In this document: positions 1 through 64,000 of the stretch, piece after piece
Numbering within the stretch: the first letter of the stretch is position 1
How the letters are laid out: every line of letters begins with the position of its first letter
Assembly: GCA_030789695.1 (NCBI GenBank)
Contig: CM061136.1
Span: 133,083,584 to 133,147,583, forward strand
Length of the DNA stretch: 64,000 bases
Direction of reading: 5' to 3'
Source of the DNA: Scilla litardierei
Taxonomy: Eukaryota > Streptophyta > Magnoliopsida > Asparagales > Asparagaceae
Translations under genes and position numbers: made by a program
The notes under the pieces: generated by a model
Database searches by the model: none
Seen by the model: the letters and a program-made list of their open reading frames with translations, nothing else
What the model was told of the DNA's origin: nothing

Positions 1-850
1 TGTCAATGTTTCAAATTTTGGAGCACACATTTCTTATCAAAATTGGTTGTTATATGTATTGCAAAACTTTGTAGACCATAGTTCAAACATTCATGAGATT
101 GAAATCCATGTATGCTATATGTTATATGTAAGGCAACATCCATGTATCAAAATTGGATGGTATATGTTCTATGTATGTCAAAATCCATTAATCAAAATAC
201 ATGTAACAAAATCCATGTTTTATTAACATGATGTGCTCAAAATTTTAATGGTGTTGCAATGTTTACAATGTTCTGGCAATATATACAGTGACATAATATA
301 CATGATATGCTCAAAATTGCCCAGGTTTTTGAATGATCATATTTATGGAATTATAGTTCTACTTTATGCTAATGGAAATTGTTTTGGAAATTTTGAGAAA
401 CTCCATTGTTCTACTCTATGTTTCTGGAATTATAGTTCTACTCTACATTGATAAACAAATTCAGTGTTGGTAAATGCCAAATGAAATTTAAACTTAAATT
501 GATAAACATATCTTAAATTGAGGGCCGTTAGATGCCACATGAAATTGATAACCTTACATCATCTGAAATTGTTAGATCGCCTCACAAGAATTGATAAACA
601 ATGTAATTTAAGATTAAGTTAAAGAGGCTATGGTGCAAATCTTAGATTGAGTGATGTTACTGTATATCCTTACATCATTTGAAATTGGGTACTGAGGTTA
701 TCACAAAGAAATACGAAATTGCGTATTGAGTAATTTTGCACCACTACCTCGAAAATTATCTACAAAAAAGTTTAAGTTTCAAAAATTTGGCCAAGATAAT
801 TTGGACAAGATAATTTGGACAAGAGATGAGATTTTGAGGGATATCTATTA
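1..850. other. AT-rich intergenic DNA, no gene seen
   Basis: AT-rich sequence with loosely repeated phrases such as CATGTATCAAAATTGG and GATAAACA in several diverged forms. The short open frames here have no recognisable protein character. Probably decayed transposon or spacer DNA. Confidence 0.6.
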
Positions 851-859
851 TAAAAATGA

Positions 860-1005
860 GAGCGGCGCCCAGGTCGAATTTGTTGTTTCACTCCGAATGC
901 GCCCGTGCCTCTAAATATTTTTATGCTAATTTGATGTTTCGCGCCGAAGGCGCCCGTGCCGCTAAATATTTTTACGCTAATTTGTTGTTCCGCACAATTT
1001 TGGCT
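860..1005. repeat. About 51-bp minisatellite (GCGCCCGTGCC unit)
   Basis: Two to three imperfect copies of a roughly 51-bp unit containing GGCGCCCGTGCC, CTAAATATTTTTA and GCTAATTTG. Diverged copies of the same unit recur at about 1399-1520 inside the downstream Helitron, so the repeat belongs to the Helitron family and is not a local satellite. Confidence 0.6.
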
Positions 1006-1090
1006 GTAGAAATAATTTTTTTGGAACAAAGATTTCGCGAAGGAAAATCTTAAATCAACCGTGCCCGCGGGCATGGGTTATATACTATAT
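1006..1090 (+). mobile_element. Helitron-like 3' end, degenerate
   Basis: The palindrome CCGTGCCCGCGGGCATGG lies at 1059-1076 and is followed by GTTATATACTAT. This matches the 3' end of the complete copy at 1605, except that the terminal CTAG is replaced by CTAT. The upstream 50 bp are also shared between the two copies. It is probably the 3' end of an older related Helitron that abuts the next one; I could not place its 5' end. Confidence 0.5.
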
Positions 1091-1091
1091 A

Positions 1092-1349
1092 TCTATATAT
1101 TAAAACACAACTATATTTGAATCCTAGGGCTGACTGGGACAAGCTGATGTCATGCTGATGTATAAAGAGGTTGATAGAAGAATGGCTAGGATTAAATCTT
1201 GGTAAAAGAAGGTTGAGATGAGTGTTTGGAAAAACCACCACTTTTTTCCTTTTGTTTTCAAACCCCTCACAATCACTACATTTGCGCAGAATACCACCTT
1301 TTCCCCCCTTTTGCTAAAAAAACTCTCATTTCACTTTTTACACACACAC

Positions 1350-1384
<35 letters not shown>

Positions 1385-1605
1385 ATGCACTTCCACCCTT
1401 CGCGCCGAAGGCGCCCACGCCTTCGCCGCTAAATTTTTTTGCGATAATTTGTTGTTCCGACTCAAGGGCGCCCTCGCCGAATTTATTGTTCTACGCCGAA
1501 TTTGTTGTTCCACACAAATTTGACAGTGTAAATAATGTTTGGGAACAAAGATTTCGCGGGGAAAATCTTAAATGAACCGTGCCCGCGGGCACGGGTTATG
1601 ACTAG
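1092..1605 (+). mobile_element. Non-autonomous Helitron, 514 bp
   Basis: The segment begins TCTATATATTAAAACACAA just after an A (1091) and ends in CTAG just before a T (1606). That fits Helitron insertion between A and T with 5'-TC and CTRR-3' ends. Eight bases before the CTAG is a perfect 18-bp palindrome, CCGTGCCCGCGGGCACGG (1577-1594), the expected terminal hairpin. It encodes no Rep/helicase, so it would depend on an autonomous partner. A (CA)n tract and diverged copies of the family minisatellite lie inside. Confidence 0.7.
1339..1382. repeat. (CA)n microsatellite
   Basis: Nearly uninterrupted CA dinucleotides with one CCAT interruption, inside the Helitron. Confidence 0.85.
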
Positions 1606-2578
1606 TATATATATATATATAACACAACATTAATACACTTAGGGCATGCCCACTCATACCTGAGTGGAACACAAAGATCCGCACATGGATATACACAATC
1701 AGCATGTACATATACACCACATTTTACAAATACAGACAGCATGTCATATTTATACATCGCCAAGAGCTCAATCAACTATATAGGTACATAATATACACTC
1801 TCATAGGTTACCATATATTAACATATATACGTATGCACCTCTATACTCAGACATGCAATCATGTATGTCTCCTAATATCCATCCAACATTCACAGATGTA
1901 TCATAGCACAAGGTCTACCATATCAATATCAATACACATAGATAACAATACAAAACTATATTCATCCATATACAGGTGTAAGCCTAACGGCTTATAGCCA
2001 TACATGTATTATATACTCATCACATATATCAACACATAACACTAATACTCTTAAGACATATCCACACATACGTGGGTGGTACTCAAGGGTCCACACATGC
2101 ATCTGCACACTCTACATGTGCATACATCACATACAGTATATAGCCACTACACAGTACATCTATACACTATCTGCACCTCAATCAAGTATATAACTCAATT
2201 CTACACATTACTCATAAGTCAACCATGTATTAACACATATAATTCAAATACAATCACATAGCCATATAATCATTCGTACATATACCATAGTCATATGCAT
2301 ATGAGTATATCATCTCAATATGCTCGACAAGCCATATTCAACACTTATAAGGCTACAAATGTATATGTACACATACATATACACATAGATATATACACAC
2401 ATTCTTATTCAATCAACACTCTAATGTCTACCCTCAGGGCTCTATACCTCAAACTTCTGATATCAGGGCTCTATCTTAAGGCATAACTCCTACCCACCTT
2501 AAGACTAAAATACCTCTGGAACACTACACGTATTACCCCTGCACAGCCGCAGTGCAGAGACATGCATGGGCCACCACT
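1606..2578 (-). mobile_element. Internal remnant of LTR element B2
   Basis: AT- and CA-rich non-coding DNA that matches the internal region of element B (33245-33593 joined to 40997-41579) along much of its length. The match includes CAGGTGTAAGC followed by CTTATAGCC, and the run ending GGGCCACCAC next to the LTR. It also holds an internal duplication of about 400 bp (around 1640 and 2045). No protein-coding frame is recognisable. The left part and left LTR are missing where the Helitrons now lie. Confidence 0.6.
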
Positions 2579-5500
2579 TGTAACGTCCTGCTCCCCGGGA
2601 TATCCGATAAGTACGAATTTGTATCAGGTATTTCCGAAGTAGCGAGTGTTACGACGGAAATACAAAATTAAAAACACATGCAGCAGGTCCACTGCGCACT
2701 GCTGGGGTAGTACCTGTAATGTTCAACAAATACAATCATAAACAACACATAAATATCCAGAAAGTACAAACTCAGAGACAACCAAGGAACAAACTTATAT
2801 ATATCCAATATCTATTGTACATCTTTTATACAAGTTACAATTATCACTAATCAACAACCCAAAACAACTCCAAAGAGTACAAATGTCTCTCTAACTCGTC
2901 TCACCACCCAGCCCATGCTCAACTATCGACTATCTGTTTATCCCAACTCCAGCTGTAGCCTCTGATCCATCCAAACAATACTCACACCTGAAATAGTCAA
3001 CAGTGGGGCACGTCAACACGTAACCCAGTAGGAATTCCATATCTCAACTAGTCCTTACATAGATGCGGTACAGTGCATATAACATGGCAAGTGATCATGG
3101 ACGTATGTATAAGCATAAACAAATATATTAACATGAAATGGCATATTGGCATAAAATGGTGAACCACATACCAACATAATGAATCGGATTACGTGGAATG
3201 GTATACAAGCATAGATTGACATGTTAACATACTAACAACTAAAATTTTAACCTAGGTGTTATGCTACAAGTTAACCATAGAAATATAATGAAGCCAACCT
3301 GTTAATATTACACATATGCATTCTAACATCCTGAATGAAACATGGCATACAAAGGGGACATTGGTAGTATATTAGCACGAACAAGATATAACATGACATC
3401 TAGTATGGCCACTAAACTGAACATGGCATAAGAGAGTTATATCAGTAATGTAAGGAACTACAGCTACGCAAGTGTGGAAAAGGTGCACGTACAACAGGCA
3501 AGGTGCATAACAATGGTATGCGACATAAAAGAACCATAGTAAAGAAACACAAGTAAACAATGCATACATTTACCATTGCTACGAGAATGTTGATGGTTAG
3601 CAATTAATTCATTGGTTAGCATTTTGGAACCCGGGTAAATCGTAGGACCCTAAGGAGTCGGACTTCACCCAGTATTGGTGAAAAGTGGTACCGCAACCAG
3701 TGACACGAGCACTGAAGGGGCCTCTCGTAACTCCGTACCCGACTGGCAAGGTAGGAGTGAGACAAATCACGGTTTTCTTGGGACAAACGGAGCAAACCAT
3801 CAGTTATCATCATGGTGCATCACGAGTACACCAGCGGCCTCTCCAACCCACTCAAACTCCCCCTTCCGGTAGTGATACATCGGGTGAGAATTCATATCAT
3901 CTGTCCGCTCCTTAACTCCTTTAATTTACCCATGTTTTCCCCAAACCCCATGTCACCCTCCTTTAAGAGGACTTAGTCATTTTCTTGAAACATAACACTT
4001 TCCATTTCTTTCTTTTCCACATTTCACCAAACATTTGGGACATGCATCGCCTTGTGCATTCCCTTTCTCATTTCCCATAATATATATGAAACATATAACC
4101 ATATTCACATCATCATTTGCATGTGTCAAGAACATAAACCACATCTCACAATATAACAGCAATAATTAAGAACACTAATGGCAAGATTAACCCCAAAAGA
4201 ACTTAAAGCAACATTCAAATCTTTCAGCTTGCTGGAAAAGCAGAACAGTCAGATTAAGAAGCACATTTCTCCATAATTTTGCATCAAACATGCCCATACA
4301 ATACAAATAAAAGTTGTAGATATAGTTGTGATGGATTCACCTATAAATTTTCATGCAGAAATATGAACTGGGTGATTTATGGTGAATTGTTTAGTGAGAC
4401 CTGACGAATCTATTTTTCAAACAGATTCTAAGAGCTGTAAAGATTGGTAGTTAAGACATGTTGCAGTTAGAATCTTAAAAATGTGCACTCAGGAAAAGTT
4501 GTAGAAAAAGTTATTATCTTTTCAACGAGAACAAGATCATCAATTTCTATAGAGTGTGCAGGGACTAATCTACGTTTTGCCAAACTGTATCCAGATTGGA
4601 TGAAATTCTGACATGTTATAAAAATGGAATTTTTACTCCTAATTACTGTACTAAACATATGGCATATTATATATGATTTTGGAGTAGAATTTTAAGGGCT
4701 ACACGAATATATTTTTTCCAGAATTTAATTCTCGATAAAACTCAGGATTTCTCACCTTGTACAACCATACAAACTCAGGATTACTCACCGCGCACAACCA
4801 TACAAACTTAGAATTGCTCACTGCACAAAACCATACAAAACTCAGAATTGCTCACCGCACAAAACCATATTAAACTCAGAATTTCTCACCGCACAAAACC
4901 ATACAAAACTTAAGATATTGAATGGTGCATGAGTTATCTTGGATAAATAAAGATGCAAACTTTTCTTTGAAACTAAACATGCAACTCTAATACTAGTTGA
5001 GATGGAAATCCTACCTTAGGGGTGATGAGAGACAAGGGGGTAGCCCAAATCCCTATGGCTCCTCCTTTTTCGAGCTCTTCTCCTCTCTTCTCTAAATCAT
5101 TCTTCTCCTCCACAAGCTCCTAGAATGAGCAACAACACCAAATGACGGCAGGGTTGCTATGGGGGTGTGCAGAGTGAGGGTGGCGTAGCCCTACGGGTGC
5201 TCAGCCTCCCTAAAGTCTAAGATGGAGCAAGGGGAAAGGGTGATTTCGGCCTGATCTTGGGGAGAGAGTGAGTAAATGAAAACTTCTCTCTAATCACTAG
5301 AGTAGCCATCTCATCTCCCTAAAATCATCTAAGCATGCCACCAAGCCTCAGGTTAGGTAAGGATCAAGGAGATCTTGACACATCAAGGGTGGAACTGTCC
5401 CTTAGGAAAAATTAGGATTTTTTAGAAAAATAACTATACCCACTTAATACACATACAATACTTAATACTCAGCAAGACATTGGTATTCCAACCATATATT

Positions 5501-5656
5501 TTATTAATAAAATCATAAGTCATACAAAATTATTAAAAATAATTTTTAGCTTGACAAAATTTAAATTAAATACATAGGATTCCCCAAAAATTTATACGCA
5601 CATATATACGCTTAAATACATATTAATACACGTATATGAATTTTGGGGTTATTACA
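2579..5656 (-). mobile_element. LTR of non-coding Ty3-like element B2 (3.1 kb)
   Basis: On the minus strand the segment starts TGTAATAACCCC and ends GGACGTTACA, the TG...CA ends of a long chromovirus-type LTR. Two bases beyond the end, minus strand, is TGGTGGCCCATGCA, a candidate primer-binding site also found beside the LTRs of B and B3. Landmarks shared with B and B3 include a CACGTCAACACGTAACCC block near 3010 and an inverted repeat at 3664-3682. It has no coding potential. The partner LTR is not in the window. Confidence 0.6.
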
Positions 5657-6545
5657 GATGGGTTTTCAGGGTCCTTACGGCCATAAAATCGACGTCCGGC
5701 CTAAGTTTGTCGGACGAAGAAAACAAAATAGCAGCAGAAAAACAGATTTAAAAATATTTTAAATCTAACCCTAAAGAGAACAAACCTTAGCCAAGATCTC
5801 TGCTATCCCGGGGTTGGGTCCAACCAACCCCTAAGGATAGATCTATCTAACATTTGCAATTATAAATGCATGAAGATTTTAACTACATACCTTTCACTTC
5901 GTTTTCGCAGAGTACGAAGAGTCGTTTTCAGTAACATTTCTTTGGCCCCTGCGTCGCTTCTCCCAAGCTGAACTGTGTCCCGAGCTGCACCTCGTCCTGA
6001 GCTGAACTGCTTCCCGACCCGCACCGCATCCTGAGCCAAGCAACACCCTTGTCACCGAGCCAACCATGCGCTGAAGAAGATTTCACCTATATTGGATCCT
6101 CTGTCAAGACTTCGGATCCGATCCAAACTCCTTCGTAGCTTTGCTAGAGCCCGATCAGGAGCAAGGAAGAATTTTAGAGATAAATGAAATAATTAATTTA
6201 AGTCTTAATCCGAGCGTGCTCCAAACTTTTGGGAGCTTCTCGGATTTGGAGACTTGGTGCGAGTTTTCAAATAGAGTGTTGGCCCCTATTTATATAGGCG
6301 GCGGACCCCTCCCCTTCTCATCATATCCGATGTGGGACTAAAAGTTTTGGAGGAAAAATTAATTAAATTTTGCCTTTCACAGGGGCTAATCTTTAACGAA
6401 TTTTTCCTCCCTCACCATTGAGCTTCTTAATTGATACAACCTATCAATCGAAGAGCACTGAACGATGAATGCATAGAAACAAACGGCGCTCCATTTCGAA
6501 TTTGTTTTATCCCTCAAATGTAGTCGCAATATGACCATACCAACA
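5657..6545 (-). mobile_element. Probable Ty1/copia LTR fragment
   Basis: Read on the minus strand it begins TGTTGGTATGGTC and carries an AGTCCCACATCGG block and a TATA box (CCTATATAAATAGG, 6284-6297), a familiar plant copia LTR layout. A short purine-rich tract precedes the start. The far end was not identified with certainty. It lies between B2's LTR and the insertion point of element B, so it is part of the oldest layer here. No internal coding region is attached. Confidence 0.4.
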
Positions 6546-6587
6546 CTTTTCGTTCAAGATTTCAGCTGCCCAAAAATAAAAAAATTT

Positions 6588-7930
6588 CACGACCCGCTCC
6601 CAGGGATACGCATGGAGGCAGGGTACGCGATGAGAACTAAAAACGTATCTGCAGGTCCACTGCGCATTGCTCGGAATAGTACATGTAGTATTCAACGAAC
6701 AACCAACCAACAAACACAGAACGACACAAGTTACAAAGAAATACTGAAAGCCAAACACTGAACAATTCATATAGGACAAGCATCTCTCACCCCATTTCAT
6801 CAATTCATATAGTACAAGCATCTCATTGCATCAATTCATATAGTACAAGCATCACATTGCATCAATTCATATAGTACAAGCATCTCTCACCCCCAAACAA
6901 AACTCAAAGTACACATAGCTCTCTTCTCACCCCTCATCACCCAATCTAAGCTCCAACTCCCAATTATAACCCGCCAACCTCAACCTTCAGCTCCACCTGC
7001 CATCCCCAAGAACCACACCTGAAAAGTCAACGGGGGCACGTCACCGCGTGACCCAGTAAGAATGCCAACTCCATCTAGTATGCTATTATGAAAATGCAAC
7101 TATTTTACATGCATTCATAGCAAGGTGCAAATGAAGTATGGAATGAGCTAAAGGGAACACGTGTATAATATAAAGTAATGATTGCATAACATAAACGAAG
7201 GTACAACAGCAAGAGAGGGAGACAACATAAGTAAAATAAAAGCAAGCGACAATAACTACAATAGTATATGTATATAATAAGGTGTATATAACAACGGTAT
7301 ACAACATGGAAGGGCTACATGTAAAGAACGACGCGTAAGCAACATTTAATAATGGTACAAAAGTAATGAAAGTTATCTAAAGTGTTTTGGACCCTAAGTA
7401 GTGGGTAGACCCTCTTGGGACTGGACCTCACCCCCAGTTGGGGTGGAACAGGCAAACTGCCCAAGACAAGCTCTTACTAAAGGAGCCCTGTTTTCTCCTT
7501 ATTTTCCCTTCACATTTTCTCCAATTCTCCTCATTTTCGCCACTCCCCGCCACTTGGGCAAGAACAGGAGGGCCACCAACCACCATAACTATCCATCCCC
7601 TCATGTTTTTCCCACAACTTAGTATCCCCCAATCCCCGTGTCACCCTCCTTTAAGAGGACTTATTCATTTCTTTGCATTTAAGTTAAGTAACTAACAAAC
7701 AATGCTTTTAAATGTGAACTACATTAAACTACGAGACTAGCATGCATTATTAAGATTAACAAAAGAAATAACAATAAGTTACATGTAATAAAACGGAAGG
7801 ACTAGCCTTCAACATGAATCATTGTCAAATTAAAAGATTAGTAAACAACATAAATCAATCCCCCACCAACATGAAACTCCCAACATAAAGCCCCCAACAT
7901 TTCCATTATGCCACCGCATAAATCATTCTC
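6588..7930 (-). mobile_element. Element B left LTR, first part
   Basis: Aligns with 41580-42845 in the other LTR and breaks at TTCTC, the target duplication of element C. It includes an inverted repeat at 7426-7446 and a four-copy 31-bp tandem repeat that the other LTR lacks. No gene is seen. Confidence 0.75.
6767..6892. repeat. 31-bp tandem repeat, four copies
   Basis: Four successive copies of a unit built on ATTCATATAGTACAAGCATC. The corresponding place in B's right LTR (about 41757-41820) has essentially one copy, so the expansion followed insertion. Confidence 0.8.
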
Positions 7931-8116
7931 TGATCACTCCATATTTTACACCTTTTTTCTGCATGTTTGCATATCGTTTTGATCGCTCATATCGCGTTTT
8001 TCACGATTAATCGACAATATTGCGATGCTTTTCACTATTTCTTGTTTTTGTCGTATTTCAGGAAATATGGAGCGATCTGGAGCGAATTTGAGATCAAAGG
8101 ATTTGTACGTGCTTAG
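7931..8116 (+). mobile_element. Element C left LTR, first part
   Basis: First 186 bp of the LTR, matching 29317-29502, ending in CTTAG, the target site used by element D. The LTR resumes at 18607. Confidence 0.9.
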
Positions 8117-9706
8117 TGACGTCCCCCGCGTTTGCGCGCGCGACCGGCGCTATGTGTGTTTGGGGGCGTGAGATTTAAATATTTGTAACCGCAAGCGCAC
8201 GGTGTTGTAGTGTGGCTTGGGGGTCGAACTCAGGGAGGCGTGGTTGTGCTTGTGTCAAGAAGGATCGGATTCACCCCGTGGGCGAGCTAGCCCGAATCGG
8301 ATGATGGGTTGTCACGGAAAAAGGAATGCAAGGGATAAACAATATAAAGGGAAAACCCCGGGACTTCGGTTTCCGTCCTATCGTGAGATTCTTGCCGATA
8401 CGGCCTACGGGTAGGATAGCGATCGGAATTAGGGTCTAATGTTGAGACGTTGCCTCTAAGAGTGGTACCAGCGTCCCATGGGCCCGATATTCCGGTCGGT
8501 GCCCAGGATGATGCGCCGGACTTCCCGGGTTCGGTCAGTGGGCATTCCCATGTCCATTAACACTGACCGACTCCAGGAGCACTAAGCTCGCAACGATAAC
8601 TCCCAACGTCTCGTCCTGCCGCTCCCGCGTGCTAGGATTCGACGTCTACGCTAAGGGCATGAGCTACGGCTAGGGAGTCAACCGCCAAGTTTATTCCCCC
8701 TTGGCCCAACGATCAAAGGTGATCTTTTTCCCACCGATGACAATAAAACACCCCGCGTAACCTGTAGATTCCTAATCCATATCGATTTCCTAGTCCTATG
8801 GATGCATCGGGGAGGACCCACGAAGGGGTTTCCACCAAAATCCCAGATTTGGGAACTACTCACATATATTTACTAAAAAGCAATCTAAACCAAAATCGAC
8901 CGTTAAAAACATAATCAAGCGATTGAAAAGTAGTAAGAGCAATGCTAATAATACTATATTAAAGTTTGGTAAAGATCGGAAAACTTACAAATATCTGAAA
9001 AATTACAGCCGTCAAAAGAGAGAAAAAACAGCAAAAAATAACAACTCTCCTTTCTGGAAAACCTAGGGGTCTTATATATAGACTACGATATCACCCGATC
9101 GGTTGAAAAGTCAACCGATCGGGTGACCTGCTTCGTTTCTTCGGCAGCTCAGCACGGGACTTCACCCAGTCACATGACACGGTCAGTTGAGAGTTGAAGC
9201 TGATCGGTTGGATCTTCGTGCCGTCGGGTGAACCGGTCGGTTGAGCTCTCCGTGTCTTGACTTCGGAGAATCGGCTACAGATGAACCGATCGGGTGAAGG
9301 TCACCCGATCGGTTGGCATTCAACATCAAATTCCAGAGAGTTGGGGCGTTTGAACCGGTCTCTGAACCGACCGGTTGACTTTCCACCAGCTTCAGCTTGT
9401 GTCCGGGTGGTGCACGCGTGCATCACCCGATCGGTTGGAAGTGACCAACAGGTCGGGTGAGGGGCTGAAAGATGCTATCTTCGTCGTTTGACCCCATGGA
9501 TCACGCGTGACTCCTCTCGTTGCTCCGGGGACTCATGATATCATCGTTATATGTCCCCTACGCCAATAAACTCCTGGAAAATACAAAAAACACGGAAAAG
9601 TGAAAGAAAACATGAAAACACGAGAAAACGAATACAAGACGACGGAAAACAACGAAAAAACACAAAAGAAAACGTGCGTGAATATATGAAATATAAACGC
9701 ACGTCA
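8117..9706 (-). mobile_element. Element D 3' LTR
   Basis: 1590-bp copy nearly identical to 17014-18601. On the minus strand it contains the palindrome array (9460-9092), then a TATATAAG-type TATA box (9081-9071), then the transcribed leader. A long inverted repeat (8532-8540 with 8561-8569, arms CGGTCAGTG/CACTGACCG) lies in the leader. Near its minus-strand end is an ACCGTGCGCTTGCGGT block shared with C and E. Confidence 0.9.
9092..9460 (-). promoter_or_regulatory. Palindrome array, D 3' LTR
   Basis: About ten variants of CAACCGATCGGTTG / CACCCGATCGGTTG, some perfect 14-bp palindromes and some half-degenerate. The array lies directly upstream (minus strand) of a TATA box at 9071-9081, so it occupies the U3 enhancer position. 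Confidence 0.75.
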
Positions 9707-9720
9707 AAATCCCCCAAGCT
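9707..9720 (-). other. Polypurine tract, element D
   Basis: Minus strand AGCTTGGGGGATTT immediately precedes the 3' LTR (TGACGTGCG), the expected plus-strand DNA primer position. Confidence 0.85.
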
Positions 9721-11339
9721 GAACCCTTCCTCGTCCTCGAGGAAGACGAATGAGAGTAGGAGCTCGGAGGGAGAAAATAGAGAGGAAGAGGGGAAAGGAG
9801 AAAACAAAAAATTCCTAAATCGTCCGTCAGAGACAGCAAAACCAAAAACACACACCAAGCTAACAACCGCCAAATCACACCACTAAACTGAGGAATACGA
9901 GTCCAGACAAGTGTCGTGGGCCCACGCCGTGAAGCGCGAGTGAGTGTGGTCGTGTGCTAGCAAACGGTGTCACTATATACATTGTACAATAAGCTCCATA
10001 TACCCAAATCTAAGTAATGACCCAAATATCGATTGGGTTTAGAAATAGCGGTGAATATATGGCTCAAGCATGCAAGAGAACAGTATGAGAATAGAAATGC
10101 ATCATGCGTCACGGACTCCACAGCTAGGGGCTCGGAAATCACCACACTATCACCTAGGTAATAGCTAGAAATTCCCTATTCCAAGTGTTTTCGAAAGCGA
10201 TGGGGGTTGAGATGATGTGGAGTAGAACACTCGGTGCAAATTCTCGCCTTCCCTTTATTCTCGGTAAGTAGGGAAATATTCACACTCATATTTTTTTTAG
10301 GTTTTTGGATATATGTATTTTTTTTAGCTTTTTGGCTATACAATTTCCTCTTTTCTTTTCTTTTTGGGTTTGTCTCTTTCTTTTTTTGAATTTTTGGGTC
10401 TTTGGCTATACACATGTGTACTCTCCTAAGTGGGAGAACGGTACACGACGAGGGGATTTGCACCAAGTAAAACAAAAAAGAAATCGGATTCTAGACACTT
10501 GGGCAAGTGAGATATTTCACTAATCAGAGCGTAGGCTAAATGGGTTATCCTGGTCCTAACTGTGGAATCCCGACACATGCGAAATGAAGCATACGATTTA
10601 TATAGTCATGCATACTGAAGCAGATAAGAGAGGCAAATACCGCATATTCAAATCGAAACATAATAATCTAGGGGTCATTCCTGGACAGGTATATGAAATA
10701 AAATCACAAAGTAGAAGCACACCAAACAACTAGGCACGACGCACGACTCACAAAAAGCTAAGTGGACCCACGATGCATGAAATGCAAGAGGACTCGATAT
10801 CATAGGGTTAGTGAATGTGATTATCGATGCCATGCTAGGTGTGTGTGATTTTGTGGCAATTCATCATAGGGTTCATCTCTAGGAGAAAGAGATGAAAAAA
10901 GAAGAAAAGAAAAATAATAAAAAAACACGATGAAAAGGACTCAAAAACGAAAAAGAAAGACTCAAATGACGCACAAAGTGTGACTCCCCCAAGCTGAAGT
11001 TTGCATTGCCCTCAATACAATAAAAGTGAATACGGGAGGGCAAAGGAAAAGGGGGGGAAATACGCACCGGCACAAAAAGATAAGAAAGACAAGAAAAACA
11101 CACAAACGAAACTAAAAATAAAGAAAAATCACACCACATGACAGAAAAACATAAAATAAAAGAAGTAAAAAAGAAAATCACACGACACGACGAATAAACA
11201 AACACACAAAGAAAACAACACACGAAGACACACAGAAAAAATTGACTTCCCCCAAGCTGGACATGACAATGCTAGCAAGATGATATGATCGTGAAAATGC
11301 AGAGATAAGCAAGGGGGGTCAAAAAAAAGGAAATCAAAA
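9721..11339 (-). other. Element D 3' non-coding region
   Basis: Lies between ORF2 and the PPT. It is A-rich on the plus strand, with a TCCTCGAGGA block beside the PPT that C and E also have, and two further PPT-like TCCCCCAAGCT motifs at 10985-10995 and 11248-11258. The small open frames are low complexity and look non-coding. A similar long tail follows ORF2 in C and E. Confidence 0.6.
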
Positions 11340-13056
11340 AGCAGCAGAAGGGGAGTCCTCGCCCTCCTCGAAAGAGGGTGTGGATGGGTGGTCGGGGGAG
11401 GCTGGGGGTGTGCGGAGAAGTGGGGAAAGAGGTGGAGGAATAGGTGCAGTGGGGGTGTGAATGATGGGCGGAGTGTCGGTGGAGGTGGGTGGGGTGGGGG
11501 TGTGGTGTGGGTGGTGGTGGTCTGTGGATGTGAGTGAGAAGGCGGAGGATGGCGGCTACGTTCCTCTCAAGTGCGAGGAAACGTGGGTGAGTGAGGAAGG
11601 AGGATGGTGATGGGTCCGAGGGGACAGAGGACGTGGCAAGAGCACGGAGTCTAGCGATCTCGGCCTCGAGACCAAGACGAGCAAGGTCTGGCGGCGACCA
11701 AAAGAAGTGGACTGACGCGAAGCGGAAGTGGTCCCAGGAAGTGATGTGGAAGTAGTGCCGGCGGCAGTGGTCATGCCGGCACTGGACACAAGGCCTGTAA
11801 TGACCTCAGAAAGATCCTCAGCAGTGATAGGGCCAGGAGCACGGGTGGTGTGACTAGGGCCAGCCCCGATGTCTCCCCGGGATGCAAGGATATCCTGCTC
11901 GCCTAAGCGGGCGGTAGGGGAAGGTGGTCTGCGTGCGTCCGGGGGAAAGAAAGGAAGGCGCAACCCCGCTAGAAACTCGGGGTCGGGCGGAAAAGTCCAA
12001 TCTCCCTCTATAACAATAGTCATGCGAACGGGGTTGGGGAGAATGGTGTAGGGGGCTGGGGGTGGCCGTAGTTGAAATCAAAACGACGATCAGGGCGGGG
12101 CTTAATCATAAGAATATGCTGCAGGACATCAAGATCTAGACGTGAGGGTCCTGCAGCAGTGACAAGATCTCGGGGGATGGGTATATTAAATTGGGGATAA
12201 GAAGCAATGATAGTGATTATTCCCCCACAACAAATCTTGCCCTTGCCGGCCCGACTAATCTCTAGGAGCTTGTAAATAAGCCCGTCACTGGCATGGACGG
12301 GGACAGTGGGGGTCCTAAAGCTAATCCCATCATCGTCTCGAACGAAAGGGAAAGTCATGGCCCATAGAATGAAAAGATCAGGGATGGTCACAGTGCCTGA
12401 CTCATCCCTGGGGAAAAATGCAGAGGATATGATCCGATGGGCCAGACGGAATATAGGATGGATGATTGAGGATGCCTTGGCCTTACCTCGGGAATAGCGA
12501 GGGAGTATGGTGAGGCGGAACCAAAAGTTATTGACGTCGAATTCGGGCGGGTATCCGTAGTGTCGGATAGCGTCGTCCCCAAGGATGGGGAAACCAAATA
12601 TATTATTGATTATGTTCAGGTTGGTGCGGGTGGTTTTGTTACGCACCCGGAAAATGACGGTCGACCCCGACTCACAAACGAGTGAGGAAAGAAATTCTAG
12701 TGTAAGGGACGGGTAAGACACCGCGGTGGTGTTCAGGAAGGCTAACCATCCTAAGTTCGCGAAAAGAGTCTCGACCTCGGTGAATACACCGAGATCAATA
12801 AGTGATTGGGTGTGGGCAAACTTGGTCGATAGATGCCCCCGAGCATCAAGTCTATGGTAGAAGTCTTTGTGCTCTTGGTTCCTAAATTGATACCCATGCG
12901 GGCCCATCATTGGGTCCTCAGGGGGATAACAGGTGGGGAAGGGGCTAGTGATAGTGCACATGGTGTATTGGGAGGAGGACGTGTTTGTTTGCGTCTCTTT
13001 CGAGACGGTTCCTCCTCCCGCAGGATACCCTGCCCCTTGTCTCGTTCCCGGGTCAT
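11340..13056 (-). pseudogene. ORF2 of element D: Athila accessory protein, broken
   Basis: Starts at the ATG at 13056 with a basic, nuclear-signal-like stretch (SRKRRK near residue 20). After a frameshift near 12910 it runs through a globular domain (12905-12020) like the 'putative plant transposon protein' found in Athila-type elements (Pfam Transposase_32, from memory). Typical motifs are NLGWLAFL, KASSIIHP, FRLAHRI and CCGGIITIIA. A second frameshift near 12050 leads into a proline/serine-rich tail. I see no signal peptide or membrane segment, which speaks against an envelope role. Function is unknown; homologues are at 25454, 46721 (minus) and 57816 (minus). It is preceded by its own TATA box and palindrome array. 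Confidence 0.75.
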
Positions 13057-13305
13057 AGTGGGTGTGTGAGTGTGATGCAAATGAGTGTAGGATATGATAA
13101 AAGTACGCACACACAAACAATCAAGCAAGTAGAAATTCTAGGGTAAAAAGTAAAATTTGAGGAGTGGAGCGAAGTTACACAGCAGAGATTGGAGTTCCCT
13201 GCTTGAAATTGACCCCAACACCGCGCAATCGGACGGAGTGTGGAGCCGCGACACTTCTCTTCAGCGAAAAATCCAAAAATGGGGGGATTAGGGCTTGAGA
13301 AAGAG

Positions 13306-13341
13306 AAATGGGAGAGAGAGAAAGAGAGAGAGAGAGAGAGA
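13306..13341. repeat. (GA)n microsatellite
   Basis: GA-rich run with a few AA interruptions in the ORF2 leader of element D. Confidence 0.8.
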
Positions 13342-13498
13342 ATGATGGAGAGATGGAAGGGGTAGGTGGAGAGAGAGAGGCTAGAGGTGGAGTGGAGGTC
13401 GTGGGAGAGGTTTTCCTGCCGTTGGGAGAGCGGGGAAGACGAAACGACGGCGAAATTTGCGAGATCGGGCGAGAAAATGAACGGTCGGGGCGGGGGTT

Positions 13499-13507
13499 TA
13501 TTTATAG
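13499..13507 (-). promoter_or_regulatory. Internal TATA box before ORF2, element D
   Basis: Minus strand CTATAAATA lies 12 bp downstream of the palindrome array (13865-13519) and about 440 bp upstream of the ORF2 start at 13056. This repeats the LTR promoter layout. Confidence 0.6.
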
Positions 13508-13518
13508 GGTTTTCGTCC

Positions 13519-13865
13519 AACCTATCGGGTGAGTTGTCACCCGATCGGTTGACTATTAGGTCGAGACTTTCAGCTGAAGAGACGCTACAGGCGAAACGGT
13601 CGGTTGAAAACTCACCCGATCGGTTCGCTGCTCCACAAATTTTCCCGAGAGTTTGGTGCAGCTCACCCGGTCTGTCACCCGATCATGCTTCTTATCACCC
13701 GAGCGGTTGACCATTTCCCAAAAATTCCCGAGACTTCAGCCCCAGTTCACCCGGTCTGCCAACCGGTCTCGCATATCTTCACCCGATCGGTTCGTTGCGC
13801 GACTGATACGGCCAGCAGCTGATACATCCCAACCGATCGGTTGAGTTATCAACCGATCGGTTGGG
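13519..13865 (-). promoter_or_regulatory. Internal palindrome array before ORF2, element D
   Basis: About ten CAACCGATCGGTTG / CACCCGATCGGTTG variants, the same motif family as in D's LTRs (9092-9460, 17988-18354) although the intervening sequence differs. Together with the adjoining TATA box it looks like a second promoter for ORF2. Confidence 0.65.
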
Positions 13866-14059
13866 GCCTTGTTTTCTGCAAAAGTCCACAAATGACCTAA
13901 GTCCCTCAACAGAAGTTCTTGCGGCTGGATTTATTTATTAAAATAGATAAAATAAAGTTAAAAATAATCCTAAAAATGGAAACAAAAGTTTAGAGCATGG
14001 GTTGCCTCCCATGAAGCGCTTTTGTTTAACGTCGTTAGCTCGATGCCCGTTGATGATGT
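13866..14059 (-). other. D spacer with conserved post-protease block
   Basis: Directly after the protease stop (minus strand) comes a block containing GACGTTAAAC, GCGCTT and GGAGGCAACCC. The same block follows the last pol or pro codon in C (about 24254-24304) and E (58963-59012). No RT or integrase remains in this gap. Confidence 0.6.
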
Positions 14060-16812
14060 TCAAGGTGGGCGATACGGGTGATGCCCAAAGTCTGGCATCG
14101 CTTCAGCTTCAGAGCTGGTAGCTTTTGGTGTAGTCGGTGGCGACAAGAAAACTTGTTCGACGACTCTCCCCTTGTTGACGGGGTCCTGGGGCTTCTCCCT
14201 CATATTGGCGTCCACCGCCACTCGTTTAAGGATCCGGACCTCATCCCCGGTGAGCCCCATGGGCTCTTTGCCTTTTCTCCTCATAGGAGGAGCCTTTGGG
14301 AATCCGGGAGGGATCGTGCGTGCCTCATCCATTATCCCAGCAACATCATTCGTTTTCAGGCCTACTGGTTCTTCTGAGTCCCCCAAGCTATCGGGGGGAT
14401 TTCTTGAAAGAATTTCCCAGGAGCTTTCCTCCACAGCTCTCTCTGTTTCAAACTCCATCACGTTGCATCTTGGATCATCCGGGGGGTCGGGGTGTTTCAT
14501 TGACAACCCCAAGTCAAATTTGACTTTCTCATTGCCGACGTTAAGGGAAAGCTTCCCATTCTTCACATCGATTAATACGCCAGTAGTGGCAATGAAAGGC
14601 CATCCAAGGATAATATGGGTGTGCTTATCTTCCGGCATGTCCATCACAATGAAGTCCACAGGCACATGCATCCCTCTAACATTGACGGGGAGATCATCTA
14701 CAACCCCCACCGGGTATTTAACCGAACGGTCTGCAAGCTGTAATGTCATGCCGGTGGGCTCCAAGTTGCCCATTCCTATCCTCTTATACAGTGACAAGGG
14801 CATCAAACTGACTCTCGCTCCAAGATCGACGAGCGCACGATGTATTTTTACCTCCCCGATCGCGCAAGGGATAGAGAAGCTCCCCAGGTCTTTAAGCTTA
14901 GGAGGGTTTGCTCGCTGGATAAGAGCACTACACTCTGCCGTCAGAACGACCTTCTCCTTTCTGGACCCCTTTGTCACCAAATCCTTGAGGAATTTTGCGT
15001 AAGAGGGTATCGTCTCTATAGCTTCAAGGAAGGGTATTTGCAGGCTTAGATCTTTGACCATGGCAAAGAATTTGCCATACTTCTTGTCTATTTGGGCCTG
15101 GGCTAACCGTTGCAGAAAAGGCACAACGGGCTTGAATACCCTGAGGTTCCCTTCCTCATCCTTTTTCTTCTCCTCTTCATGGATTTCCTCCGGAGTAGTT
15201 GGCTTTCACGACGAATCACCGGCGTCATTCAATTTTTCAATCGGTCGCTCCACGACCAATGGTGCTTCCGGTTCCTTTGGTGGCACTCTTGTGGGGATTT
15301 GTGTTCCGCTCCTCAAGACGATAGCGGACATGTTCGCATGGTCATGCGTGAGTGCCAAGGTCTGATTTTCTCCCCTCAGGTTCACCTCCGGTTGTGGCGG
15401 CAATAAGTTTTGCGACCTTGAAAGATTCGCCACTTGTAACCCCAGCTGGGTTACTTGGTCCGTGAGAGCCCGGTGTCCCATTTCCAGCTTCAAATTTATC
15501 TTCTCCTGGTTGGATATATATTGAGTCAAAAGGGACTCAACCGGAGAGACGGCCCTCTGTTGGCCATATTGCTGCTGTTGCTGAACTGGTTGCTGATTTC
15601 TGGGAGCATATTACTGATATTGTTGTGGAGGCTGCTGCTGCTGAAACTGCTGCTGCTGAGGCTTAGCCGGCTAATATATCTGTTGTTGCTGCTGCTGAGG
15701 CGTCGGATATACTAGCTGCTGCTGCTGCTGATACGGTGTCCTGTAGCTAAAGTTGGGGTGGTTCCGGTTGTTCGGAGAATAGGCCGGATTGGAGTTGGTT
15801 CGTGGTGGAGAAGGCGCATTCCCCGTAGGATTGTAAAATAAAGCGCTCGCCTGGTCCACCGGGGGTGAAATGTCACCTCCCTCGAAATCCCCCTGACTTT
15901 GGATTCCACCGCAACAATCTGTTGTGCTCCGGCGCCACCGGCGCCTACCATCAAAGCAGAGATCTGGGTTGACAGTAAGTCAAACTTGCTGAATAATCGG
16001 TTGACGTCCTCGACCCTATGGATTCCCCCAGATCTAGGTGTGGCTCTCTCGTCACACCACCGCTCATTGTTTGATGCCATATTTTCCAGAATCTGCCCGG
16101 CATCTTCTTCGCTTCGGGACATAAAGGACCCTCCAGCCGCGGCGTCCATGGAAGATTTCAAATCGTCCCTCAACCCATTATAGAACAGATTTATGATCTG
16201 CCACTTGGGGAGCTCATGGTGGGGACATCTTCTCTGCATTTCCTTATATCTCGTCCAAGCTTCATGCAAGGACTCATGGCTGGCCTGGGAGAAGGAGGAG
16301 ATCTCACTCCTCAGCTTCATGGTCTTCCCTGGAGGAAAGAACTTCGTCAGAAAAGCATTCGAAAGCTTCTCCCAGGTGTTGAATGTGTTTGGGTCCTTCC
16401 CCCTAAGCCACAGTTTGGCCTTATCTATCAAAGAGAAGGGGAATAGCTTCAAGCAGATCGCCTCAGTTGTGACACCGTTTATCCGGAAGGTGTCACATTT
16501 CTCCAAGGAGGAGTCCAAATGCTCGATGGGGCTCTCCATGGGTGCCCTTGAGAATTGATCCTGCTGGATCCACGTCACCAAAGACGGCTTAAGCGCAAAG
16601 CTTTGAGCCGTAATATCAGGAGGACGGATGGCGGAGGTGGACTCGATGGATGGCATCGAGTACTCCAGCAGGGACTTGTGAGGTGGGGTGTTCTCCCCCA
16701 TGGTTTCCGGCTCTTCTCTTCTTCGCTTCTCTGCGGCAAGACGCCTTAGGGTGGCGTTTATCTCAGGATCAACGGGAATCAAGTCGTCGAGACTTCTTGA
16801 ACTCATGCGCAT
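14060..16812 (-). pseudogene. Gag-protease of element D, broken
   Basis: Gag starts at the ATG at 16812 (or 16806), about 180 bp inside the PBS. The Athila-type gag core shows SLIDKAKLWLRG, FLTKFFPP and LHEAWTRYKEM. A frameshift near 15890 joins a glutamine-rich linker, then the aspartic protease (14060-15124) with VDLGARVSLMPLSLY and IILGWPFIATTG. The active-site loop reads DLGAR where the family normally has DLGAS. Three in-frame stops (about 15671, 15612 and 15206) can each be explained by C-to-T changes of CAG, CAA or CGA. The frame ends in a basic/proline tail at 14060 instead of continuing into RT. A second frame overlapping on the plus strand is a shadow. Confidence 0.85.
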
Positions 16813-16988
16813 TAAAAACAATAAACACCCGTGAAGCGAAAAGTGGGAAAGAAACAGATAAAATAAAAAATAAAAAAATAAGAAAATAAAATAGAAATGG
16901 AAAAAGAAGAATGCGAAAATTATCGCGAGGTAGAGATGTGAGCTAGACACAAGGGTTCATGAAATCCTAAAATAACAAGCACGTTGCC

Positions 16989-17006
16989 TCCCCGGCAACG
17001 GCGCCA
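16989..17006 (-). other. Primer-binding site (tRNA-Asp), element D
   Basis: Minus strand TGGCGCCGTTGCCGGGGA lies 7 bp beyond the 5' LTR. It is complementary to the 3' end of plant tRNA-Asp, the usual primer of Athila/Tat elements. Confidence 0.9.
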
Positions 17007-17013
17007 TAAAGCT

Positions 17014-18601
17014 TGACGTCCCCCGCGTTTTCACGCGCGACCGGCGCAATGTGTGTTTGGGGGCGTGAGATTTAAATATTTGTAACCGTAAGCGCACGGT
17101 GTTGTAGTGTGGCTTGGGGGACGAACTCAGGGAGGCGTGGTTGTGCTTGTGTCAAGAAGGATCGGATTCACCCTGTGGGCGAGCTAGCCCGAATCGGATG
17201 ATGGGTTGTCACGGAAAAAGGAATGCGAGGGATAAACAATATAAAGGGAAAAACCCAGGACTTCGGTTTCCACCCTATCGTGTGATTCTCGCCGATACAT
17301 CCGACGGGTAGGATATCGATCAGAATTATGGTCTAATGGTGAGACGTTGCCTCTAAGAGTGGTACCAGCGTCCCATGGGCCCGATATTCCGGTCGGTGCC
17401 CAGGATGATGCGCCGGACTTCCCGGGTTCGGTCAGTGGGCATTCCCATGTCCATTAACACTGACCGACTCCAGGAGCACTAAGCTCGCAACGATAACTCC
17501 CAACGTCTCGTCCTGCCGCTCACGCGCGCTAGGATTCGACGTCTACGCTAAGGGCATGAGCTACGGCTAGGGAGTCAACCGCCAAGTTTATTCCCCCTTG
17601 GCCCAACGATCAAAGGTGATCTTTTTCCCACCGATGACAATAAAACACCCCGCGTAACCTGTAGATTCCTAATCCATATCGATTTCCTAGTCCTATGGAT
17701 GCATCGGGGAGGACCCACGAAGGGGTTTCCACCAAAATCCCAGATTTGGGAACTACTCACATATATTTACTAAAAAGCGATCTAAACCAAAATCGACCGT
17801 TAAAAACATAATCAAGCGATTGAAAAGCAGTAGAGCTATGCTAATAACACTATATTAAAGTTTGGTAAAGATCGGAAAACTTACAAATATCTGAAAAATT
17901 ACAGTCGTCAAGAGAGAGAAAAACAGCAAACAATAGCCACTCTCCTTTCTGGAAAACCTAGGGGTCCTATATATAGAATATGATATCGCCCGATCGGTTG
18001 AAAAGTCAACCGATCAGGTGACCTGCTTTGTTTCTTCGACAGCTCAGCACGGGACTTCACCCAGTCACATAACACGGTCGGTTGAGAGTTGAAGCTGATC
18101 GGTTGGATCTTCATGCCGTCGGGTGAACCAGTCGGTTGAGCTCTTCGTGTCTTGACTTCGGAGAATCGGCTACAGTTGAACTGATCGGGTGAAGGTCACC
18201 CAATCGGTTGGCATTCAACATCAAATTCCAGAGAGTTGGGGCGTTTGAACCGGTCTCTGAACCGACCGGTTGACTTTCCGCCCGCTTCAGCTTGTGCCCG
18301 GGTGGTGCACGCGTGCATCACCCGATCGTTTGGAAGTGACCAACCGGTCAGGTGAGGGGCTGAAAGATGCTATCTTCGTCGTTTGACACCCTGGATCACG
18401 CGTGACTCCTCCCGTTACTCCGGGGACTCATGATATCATCGTTATATGTCCCCTACGCCAATAAACTCCTGTAAAATACAAAAAACACGGAAAAGTGGAA
18501 GAAAACAAGAAAACACGAGAAAACGAATACAAGACGGCAGAAAACAACGGAAAAACACAAAAGAAAACGTGCGTGAATATATGAAATATAAACGCACGTC
18601 A
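17014..18601 (-). mobile_element. Element D 5' LTR
   Basis: 1588 bp, TGACGT...ACGTCA. Near-identical to 8117-9706 with scattered substitutions. It contains the palindrome array 17988-18354, the TATA box CTATATATAG (17967-17976) and the CGGTCAGTG/CACTGACCG inverted repeat (17429-17437 with 17458-17466). Drives the minus-strand transcript. Confidence 0.9.
17988..18354 (-). promoter_or_regulatory. Palindrome array, D 5' LTR
   Basis: Same series of CACCCGATCGGTTG / CAACCGATCGG variants as 9092-9460, several decayed by single changes (for example CCGATCAGG, CAATCGGTTG). Immediately upstream of the LTR TATA box. Confidence 0.75.
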
Positions 18602-18724
18602 CTTAGGAGTGTCGCCCACGGCTCGTTCGAGGACTTATCAGCGATGGAGGATGATCGGAAGAAGAAGGAAATCAATAGGAGCGACGAGGAGGCGAGAAGA
18701 AGAAGAATGAGCTCAACAGCACAC

Positions 18725-19088
18725 CACTCGGCCGAGTAGACCACTCACTCGATCGAGCATGAAGCCCCACTCGGCCGAACAGAACGGATACGCACACGAA
18801 GTTTTTCAGCGTATACTCGGCCGAACAAAGGAAGCCCACTCGACCGAGTGAGAAAGTTCACTCGCCTGAGTGGTACAGGGAATTCGTCCAGAGAAAGGCC
18901 CAAGTTACTGGAATTTTCAGAGATCCTGAAGAGGCCCACTCGGCCAAGCATGAATGCTCACTCGGCCAAGTAAAGAAGTCCACTCGGCTGAGCCACCCCC
19001 CGAAGACAGACCCTGAAACCCCTGAAGTTACTATTTTTCTACAGGGTTTGTCACTCGGCCGAGTGACAAGGGTCACTCGGCCGAGTGA
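18725..19088 (+). promoter_or_regulatory. CACTCGGCCGAGTG palindrome array, C 5' LTR
   Basis: Eleven sites; the last two are perfect 14-bp palindromes and the others have one to three changes (CACTCGACCGAGTG, CACTCGGCCAAG and so on). The array ends about 85 bp before the TATA-like TATTTAAA, i.e. in the U3 promoter. Confidence 0.8.
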
Positions 19089-19545
19089 CCCTCTCCGCCT
19101 GCTGTTAGGGTTGAGATTTCTGGGCTGTGCAGTGGCAGTTTGGTCACGGTTTTCTGGACGATTTTAAAGGGTATTTAAACCCAGTTTTTGTCCTAGTTTA
19201 GGAGAGACTTGAACATTAATTTTTGGACTTTCTTTTAGGATTTTGGCGGCTACTCTTTTGTGAATTCTCAGCTGAAGATCGTTGGCATCAACATTGGTTT
19301 GTCTATTCTTATTAAAAACTCAATTTTTATGCATTATTTCTCTTTTGCAATGAATTGTGCCACGATTATTGTTATTATTTTTGAGATTTGCATGATGTCT
19401 AGTGAGTAGTGCCGTCGTCCTAGGGCATAAGGATGAACCCTATGGACCATATCTCTGAATTGTGATGAATTTGTTGATTTGTTGCTAGAATTGATTAGGG
19501 TTAGGTTGTGATTGATTGATTACGGGTAGCTAGGAATTCATATCG

Positions 19546-19842
19546 ATTGGGATTTGCAAGAGATTGGATCCCAATTGGTAGGAAGACCTAGATATTCGAT
19601 TTAGATTGACAATTGGATTTCTCTAGATTTGGTTTGCAAGAGATTGGACTAAAGCTAGGATTTTTAATTGTGAATCTATACCAATATTCGTTTGCAAGAG
19701 ATTGGACGAATAAGACCCATCATAACCTAGGCTGTAGCTCAAGTTTGCACGAGAGTGGGCTCGAGATACGATTGAACAATGATGTCGTTCTTCATGCTAG
19801 CGGCTTAGGCTAGGGTTTGCACGAGAGTGGGCCCTATCCTAG
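19546..19842 (+). other. Five-hairpin RNA array in C 5' LTR leader
   Basis: Five tandem stem-loops in the transcribed leader. Each has a different lower stem (ATTGGGAT/ATCCCAAT, TTTGGT/ACTAAA, TATTCGT/ACGAATA, a CTCAAG/CTCGAG type and TAGGGT/GCCCTA) but the same tip: CAA-GAGA-TTG or CAC-GAGA-GTG, a 3-bp helix capped by a GNRA tetraloop. A TTG/G internal loop separates tip and stem. Possible packaging, dimerisation or translation element. Confidence 0.7.
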
Positions 19843-20201
19843 GTTTGCTATAGACCGGCAATAGCGCGAGAGCGTGAGCTTGGTTCTACATTAAGTTGCA
19901 ACTAGTTCACCTATATTCAAGCCTAGCAACAATGAAATTTATGAATCACAAGGATGAGAGACGGTCCGTAGTGGGGATTTCCTATCCCTAGACGCTTTTT
20001 ATTATATTGATATTTTCTTGATACTTGAACGATTGAGACTATTACTCCCAACTATTCTTGTTCTCTTGATAGCTAGGTGATTTGAGTAAGACATGGTCAT
20101 TTGTCCTCCCTGAGTTCGATACCCACTCGCCGCTACACCGTGCGCTTGCGGTAAAACTACAAGTCGTTTTTCGGGTATACATCCGGACGCGATCAAGTTT
20201 T

Positions 20202-20219
20202 TGGCGCCGTTGCCGGGGA
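20202..20219 (+). other. Primer-binding site (tRNA-Asp), element C
   Basis: TGGCGCCGTTGCCGGGGA six bases after the LTR end, complementary to the tRNA-Asp 3' end. Confidence 0.92.
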
Positions 20220-20360
20220 GGATTTTTGACGGTGTTCTATTTGGATCACCCGGTTATATCTTACTTACTTACTTTCTTTCTTTATTTTTCCCTTTTTGAC
20301 TCTATTTGCTGCCCAATTTACGTGATCTCCCAGTATTTTCCATAAGATCTTAACAGGAAC

Positions 20361-23300
20361 ATGGGGGACGCAATGTTGATGACTGAGTCTAGCCCGGGAG
20401 ATGATGATTCCTTCGCAGTCCTTCTTAAGGAACTTGTTGATGAGGTCCATACCACAGGGGCATTTGCCGTTGATATCGAGGACCCCATTGAGCAACTGTT
20501 TGCTAGCTTTGTGATGGATCAAATCTCCCCGGAAGGGACTATTGAGGGCAACATCAGAGTTGATGTGAGGGACGGGAAGTTATATTTTGAAGATAGTAGA
20601 GCGTGCATCGATGAGTACTACACTCTCGAGGAGTCCACTGGGCATGCCGAGATTCAGGTAAGTACACTCTACGACCCTCGCTCTTACATTTATGAACCCA
20701 CTGACACATCTCTTGATTTCAGGTGTAGACCGGAGCAAGACGGTGGCCCCATCGATGCCCATGCGGAGTTGTGCAGTGTCTATTCCGACGCACCGTCCTC
20801 ACCAAGAAGTGAATCTGAGCTTGCAAGCGAGAGCCCACTCCCAGAGCAGGAACTAAACCCAGACGTTGCAGAAGAAGCCAAGCTTTCACAAGGAGAGGAG
20901 GTAGAGGGTACATCGCCCCCTGAGGTAGAGCTTAAACAATTACCACCAAATCTAAGGTACGCTTTCTTGGGTAATAAATTGACCTATCTGGTTATTGTTA
21001 ATGCCCACCTAAACCATGATCAACTTGAAAGACTCTTAGATGTCCTTAGAAGTCACAATGATGTCCTTGGCTACACCATCTCTGATCTTAAAGGAATAAG
21101 CCCTAGGCTTTGCACGCATAGAATCTACTTAGAAAACACTGAAGCCACCTCCATAGAGCCTCAAAGGTGGTTGAACCCTAACATGAAGGAGGTGGTTAAG
21201 AAAGAGATTCTCAAATTACTTGAAGCCGGCATTATCTATCCTATCTCTGACAGCAGGTGGGTTAGCCATGTTCATGTCGTCCCTAAAAAGGGGGGATGAC
21301 CGTTATAAAAAACGAAAAGGGAGAGCCCATCTCTACACGCACTGTCACGGGATGGCAGATGTGTATCGATTATAGGAAATTAAATAAAGCCACCCGGAAA
21401 GACCATTACCCATTACCCTTCATTGACCAAATGCTTGAGCGCCTCGCTAAACACAAATTCTTTTACTATCTGGATGGGTATTCAGGATTCTTTCAAATCC
21501 CCTTGCATGAAGATGACTAAGAAAAGAACACTTTCACATGTCCTTATGGTACATATGCCTATCGTAGGATGCCCTTTGGACTTTGCAATGTTCCCGCCAC
21601 TTTTCAAAGGTGCATGACATCCATCTTTTCTGATTATAGTGAAAATATTATGAAAGTCTTCATGGATGATTTTTCTGTGTATGGAAGTGAGATTGATTCT
21701 TGTTTGGCTAATCTTACTAAAGTCCTTAAACGATGCCAACAAAATAACCTCACTCTTAATTGGGAAAATTGTCATTTTATGGTCACCGAGGGGATAGTTC
21801 TTGGGCACCTTGTTTCTTCTAGAGGGATCGAGGTTGATAAGGCGAAAATTAAGGTAATCAAAAATCTCCATCCTCCTATTAATGTTAAGGGCATTAGAGG
21901 CTTTCTTGGTCATGCGGGGTTTTACCGCCGCTTTATCAAGGATTTTGCCTTAATTACCTGACCTCTTACTGCCTTACTTGCTAAAGATGCTCCCTTTGTC
22001 TTTTCAGGAGAGTGCTTGCAAGCATTTAATACGTTGAAGGAAGCTCTCATTTCTACTCCCATTATACAACCGCCAGACTGGAGCCTTCCCTTTGAGCTTA
22101 TGTGTGATGCAAGTGACCAAGCAATTGGAGCGGTGCTATGACAAAGGAAGGATAAGAAGCTTCATGCAATATTCTATGCAAGCAAAACATTGAACGAAGC
22201 GCAGAAAAATTACACCACTACCGAGAAGGAGCTTCTGGCGGTTGTCTATTCCATCGAGAAGTTTCGGTCCTACCTCCTCGGATCCAAAGTTATTGTCCAT
22301 ACCGACCATGCGGCATTGAAGTATCTTCTGAGCAAAAAAGAGGCAAAGCCAAGATTGATAAGATGGATACTTTGTTGCAAGAATTTGACTTGGAAATTAG
22401 AGACAAAAAGGGAACGGACAACGTTGTGGCAGACCACTTATCTAGGCTTGTTCGTGATAAGGAGGATGAAAGCTTACCAATCGATGACACCTTTGTCGAC
22501 GAGAGGCTATTCGTCATAAGACCCGGAGAGGTGCCTTGGTATGCGGATTTTGTTAATTATTTGTCTTGTGGGATAAAACCATGCGGGATGCCCACGTAAC
22601 AGAAAAGGAGATTTATGCACGAAGTCCGAAAATATTTCTGGGAAGATCCGTATCACTTCAAGATATGCAAGAACGGTGTCATACGGAGGTGTATTCCCAA
22701 GGAGGAAGCCACGTCAATCATTTTGCATCGCCATAGTATGCCATGCGGGGGACATCATGCTGCCTCTAAAACCACCGCTAAGATATTACAATGCGGATTC
22801 TTCTGGCCAACCATGTTCAAGGATACGCATGACTTCGTCAAGAGTTGCGATAGATGCCAACAGACCGAAAATATATCCAAACGAAATGAGATGCCAATGA
22901 AGCCCATTCTAGAAATTGAGCTATTTGATTGTTGGGTAGTGGACTTCATGGGACCTTTGCAATCGAGGAAAGGTAACAAGTATATCTCATTAGCCATGGA
23001 CTACGTCTCCAAATGGTTAGAAGCCATTGCAACCCCTACCAATGATGCGAGGGTGGTATCAAAATTTTTCAAGCAAAACATCTTCCCACGCTTTGGAGTG
23101 CCTCGTACTTTGATAAGCGATGGGGGGAGCCATTTCATAGAAAAAAAATTTGAAGCCATGTTGAAAAAGTACGGGGTGAATCATAGAATTGGCATGGCAT
23201 ACCACCCTCAGACGAGTGGATAAGTGGAGGTGTCGAACCGGGAAATCAAGCAAATTCTAGAAAAAACCGTTGATAGATCAATAAAGGATTGGTCTGTAAA

Positions 23301-24099
23301 ATTGAATGATGCACTATGGACATATCGCATGGCTTTTCACACCCCCATCGGCACCATACCATACCGCCTTGTTTACGGGAAAGCTTGTCACTTACCGGTA
23401 GAGTTGGAGCACCGAGCATATTGGGCTATCAAGACATTTAATTATGACTACAAGAGTGCGGTGGTGAGGAGACTCTTAGACATCAATGAGCTTGACGAGA
23501 TTAGGCGAGATGCTTACGAGAGCTTAAGAATTTACAAAGAAAGGACTAGAATCCTCCGCGACGCACGCATAACCGTTACGGACTTCAAGTTCGGAGACAA
23601 AGTCCTCCTATACAATTCCAGACTCCGACTCTTTCCCGGAAAGCTAAGATCGCGATGGTCCAGACCATTCACCATTAAGAACATACAACCGGGAGGAGCC
23701 TTTGAGTTGGAAGGAAAGGACGGAGCCACATTCAAAGTAAATGGACAACGGCTCAAGCGTTATTCCGAAGGAGCCCCTACCGGTGAAGTGAATCGCATAT
23801 ATCTACTCAAGGGACGGCTCCATGATTTCTCATACCTCTTTGACGAGGTAATCGATGAAGCCATTCCACATTCTATTGGCGCTCTACATGATGACAGCCT
23901 TGAAAAAGGCCAAACTTCTAGCATTGGAGAAAATTTGGAGGACCCCCTGGATAGCTCTATGGCCGATGACAAAGAAGACGACGCTGATGTAGCGAGGATT
24001 AGGGAGCTATGCAAGCTCTCCACGTCCAACAACTCAAAGAAAGCTCCGCCGAATAGAAGATCGGCGTCACCTGTGAAGAAGAAGATTGGTGCTAGCTGA
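20361..24099 (+). pseudogene. Pol of element C: RT-RNase H-integrase without gag-pro
   Basis: The frame opens with an ATG 141 bp after the PBS. About 190 acidic residues of unrecognised linker come first, then RT (PPNLRYAFLG, VVPKKGG, MCIDYRKLN, PFGLCNVPATFQ, FMDDFSVYG), RNase H ([29 protein letters not shown]), and integrase with an HHCC finger (HAASK...CDRC) and the D-D-E core (VVDFMG, LISDGG, SNREIKQ). The C-terminal tail contains [17 protein letters not shown] and [14 protein letters not shown]. Single-base deletions near 21295 and 22361 and stops at 21518, 21959, 22139, 22597 and 23221 inactivate it; most stops fit CAA or CGA changed by C to T. The normally preceding gag and protease are absent. 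Confidence 0.9.
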
Positions 24100-24570
24100 A
24101 GCTTGGGGGACTTATTTCCCAACTCTACCCATGATGAGGGGACGCCGAGAAAAGTCCACGAGCATCAACAACCAAATCCAAGTGGCCTTCCCGACAAATT
24201 TGACGGGCGCATCTCGCATGCGCCCAATATCACGCACTAAACGAAAATCATAAGGGGTCGAGCTCATGACCTTAAACGAGCGCTTGTCAGAAGGCAGCCC
24301 GACGGTTTTATATCATCCTTAGTTGATTTTTATTTTTATTTTAGATTTTTCTTAGTGTTTAGAGTCTTGCGTCTAAAAAAATCGTGACAACGGGCTCTAT
24401 TTTTAATGACAGGAGATGGAGAACGAGAGATCATTCATATGGAGGATGACTAAGGCAAGGGAGAGCACTCCAGGAATGCGCTCAGGCCTCAGGAGAAGGC
24501 AGAGACTGACGGGAGGAATAAAAACAGAGAATAGAGCGCAAACAAAGAGCCGTGGTAGAAAACAGGATGC
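24100..24570 (+). other. C spacer after pol with conserved block
   Basis: Begins with a PPT-like AGCTTGGGGGA right at the stop codon. At about 24254-24304 it contains the block with GACCTTAAACGAGCGCTTG shared with D and E. No gene is seen. Confidence 0.6.
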
Positions 24571-24909
24571 CACTCGGTCGAGTGATATATGTCACTCGGC
24601 CGAGCAAAGACTCCACTCGACCGAGTGGAGTACAGATCAGGGAAGTTTCTACAGACCAACTCTCTGTTATTTTCTGTGATTTACAGTATAATTTGCCACT
24701 CTGGCGAGTGAATTGTCACTCGGCCGAGTGAATCAGTTACCCTCCACGCTCTAAAAATTGCCGAGTGGCTATGCCACTCGGCCGAGTGGAACTTGTCCAT
24801 TCGGTCGAGTGGGAAAAGCCACTCGGCCGAGTCGTAACTTGTGGGAGTCATTTCAAAATAATTTTTCAAAGTCCCACTCGGTCGAGTGAACTTGTCACTC
24901 GGCCGAGTC
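24571..24909 (+). promoter_or_regulatory. Internal palindrome array before ORF2, element C
   Basis: About eleven CACTCGGCCGAGTG-type sites, some perfect and some as half sites, in sequence otherwise unlike the LTR. The array ends 8 bp before a TATA box. It is the same motif as in C's own LTRs, pointing to a second promoter for ORF2 under the same control. Confidence 0.7.
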
Positions 24910-24917
24910 GCTACATC

Positions 24918-24925
24918 TTTATATA
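24918..24925 (+). promoter_or_regulatory. Internal TATA box before ORF2, element C
   Basis: TTTATATA followed by CCCCAAC, immediately downstream of the palindrome array and about 530 bp upstream of the ORF2 start. The intervening leader has a possible 3' splice site (TTTGCGTTTCAG, ending 25286). Confidence 0.6.
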
Positions 24926-25453
24926 CCCCAACGGGCGCAGCGCGAATTTCGAAACACAAAATCCCCAATTTTTTTCGCACTCGCCCGCTGTCGTTCTAAC
25001 TCCCACTGTTGAATCCACTTCTCCCACCGCCCGAGCCGCCGCTACGCCGCCGACCGACGACCGCCACCGGTCGCCGACGCCGCCCCGCCATCGACCTTCG
25101 TCGGCGTCGCCTCCCCCGCCGTCGGTCATCCCCATTTCGTCCCAAATTTGCTTTTCTTCTCCATTCTCCCAATCCGTACACCCATTGTGCCCCCACATTC
25201 AAATTAATTCGTATATATATCTATTATCCCCTATCTTCCCCATGTATATTGATTATCATTCACTGATTTTATTGTTTGCGTTTCAGGTTAGCTTGGGGGA
25301 GCTTGGGGGAGGTTCTAGACGCACTCGGAGCTCCGTGGAGGAGGCGTTTCTTCACACACTTCAGATTCTGTTCTCGCATTGTGCTCAGGTACACTCGTTC
25401 TATTATATAGCGCGTCACATTTTTATTTTGAGTGGGCACGACTCGCGGCACAC

Positions 25454-27435
25454 ATGCCGCCACGCCTTAGGCCGCGCACTCGGGAGCCCGCTTCCAAGCG
25501 AAAGAGGTCAGGTGATCCTGGTCCCTCTTCTGTTAGGGCGGACTCCTTACCATCTAACCCACCCCCACCTACACAGCCGCCTCCTGCCGCTCCCGTTCCA
25601 CCACCTGCACCGCCCGCCCCCGCGTTCGATGCGATGGGGATCACGTTCCGAGATGACGCCCAGCACGCCAGATTCGAGCGTATCTCCCATCGCTCGATTA
25701 TACCCTCCAGGTTCATGCACCTAGCTGACTTTGACCGCCTAGGGGTACTCGTGGGGATGCTCACATTGTATGACAACATGGGATGGCATGACTTTCTGTC
25801 TTTGTCGACGGACACCTACATCCGCCCGACGTTAGAGGTCCTTAGTTCCATTTCCCGGACCCCTGGAGGATGCTCATTTCGACTGATGGATCGAGAGTGT
25901 GAGGTCACTCTCGATATGCTTAGAGCATTCTTCCAGTGGCCTACTGTACCGGTCACAGACCACGCTTACGCCCCAACGCACATCCCACCCCCGTCGTTCG
26001 ACACACACGCCTTTTGGACACGGATCACGGGATCACCGCTCGCCTTTCACCCTAGTAGGGCCAAGGCATCTGCTATTCTCCACCCCTGCCTTCGCATTGC
26101 ACAGCGCCTTATGGCGACCACTTTTCTTGCGAGGTACGAACCTGGGACACTGTCGACGCTAGAGCTCTACATGCTCTATGCGATGACACGACCTAGGGTC
26201 TTCGATAGGGGTAGTGACGTCCTGGTCCCTGCCATCGAGATTGATATTGCCAATTAGTACATCGACCGCATAGTTATTTCTGTCGGCGCTCGGACGCCTA
26301 TTTGCTGCGGCGGTTGATTACCCTCTTGGCCCTTATGATCGACGTCGACCTACCTGCGACTTGCTTCGACCACCGGGCCCCCACTTCACTTTCGATAGAC
26401 GTTATGGCCCAGATGAGGATGCTGCGTCCTCATGGTCGTCAGCACTGAGTGTGGCTCCATGGTCCTTTCACTGCGGATTACATGGTTCTCCCGAGCCCTG
26501 CTCAGACACATATAGGACCCACTGGCGGAGAGTGGATTCCAGCGACGGATCTCCTTATCCCCACCGCATACGTGCTAGAGCCTGAGGGTGCTCAGCAGGA
26601 GCCCCTCATTCCACCCCAGGACCCTGTGATCCCTCAGCCCGTACTTGCTTCGTCTGCACCTCCCGACACCTCTGTCCACACTTCTGTTAGTGTCGGGAGC
26701 ACTTCAGCTGAGTCCACCCACACCAACACCACCACTATGCCCATTTCGATAGATCCCATTTCTGCAGCTAGCTCCGAGCGTCCCCTCACCATAGTTGAGT
26801 GCGGCAAGCCTTCTTTTGCTTCCGTGATAGAGACCCTTTCCTCATTGTTGTCCTCGACTCCTGGGGAGTCATTTTCTGCACCCTTCACAACATCCCCAGT
26901 CATCGACCTCACTGTCTCCACCGTCGCTGTATCCTCCGAGAGCGACGTGACGTCTTTCCCCACTTCTGTGTCACTGACCTCTCTGCCTACCTCGTCGTCC
27001 GTTTTCACTTCCGCTTCAGCTGTCACTTCTTCCTCGTCTACTCTTCCTGCGTCCCAGCCTCACACAGAGGCTGGGCATCACTTAGCGAGCACAGCACCCC
27101 AACACCACCCCATAGCTGCCCCTATCCTTTACGGTGGCCGTGTGACACAGCCCCGTTCTTCACCTGTTTGACCCTCTGCTCCACCTCCCCCTGACACCCT
27201 TGTTCAGAGCATCCGTGCTTTTGAAGGGGCCGTTAGTGGACTAAGAGGGGATTTTAGGGCTCTCTCCATCACTGTCAGTGCAGTCCAGACCCGCGTCGCT
27301 ATACTTCCTAGTATTCAGGCTTGCCTAAATCAAATTCTTGCGCGTCTGCCTCTGCCACCCTCACCCACCCAGCAGCCACCACACCCGCCACCACCTCTGC
27401 CACAGGACGGTGCTGGTCTACCACCACCTCCCTAG
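25454..27435 (+). pseudogene. ORF2 of element C: Athila accessory protein, broken
   Basis: Starts MPPR with a basic SKRKRS stretch near residue 17 (nuclear-signal-like), then a proline-rich linker, then the conserved domain (RYI/RFERISHRSIIPSRF, MLTLYDNMGWHDF, KASAILHPCLRIAQRLMATTF). A serine/threonine-rich low-complexity region follows, then a short coiled-coil-like segment (SIRAFEGAVSGLRGDF) and a proline-rich end. Broken by a TAG at 26255, a 1-base deletion near 26315 and a TGA at 27169. It aligns along its whole length with E's ORF2. Not an envelope by appearance: no signal peptide or membrane span. Function unknown. Confidence 0.8.
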
Positions 27436-29302
27436 GCACACACACCGGATGCCTTCCATATTTTTGATGCTGTTTTGCTGATGTTTTGAGCCTGCTGATT
27501 TTGCACCCCTCCTCCATACACTGTTTTGGTCGCATTTTAGTCATATCTGTCTATATCTTTTTGGGAGAGAGGGAGTACTTTTTGGGGACACTCATATCTG
27601 CACTATTTTGATCTCTGCATGCATCACCTGCATTATCATATTACTTTCTTTTATTCCATCACGCATGCATCCTCACCCTCCCTACCCATATTTTGTCTCT
27701 CGGTGTGCCACACTTTGCACATTGAGGACACTGTGCACTTTAGCTTGTGGGAGTGAGTTCTCACGCACTTTTTATTTTTGTCGCCTTTTATTTTCTTTTT
27801 CTCACATTTCTTCGTTTTTACACTTGCTTTCACCCACTTTTTATTTCTTTTATCATGCATCACGTTTTTTCTTATTTCTTGAGTGTGCTGCATTGTACAG
27901 TAGCTTTCTATTTTCTTTTATCCTTATTTCTTTCACCTTTTTGCTAGAGATGATTTTTCTGTGATGACGACGACGTGGTGTTAGCTTATCTCTATATGCA
28001 TACTATCTTGTCAAGCCATAGTTTTTATTTCAGATATCATATGCTATGTCTTGCTTTGCATTTGAAATAATAACCCGCACTTTCATGTATGAATATGGAT
28101 GAAATTCTTTTATTAGCTGAATCTGATGATTTTTACTGTATATTCTTCGTAGAAAACACACCAAGCTTCATGCATTGATTGCTTGTATCTGGAGTACTGC
28201 TTTCTTTTCTTATATCAGTTCTTATTGCATAAAAATTGTACGCTTCAATTTCGGGTTGAATGAATGTATGTTAGGTTGATATAACTGGATTAGTTTACTT
28301 TCTGAAATTAAACTGAGTAGATTACATTACTCTGCTGAAAGTTTTCGTGCACGTCTTACAGAGTGAACCGAGTGTTACATATATTTCTTTCTCCACATAT
28401 CTTGAGCGTTATTTCTATACGTATATTCATTGGTGAATCTCCCTTTAGCGGATCCTATATTGGCATTTCCCCTGCTATTAAAGTTCATGCTCTAATACCC
28501 CCAAAATCAAAAAGAAAAATACATGTATATCTTTTTAATCTTTTGATTTGGGATCTCAGATGTATATATGCTATGAAAAAAAAAAGAATAAAAGAAAAAA
28601 AGAAAAGAAAAGAGAAAAGGAGCTTATACAGGATCCCATCTCATACTCTTTCTCTCTTTCTTCCTTCTTCTATTCTTATTTTTCATTGGAGCTCAAAAAA
28701 TGGGGAATGTACTTATTGATTTATCTAATGCCACCACTCTTATAGATAAGCTTGGGGGAGAGGATCCAATGATGTGTGAGAGAGTGACTACTTGACTGTG
28801 CATGACAACCTAAGCTAGGTAATTTTATATACTCGGTGAGATTACTAAAAGTTTTTACGAAATCCAGGAATTGAAACCTAGCATGCATTTCATGAAAACC
28901 ATATCTTTCTATTCTTATTGCTTCTTATTGTGTGATACATCTTATACTCCAAATAGAAAGCATTCAATTGAAAAGTGTGTGGTCTATGACTATGTATACC
29001 GCTTTAGATGCTTCAGACGATGTTAATTCTAGAATGATTCCATATTTCATACTATTTTGCTATTCTTGGGTATCTCTTTTGAATGCATCCATATGATTAT
29101 GATATCGAGATAAAAATCTTCGGCATGTGTTTTATATTCACCGTGTGCTATATGAGTAAGCAAAACCCACGCCCTGAGAAAATAATCTAGCACTTCTCTC
29201 TCTTTGCTTTCTTTCCTATTTCCTTTTTCTTTTTCCCTTTTTATTTATTTTTTCCATCAAGTTCGCCTTTTACTCATCTTCCTCGAGGACGAGTAAGAGG
29301 TA
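27436..29302 (+). other. Element C 3' non-coding region
   Basis: 1.9 kb between ORF2 and the PPT with counterparts in D and E. It holds a GCACATTGAGGACACTGTGC block near 27716, an A-rich run near 28575, an extra PPT-like AAGCTTGGGGGA at 28748-28759, and CCTCGAGGACGAGTAAG just before the PPT. The short open frames here look spurious. Confidence 0.6.
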
Positions 29303-29316
29303 AGCTTGGGGGATTT
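29303..29316 (+). other. Polypurine tract, element C
   Basis: AGCTTGGGGGATTT directly in front of the 3' LTR. Confidence 0.9.
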
Positions 29317-29620
29317 TGATCACTCCATATTTTACACCTTTTTTCTGCATGTTTGCATGTCGTTTTGATCGATCATATCGCGTTTTTCACGATTATTCGA
29401 CAATATTGCGATGCTTTTCACTATTTCTTGTTTTTGTCGTATTTCAGGAAATATGGAGCGATCTGGAGTGAATTTGATATCAAAGGATTTGTACGTTCTT
29501 AGGAGTGTCGCCCACGGCTCGTTCGAGAACTTATCAGCGATGGAGGATGAGCGAAAGAAGAAGGAAATCAATAGGAGCGACGAGGAGGCAAGAAGAAGAA
29601 GAATGAGCTCAACAGCACAC

Positions 29621-29984
29621 CACTCGGCCGAGTAGACCACTCACTCGACAGATCACGAAGCCCCACTCGGCCGAACAGAATGGATACGCACACGAAGTTT
29701 TTCAGCGTATACTCGGCCGAACAAAGGAAGCCCACTCGACCGAGTGAGAAAGTTCACTCGCCCGAGTGGTACATGGAATTGTCCAGAGAAAGGCCCAAGT
29801 TACTGGAATTTTCAGAGATCCTGAGGAGGCCCACTCGGCCGAGCATGAATGCTCACTTGGCCGAGTAAAGAAGTCCACTCGGCCGAGCCACCCCCCGAAG
29901 ACAGACCCTGAAACCCCCGAAGTTACTGTTTTTCTACAGGGTTTGTCACTCGGCCGAGTGACAAGGGTCACTCGGCCGAGTGAC
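29621..29984 (+). promoter_or_regulatory. Palindrome array, C 3' LTR
   Basis: Eleven CACTCGGCCGAGTG-type sites at the same positions as in the left LTR. Several are better preserved here (CACTCGGCCGAGC where the left copy has CAAGC or CTGAGC). Confidence 0.8.
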
Positions 29985-30440
29985 CCTCTCCGCCTGCTGT
30001 TAGGGTTGCGATTTCTGGGCTGTGCAGGGGCAGTTTGGTCACAATTTTTCAGACGATTTTAAATGGTGTTTAAACCCAGTTTTTGCCCTAGTTTAGGAGA
30101 GACTTGAACAGTAATTTTTAGACTTTCTTTTAGGATTTTGGCGGCTACTCTTTTATGAATTCTCAGCTGAAGATCATTGGCATCAACATTGGTTTGTTTA
30201 TTCTTGTTAAAAACTCAATTTTAATGCATTATTTCTCTTTTGCAATGAATTGTACCGCGATTATTGTTATTATTTCTGAGATTTGCATGATGTCTAGTGA
30301 GTAGTGCCATCGTCCTAGGGCATATGGATGAACCCTATGGACCCTATCTCTGAATTGTGATGAATTTGTTGATTTATTGCTAGAATTGATTAGGGTTAGG
30401 TTGTGATTGATTGATTACGGGTAGCTAGGAATTCATATCG

Positions 30441-30738
30441 ATTGGGATTTGCAAGAGATTAGATACCAATTGGTAGGAAGGCCTAGATATTCGATTTATA
30501 TTGACAATTGGATTTCTCTAGATTTGGTTTGCAAGAGATTGGACCAAAGCTAGGATTTTTAATTGTGAATCTATACCAATATTCGTTTGCAAGAGATTGG
30601 ACGAATAAGACACATCATAAACCTAGGTTGTAGCTCGAGTTTACACGAGAGTGGGCTCGAGATACGATTGAACAATGATGTCGTTCTTCACGCTAGCGGC
30701 TTAGGCTAGAGTTTGCACGAGAGTGGGCCCTATCCTAG
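30441..30738 (+). other. Five-hairpin RNA array in C 3' LTR
   Basis: Same five stem-loops as 19546-19842. Stem 2 here is fully paired (TTTGGT/ACCAAA) where the left LTR has a G-U pair, and stem 4 pairs CTCGAG with CTCGAG. The first stem is damaged by AGATACC. Confidence 0.65.
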
Positions 30739-31095
30739 GTTTGCTATAGACCGACAATAGCACGAGAGCATGAGCTTGGTTCTACATTAAGTTGCGACTA
30801 GTTCACCTATATTCAAGCCTAGCAACAATGAAATTTGTGAATCACAAGGATGAGAGACGGTCCGTAGTGGGGATTTCCTATCCCTAGACGCTTTTTATTA
30901 TATTGATATTTTCTTGATACTTGAACGATTGAGACTATTACTCCCAACTATTCTTGTTCTCTTGATAGCTAGGTGATTTGAGTAAGACACGGTCATTTGT
31001 CCACCCTGAGTTTGATACCTATTCGTCGCTACACCGTGCACTTGCGGTAAAACTACAAGTCGTTTTCGGGTATACATCCGGACGCGATCATTCTC

Positions 31096-33244
31096 CAAGG
31101 CACAACCTTATGGGACATAACCCATTCCCCATGAACACCAAACTTAGGTGTATAGCATGCAACATAACATTTCACCATGAACCATTCCCCCAAAACATAA
31201 ACTCAACTCCATTGGTGGGAACTTGCAATATGAACCATCTTCCACATAACATCATTATCCATTTCTCATGAAACATAGTGCAAACATAGATGTAGTCTTC
31301 ACAATGCAACATAAAGACCAAGGAATGAGTATACTTGCACAACTTAAATAAAAGTACTAAATGACATTAGGTTGTTACAATCACAAAGTTAAAGACTTCC
31401 ATAGCAATTCCTACTCCAATAGCAACAACTATAACTCTAATTCTCATGGCCACAAGAAAGAAACGACAACAATTAAATTAGCAACCCAACATAGCATACA
31501 TGTCATAAAAGGAAGCAACAATAGCAAACATATGGCACCATGGCATAGAAATCTATAATTTGCAATAACGATAGCAACTTGTCATGAAAAGAATTAGTGC
31601 CTCATATGAACAACATACTACAATGAATTCCTACTTCAAGTAACACTAATGCACATGCATAATAGAAGAAAATTTAGCATGAAGTCATAGTTATAGCATC
31701 TGTTAACATTCAGCTTGCTGGATTTTGCGCAGAAGTCAGGTTGAGTGGAATTTTTCTCCATATTTTTGTATGGAACATAATAATGCGATGTAAATGAAAG
31801 TTGTGGGTATGATAGTTTTGGATTCACAGATAAAATTTCAGTCAAATATATTAAGTAAATGATTTATAGTTAATTATTTGGTGAAGTCTGCCGAATCTGT
31901 TTTCCAGACAGATTTCAGAGTCTGTCTTGATAGATGATTTTGGGCCTATTGCAGTCAGAATTTCAAACATTAAGCACTGAGATAAAGTTGGAGGAAAACT
32001 TGTTAACCTTCCAACAAGACCAAGAACAACAAATTCCATAGAGTGTGCAGGTAATATACTACGTTTTTCTAAACTGTGTCCAGTCTGTAAGAAATTCAGA
32101 CATGCTGTAAAAATTGAATTTTTCACCTAACTTCTAGTTTGAATTGGAAAACGTTGTGAACATGAAAGTTGTTAAGGACATCAATATGAATAACATATAT
32201 TTTTTTCAAGCAATTTCATGTAGCCAATTAAGAGGAAATCTTAACTAAAGTTTTAGTTTAACAGCACAGATTTTCCAGCAACAACTGGAACATGAAATCA
32301 AATAGCAAGCTATAGGGAGATGGATTCCTACCTATTGGAGAATCAAAACCCTCTCTTATTTCCATGAAACTCCATCATAGCTCTCCATCTTCAAGCTCCA
32401 TGAACCCTAGACCTCTAGATGGATGACTCCTCCTTCCTTCTCCTTCCTCTTCCTTTCTCCTTTCTCTCTTTCTTTCTTCTTCTTTTCTTTCTTTCTTTCT
32501 TTCCTTTTTTTTGTTAGCCCTAGAAAATTTCGGCCAAGGAGAGGGAGAGAGGATGACAACAAAATGAAAATAAAAGAAGAGCAAAGAAATAAGTAGAAGA
32601 GCGTAGAAAAGAAATGAATTAAGGAGAAGAGTGTAGAAAGATGGAGGATTTAAACATATAAAAATCTCTTCTAGAATTCCACAAATTTATAAGCTTGCCA
32701 TTCTCCCCATTGGTTCTTGTATTGACATGTGGCATGATAGTAATAGCATAAGGTAAAATATCTAATTATTTAGCTAATTAGTATGGCTTGCTAATGAAAT
32801 ACAAGATCTTTTTAGAAAATATCTCTTATAAGTCCCTTTACTTACAAGTTTCTCTACACTCATCCTCTTTCTATACTCACAACCCATTCTTAATTACAAG
32901 TGGGCCATTCCTTTACACCTCTTTCTACTATGCATACACACTCCCCTCCATTTACAATAATGCCACTCACTAATATTAATGAAACAACAACAACCATAAA
33001 AATAGCAATACTACTAATACTAACAAAATAACATTAACAACATAATAATATTAGCATCCTATTAATCAATATAATAATATTAGCACACTACTATTATCAT
33101 CAATAACATGTCACCTCTACTACACAAGGCCATTAAACATAATCAACCCAACAATACTAGTACTAACAATAATAAAACATACTTACACTATATTTCACAC
33201 AAAAAAGATAGGCCCTAACGTATATGGCACTATGGGCCATTACA
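31096..33244 (-). mobile_element. Element B left LTR, second part
   Basis: Continues B's LTR after element C and aligns with about 42850-44998 with few differences. Contains a pyrimidine-rich TTTC run (32463-32512). Ends GGGCCATTACA, i.e. TGTAATGGCCC on the minus strand. No gene. Confidence 0.8.
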
Positions 33245-33593
33245 TTCTATCCACTTTAAACTAAAGTCCGTCCTCGGACTTTGCAACTCAGGACACAGCT
33301 AAGGGTGAATATAGTTATACATGGTCAATCTACCCCAAACTTATATGTTCAACACATCCATATATCAACACTTATGCCATTTCACAATACACACATTCAT
33401 GGTACTATACATACATACACATGCACCTTATCATATAGATGTAGACATATAACCATGTATGTCTCCTAGCATTCATCCAACATTCACAAGCGTATCAGTA
33501 CACAAGATTCATCATATCAATATCAATACACGTAGATAATCATACAAAACTATATTCATCCATATTCAGGTGTAAGCATACGAGCTTATAGCC
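33245..33593 (-). mobile_element. Element B internal region, left part
   Basis: Non-coding. A purine tract AAAGTGGATAGAA (minus strand) touches the LTR as a PPT would. Continues after element A at 40997 and matches B2's internal DNA near 1860-2000. Ends in TAGCC, the target duplication of A. Confidence 0.65.
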
Positions 33594-34210
33594 TGTAACG
33601 ACCACTTTCCGGTTGTACGGGTTTTAGTGCGTAAGTTATTTCGTTTGAGCGTATTCGTATTTGTTTGTATTATTTTGTTCCATAGCTCGGACGCGTGATC
33701 AGACTCCGTATTCCCGACCCTCTCGGGGGCGCGTACGCCCCGGTACCTCCTTTTGAATTTCTGGATGTCGAGGGGACGATCCGTAATAAATCCCTTAAAA
33801 TTATTTTTATACTAAATGTTTAATATATTTATATATGTATATTTATAAATTGGAAATCTGTTTTGTTTCAAACGTAACCAAATGATTAGGAAAAAAATAG
33901 CATCAAACCTTATCTAATATTATTTTCAAATCCTAGCCCCTATTTTCCTTTGGCCGAACCTTAGTCACGCACGCACACATCCTGTTAGGGTGAGTACTAT
34001 TGGGTAATTTTATAAATACCTAATTTTAGCCCTAACTAATCTAACCTAGCCCACGTGAGGCAGCACTTCCCTATTTAATAGACCTAGGTCCAATTTTTCT
34101 TCTCCCAGCTGTAAGCAATGAGCCGCCCCTATTTCTTTCACCCGCACGCAATCAAAAGCTCCCAGGTGCCGTTTTCGCATGAAACAAATAATCTCTAGCG
34201 CCGTAGCCTA
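33594..34210 (+). mobile_element. Element A 5' LTR, truncated
   Basis: Matches 38094-38703 closely, then stops at GTAGCCT/A where coding sequence begins. About 2.3 kb of LTR are missing. Confidence 0.85.
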
Positions 34211-34540
34211 CTCTGAAGACTTGCCATTTCTGCGGCAAGACATGCCACATCAAGGAGCAGTGCAAGAGATTTCTGGGGCAGTGCCTGATCTGTGGAGATG
34301 CTACTCATGTAGCGAAGGATTGTCAGCATGCGAACCAGATGAGGAGAGCACCGGATGGAGCATAGCTACAGAGGGGACCAGTTGCAGCTCAGCCGTTGCA
34401 GCAGAGAGCACCTGTACCTGCTGGACGTGGAGCGCCTCTCATTCCACAGAAGCAGGCGTTTCAGCAGGCTGTTCAGCCGAGGAGGCAGGTTTTCCTGATG
34501 ACTGCAGTGGAGAGCGAGGCTATGGATGAGGTTATCATAG

Positions 34541-34656
34541 GTAACCCTCAGTCTAGTTGTTTCTTTCTTTAGTTAGTTTTGGTTGTTAGCTTATGTTTGG
34601 TTGCTTGCATATGATTGTTTGCTAGAATAGGGTTTGATTGTTAGATTGTCTGTTAG
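34541..34656 (+). other. Candidate intron 1 (gag/pro border) of element A
   Basis: 116 nt, GTAACC...CTGTTAG, T-rich. Splicing would join ATA-G to GT-ATG and bring the zinc-knuckle frame into the protease frame (...DEVIIG-MVLVCTFPARV). Unspliced RNA meets a TAG at 34573-34575 and would give Gag alone. Confidence 0.6.
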
Positions 34657-37076
34657 GTATGGTTTTGGTTTGCACATTTCCTGCACGAGTCCTCTTTGAC
34701 TCTGGTGCATCGATGTGCATTATATACCGGAGCTTCATGGAGAAGAATTCCTTGACGACATCCCCTCTTCCCAAGATTTGGAACATCGTTACAGGAAATG
34801 GCGTGATCTCGGTGCATCGTGGTTGCAATTCTTGCCCTTTGGTGGTCTGTGGACATGAGCTGTACGCTGATTTTATTGTCCACGACATCATCAACTATGA
34901 TGCTGTCCTCGGGATGGATTGGCTTGCGATTTTTTATGCTACGATCAATTATCGGATGAAGAAGGTGGTGTTCGAGATCCCAGGACATCCAGTGTTTGAG
35001 TTCAGTCGAGGTAGCAGTTCGCTTGGCCCTGTCAGATTTCGGGCCAGACTGGTGGAGATCGTTGCTATGCAGATGGAGCAGAGTAGACCAGCTGTGGTGC
35101 GTGAATTCGACGAAGTCTTCCTCGAGGAGATGTCTGGACTGCCGCCCGATCGAGCTCTCGAGTTTTCGATCGATCTTATTCCGGGATCGCATCCTATTTC
35201 AAAGGTGCCGTATCGCATGGCTCCAGCAGAGTTGGAGGAGTTACGTTGGTAGCTGGATGAGCTTTTGCAGAAGGGTTACATCAATCCCTGTGTGTCTCTG
35301 TGGGGAGCGCCGGTTCTGCTGGTGAAGAAGAAGGATGGTTCGCGTCGCATGTACGTGGACCACAGGGAGCTGAATGCTATGACCATCAAGAATAAATATC
35401 CATTGCCTCGTACAGATGACATTTTTGACCAGCTTGGAGGATCGAGGGTGTTCTCTAAGTTGGATCTGAGGAGTGGTTATCATCAGCTCAAGGTGAAGAA
35501 GGAAGATATTCAGAAGACAACGTTCAGGACGAAGTATGGTCACTACGAGTTCGTGGTTATGCCCTTCGGTGTAACCAATGCGCCCGCAGTTTTTATGAAC
35601 TTGATGAATCTGATCTTCTACGACCTTCTGGATAAGTTTGTCGTTATCTTTATTGATGACATCTTAATCTATTCAAGGTCACAGGAAGAGCATGCGTCGC
35701 ACTTGAGGACTGTATTGGAGATTTTGAGGAAGCATCGTTTGTATGCTAAGTATTCTAAGTGCGAGTTCTGGCTTGATATGGTTGCTTTTCTTGGACACGT
35801 GGTGTCGGGAGATGGAATTTCAGTGGATCCCAAGAAGATTAAGGCTATCAGAGAGTGGCCTGTTCCGCAGTCAGCATCGGAGATCAGGAGTTTCCTTGGG
35901 CTTGCAGGTTATTATCGGCGCTTCATTAAGGACTTCTCCCGTATTGCTGAGCCGATGACCAGACTGATGCGAAAGGATGTACCTTTTGTTTGGTCTGATG
36001 ATTGTGAGAAGGCTTTTGGTGTTCTGAAGGAGAGGTTGACGACTGCCCCTGTTCTTGCTGTGCCTGATCGGAGTGGAGGATTCTAGATCTTTTGCGATGC
36101 TTCTGGCAAGGGTCTCGGTTGTGTGTTGCACCAGCATGGGCACGTGGTTGCATATGCTTCTCGTCAGCTTAAGGCTCATGAGAAGAATTACCCGACACAT
36201 GATTTGGAGTTGGCTGAAGTCGTGTTTGCGCTGAAGATTTGGAGGCACTTCTTGCTGAGTGAGAAGGTGAAGATCTTCACCGATCACAAAATCTTGAAGT
36301 ATATCTGTACGCAGAAGGAGCTCAACATGCGACAGCATCGATGGTTGGAGCTCATGGCAGATTATGAGATTGACTTGCAGTATCACCCTGGCAAGGTGAA
36401 TGTGGTTCCGGATGCGCTGAGCAGACTTCCAGCGGTGATGATGTTGACTTCACAGTGGAGATTGCAGCAGGATTTTTGTGAGTCTGGTATTGAGATTATT
36501 CTTCCTGGAGAGGCTTCTTCGTTGATGCGTATGCAGATACAGTCGACGATCGTGGATAGGATCAAGGCTGGACAGGCTGGAGATCCGAAGCTGGTGATGA
36601 TTCGGGAGCAGGTAGAAGCCGGTCTGCGGACTGACTTCTTGATTCATGAGGATGGTTCGTTGAGATTTGGAGCCAGGTTGTGTGTGCCAGATGGGGATAT
36701 CAGAGAGGAGTTGTTGGTTGAGGCACACAGTTCGTCGTATTCTGTGCATCCTGGTGGTACCAAGATGTACAAGGATCTTCGCCTGAACTATTGGTGGCAT
36801 GGTATGAAGAGGAGTGTGGCTCGGAGTGTAGCCAAGTGTCTGGTTTGCCAGCAGGTAAAGGCAGACCATCAGCATACGGCAGGGTTGCTACAACCGCTTC
36901 CGATTTCGGAGTGGAAGTGGCAACACATCACTATGGATTTTGTGACTGGACTACCTCGGAGTCCGAAGCAGAATGACGCTATTTGGGTGATCGTAGACCG
37001 ATTGACCAAATCCGCACACTTTATTCCTTTCCGAGTAGGACAGTCCACTGAGACGATAGCGAGGAGATATATGGAG

Positions 37077-37147
37077 GTAAGATTCTTTTACTCTCAGTTT
37101 CATTTCTTTTCCCTAGTTTAGATAGTGATGTAACGTGAATCGTGCAG
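37077..37147 (+). other. Candidate intron 2 (integrase core) of element A
   Basis: 71 nt, GTAAGA...CGTGCAG with a TTTCATTTCTTTTCCC pyrimidine run. Removal fuses ...RRYME to [11 protein letters not shown], restoring the standard integrase sequence and reading frame between the first and second catalytic aspartates. Unspliced RNA stops at 37119-37121. Confidence 0.7.
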
Positions 37148-38052
37148 GAGATCGTACGACTTCACGGAGTCCCCGTTAGTATCGTGTCTGACAGAGACAC
37201 GAGATTCACATCTCAGTTTTGGCAGAGTCTGCAGAAGAGCTTGGGTACGAGTCTGAGTTTCAGCACGGTGTACCACCCGCAGACGGATGGCCAGTCTGAG
37301 AGGACGATTCAGATTTTGAAGGACATGCTGAGGGTGTGCATGTTGGACTTCAAGGGATCTTGGGAGGATCATCTCCATCATGTTGATTTTTCCTACAATA
37401 ACAGCTACCAGGCGAGTATTGGCATGGCGCCATTCGCCGCGCTATACGGGAAGAAATGTCGATCGCCACTGAGCTGGGATGACATTGGAGATCGGAGCTG
37501 TTAGGATCGGAGATGATCGTGGAGGCCGTGGATGTTGTGAGAAACATCCGGGAGAAGCTGAGGATTACGCAGGACCGTTTCAAGCATTGGGCATATGCTA
37601 AACGGAGGTCTTTGGAGTTTCAGCCAGGAGATCATGTCTTTCTGAAGATTTCTCTGAACCGCGGAGTTATCCGATTTGGGAAGAGAGGCAAGCTGAGTCC
37701 GAGGTACATTGGGCCGTTTGACATCTTGGAGAGAGTTGGAGCAGTGGCTTATCGATTGGCGTTGCCACCATCGCTGGAGGGAGTTCATGACGTATTTCAC
37801 GTATCTCAGTTACGTCGATACGTTAGTGATACGTCCCATGCTGTGGATTTCTCGGAGATCACGGTTCGTCTGGATCTTACCTATGATCAACAGCCAGTTG
37901 AGATTCTGGATCGACGGTAGAAGCAGCTGAGAAATAAGACCGTCGACTTGGTTAGAGTGCAGTGGCGTCATGGTTCCCCTGGGGAGTCCACCTGGGAGCG
38001 TGAGGATGATATGAGAGAGCGCTTCCCGCACTTGTTTCAGAGCGGTGGTTGA

Positions 38053-38093
38053 TGTTGATTCCGAGGGCGGAATCATTCATAAGGTGGGTAGGA
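38053..38093 (+). other. Element A 3' spacer and polypurine tract
   Basis: Short spacer ending AAGGTGGGTAGGA directly before the 3' LTR, as expected for the plus-strand primer. Confidence 0.75.
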
Positions 38094-40996
38094 TGTAACG
38101 ACCACTTTCCGGTTGTACGGGTTTTAGTGCGTAAGTTATTTCGTTTGACCGTATTTGTATTTGTTTGTATTATTTTGTTCCATAGCTCGGATGTGTGATC
38201 GGACCCCGTATTCCCGACCCTCTCGGGGGCGTGTACGCCCCGATACCTCCTTTTGAATTTCTGGATGTCGAGGGGACGATCCGTAATAAATCCCTTAAAA
38301 TTATTTTTATACTAAATGTTTAATATATTTATATATGTATATTTATAAGTTGGGAATCTGTTTTGTTTCAAATGTAACCAAATGATTAGAAAAAAAATAG
38401 CATCAAACCTTATTTAATATTATTTTCAAATCCTAGCCCCTATTTTCCTTTGGCCGAACCTTAGTCACGCACGCACACATCCTGTTAGGGTGAGTACTAT
38501 TGGGTAATTTTATAAATACCTAATTTTAGCCCTAACTAATCTAACCTAGCCCACTTGAGCCCTATTTAATAGACCTAGGTCTAATTTTTCTTCTCCCAGC
38601 TGTAAGCAACGAGCCGCCCCTATTTCTTTCACCCGCACGCAATCAAATGCTCCCAGGCACCGTTTTCGCATGAAACAAATAATCTCCAGCGTCGTAGCCT
38701 AAAGCCCTCCGACTTCGTTTTTCCCCTCTCTTCCAACGTACCCCGGCCCATCGACGGACCCTTCTCCGGCCAACCGCCAGCGACCCCTGCCGGAATCATC
38801 CCCGGAGCCGCAGCGCCGCCTAGTGCCCAGAGCGAGCGGCAGTCTGCCGTTTCTTCGTGCTGCCGTTGCTTCAGCGGCGTTCTCCGACATCGACACGCTC
38901 GCAGACCGCCGCAGTCGACCCCCCGGACCTCCTCTGCCTCCTACGGCGATCACACCACCGGTGACAACCTCCCGTGTCGCTGTTTCCACGAACAGCAGCT
39001 CTCTTCGCGTCGCAGCGACGTTCTTCACCCCGTGACGACGCTCGGCGGCCCAGTACCGTTATCGACGTCCACCGCCACCTGCTAGGGCATCACGCGAGGA
39101 GTTCACCGCCTAAACACGTAAGCATGCGTTAAGAGCATTGGGGTCATGTGTTTTTATAACCCATCATTATTCATTAGTCATATATAAAAATTAGTTTACC
39201 TACATGGCAGTGACTTATAACCCATCTTCACAGTTAGTCTTATAAATCTTTTTTTAAGTTAATTATGTCATAAACTTATATTATTAAGTTTTTGGTATAA
39301 GTTATTAATGGTAATTATTAATATTTGTGAGTGTTAAACCTTGCGGCATGTTGTATATTTTTCGTACTAGCGACTTAACTCATATACCAAGTTTATAACG
39401 TTAATAATGATGTGTAACCCATCCTAGGATAGCGAACTTAATTAAAATTGGGTCAGTGGATGTCTTAGGGCTATCTAAAAATTCTAGCCCGTAGCTACGA
39501 ACTCATTCATGCACGTATTTTATTGACAGAGAACCGGTCGTTCAGTACCATTCGCAAAACCGGAATCCAACCCCTGACGTCGCTACCCGACGCCAGTGTA
39601 GCTCTCGCGTCGTGTTGAGGTAACGTTTTGCACCCCTAGGACCCCCAACCATTGCCTGCTAAAAAATATAAAAATTGGTGTTTAAATTGTTTAAATCACT
39701 AATTAAGATAATTTAAAATGGGAATGTAGGCTGGTGGACTTGTGCACGTAGGTAGATTGGACTTTTGGATGGTATATTCAGACGTCGGTTTGCAGGCAAG
39801 TGAAACTTGTCCGTTGCTCGTTTAGGCCATGTTTTAGGCCACTTTTATACCGTAGCGTAAAAGAGACTAGGCAGTGAAATGATAACTGCCTAGACGCCTA
39901 TTTGATCTAGTTTGACAACGAAACTAGATCCGTCACCTCATTTGATCTAGCTTGACAACGAAGCTAGATCCAACCCCTTTACCTGCTTTGTTCATACTGA
40001 CATGTCATCCATGCATTTGTAACTACCATGTTTAAATTCCTTATCTGTACGCATTTAAATTACAGCTTGCCATGGCATGCCATCCATGTCTGTTTGTTGC
40101 ATCCGTAGCACACGCTACTATACTTGTACTTGCTCGTTCAGGCTAGGCACCTGCGGTGCAGGCACAACCCTATGCCAAATACACTTTCTGGCTCGTGATC
40201 CAGAAGCGGTTCATTTGTGTTGGTCAAAAGCCAATGCCCGATACACGTGGAGGGGTAGGGTTGAGCGACCCTCAGCGTAGAAGTGTGCCCATATAGCCAC
40301 TTCAGCTGTAAGGCGTGAACTCTGTGCATGACATGAAAACGTGACTTGCGATTGTTAATAGTTTGCTACTCTTGCCATGTCATGTTAGATGCTTGTTGTA
40401 CTTGTTTCTTTACCTGTTGCACTCATACTATAACTTTCATGTCATTGCATGCTTTTAGAACTGCTAGGTTGGCATACTTTACGTTTAGTTTCCTTGCACA
40501 AGTCTTTGTAGACTTGCTGACATGTGCCCCTCTCTCTTTTGGCTGTCACATATTAGACCCTGAGCCAGAGACCGTTGCTGAGGACGAGGTGTTCACTGAC
40601 GCTGAGCCTGAGCCTACGTTTGACGATGAGTTTGTGGACACCGGTGACCAATCTTAGAGACTGTTCTGAGTTACTTCTGTTTTAGGTTGCTGTTAGTTGT
40701 CGGTGCGTAGCACCTTTGCTTTTCGTACGTTGTACTTTTGTTGGCCATGCTTGGGCCTTTAGACTCTTTTTCTTTCCAGCCTGGTGGCTTTTCTGTGATG
40801 TTGAAACTTATTTTGGACATTCTGAGATTGGTTATTTTATGTCTCTTTCTTTATTATTATTTTTGTTCCGTATCGCACTTGCTGGGACCTCTACTCGGTT
40901 TAAATCCAGACGCTTTACAGATTGGAGCCTCACAGCTCCAAGTCTGAGCGGACCTTCTCACGTCTCGCCTCCATTTTAGGGAAGCGGGGCGTGACA
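38094..40996 (+). mobile_element. Element A 3' LTR
   Basis: 2903 bp, TGTAACGACC...GGGCGTGACA. It includes a GC-rich stretch (38700-39110) with open frames that look like chance. A cluster of inverted repeats at 39868-39970 includes two hairpins with the same GACAACG loop. No host gene is seen in it. Confidence 0.88.
39868..39970 (+). other. Hairpin cluster in A's LTR
   Basis: Three inverted repeats: TAGGCAGT/ACTGCCTA (39868-39893); GATCTAGTTT/AAACTAGATC (39904-39930); GATCTAGCTT/AAGCTAGATC (39944-39970). The last two share the GACAACG loop and differ by a paired T-A to C-G change. Confidence 0.7.
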
Positions 40997-41001
40997 TAGC
41001 C

Positions 41002-41579
41002 ATACATGTATCATATACTCATCACATATATCAACTCATAACACTAATACATATCCACACATACATGGGTGGAACTCATGGATCCACACATACATCTGCA
41101 CACTTTACATGTGCATATGTCACATATAGTATATAGCCAATACACAGTACATCCATACTCTACCTGCATCTCAGTCAAGTATATAACTCAACTTTACACA
41201 CTACTCATATGTCAACCATTTATTAACACATCTACTTCAAATACAATCACATAGCCATATAATCATTCGTACATATATTACAATCATATGCACATGAGTA
41301 TATCATCCCAATATACTCAGCAAGCCATATTACACACTTATAAAACTATAGATGTACATGCATACATACCTACACACATAAATATGTACACACATTCATA
41401 CAGAATCAACATCGAATATCAACCCTCGGGGTGCTATACCTCAAGCTCCTACTATCCAGTCCCATCCTAAGGCTAGACTTTACCCACATTAGGACTCAGC
41501 TACCCACAAACAGACGAATACTACTCGTACTATTCCGTACACAACCACAGTGAGGGGACCTGCGTGGGCCACCACCTTT
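41002..41579 (-). mobile_element. Element B internal region, right part
   Basis: Resumes after A's target duplication and aligns with 2000-2578 of B2. Beside the LTR the minus strand reads TGGTGGCCCACGCAGGTC, a candidate PBS that would pair with a tRNA ending ...GGGCCACCA. No coding frame. Confidence 0.65.
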
Positions 41580-44500
41580 CCTGACCCGCTCCCAGGGATA
41601 CGCAGGGAGGCAGGGTACGCGACGAGAACTAAAAACGTATCTGTAGGTCCACTGCGTATTACTGGGAATAGTACATGTAGTATTCAACAAACAGCCAACC
41701 AACAAACACAGAACGACACAAGTCACAGAGAAATACTGAAAGTCAAACACTGAACAATTTCATATACATCTCAAACATCCCATTGCATCAATTCATATAG
41801 TACAAGCATCTCTCACCCTCAAAGAAAACCCAAACTATACATAGCTCTCTTCTCACCCCTCACCACCCAATCTAAGCTCCAACTCCCAATTACAACTCTC
41901 CAACCTCAACCTCCAGCTCCACCTGCCATCCCCAGGAACCACACCTGAAAAAGTCAATGGGGACACGTCAACGCGTGACCCAGTAGGAATGCCAACTCCC
42001 TCTAGTATGCTATTATGAAAATGCAACTATTTTACATGCATTCATAGCAAGGTGCAAATGAAGTATGGAATGAGCTAAAGGAACACGTGTATAACATAAA
42101 GCAATGATTGCATAACATAAACGAAGGTACAACAGCAAGAGAGGGAGACAACATAAGTAAAATAAAAGCAAGCGGCAATAACTACAATAGTAGATGTATA
42201 TAACAAGGGGTATATAACAAGGGTATACAACATGGAAGGGCTACACGTAAAGAACGTACGAGTAAGCAACATTTAATAATGGTACAAAAGTAATGAAAGT
42301 TATCTGAAGTGTTTTGGACCCTAAGTAGTGGGTAGACTCTCTTGGGACTGGACCTCACCCCCAGTTGGGGTGGAACAGGCAAACTGCCCAAGACAAACGC
42401 TTACTAAAGGAGCCATGTTTTCTCCTTATTTCTCCTTCACATTTTCTCCAATTCTCCTCATTTTCGCCACTCCCCGCCACTCAGGCAAGAATAGGAGTGC
42501 CACCAACCACCATATCTGTCCAGCCCCTCATGTTTTCCCCACAACTTAATGTCCCCCCAACCGTGTCACCCTCCTTTAGGAGGACTTATTCATTTCTTTG
42601 CATTTAAGTTAAGTAACTAACAAACAATGCTTTTAAATGTGAACTACATTAAACTATGAGACTAGCATGCATTATTAAGATTAACAAAAGAAATAACAAG
42701 AAGTGACATGTAATAAAACGGAAGGACTGGCCTTCAACATGAATCATTGTCAAATTAAAAGTTTAGTAAACAACATAAATCAATCCCCCACCAACGTGAA
42801 CCTCCCAACATAAAGCCCCCAACATTTCCATTATGCCACCGCATAAATCATTCTCCAAGGCACAACCTTATGGGACATAACCCATTCCCCATGACACCAA
42901 ACTTAGGTGTTTAGCATGCAACATAACATTTCACCATGAACCATTCCCCCAGAACATAAACTCAACTCCATTGGTGGGAACTTGCAATATGAACCATCTT
43001 CCACATAACATCATTATCCATTTCTCATGAAACATAGTGCAAACATAGAGGTAGTCTTCCAATGCAACATAAAGACCAAGGAATGAGTATACTTGCACAA
43101 CTTAAATAAAAGTACTAAATGACATTAGGTTGTTACAATTACAAAGATAAAGACTTCCATAGCAATTCCTACTCCAATAGCTACAACTACAACTCTAATT
43201 CTCATGGGCACAAGAAAGCAACGACAACAATTAAATTAGCAACCCAACATAGCATACATGTCATAAAGGGAAGCAACAGTAGCAAACATCGGACACCATG
43301 GCATAAAAATCTATAATTTGCAATAACGATAGCAACTTGTCATGAAAAGAATTAGTGTCTCATATGAACAACATACTACAACGAATTCCTACTTCAAGTA
43401 ACACTTATGCACATGCATAATTGAAGAAAATTTAGCATGAAGTCATAGTTATAGCATCTCTTAACATTCAGCTTGCTGGATTTTGCACAGAAGTCAGGTT
43501 GAGTGGAATTTTTCTCCATATTTTTGTATGGAACATAATAATGCGATGTAAATGAAAGTTGTGGGTATGATAGTTTTGGATTCACAGATAAAATTTCAGT
43601 CAAATATATTAAGTAAATGATTTATAATGAATTATTTGGTGAAGTCTGCCGAATCTGTTTTCCAGACAGATTTCAGAGTCTGTCTTGATTGCTGATTTTG
43701 GGCCTATTGCAGTCAGAATTTCAAACATTAAGCACTGAGATAAAGTTGGAGGAAAACTTGTTAATCTTCCAACAAGACCAAGAACAACAAATTCCATAGA
43801 GTGTGCAGGTAATAAACTACGTTTTTCTAAACTGTGTCCAGTCTGCAAGAAATTCAGACATGCTATAAAAATTGAATTTTTAACCTAATTTCTAGTTTGA
43901 ATTGGAAAACATTGTGAACATGAAAGATGTTAAGGACATCAATATGAACAACATATATTTTTTAAAGCAATTTCATGTAGCCAATTAAGAGAAAATCGTA
44001 ACTAAAGTTTTAGTTTAACAACACAGATTTTCCAACAACAACTGGAACATGAAATCAAATAGCAAGTTATAGGGAGATGGATTCCTACCTATTGGAGAAT
44101 CAAAACCCTCTCTTATTTCCATGAAACTCCATCATAGCTCTCCATCTTCAAGCTCCATGAACCCTAGACCTCTAGATGGATGACTCCTCCTTCCTTCTCA
44201 TTCCTCCTCTTCCTCTCTCCTTTCTCTCTTTCTTTCTTCTTCTTTTCTTTCTTTCTTTCCTTTTTTTGTTAGCTCTAGAAAATTTCGGCCAAGGAGAGGG
44301 AGAGAGGATGACAACAAAATGAAAAGAAAAGAAGAGCAAAGAAATAAGTAGAAGAGTGTAGAAAAGAAATGAATTAAGGAGAAGAGTGTAGAAAGATGGA
44401 TGATTTAAACAAATAAAAATCTCTTCTAGAATCCCACAAATGTATAAGCTTGCCATTCTCCCAATTGGTTCTTGTATTGACATGTGGCATGATAGTAATA

Positions 44501-44998
44501 GCATAAGGTAAAATATCTAATTATTTAGCTAATTAGTATGGCTTGCTAATGAAATACAAGATCTTTTTAGAAAATATCTCTTATAAGTCCCTTTATTTAC
44601 AAGTTTCTCTACACTCATCCTCATTCTATACTCACAACCCATTCTTAATTACAAGTGGGCCATTCCTTTACACCTCTTTCTACTATGCATACACACTCCC
44701 CACCATTTACAATAATGTCACTCACTAATATTAATGAAACAACAACAACCATAAAATAGCAATACTATTAATACTGACAAAATAACATTAACAACATAAT
44801 AATATTAGCATCATATTAATCAACATAATAATATTAGCACATTACTATTATCATCAATAACATGTCACCTCACTACACAAGGCCATTAAACATAATCAAC
44901 CCAACAATACTAGTACTAAACAATAATAAGACATACTTACACTATATTTCACACACAAAAGATATGCCATAACGTATATGGCACTATGGGCGATTACA
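41580..44998 (-). mobile_element. Element B right LTR
   Basis: 3.4-kb uninterrupted copy of B's LTR. Includes the CACCCC/GGGGTG inverted repeat (42353-42373) and a GACACGTCAACGCGTGACCC block (about 41961). Followed by the target duplication AATTT. No gene. Confidence 0.8.
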
Positions 44999-45003
44999 AA
45001 TTT

Positions 45004-45465
45004 AGGGTTCAGAAACCCTATCATTGTGGGGCCCACCGTGGGCCCCACATGTGCTTCCGCCCCTTCTGGGCACGCATGCACAACTCCCTGCAATTATGCT
45101 GGCGGGCCCAGCTACCACCTGCATGATTGCGGGCGGGCCCCTGGGCGTGTGCCCCTGCATGTGCCCAGGGCGCGCGCGCTTCAGGTGCAACAACTGGTGC
45201 CCAATATTCGGGCACCAGTTTAAAATGCCGGCAAAAGCCAAATTTTTTTGCCAAAAAAAATCTGGGCTTTTATATTTTTGGGCATTTTGACTTTTCTATT
45301 TAAAACTCCTTTTAAATAGATTTATTGGGCTTGTTTGAACTTCGATTTGCGCACGGTTTTCTCCCCGGCATTCGTGGAAAAATCCTCATCATTTCTATGC
45401 CATTATTTTTATTTTTATTTTATGTACGCATCATATGCAACATAAATAATTCGCATCCATTTGCA
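45004..45465. other. GC-rich flank with strong inverted repeat
   Basis: Host sequence on the right side of B's insertion. A perfect inverted repeat at 45025-45049 has arms TGTGGGGCCCAC/GTGGGCCCCACA around a single base. GTGCCCAATATTCGGGCACC (45197-45216) is another inverted repeat. No gene recognised. Confidence 0.55.
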
Positions 45466-46721
45466 TCAAATACAAATGAACTGAGGGCATACATCCCTCA
45501 ACAGAGACCTCATATACTGTCGTTGAGCCGCGATGACAACATGCTTAGGAATAGATAAGGAGGCACCGGGAGTGTTAGCATGGTCCTGGGGCTGGGGCTG
45601 GCAAGGGTCAATCTGCTGGACCGGGGCCTGGTCACCTGAAGCTAGATCAGTGTCGGGTGAGAAGAACCACCTCAAAGTGGTGCCAAGTCCAAACGGTCCA
45701 GGGTTGGGCAGCCTAGTGTATGGGGTGGAGGCAGGGCCATAAAGCCAGAAGTAATGCTCTCGGTCAAGCGCTCGGATCATACGCATGTTTGTGAACACCG
45801 AGAGGTCTAGGGAGGTGGGACTAAGAATGTAGGTCATGGAATCAGGGATCCTAAGAGAAACAGGAGCGAGGGTGGCTATGACGGTGATGAGTCCCCTGCA
45901 ACAGATAGGTGGTCTGAGGTCGGCTATAGTGTGGAGAAATCTCTGCATGAGCCAAGACCCAACGTGCAGAATATAGTGGGGGACTGAGGCATTACCCTTG
46001 CAAAGGACACGGCCCTGCGTAGCACACCACATGAAGAAAAGCTCATCATGAGAGACCTGGCCCGTCTCGTATCGGCAGAAAAATGTGTTCGTGATAATGC
46101 GATGCATGATACAGAGGCCAGGATGTATGATGCTAGATGCCTTCGCTCGAGTCTTCGAGAAGACATCGAGCCTGGTGATCTGGAACCAAAAATGGTTCGC
46201 ATCAAACTCTCGGGGGTAGAGGTGATTGTTGTGGATGGCTATGGGCTCAAGTGCTCTGGGCCACCAAAAGAGCAGGTTCAATGAGTCTTTAGAAAAACCA
46301 TACTCCTTATTCATGATCGTAAATGAGAAACCCGTAGGGTAAACCCTAAATGTGGAGAGAAACTCGAGAGTGAGCCTCCTATAGGTCCTAGCCTCACATT
46401 GTAAAAATTTCTCCCATCCAAGATTTCGGAGGAGGGTGCTGATGATATCTAAGAGGCCTAGGGCCTACAAAGCGGGGACACTAGGGAATTTGGTGGGGAT
46501 GATCGCTCGAGAGTTCATCGAAATGAACTTCGTGCGCTCATCCTTACTCAGGAAGTTTATGCCTAGTGCGTCTAATTGAGGGGCGGGAAGTGGTTCACTA
46601 CCCCTCTCAATGTTATGTGCCCAGGCAATGTCGGCTTCAAGAGCCGTCGTCTTTTGACGCTTTTCTTGCGCCGTGAGGGGTCAATGACTGTGGCCTTTGT
46701 TCTGTGAACGCGAGGAGGCAT
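45466..46721 (-). pseudogene. ORF2 of fragment G: Athila accessory protein, broken
   Basis: Begins MPPRVHRTKATVIDP at 46721 with a basic RRKKSVKRRR cluster, then shifts frame and has at least one stop (near 46465). The 282-codon open stretch 46314-45466 carries the ORF2 domain: DANHFWFQITRL, RAKASSIIHPGLCIMHRI and ICCRGLITVIATL. It is shorter at the C-terminus than the C and E copies. No LTR, gag or pol of this element is present, so G is an orphan piece. Confidence 0.7.
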
Positions 46722-47230
46722 CGTGTGAAGGTGTGAGAGATGCAAAGTGAGTGTGATGTGAGAGTGTGTAAACTCATGCCAAAAACAACGAATTTCGGCG
46801 ATAAAAATTCTAAATTAAAGAGTTGAGTTGCGAAGTTACCCAAGACGGCGCTCCTCGGTGAAGTCGATGCTCCCAATGCTTGTTGATCAGTTCCAGCAAG
46901 TGATTCCAAACCAATAATACAAGAGATGGCCGCCCGCATCGTTGGGTTTACAAAAACCCTAAAAATTTGTGTGCCCTAGGGTTTCTCGAAACGGGTGAGA
47001 GATGGAGAGGGTGATGGAGAGCTTAGATGAAGGGGAGTGAGGGTTTGGGAGGTGATTGGAAGAGATTAGGGGAGTTTAGGAGAATTTTGGGGGAGATCGC
47101 GTCCAAGGAGCTTAGGGGAAGTCGAACTGTTTCGAGGGAAATGAGAGTGATTGGGTCGTTTGGGGCTTTTTAGAGATTATATAGGAATTTTACGCGGGCC
47201 GCATGAAAAGTTAAAACGGCTGCGTAAAAT
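46722..47230 (-). other. ORF2 leader of fragment G with TATA box
   Basis: Upstream of ORF2 (minus strand) lies CTATATAATC (47175-47184). Behind it are two related imperfect palindromes, TTTTACGCGGGCCGCAT (47188-47204 on the plus strand) and CGGCTGCGTAAAA (about 47217-47229). The homology then ends at element B3. This echoes the array-plus-TATA layout of C, D and E with a different motif. Confidence 0.45.
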
Positions 47231-49261
47231 GTTGTGAAGGTATGGTATATATTCACGTATACGCAACAAGCAATACCTCCACATAGATACTCCCATGCAC
47301 ATATTCATTATGCACCCACAGATGTATAAGTATCAATACCATACATAGATTTCTGAATCCACATATAGTCAAATACATGTACACGCATACACACATAACT
47401 ATTATACTAATAATAGATATGCACACCGACATGCATATATGTATATACTGGGACCCATGCACCATGCACATACATTACCATCTATGGGCACACACACCAA
47501 TTCACACAGTCTATACATATCCTGCTATTACACACCCATACAGCCAAGCTACTCAAACTACACTAGCAGGTAGTCGGTAGCTACCCATACCATTATATAC
47601 TTAACATCCAATATATCCACACTTTTACTAGCATACTAGTACATACACACATAAGTGTATTTCAATATTCTTACACATTCAGTAGATAGTCACACCCCAT
47701 ATACGTACACATTCATATACTAATACAAGCATATCAACATATACTAATACAAGCATATCAAAATAGGGATCATTCACATTCATATATACGTATAACCATT
47801 CATAAGACATACACCAATACACATTCAATAATAACAACATATATACATGATAACACCATGCTTGCTACAACACACCTACATTCATAGAAGTATCTCATAT
47901 ATCAATACACAATCCCCCCTCATGCCACTATATACGGAAGGATACATGCACTACATATACATCCAAATGGTCCTATAAACACCATTCTACGGGTAGCGTA
48001 TACACACATATATACATATACCATAACTCCACATAACCATGCAAACCCATAGCCATCCCACTTATACATGCACTGTATAATCTCGAATCCATTCATCCAT
48101 CACATCCTACACGTGTTACACGTCATACATATATCCGTATCCCATAATAGGCACAGTATAGGGCTAAGGGCCTAAACTGAGGGTGGATGGGTCTAAAGCA
48201 CCCCTACCCACCATAGGATACATCTACTCTAAACACCCTAGAGCATTACTCATACTACCCGTACGCCCATTACTTATCTACATCGCTATATACACACCAT
48301 ATTTGGCCATAGCACAACACCTATCTTCACGCAATAATACAACCCACGACCATATACCAAAGTAAATCAATATACCAATTCCTATAGGCACATAGGCAGC
48401 ACATACACACACTCACAGTTATTCAAATCTAACACATTAGGAATTCATACACTAGCAATGCAACACTAGTGGTATATATGCACTAACTTTCCACACATAT
48501 GTCAACACCCTCTACCCATACAGGCTCACATATATCCACACATATATACACTTCCCCCACATATCCAAAGACAGTATAAACATTCCACTACTCTATCCAT
48601 ATAAGGATAGAAGTACACACATCGGTGCATTCTCCACATGGAACACGATCGTATTACAATAGATAAGAAACACATACGTGCACTCATTCCACATATGTGC
48701 ATATCCTCACTCACACCCTTACAACTCATATGTCTCCACTAGCTTATATGTACCCACCAGTATACATCCACTAATAAACATTTACATATCACCTATACCT
48801 CAGAGTCGCACAAGTATACCACATACCTACACACATACCTGTATCATGTATCTATATAGAGACATAGCATATTCATACACTCAAGCACTCGCACACCTAG
48901 TATATACGTGATACGTGCAACTTTCATACCATTCAAATACAAATATATATATTTACTAAATACCAGTATTCATGCGACGTATATAATCTAAATATCCAAG
49001 TACAACAACTGCATTTAAATACACGAATTCTCATTATTATATATGTATACAATGATACCAACAAATATACATCTATAGTATACTCTACTATAGGAAGTTC
49101 ATCCCCTGACTTCCTAAGCTAGGGGTTCAAGGGTGGATCACTTAAGACTCTAAGGTCACTACCCACCTTAGGGCTAATCTATCCCAATCACCTACTGAAG
49201 CATTACATGTACTATCCTTGCACACATCTCAGTGCGGTGACCTGCATGGGCCACCAAAAAC
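47231..49261 (-). mobile_element. Element B3 internal region
   Basis: Two kilobases of CA- and TA-rich non-coding DNA (ACATATA, CACACAT phrases). The end next to the LTR (49080-49261) aligns with the same part of B2 and B, including CATGGGCCACCA (candidate PBS, TGGTGGCCCATGCAGG on the minus strand). No coding frame. The left LTR is missing where fragment G begins. Confidence 0.55.
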
Positions 49262-51945
49262 TATCACGCCCCGTTCCCCAGAATACCCGGCATTTAAATT
49301 TTTTTCCAAGTATCCTGAAGAGTGAGGGTGAAGAGAGAGGAAAGAGAGAGGAAGAAGTAACTGAATAAGCAGGCCACTGCGCACATGCTGGGATAGTATA
49401 AGTGTAACTTCATTAAAATATCAAACAACTCATAAATAACATAGAATAACAATAACAACTTTATATAACAACTTTCATTTATATACATAGTTCAAGTGCA
49501 CCACTACATATACACCACCAGTCTCTACCTCCCAAGACTACCATGTCACACTATATAGCTATAGCTTACACCAAATTCTACTCCTGAAACACAACTCCAA
49601 GTCACCACCAACCACGATGTCCCTGCTACCTAAAAATAGGAAGGAGCACGTCAACGCGTGCCCTAGTAGGAACCTACTTGGATTTGGAACACTAATTTAA
49701 GGTTATCAACCACAAAGCAAGGTAAGATAAATAAGACGTGCAAACTAAATAATGTGAAAAGTAAACAACTAAGTGAGGAATCATACCTACGGTTTGATGT
49801 CGAGCTACTGCAAGGAAAAGGTCAGCACGAATAATAATACAAGTGTTCACATAACATATACTAAAAGAGGAATCACAAGTGCCATGTGTAACCACAGTGT
49901 CACAAGCAAGCAGGCACAGGGAAATGGAAGCGTTGCAAACAGAAAAAGCAACGTATAGAACACCTGTCTCTTATTTTATTTAGTTGGGAACTTGGGTAAA
50001 CTGTGTGATACCATGACCTGGACTTCACCCCAAATTTGGGGTGAATATAGCACACGGCGCAGTGGACACGGGCACTATACGACACCGGGCCTCTCAGCTC
50101 CCCCGTCCCTGACAGAGTGAGGATCTCCACATAATAATACAACCTCCGTATGTCCCCTCAACTCCCAGTAAAGGCAAGTGGGTATAAATATCTCCTCCAC
50201 TCTCGGTAAAGGTGAGTGGGTATAAATATCACATATCACATAATCATTTCTTCCAACTTCTCAGTCCAGCCTTCATATCCACAATTTACTCAAATCCCAC
50301 ATAAACCCAGGTTTTACTAACTCACCCTCATTAGAGAGGATTGAGACATATCCAATTTTATAATTTAGCATCATACGTAACACGTTAGGGGTCATGATGG
50401 CATGGTGGACATATCACCTTAGTCGTCCATTATTAAACATAGGGTCCTACACTTACGTGACATGCCCTCTATCACAACACATCAACGATTAACAATTTCA
50501 ATGTATCCATGCTTTCAAGGCCAATACCAACACATGCACGTTACTCAAATTATCGGATATTGCCTTTATTGAGGCATTTCATCGAACACATGATGGAGTC
50601 ATTAACATAGCCATTATAACATAAGTAAATCCAATACAATTATCACAATGAACCCCTACTTCAAGCAATAACAATGCACATGCATAATAGAGAAAAATTT
50701 AACATCAAGTCATAGTTACAACATCTCTTGAACATTTCAGCTTGCTGGAAATTGTAAACAGTCACTGCAATTGACCATATATCATCCATTTTCAGTGAGA
50801 ATGTGATAACACTTTCCAAATGAAAGTTATAGATATGTTAGTCCTGGATTACAGATAAAATTTGAAGCAAAAATATTAAGTATATGATTTATAGTGAATT
50901 ATTTGGTAAAGTGTGTCAAATCTATTTTTCAGACAGATTTCAGGGTCTGTATTGAAGGCCAATTTTGGTCATGTTGCAATCAGAAATTCAACATATAAGC
51001 ACTGTGATGAAATTATAGAAAAACCTGTTAACTTTCCAACAAGACCAATAACATAAATTTCCATTGTGTGTGCAGGTGTTTAGGTCAATTTTGCTAAACT
51101 GTGTCAAGACTGAAAATCAAACAGACATGTTGTAAAGATGGAATTTTTTCTCCTAATTTCTGAATTGAACATACATCACAATTTATATGATTTTGGGGTA
51201 TAAATTCAAGATCTATAAGCACATTTTTTTTTTTCGAAACCTAATTCAAGCCACAGAGATCAGAATCTAAGTAGAAACACACAACAGAATTTCAGAATTC
51301 CAAAGAGGCAGATTTTGCAAGGAATTTCAAGGGTAATTAGTGAAATTGGAACTTTGCACATAAAATTTTAGTCACCCCTAATACAATTTGAGCAAACATG
51401 ATATAAAAACATAATATAATGAAACCCTAAATAAATTTTCAAATCCAAGTTAGATTCATACCTCAAAACTTTGGTTTTCCTCCTTTCTTCTCTTTCTTTC
51501 TTCTCCACCTTCTTTCCACTTGCAAGCCACATGACATACTTGATTCTTGGAGTGAGTAATTAGGGTTTCCAAATGAAGAAGAAGGAGAAAGGGGAGAGGG
51601 GGGTGGCTGGCCCTATGGGGAAGAAAAGGGAGGAAAGAAAAAATGAAAAGATAAAGAAAGGAAGAGTAAAGAAAAAGAGAGAAGTTTCTCTCAAAATATC
51701 TCTTACTAGAAAACTCCTAGGATAAGCATGCAACATGTTAAATGACCAAAATACCCTTCCAAAAATGTCCCTCAACTTTTAGGTATTTACAATTTTGCCA
51801 TTACTTTATGCACACACCACTTTAGTATGTACGCACAGCAGCTTTAGTCCAAATGACCGTTTTGCCCCTGCTTTTCAAAAAATTTACGGGGTTTGCCATT
51901 GACTCCTAACCCATTTCACACTAGCATGGCTCTCCCTACACACAT
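49262..51945 (-). mobile_element. Element B3 LTR, interrupted by E
   Basis: Opens TATCACGCCCCGTTCC (minus-strand end GGGGCGTGATA). Shares the GCACGTCAACGCGTGCCC block (about 49645) and a 22-bp perfect inverted repeat (50024-50045, arm TTCACCCCAAA) with B and B2. The remainder lies beyond element E and outside the window. No gene. Confidence 0.6.
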
Positions 51946-52313
51946 TGATCGCTCTGGAATGTAACCCAAAAGTGCGACCGTGTAGTTTTACCGCAATCAC
52001 ACGGTGTAGCGGCGAGCGGGTTATCGAACACAGGGAGGACGAATGAAAGTGCTTACTCCAATCAACCTGGCTATTTAAGAACAGAAAAGAGAGAATTTGC
52101 CTTTGGTGATCCTGTCACAATCGTCAGACAAAGTACGAAGATATCAAATCAAATAAAGAACGTCTAGGGAATGGGGAATCCCCGCTACTCACCGTATTTC
52201 GTCAATGCGGTTCATTGGTATCAAAATTGCTAGAATAAAATTTTGGATGAACTAGTTGCAACTGAATGTAAAACCTAGCTCACGCTCTCGCGCTGTTGCC
52301 GGTCTATAGCTAT

Positions 52314-52612
52314 CCTAGGTTCGGGTCCAATCTCTTGCAAACCCTACCCTAGGCAAGCTAGCATTAGGATCAACATCATCGTTCAATCGCGCCCCGACCC
52401 CACTTTCGTGCAAACTCGGGCCACGACCTAGGTTGGGATAGTTCCTACCCGTCCAATCTCTTGCAAACGGGTATCGGCACGGAATTGCAACCGGAAACCC
52501 TAGTATCGGTCCAATCTCTTGCAAACCGATACTACGGAAATTCGATTCCAACCCAATTCGGATTTCTAGGGTTTCCTATCGAATTGGGATCCAATCTCTT
52601 GCAAATCCCAAT
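52314..52612 (-). other. Five-hairpin RNA array in E 3' LTR
   Basis: Same design as in C. Stems in E read ATTGGGAT/ATCCCAAT, AGTATCGGT/ACCGATACT, TACCCGT/ACGGGTA, CCCGA/TCGGG, and GGGT/ACCC extended by CCTAGG/CCTAGG. Tips are CAA-GAGA-TTG, or CAC-GAAA-GTG in the fourth. Stem bases differ from C in pairs. Confidence 0.7.
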
Positions 52613-53093
52613 CGATATGAATACCTAGCCATCCGTAGTAAATCGATCCCAATCTAACCCTAATAGCAATTCTAGCAAAATTTCTACCAATTCATCACAA
52701 ATCTGAAATTGGGCTCGTAGGGTTCATCCCCACGCCCCAAGACGTGGAGACTACTCACAATTCATAGTACAAACACAAAAATAATCAATGAAATTAACAA
52801 GAGAATTCATCACAATATTGAGATAAGCAATAAATATAGTATTTTTAGAGGAGAGAGACACAAACCAATGGAGTTCTTCAAATAATCCAACAAAAATCAA
52901 CTTTTGTCTCCTCTCCAATCACAAGAATAAAGCTAAAAAGTTAATCTAAAAAGCTGCAAAAATCTAAGAGAAAAGCTCTCTAACCTAGGGTAAAAACAGG
53001 GGTTAAATACCCTCCAAAATCGTCCAAAAAACTGTGACCAAAATGCCCCTGCGCAGCCTGAAATCCGCAATTTTCGCTACAGGCAGCGCGTCG

Positions 53094-53477
53094 CACTCGG
53101 CCGAGTGACAAAAGTCGCTCGGCCGAGTGAGAAACCCTGTAAATTTCCAGTAAGTCTGGGTCTTCGGGGGTCTTCACTTCGGGAGTCGCTCGGCCGAGTG
53201 AGTTGTCGTCACTCGGCCGATGGCTTCTTAGTACTCGGGCGGTCGGCATTTGCCACTCGGCCGAGTGGGTCTTCTGAAGCTCAGGCAGACGAAAAACAGT
53301 AAGTTGGCGATTTTTGATGGGCTTCGTCTGAGTGCCACTCGGGCGGACGGGATCTCATCACTCGGCCGATGTGGCTTCCGTCGCTCGGCCGAGTGCACAT
53401 ATAAATCGTGTCCGATCCGGTCGGCCGAGCGGTGTCTCGCTGGTCGGCCGAGTGACTCCTTCACTCGGCCGAGTGGG
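53094..53477 (-). promoter_or_regulatory. Palindrome array, E 3' LTR
   Basis: About a dozen CACTCGGCCGAGTG-type sites (several GCTCGGCCGAGTG), upstream of the TATTTAAC box on the minus strand. Confidence 0.78.
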
Positions 53478-53771
53478 ACACCAAAAATGCCCAAACAGCT
53501 TGTTTTGGCCTCCTCGTCGCTCCTGTGACGTTCTTTCTTCCTCCGCTCCTCTCCAATGGCAAAATATCCCTCGGGGAGGTCATCGGTGACACTCTGGAGT
53601 AGGGGTATCTCGAGATCACTCCAAATCGCTCCAAATCACCTGAAATTCGACAAAAACAAGAAATCGTGAAAAGCATCGCAATATCGTCGATATATCGTGA
53701 AAATCATGATTTGAGCGATCTAAATGGCATGCAAACATGCGGGAAAAAAAGTGTAAAATAATGAGTGATCA

Positions 53772-53785
53772 AAATCCCCCAAGCT
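53772..53785 (-). other. Polypurine tract, element E
   Basis: Minus strand AGCTTGGGGGATTT touching the 3' LTR. Confidence 0.9.
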
Positions 53786-55698
53786 TACCTCTTACTCGTC
53801 CTCGAGGAAGATAAGTAAAAGGCGAACCCGATGGATTCAGAAAACTAAAACGACGAAAAAAATGAAAAACGAAGAGAAACGAAAACGAAATAAAAACGAA
53901 GAAGAAAGAAGAAAGAAGAAAGAAGGAGGGAAGCTGCTAGATCGTTTTCTCAGGACGTGGGTTTTGCTTACTCATATAGCATGCACCGAATGAAAAACAC
54001 ATGTCAAAGAATTTTATTTCGATATCATAGTATAATGGTGCAAATAGAAATAGAAACCCATGAACTGTGATATAATCATGAAAAACGGAATAATTTCAGA
54101 ATTAACATCGTCTGAATCATTTAAAGCGGTATACAAATCGCAGATCACACACTTTTCAATTGAATGCTTTCTATGAGGAGTATAAGAGTATCACGCAATA
54201 GAATAGAAAGAATAGATAAGCATGGATTTCATGAAATGAGTGCTAGGCATAGATTTCTGGACTTCGTAAAGCTAGAAATAATCTTACCGAGTATAGAATA
54301 TTACTTAGCCTAGGTTGTCGTGCAACGTCAAGAAGTCACTCTCTCACACATCATTGGATTCCCTCCCACAAGCTTATCTATAAGCGTGGTGGCATAAAAA
54401 AATATTTACACCCCCATCTTTATAAAGCTTTAAAAGTAATGAAAATAAATACGAAAAGAGAGAAGAAACAGAGAACATGAGATGGGATCTTTTATTGAGG
54501 TTTTTTTTTCTTTTTTCAAATAACACATATACACAATGATCCCAACTCAGAGAGAAGTAAGAACATACAAGAATTTTTTTCTTTTTTTTCTTTGGTTTTG
54601 GGAAATTTGGAGCTATGAATTAATAGCGGGGGAAATGCCATATAATAGAATCGCTAAGGGGAGATTCACCAATGATTTTAAAATAGAGAAATGATGATCA
54701 AGATTTGTGGAGAAAGAAATAAATATATCTCTCGGTTCACTCTATAAGACGTGCACAACAACTTCAGCAGGGTAATCTAATCTACTCAGTTTTGATCACA
54801 AAAAAGCTAAGCTAATCCAGATTTATCATAGCTAACATCATTCAATCATCCTGAAGTGAAATGTACAAATCATGCATATAGAAGTGATATAGGAAAAGAA
54901 ATCGGTACTCCAGATATAAGCATTCAATGCGTGAATCTTGGTGTGTTTTTTACGATAGCATACATATGAATATTCAGACTCAGCTAATAATAAAATTTCA
55001 TCCATTTTCATGCGGAAAAAGTGTGGGTTACTATCTCTAAATGCAAGGCAAATCACAGCATATGATATCAGAAATAAAATCTAAGACATGACAAATATAG
55101 CATGCATATAGAGTAAGCTAACTCCACGTCATCATCATCACAGAAAAGTCATCTCTAGCATGAGATGAAAAAGAAATAAAGATAAAGGGAAAATGAAACT
55201 CATTGCAATGCAACACACAAAGAAAATAAGAAAAACATGATGCATGGTAAAATAAAAGAAAAATGATGAAAATAAGTGCAAAAGCGGAAAATGGCGTGAA
55301 AAAACTAAAAAAAGGTGGTAAATCGAAAAAGAACGTGAGAACTCACTCCCCCAAGCTAAATGGCACAGTGTCCTCAATGTGTGAAGTGTGGCACACCGAG
55401 AGACAAGTAATGTGAGGGGTAAGTGAGGATGCATGCATGGGGAAAAGAAAATAAAATAACAAAAGAAAAATAAGAAATAAAAATATGATGCGGACATGAT
55501 GCATGCAGATATAGGAGTGATACAGATATAAAGGTGTGACACCAAAAACTCTCCCGCTCTCCCAAAAATGATATATAAATATATGATCAAAATGTGCATC
55601 CAAAAACAGTGAGGAGAGGGTGGGGTGGGCAAAAAGCAACAGGACCCAGCAGAGACGGGCAGCACAACGGTAAAAGGAATCGATGGCATCAAGAGTGC
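53786..55698 (-). other. Element E 3' non-coding region
   Basis: 1.9 kb matching C's 3' region in order (TCCTCGAGGA beside the PPT; CACAAGCTTATC at about 54369; TCCCCCAAGCT at 55347; GACACTGTGCC block near 55366 on the minus strand). Open frames here are low complexity. Confidence 0.6.
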
Positions 55699-57816
55699 CT
55701 AAGAAGGTGGTGCTGCACCGTCCCCGTCCTGAGGTGGAGGAGGTGGTGGTGGTGGTGGTGGAACAGACTGCTGAGAGGGTGTGGGTGTGGAAGTGGCAGC
55801 AGGCTGGGTGTGTGTAGGAGTGGGGGTGGGGACCTGCTGGGTGGGTAGTGGAACGCGGGGGAGTCGCTCCAGGACCTGGGTAAGGCAGTAGTGAATATGC
55901 GGGAGCAGGTCGAAGCGGCCAGCCATCGCGGAGACGGTGGAGGACAGGGTCCTAAGGTCGCCTCTGAGGCCACTCACCGCCCCCTCGAGAGCACGAATGC
56001 TCTGAAGTACAGTGTCGGGGGGAGGTGGTGCAGAGGGACGCACCGGTCTGTGCTGTGCAGGTCGGGGCTGGCGTACTCTGGTGGCGTAGGTGATGGGCTC
56101 AGCAGGGAAGGGAACGAAAGGTGATGCGCTCGCAAATGTGGGCCTGACCTCAGTGTGAGGCCGGGGCACCGGCTGGTGAGAAGTGGAGGCAGTAGCAACG
56201 AAAGAAGATTACAAAAGTGGCAACGAGGCGGCCAGAGAGGTCGGTGACACAGAAGTGTGGACAGACGCCACGACACTCTCAGAAAATACAGCAGTGGTGG
56301 AGACAGAGGTAGAGACCAAGGTCTCAACAGCGGTGGCAAAAGAGGGCTCGCCGCACTCAACTATAGTCGGCGGGCGCTCGGGTGGGGCAGAGGAAACGGG
56401 CTCGGAAGACAGAGGGCCAGTGGTGGTGGTGGCAGGCGTGGAAACAGTGGAGGTGGGCTCAGCTAGGGTACTCCCAACACCGACAGAAGTGTGGACAGAG
56501 GTGTCGGGAGCGGCAGAAATATCAGGGATAGGCTGAGGGGCCACGGGGTCGACAGGGGCAGCAGGCTCAGCAGGTGCGACAGGGTCTGCGGGGGCAGCGT
56601 GGGCAGCGTGGGCAGCGTGAGCCTGCTCGGCCTCCTCGGCCTCGAGCACGTAAGCGGCAGGGATCAGAACATCCATCGCAGGGAGCCAGTCCACATGGGT
56701 CGGTGCAATCTGAGTCCGAGCTGGGCTCGGAAGAATCATGTAATCGGCACCGAAGGGGCCGTGCTGCCAGACCCAGTGTCGCTCACCGTGCGAACGCAGC
56801 ATCTTCATCCGGGCCATAACATCTATGGACAGTGAAGTGGGGCCCGGTGCTCGTCGCAGGTCATCTGGAAAGTCCTTGCCGGTCATAAGGGCGAGCAAGG
56901 TGATCAGGTCGCCGCAGCATATCGGTGAGCGAGCGCCCACCGATACGATGATGCGGTCCAAAAACCAAGCCGTGACATCAATCACGACGGCGGGGACCAA
57001 CTCATCGCTCTCCCTAGATAGAGCTCTGGGCCGTGTCATCGTGTAGAGCATATAGAGCTCCGGCGTGGACATTGGGCCCGGCTCATATCTGGCCAAAAAG
57101 GTCGTCGCCATAAGGCGCTGAGCTATACGGAGGCAGGGATGGACAATGGCCGAGGCCTTGGCCCTACTAGGGTCAAAGGCAGCGCGAATACCCGTAATCC
57201 GGGCCCAGAAGGCGTCGGCATCGAAGGAAGGTGGGGGGATATGGGTGGGGGCGTAACCTCGGTCGGCCCCGGGGACATCGGGCCACGAGAAGAAAGCTCT
57301 CATCATACCGAGAGTGACCTGGCACTCTCGGTCCATGAACCAAAACGAGCATCCCTCGTCGGTCCGGGCGATCGAACTAAGAACCTCAAGTGTCAGACGA
57401 ATAAACGTGTCCGCCGACACCTGGAAGAAATCACGCCAGCCCACGTTGTCGTACAACGTGAGCATCCCCTCGAGTACCCCAAGGCGTCCTAGGTCTGCAA
57501 GGTGTGCGAACCTGGAGGGTACGATCGAGCGCTGGGAGATACGCTTGAAAGCGACGCGGTGTGCGTCGTTCCGGAACGTGATCCCCAGCGGCCCGATAAG
57601 TGGAGCCGGAGGTGGTGGCGGTGGAGCGGCAGGGAGTGGCTGTGCGGGCTCTGTAAGCTGTGCGGGGTGTGTGGGGCCTGCAGGCTGTGCTGGGTGGACG
57701 GGGTGTGGTGGAGAAGGCGGAGGAGAGTCCTCCACCTCGTGGGAGGGGCCGGCATCATCCGATCGCTTCCGCTTGGCGGAAGCTCTCCTCGACCGCAGCC
57801 GTGTCCGGGGCGGCAT
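55699..57816 (-). pseudogene. ORF2 of element E: Athila accessory protein, one stop
   Basis: 705 codons in one frame with a single TAA at 56211-56209, a possible CAA change. Starts MPPRTRLRSRR with a basic SAKRKRS (residues 13-19, nuclear-signal-like). A proline-rich linker, the conserved ORF2 domain (residues ~75-350: FKRISQRSIVPSRF, MLTLYDNVGWRDF, KASAIVHPCLRIAQRL, ICCGDLITLLALM), an alanine/proline and serine/threonine-rich region, a coiled-coil-like SIRALEGAVSGLRGDLRTL, and a polyproline end follow. No signal peptide or membrane span. The first 535 codons up to the stop are open. Function unknown; inferred nuclear. Confidence 0.82.
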
Positions 57817-58352
57817 ATGGGCCCCGAGCGCTCACCAAAACCAATAAAAATGCGGCGTGCGTAAAATAAAGGAAAGAATATACCGCGACACGCCGCGAGT
57901 GCAAAGCTATGGAAGCGTGCGAAGACGACGCCTCCACGTAGCCCAAATCAGTCCCTGGAAGCTCCCCTGGGCTCCCCTAAGCTCCCAAATATAACCTGCG
58001 CATGAAATGGAGATATCAGCGAGTAATATTCAATACGTATGGGGCATTAGGGGCATAATAGATAGAAATTGAAATTAATTCGGGTTTGGGGTTCGTTAAG
58101 CACATGGATCCTTGAAAAATACACAAAAAGGAGAAAACAGGCTCAAAATGGGGTTAACGGAGTCGGCCGGAGCAGTGGCCGCCGGTGGCGACTCGGGCGA
58201 GGAGCGACGGCGGCTCGGCCGGCAGTGGGTGGCTGAGCGGCGGTGCGGGGTCGACGATTGGGCGAGCGAGCGAGGGGTTCGGGCGCTGGGAATGCGAAGG
58301 GTCGGGCCGTTGCGATTTGTTTCGTTTCGAAAAACGAGCCCGACCCTCGCCC
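57817..58352 (-). other. E ORF2 leader
   Basis: About 540 bp between the internal TATA box and the ORF2 ATG. No separate gene. Contains PPT-like GGGAGCTTAGGGGAGC (minus strand, around 57975-57990). Confidence 0.5.
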
Positions 58353-58353
58353 C

Positions 58354-58361
58354 TTTTATAG
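58354..58361 (-). promoter_or_regulatory. Internal TATA box before ORF2, element E
   Basis: Minus strand GCTATAAAAGGGG, a near-ideal plant TATA box, 11 bp downstream of the palindrome array and about 540 bp upstream of the ORF2 start. Confidence 0.7.
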
Positions 58362-58371
58362 CAAAAGTTAC

Positions 58372-58700
58372 GACTCGGCCGAGTGACTAGGTCGCTCGGC
58401 CGAGTGAACTCAACGGAAAATTCCTCCCCGCTTACGCTTCGGCCGAGTGGCCTTGCCACCCTCGGCCGAGTGGAGTAAGTCCATTCGGCCGAGTGGCTCA
58501 AGCTACTCGGCATGACTCGCCCTAGGAGCATATCAGTTTTACTCGGCCGAGTGAATATATATACTCGGCCGAGTAGCAGTTATACTGAAATCAGGAAAAG
58601 AAACAGAGAGTTGGGTACAGCAGACTTCCCTCGTTTGTGAGCGGCTCGGCCGGACGAACTTGTGTGCTCGGCCGAGTGACTAGTATGCTCGGCCGAGTGA
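58372..58700 (-). promoter_or_regulatory. Internal palindrome array before ORF2, element E
   Basis: About eleven sites, most containing an intact CTCGGCCGAGTG core (or its inverse), in spacer DNA between gag-pro and ORF2. Same motif as the LTR array. Confidence 0.72.
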
Positions 58701-59014
58701 GCCTTGTCTTCTGCTGTTTGTCTTCGTTTGAGCTCTAAACTCTGTTTTTCTTCCTCCAGTCGATTTCATCTTCCTCCTAAACATCGAGCACCTTCCTGGG
58801 GTGCTCCTCGTCGCCTTGTGCATCCTCCTAATGATGGGTACCTCGTTCTCCTCTCCTGTCAGGAAAAACAGGACCCGTTATTACAAGATTTTTGGGCGAA
58901 CGACTCAAAACACTAAAAATTTCTAAAACAAAAATAAAAGAAAAGTGAAAATAAAGCAATAACCGTCGGGTTGCCTTCCGACAAGCGCTCGTTTAAGGTC
59001 GTGAGCTCGACCCC
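58701..59014 (-). other. E spacer after gag-pro with conserved block
   Basis: Contains the GACCTTAAACGAGCGCTTGTCGG block (58963-59012, minus strand) that also follows pol in C and pro in D. No gene. Confidence 0.6.
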
Positions 59015-61789
59015 CTATGATTTCCAATTAATGCGGGATGTTTGGTGCATATGGGATGCACCCGTCAAACTTTCCGGGGAGAACGCTTGGATTCGGAAGT
59101 TGCGGCGGCGTGTTCTCCCTTGGTGGTCTCTCGTCTCGAATAGTGTTGGGGGTGGCTCCCCCAAGCTAGCGTTTGCTCCAGTCCTCGGTTTCACCGGTGA
59201 CGCCGATTTCTGTATCAGTGGAGCTTTCTTCGGAGACTTCAATTTCGAGAGCTTGCAGAGCTCTCGAATCCTTGCGACATCAGCGTCGCCTTCATCAATT
59301 TCAGCGGAGAAGTCGGTGGAATCATTTTTCTTCTCATCTTGGCCTAAATCTGGGCCTTCCTCGAAATCCTCTTTAAATAGGGCGCCGATCGAATGGGGGA
59401 TCGCCTCCTCAATCACCTCGTCAAGGAGGTCCATGTAGTCAAGCTCCTCGTGGTAAGGCATGTGTTTCATTGCCTTAGGAATATGAAGCTCCACCTCGAT
59501 GTTGCCGACGTTCAATGTTAGGGTACCTTCTCGCACGTCGACAATGACACCGGCGGTGGCGAGGAACGGGCGTCCAAGTATCAATGACGTATCTCCCTCC
59601 TCCTTAACGTCCATGATCACGAAGTCACATGGCAAACATATGCCCCCCGGGACATGTAGCGGGATGTCCTCTACGATCCCTACCGGCCTTGTGATCCATC
59701 CATCGGCTAGTTGTATACGCATGTCGGTGGGCTTCAATTTCGTCCCGGTGTTTAGCCTTAGGAACATGGAGAGAGGCATGAGGCTTACACTAGCCCCTAA
59801 ATCCACCAACGCCTTTTGTAGAGGGACGCCGCCCAAGGTGCAAGGAATTCGAAAACTCCCCGGGTCTTTGAATTTGGCCGGCTCCTTCTCTCTCTTGGTG
59901 AACCAAGAGCCCTCCTCGACGAGCATAATTTTCTCCTTCCTCTTTCTCCCCGAAATCAAATCCTTTAAAAATTTTGTGTATGTCGGGATCTCAACAATAG
60001 CATCAAGGAAGGGAATATTGAGACTTACCCCTCTCAAATATTCGAGAAACTTCGCTAGTCGCTTCTCCATCTTCGCTCTAGCAAGCCTCTGAGGGAATGG
60101 TACCGGTGGCATGAAGCGCCTCTCTTCAAGCAATTGCTCCGCTCTAGATTTCTCCTTTTCTTGCGGCTCTTTCTCCCTCTCAACTTCAACTACCGGCCCA
60201 ATTGGCTCTACACTTTCCTCCACGGGCTCCTCGGTAGGAATCATGGTGGGGGTGGTATCCTTCCCGCCTCTAGTAGTAACGGCAACCACGGCATTGATGT
60301 GGCCGGTGGCACCCCGAGGGTTTTGCTCGGGTTGAGCCGGCAATTGTTGAGTATTCCGATTGAGCAACGCCAATTGCTCCGAGATTTGTGCCACAACGGT
60401 TGTAAGGGAGTATTGGCCCGCCTTCAAGGAAGCATTGACCTTCTTTTGCTCGACCATAAACTCCTCCACTCTAGCTTCAAAGTCGGATCGTTGTTGAGCT
60501 TGTGGGGGGTTTTGATTTCTCCACCCTTGATTGTATCCGGGCGGCCTATAGGGTGGAACTTGTTGCTTCGGTTGGAAATTTTGTTGTGGAGGCCCCCTCG
60601 GTGGATAGTATTGTGGTGGTGGTGGTGGTCGAACTTGTTGAGGTGGTTGTTGCGGCGGGTTCAAAGCTCCTTCATTGTTTGCATATGAGAAATCGGGATG
60701 GTTTCTAGTGGCCGGATTGGCCCAATACCCTTGGTTCCCCGCGACATATTGGACTTGATCCAAGGATCCCTCTCCTTGCTCTCCTCCCAAATACATAGCT
60801 TGAGATTGGTCTTGCCAATCACACATTTGATTCGTCGGTGCGGAGGTGGAAGGGGTTCCTTGGGGCTCCGTGATAAACTTCTCCAGTCTCTCCACCACCT
60901 TGTGGAGAGAATCAAACTTGCTTGTAAGCTCCACTACGGCCTTCGCCTCATAGATGCTAGTTGGCTTCAAGGAGGACGTAGAGTGTCCTCGCTCGTCACC
61001 CCATTGTTGATTGTTTGAGGCCATCTCCTCAATTAGGGCCGTAGCTTCTTCGGGAGTCTTTGATAAGATAGCACCATTTGCCGCAGCATCAATAATTTGC
61101 TTGGTCCCCGGTTGGAGACCATTGTAGAAGCTATGAACTAGCTCCCAATCTTCAATGCTATGGTGCGGGCATTGATGCTGCAGATCTTTGAAACGCTCCC
61201 AAGCCTCATAGAGCGTCTCTTGGGGTCCTTGCTTGAAGGACATAAGAGCGCTCCGAATCTTTACCGTTTTGGAGGGCGGATAGAACTTGTCAATGAATGC
61301 ACTCGCCAATTCGTCCCATGTGGTAAAGACTCCCTTAGCTTGCGTCCTCAACCAATAAAGTGCCTTGTCCTTTAGTGTGAAGGGGAAGAGGCGCAGTCTG
61401 ATGGCATCGATGGAGACCCCCGTCATCTGAAATGTGGCGCACTTCGACAAGAATAGCTGGATGTGGTAGTGGGGATTTTCATGGGCGTTCCCATGAAATG
61501 GATCCTGCTGCATCATAACCACTAGTCCAGTCTTCAGCTCAAAGTTCTTGTCAGCCGCCAACTCCGGCATGGCAATGGAAGAGGTCGTAGAAGAGGTCTT
61601 AGGCCGAAGCCTATCTCGAATAGAAATAATCCTCGCCATTCTTGCCGCTAATTGTTCCGCAGTTTCCGGGTTGGTCATAAACCTCCCTTCCGGATCTTGT
61701 CTTCTCTCCGCCCTGATTCTCCATGCAGTACGCTCAATCTCGGGATCAAATAATATAGCTTCAGTGTCTGCCGTTGATCTCGTGTTCAT
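59015..61789 (-). CDS. Gag-protease polyprotein of element E with integrase-type C-terminal tail
   Basis: A single open frame of 924 codons, the only long intact one in the window. The ATG is 120 bp inside the PBS. The gag core lies at residues ~70-270 (TGVSIDAIRLRLFPF, KALYWLRT, FIDKFYPPSKT, LYEAWERFKDL), then a proline/glutamine-rich linker with no zinc knuckle, as usual for Athila. An aspartic protease follows with DLGAS (Asp663) and SLILGRPFLATAG. Residues ~787-924 are a tail with [31 protein letters not shown] and SASPVK, which matches the C-terminus of the integrase in element C, not an RT. So RT, RNase H and integrase appear excised in frame. The role would be capsid formation and self-processing. 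Confidence 0.9.
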   Translation of the reverse strand: MNTRSTADTEAILFDPEIERTAWRIRAERRQDPEGRFMTNPETAEQLAARMARIISIRDRLRPKTSSTTSSIAMPELAADKNFELKTGLVVMMQQDPFHGNAHENPHYHIQLFLSKCATFQMTGVSIDAIRLRLFPFTLKDKALYWLRTQAKGVFTTWDELASAFIDKFYPPSKTVKIRSALMSFKQGPQETLYEAWERFKDLQHQCPHHSIEDWELVHSFYNGLQPGTKQIIDAAANGAILSKTPEEATALIEEMASNNQQWGDERGHSTSSLKPTSIYEAKAVVELTSKFDSLHKVVERLEKFITEPQGTPSTSAPTNQMCDWQDQSQAMYLGGEQGEGSLDQVQYVAGNQGYWANPATRNHPDFSYANNEGALNPPQQPPQQVRPPPPPQYYPPRGPPQQNFQPKQQVPPYRPPGYNQGWRNQNPPQAQQRSDFEARVEEFMVEQKKVNASLKAGQYSLTTVVAQISEQLALLNRNTQQLPAQPEQNPRGATGHINAVVAVTTRGGKDTTPTMIPTEEPVEESVEPIGPVVEVEREKEPQEKEKSRAEQLLEERRFMPPVPFPQRLARAKMEKRLAKFLEYLRGVSLNIPFLDAIVEIPTYTKFLKDLISGRKRKEKIMLVEEGSWFTKREKEPAKFKDPGSFRIPCTLGGVPLQKALVDLGASVSLMPLSMFLRLNTGTKLKPTDMRIQLADGWITRPVGIVEDIPLHVPGGICLPCDFVIMDVKEEGDTSLILGRPFLATAGVIVDVREGTLTLNVGNIEVELHIPKAMKHMPYHEELDYMDLLDEVIEEAIPHSIGALFKEDFEEGPDLGQDEKKNDSTDFSAEIDEGDADVARIRELCKLSKLKSPKKAPLIQKSASPVKPRTGANASLGEPPPTLFETRDHQGRTRRRNFRIQAFSPESLTGASHMHQTSRINWKS

Positions 61790-61908
61790 GCACGGGAAAA
61801 CAAAGTTTCAAAGAAGTGATTAGCACAATGGAAGGGTTAGGTAAAAAATAATGAATTAAAAACAAAAAGAAAGAAATAGCTAGGGTGAAAAGATCAAACG
61901 CAATCGCC

Positions 61909-61926
61909 TCCCCGGCAACGGCGCCA
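61909..61926 (-). other. Primer-binding site (tRNA-Asp), element E
   Basis: Minus strand TGGCGCCGTTGCCGGGGA six bases beyond the 5' LTR. Confidence 0.92.
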
Positions 61927-61932
61927 AAAACT

Positions 61933-62713
61933 TGATCGCTCCGGAATGTAACCCAAAAGTGCGACCGTGTAGTTTTACCGCAAGCACACGGTGTAGCAGC
62001 GAGCGGGTTATCGAACACAGGGAGGACGAATGAAAGTGCTTGCTCCAATCAACCTGGCTATTTAAGAACAGAAAAGAGAGAATTTGCCTTTGGCGATCCT
62101 GTCACAATCGTCAGACAAAGTACGAAGATATCAAATCAAATAAAGAACGTCTAGGGAATGGGGAATCCCCGCTACTCACCGTATTTCGTCAATGCGGTTC
62201 ATTGGTATCAAAATTGCTAGAATAAAATTTTGGATGAACTAGTTGCAACTGAATGTAAAACCTAGCTCACGCTCTCGCGCTATTGTCGGTCTATAGCTAT
62301 CCTAGGTTCGGGTCCAATCTCTTGCAAACCCTACCCTAGGCAAGCTAGCATTAGGATCAACATCATCGTTCAATCGCGCCCCGAGCCCACTCTCGTGCAA
62401 ACTCGGGCCACGACCTAGGTTGGGATAGTTCCTACCCGTCCAATCTCTTGCAAACGGGTATCGGCACGGAATTGCAACCGGAAACCCTAGTATCGGTCCA
62501 ATCTCTTGCAAACCGATACTACGGAAATTCGATTCCAACCCAATTCGGATTTCTAGGGTTTCCTATCGAATTGGGATCCAATCTCTTGCAAATCCCAATC
62601 GATATGAATACCTAGCCATCCGTAGTAAATCGATCACAATCTAACCCTAATAGCAATTCTAGCAAAATTTCTACCAATTCATCACAAATCTGAAATTGGG
62701 CTCGTAGGGTTCA
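61933..62713 (-). mobile_element. Element E 5' LTR, cut by F
   Basis: First 781 bp (plus-strand order) of the LTR, aligned with 51946-52727 with about ten differences. Contains the hairpin array at 62301-62599. The palindrome array and U3 lie beyond element F, outside the window. Confidence 0.9.
62301..62599 (-). other. Five-hairpin RNA array in E 5' LTR
   Basis: As at 52314-52612. The fourth hairpin here has the tip CAC-GAGA-GTG and stem CCCGAG/CTCGGG, where the other LTR has CAC-GAAA-GTG. Confidence 0.7.
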
Positions 62714-63319
62714 TGTTGGATCCTGCCAAAACAGAGTTAGGATCGATAAATGAAGTTGAGACTTACGCTTGCGTATGCGGCACGGTAGTCTACGAACTTC
62801 GCCTTCGGATTCGCCACGACGGATCGAGTCTTCTCACGAACGGAGTAAGGCTACTAAATCCACAATCTAAATCTCTACTTTTAGATTAAGAACTTGGATA
62901 AAGAGAGAGGAAGGATTTCGGCAGAGCTTCGCTAGAATGAAATGCATGCAAGAATGCCATGCAAAAGTGTAAGTAAAATGGCTAACCCTTGGGTCTTATT
63001 TATAGCCCCCAAGGTAGTTATTTTAGGAGTAATTGTTCCTTTGGAACAATTTAACTAAGGTGTACCATCGTACATGGCATATTATAAGCTTAAGTTGTAC
63101 CATATGCATGGTACAACATAAGCTTAAGATATTACCCCTTTATTAGCCATATGTCGCATACACTTATGCACATATAATGCGACTTTCCCATCAATCTAGA
63201 GAGCCTCTCCGTAAGGGAACATATTCCCTTTACACACGACTTCGTGTACACGACGTTCGAGGTCCGTATTCCCTCGTACATCCCCTACAAGGGTGTACTA
63301 TCGTCTTCCATATCCAACA
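62714..63319 (-). mobile_element. Element F 3' LTR
   Basis: 606 bp with eight-base inverted ends TGTTGGAT/ATCCAACA, flanked on the left by E's LTR sequence ...GTTCA. Confidence 0.7.
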
Positions 63320-64000
63320 TCTCCCACTCACACTTGAGGGGATTTGTAAGAGAACGTCTTTCTCTTAGTTCTTTCATCTATTATACCGAGAAATAGACCG
63401 TGCGACCGTCATGCGCGTAGAGTCTGTTGTTGTGCACTTGTTAGAGATACACAACGACCTCGAAGGTGCAAAGTTGAGTAGTTCAACGCATGCTTTACCC
63501 TAGATTATTTCTTCACATTTCTTATACTTTATATTCAACAATTGAATCCCATCTGGATCACAATTGGCTGGCCAGCTTTGAATCATTAAAGTCCAAATGT
63601 GAATATGAAATCAATCTTCCTCTTCTTGCGAACCTTCTGATCTTGACTTGATTCGCTTTTCTAACGTGCCCCGCCGAGCCGAATTATCATAGCCCATTAG
63701 TAACACGCTAAGATAGCGATCATCTCGTCAAATCTAAAGGAACCAATTGGAGTCCTTGAGGGTAAGAGTTAAGGCCCATATGGCCTTTGAGTCTCACATA
63801 ATAGGAAACACTATTGCAACTAACTCAGTGGTCGAAATGCATACGTGGTATGAACACGTATTACAACATCGCTCCTTTCCCAGGGAGTGTATGTCTCAAT
63901 GATGTTGTAAGGATGATGATCAGACACCACAATGTCTGACTTTGAGTCCCTTATTCTACTTAAATAATCCTTTGGACTCACATCATGCATTTAGACAGAT
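62714..64000 (-). mobile_element. Element F: Ty1/copia retrotransposon, 3' part
   Basis: A 606-bp LTR (62714-63319) with TGTTGGAT...ATCCAACA ends sits inside E's LTR. On the minus strand it has a TATAAATAAG box (about 62998-63007). The adjoining sequence gives AAGTGTGAGTGGGAGA (63335-63320) as PPT on the minus strand, so this is the 3' LTR and the element runs off the window. The 680 bp of internal sequence seen show no recognisable protein and may be the untranslated 3' end. Confidence 0.7.

What the first reader, a model, noticed from the sequence alone, without database searches (positions are those of the whole stretch)
19546..19842. Five tandem GNRA-capped hairpins with co-varying stems in the LTR leader
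Seen: each hairpin tip is CAA-GAGA-TTG, CAC-GAGA-GTG or CAC-GAAA-GTG, so the tip helix co-varies and every loop fits GNRA. Lower stems change in pairs between C and E: TATTCGT/ACGAATA against TACCCGT/ACGGGTA, TTTGGT/ACCAAA against TATCGGT/ACCGATA, CTCGAG/CTCGAG against CCCGAG/CTCGGG. This is strong comparative support for RNA structure. Position, between TATA and PBS, suits packaging, dimerisation or ribosome entry.
Basis: partly seen in the sequence, partly recalled or inferred. Interest (0 to 1): 0.9.

Follow-up and report, generated by a model that had tools for sequence, protein, structure and literature searches.

The report
Five-hairpin RNA array in plant retrotransposon
The long terminal repeats of a plant jumping gene carry a row of five RNA hairpins with nearly the same tip on different but matching stems, present in very many copies in the genome, which looks like a docking array that helps the element handle its own RNA.

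Summary
The array lies in the LTR of an Athila-type Ty3 element (E1), 347 nt after the inferred transcription start and before the primer-binding site. All four LTR copies of E1 and a relative, E2, carry it. The 3.68-Gb genome holds 199,005 exact cores, against 4 for the reversed pattern. All 25 arrays formed by the first 100 listed places have five hairpins at nearly fixed spacing. Between E1 and E2 the cores differ at 2 of 70 positions (one compensated pair), stems at 23 of 112, yet pairing survives. On 67 arrays 95.0% of cells pair; a tree-aware null gives 82.6 ± 1.5%, reached in 0 of 500 simulations. So an RNA structure is kept by selection. That it decays after insertion is indicated but not significant in the 29 arrays not chosen by tip. 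No Rfam family matches; nine paper searches listed no description. My best mechanism, inferred only, is a five-fold protein-binding site for RNA packaging. Against it: GAGA loops serve as stand-ins in retroviral work, and E2's Gag shows no zinc knuckle. Transcription and function are untested.

The parts
18602..20195 (+). 5' LTR of element E1, 95.7% identical to 29498-31090 (3' LTR)
   Evidence: self-BLAST; exact LTR edges not determined
19169..19182 (+). TATA-like promoter motif GGGTATTTAAACCC; E2's 3' LTR has a near copy
   Evidence: transcription start about 19199 is inferred
19541..19580 (+). hairpin A, 13-bp stem, tip CAA-GAGA-TTG
19624..19657 (+). hairpin B, 10 pair positions (one A.G mismatch in E1), tip CAA-GAGA-TTG
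19685..19712 (+). hairpin C, 7-bp stem, two doubly compensated pairs against E2
19730..19773 (+). hairpin D, 14 pair positions around one mismatch (two of the 14 broken in this LTR), tip CAC-GAGA-GTG
19804..19843 (+). hairpin E, 12 pair positions around one mismatch; third tip pair C-G in E1, A-U in E2
19846..19886 (+). conserved sixth element with tip CGC-GAGA-GCG but without the UUG/G bulge; weak structural support
20202..20219 (+). primer-binding site TGGCGCCGTTGCCGGGGA
   Evidence: that it is typical of Athila/Tat elements is recalled
30440..30735 (+). the same five hairpins in the 3' LTR of E1
52318..52613 (-). the five hairpins in the 3' LTR of E2
62305..62600 (-). the five hairpins in the 5' LTR of E2
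60404..61789 (-). Gag part of E2 (Retrotrans_gag), first 462 residues of the open frame; no CCHC zinc-knuckle pattern

Best explanation
The array is a conserved RNA structure in the 5' leader of an Athila-lineage retrotransposon (RNA structure about 0.93 likely). Each hairpin shows the same face: a U-A or U.G closing pair, a UUG/G bulge, three pairs C-A-M/K-U-G, and a GAGA tetraloop, on a stem that drifts in sequence but keeps pairing. Five copies 53-80 nt apart make a five-fold docking site. Most likely one protein (Gag, or a host protein that Gag uses) binds several hairpins together and so marks the unspliced genomic RNA for particle assembly. Shown: anatomy, copy number, covariation. Indicated: selection while elements were active. 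Inferred: transcription through the array, sense-strand action, protein binding, packaging. The confidence given is for the packaging step.
For: Cores nearly frozen while stems drift with pairing kept: 2 of 70 against 23 of 112 changes. Tree-aware test on 67 arrays: 95.0% paired against 82.6 ± 1.5%, 175 both-side cells against 36 ± 17, 0 of 500 simulations for either. Fixed E1/E2 pair changes keep pairing in 12 of 14; changes private to one LTR in 1 of 7. Place: first core 384 nt after the TATA motif in E1, 408 nt in the 2 of 7 long loci where the motif was found; PBS 385-432 nt after the last core in the 9 of 25 loci where an exact PBS was found. A gag-less head (85 exact 29-mers) is shared by E1 and by 3 of 3 fetched copies out of the 85, which still bear the array, as expected of a signal that acts in cis on Gag supplied in trans; BARE2, which makes no Gag yet is packaged into BARE1 particles, is the parallel (PMC3735527, abstract and passages).
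Against: A GAGA tetraloop was used to replace the HIV-1 dimer loop in structural work, and putting GAGA into RSV SL-C reduced infectivity (PMC7599994, passages), so GAGA is not an obvious NC-binding loop. E2 Gag lacks the zinc-knuckle pattern that 69 of 120 listed relatives show. Elements with the same PBS do without the array: E0 in the window and contaminant contig L049 show no repeated hairpin tip. The contrast between internal and terminal branches is not significant in the 29 arrays not chosen by tip. No transcript, binding or packaging data.
Confidence: 0.4

Rival explanations
1. Export or fate element: the repeated bulged hairpins recruit a host export or splicing factor, so that unspliced RNA leaves the nucleus, as repeated elements do in simple retroviruses (recalled).
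For: A repeated identical bulge on variable stems suits a host adaptor. The elements carry an ATHILA ORF downstream of integrase in E1 and of gag in E2, which might need a spliced message (inference).
Against: No splicing evidence; no Rfam match.
Confidence: 0.17
2. Translation control: the array lets ribosomes pass, enter or pause in a long leader.
For: 14 upstream ATGs precede the ORF at 20361 in E1; none starts between 19466 and 19778, where hairpins A to D lie.
Against: Gag-less copies keep the array, although they may translate another ORF. Five separate small hairpins do not resemble a known ribosome entry site (recalled).
Confidence: 0.15
3. RNA-RNA architecture: GNRA loops dock into helices and compact or pair genomic RNAs.
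For: GNRA loops often make tertiary contacts (recalled); spacing 80, 57-58, 53 and 71-73 in 24 of 25 arrays, one with 45 in third place.
Against: No receptor was identified (none was searched for systematically); TTGCAA is palindromic only in CAA hairpins, not in CAC hairpins; GAGA is not self-complementary.
Confidence: 0.13
4. DNA-level function: inverted repeats as protein sites or cruciforms.
For: Stems are inverted repeats in DNA too. In arms without closing pair and tip, G.U-making against A.C-making changes on internal branches are 11 to 5 (67 arrays) and 9 to 4 (29 arrays), not significant.
Against: A U.G closing pair in hairpin D in 29 of 29 arrays; G.U cells 27 against A.C cells 4 in the four window LTRs; 45 to 23 on terminal branches (p = 0.01, 67 arrays) but 11 to 8 with 29; place downstream of the promoter motif.
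Confidence: 0.06
5. Artefact of relatedness: the matching changes are a few old coincidences copied many times.
For: Only 2 of 53 pairs pass E < 0.05 one by one, none of 60 with 29 arrays. In one search the number of both-side pairs (7) was reached in 129 of 500 shuffles and the number of pair types in 474 of 500.
Against: The pooled tests that keep the tree reject it (0 of 1000; 0 of 500), and slid structures pair only 16-47%.
Confidence: 0.03

Closest known systems
Retroviral packaging signals (MoMuLV SL-B/C/D, HIV-1 Psi)
   Same: Several hairpins in the 5' leader before gag; tetraloop hairpins; MoMuLV NC binds tightly only when three stem-loops are together (PMC7599994, passages).
   Different: Five near-identical tips; GAGA loops, which retroviral studies used as replacements; an E2 Gag without zinc-knuckle pattern; no binding data.
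Ty3 and Ty1 genomic RNA structure (SHAPE)
   Same: Well-structured 5' end holding cis-acting signals (PMC11381356, passages).
   Different: Dimerisation there is by short palindromes; the passages seen describe no repeated hairpin array.
Sirevirus repeated palindromic motifs
   Same: Repeated dyad-symmetric motif in a plant LTR (PMC2829016, passages).
   Different: Those lie upstream of the TATA box, mostly with a CGG-CCG core, and are linked there to promoter activation; these lie downstream and covary.
BARE retrotransposon packaging
   Same: A gag-less partner keeps its dimerisation and packaging signals (PMC3735527, passages).
   Different: Ty1/copia; the passages seen do not describe such an array.
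Plant contaminant contig L050 (filed under Blastococcus endophyticus)
   Same: Same PBS; leader has five repeated hairpins with one apical motif, UCC-ACUU-GGA.
   Different: Different loop; a 232-bp duplication leaves three independent hairpins at most; R1 finds no match there better than E = 4.

Membership tests
Athila lineage of Ty3/gypsy | ATHILA ORF-1 domain (PF03078), a marker reported in 16% of Athila elements (PMC6317226, passages) | tested here: met
   E1 E = 4.5e-10, E2 E = 9.1e-9, both over the curated cut-off
Athila lineage of Ty3/gypsy | gag, protease, reverse transcriptase and integrase in Ty3 order | tested here: inconclusive
   E2 has gag and a protease domain just over one cut-off; E1 has integrase but no gag by tblastn. 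No reverse transcriptase domain or tree was tested.
GNRA tetraloop hairpin | G-N-R-A loop closed by a pair | tested here: met
   GAGA in all five hairpins of E1's 5' LTR; third tip pair A-U 113, C-G 29, U.G 2, A.C 1 of 145 units; a larger-loop alternative is not excluded
Retroviral-type packaging signal | lies in the 5' leader of unspliced genomic RNA | tested here: inconclusive
   right place between TATA motif and PBS; transcription not tested
Retroviral-type packaging signal | bound by Gag or NC, usually through zinc knuckles | tested here: inconclusive
   E2 Gag shows no CCHC pattern; binding itself cannot be tested here
Retroviral-type packaging signal | needed for RNA incorporation into particles | not testable with these tools
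   needs an experiment
Dimer initiation site | self-complementary loop | tested here: not met
   GAGA loops; TTGCAA only in CAA-type hairpins
Sirevirus repeated motif | upstream of TATA, CGG-CCG core | tested here: not met
   array starts 347 nt after the inferred start, core differs
Any Rfam 15 family | match at the gathering score | tested here: not met
   no hit on the array at gathering; at E up to 5 two hits in 19150-20300, neither on the array

The most novel reading that the evidence does not exclude
Plant Ty3 elements of the Athila/Tat group carry modular leader arrays: many copies of one family-specific hairpin tip (UUG/G bulge plus GAGA here, ACUU in L050) on freely drifting stems. 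They act as a multivalent barcode by which each family picks its own RNA, and gag-less relatives keep the barcode to ride on the particles of others.
Probability: 0.2. Interest if true: 0.85.

Novelty: new variant of a known kind. Interest (0 to 1): 0.62.

Why it matters
How plant Ty3 elements choose their own RNA is, to my knowledge, hardly known. A compact repeated hairpin with strong pooled comparative support gives a definite RNA to test for Gag or host-protein binding. It could also help explain how gag-less families spread. It could serve as a sequence tag for this lineage in a genome with about 199,000 exact cores.

Tried and rejected
Looked for the array outside this genome: motif-pair pattern in viral contigs and genome contigs and PBS in viral contigs: 0 stretches each; integrase in viral contigs: 7 stretches, none a relative. 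PBS in genome contigs: 2 plant-like contigs in bacterial records; R1 finds nothing convincing there (best E 1.1). No collection of plant genomes was on hand, so absence elsewhere is untested. Rfam: no family. G-C tips: the four examined of nine (L086, L093, L106, L108) lie in unrelated sequence, not arrays. The snoR71 hit at 61155-61261 overlaps E2 gag on the other strand and barely passes its cut-off (41.6 against 40; gag coordinates); taken as chance. Strand test on arms alone: not significant on internal branches. Per-pair covariation on 29 arrays: 0 of 60 significant. Internal against terminal branches: significant with 67 arrays, not with 29. A larger-loop tip scores almost as well, and 3 of 10 hairpins folded singly, all CAC type, take that form. 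Papers: nine searches, of which I saw the listings, gave no description of this array; one search was for comparison. Passages only were seen of PMC2829016, PMC3735527, PMC11381356, PMC5819184, PMC6317226, PMC7599994 and PMC11963269.

Full report
WHAT IS THERE. The finding lies in the 5' LTR (about 18602-20195) of element E1, whose 3' LTR is 29498-31090 (95.7% identical). A related element E2 lies on the minus strand (LTR copies 62714-61932 and 52727-51945 in the self-match, 98.7%). Both carry an ATHILA ORF-1 domain. E1 has an integrase; E2 has Retrotrans_gag and an aspartyl protease domain just over its cut-off. E1 has no gag that tblastn can see: E2 Gag and three relatives find gag only in E2 and at 15.9-16.8 kb.

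THE HAIRPINS. Each unit is stem, UUG bulge, C-A-M, GAGA, K-U-G, G, stem. Twenty units occur in the four LTR copies of E1 and E2; R1, built from them, gives 37.3-48.4 bits for these 20 and at most 12.2 bits elsewhere in the window, with filters off. Contiguous arms in E1's 5' LTR are 13, 6, 7, 3 and 6 bp, in E2's 5' LTR 9, 10, 7, 7 and 4; arms of 6 or more occur at 0.4% of window positions in this geometry. Allowing a mismatch or bulge, the stems have 13, 10, 7, 14 and 12 pair positions. E1's 3' LTR has arms of 2 in hairpins A and E, and E2's 3' LTR an arm of 1 in D, each through a single change.

COMPARISON E1 WITH E2. In 71 pairs of the 5' LTRs, 54 are the same, 7 change on both sides and still pair, 6 change on one side and still pair, and 4 fail to pair in one element. 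Cores differ at 2 of 70 positions, stems at 23 of 112, the rest at 51 of 203. If stem changes are dealt out at random among stem positions with the same base, 1.6 both-side kept pairs and 10.8 broken pairs are expected; observed 6 and 4 (p = 0.00075 and 0.00015). The structure was drawn on these sequences, which favours it. With a fixed 7-bp geometry 47 of 50 and 48 of 50 pairs form. Sliding the partners by 1-3 columns drops pairing from 96.5% to 16-47%. Two shuffle controls did not exceed chance: pairs with a both-side change (7 against 5.8; 129 of 500) and further pair types (13 against 15.7; 474 of 500); the other three did (0 of 500). On the 20 units (14 distinct) 88.7% of cells pair against 66.2% shuffled, and both-side cells are 43 against 12.8.

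FIXED AGAINST PRIVATE CHANGES. Changes fixed between the elements keep pairing in 12 of 14 pairs. Changes private to one LTR, which I take to have arisen mostly after insertion, keep it in 1 of 7 (Fisher p = 0.003).

GENOME SCALE. The genome tool placed the window in a 3.68-Gb assembly (C7:133083584-133147583) and counted 199,005 exact TTTGCAMGAGAKTGG, against 4 for the reversed pattern. Of the 100 places listed, all on the plus strand of C1 up to 1.5 Mb, 81 have A..T and 19 C..G at the third tip pair and none is mixed, where independence would give about 31 (my count). Other combinations are rare: W..S 3,066 (of 100 listed 81 U.G, 10 A.G, 9 A.C), S..W 901 (a mix of G.U, C.U and C.A among the 100 listed), K..M 57 (27 U-A, 12 G.A, 9 U.C, 9 G-C). 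The 100 places form 25 arrays; all 25 have all five cores at up to 3 mismatches, with spacing 80, 57-58, 53 and 71-73 (one array has 45 in third place). They were found through at least one exact core, so cores are favoured; stems were not selected on.

TREE-AWARE TESTS. With 29 arrays (the 25 and the four window LTRs; some are two LTRs of one element), 96.0% of cells in 53 pairs form, against 84.8 ± 1.6% when each branch's changes are re-dealt among columns of the same class and base; both-side cells are 88 against 10.4 ± 7.1 (0 of 1000 for both). A per-pair G test on these 29 finds 0 of 60 significant: too few deep splits. I then took 60 loci found through rare tip variants (L051-L110): 42 had four or more hairpins, 4 of these repeated arrays already held, 38 were added, 18 were dropped. 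These were chosen on tip changes, which weakens tips. With 67 arrays: 95.0% against 82.6 ± 1.5% (highest simulation 86.8%) and 175 against 36 ± 17 (highest 101), 0 of 500; two of 53 pairs pass singly, in hairpins C (E = 0.013) and B (E = 0.049).

INTERNAL AGAINST TERMINAL BRANCHES. With 67 arrays internal branches keep 51 and break 10 pairs, terminal branches 82 and 73 (p = 2e-5); part of this comes from choosing loci by broken tips. With arms only it is 25 and 8 against 52 and 52 (p = 0.015). In the 29 arrays not chosen by tip the trend is the same but not significant: 20 and 8 against 22 and 20 (p = 0.14), arms only 13 and 8 against 15 and 16 (p = 0.40). So decay after insertion is likely but not firmly shown.

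STRAND. G.U cells exceed A.C cells (27 to 4 in the window LTRs; 99 to 22 in 145 units, or 53 to 22 without the closing pair), and hairpin D closes with U.G in 29 of 29. Counted as changes in arms alone, internal branches give 11 to 5 (67 arrays) and 9 to 4 (29), not significant. Sense-strand RNA is favoured, not proved.

PLACE. The array begins 347 nt after the inferred start; the first core is 384 nt after the TATA motif in E1 and 408 nt in the 2 of 7 long loci where the motif was found (18 others were too short to reach it); PBS lies 385-432 nt after the last core in the 9 of 25 loci where an exact PBS was found. The leader has 14 ATGs before the ORF at 20361, none starting between 19466 and 19778.

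GAG-LESS RELATIVES. The 29-mer at E1's gag-less head occurs 85 times exactly. Three copies fetched of the 85 align with E1 from the array to about window 21215 at 88-92% identity, L112 in two pieces with an insertion near the LTR end; an exact PBS core is present in 1 of the 3. L111 and L113 carry five cores; L112 carries four, its stretch beginning after the first. That 21215 lies at the start of the reverse transcriptase region is recalled from Athila proteins; Pfam named no domain in that ORF. So a gag-less family seems to have multiplied with its array kept.

CONTRAST. Element E0 (LTR 17014-18601, minus strand, gag 41% identical to E2's) has the same PBS, no R1 match better than 11.3 bits and no repeated hairpin tip beyond chance. 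Contaminant contig L049 has none. L050, whose leader ends in the same PBS and whose ORF has Retrotrans_gag, has UCC-ACUU-GGA five times (200 shuffles never exceed 2), in part by a 232-bp duplication.

HOW IT PROBABLY WORKS. A frozen tip on drifting stems, repeated at near-fixed spacing, is what a protein that reads the tip and binds several times would select. Packaging fits the place, the number of copies per RNA and the retention in gag-less relatives. Against it stand the use of GAGA loops as replacements in retroviral studies and a Gag without zinc-knuckle pattern. I therefore put packaging at 0.4 and name export, translation and RNA architecture as live rivals.

ORGANISM. Not named by the tools. 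Of 1,955 Gag relatives, the 120 listed are plant entries wherever an organism is named. I guessed Silene latifolia from the contig numbers and looked at PMC5819184 (passages); its genome sizes do not settle it and nothing rests on the guess.

Noticed in passing
L050:4852-5310 (minus strand): Plant retrotransposon contig filed under Blastococcus endophyticus; its leader has five repeated UCC-ACUU-GGA hairpins before the same PBS, three of them independent at most.
   Followed up: partly
L049 and L050: Plant-like LTR retrotransposon DNA inside two bacterial genome records (Streptomyces clavifer BMWJ01000030.1 and Blastococcus endophyticus NZ_JABGCI010000027.1), apparently contamination.
   Followed up: partly
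window 20195-21300: E1 has no gag by tblastn, and the ORF after its PBS shows no Pfam domain; an exact 29-mer of this head occurs 85 times in the genome, so a gag-less family seems to have multiplied.
   Followed up: partly
window 60404-60910 (minus strand): Gag of E2 lacks the CCHC zinc-knuckle pattern that 69 of 120 listed plant relatives show.
   Followed up: partly
window 62715-63320 (minus strand): The 5' LTR of E2 is cut at 62714 by what looks like the 3' LTR of another element (TGTTGGAT...ATCCAACA) with its own TATA-like box.
   Followed up: no
window 15973-18601 (minus strand): A third element (E0) with related gag and the same PBS but no GAGA array.
   Followed up: partly
window 18710-19100 and 53100-53480: Many copies of CACTCGGCCGAGTG-like palindromes upstream of the TATA motif in the E1 and E2 LTRs, a separate repeated element.
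   Followed up: no
window 61155-61261: Rfam snoR71 match just over its cut-off, on the strand opposite to E2 gag; probably chance.
   Followed up: partly
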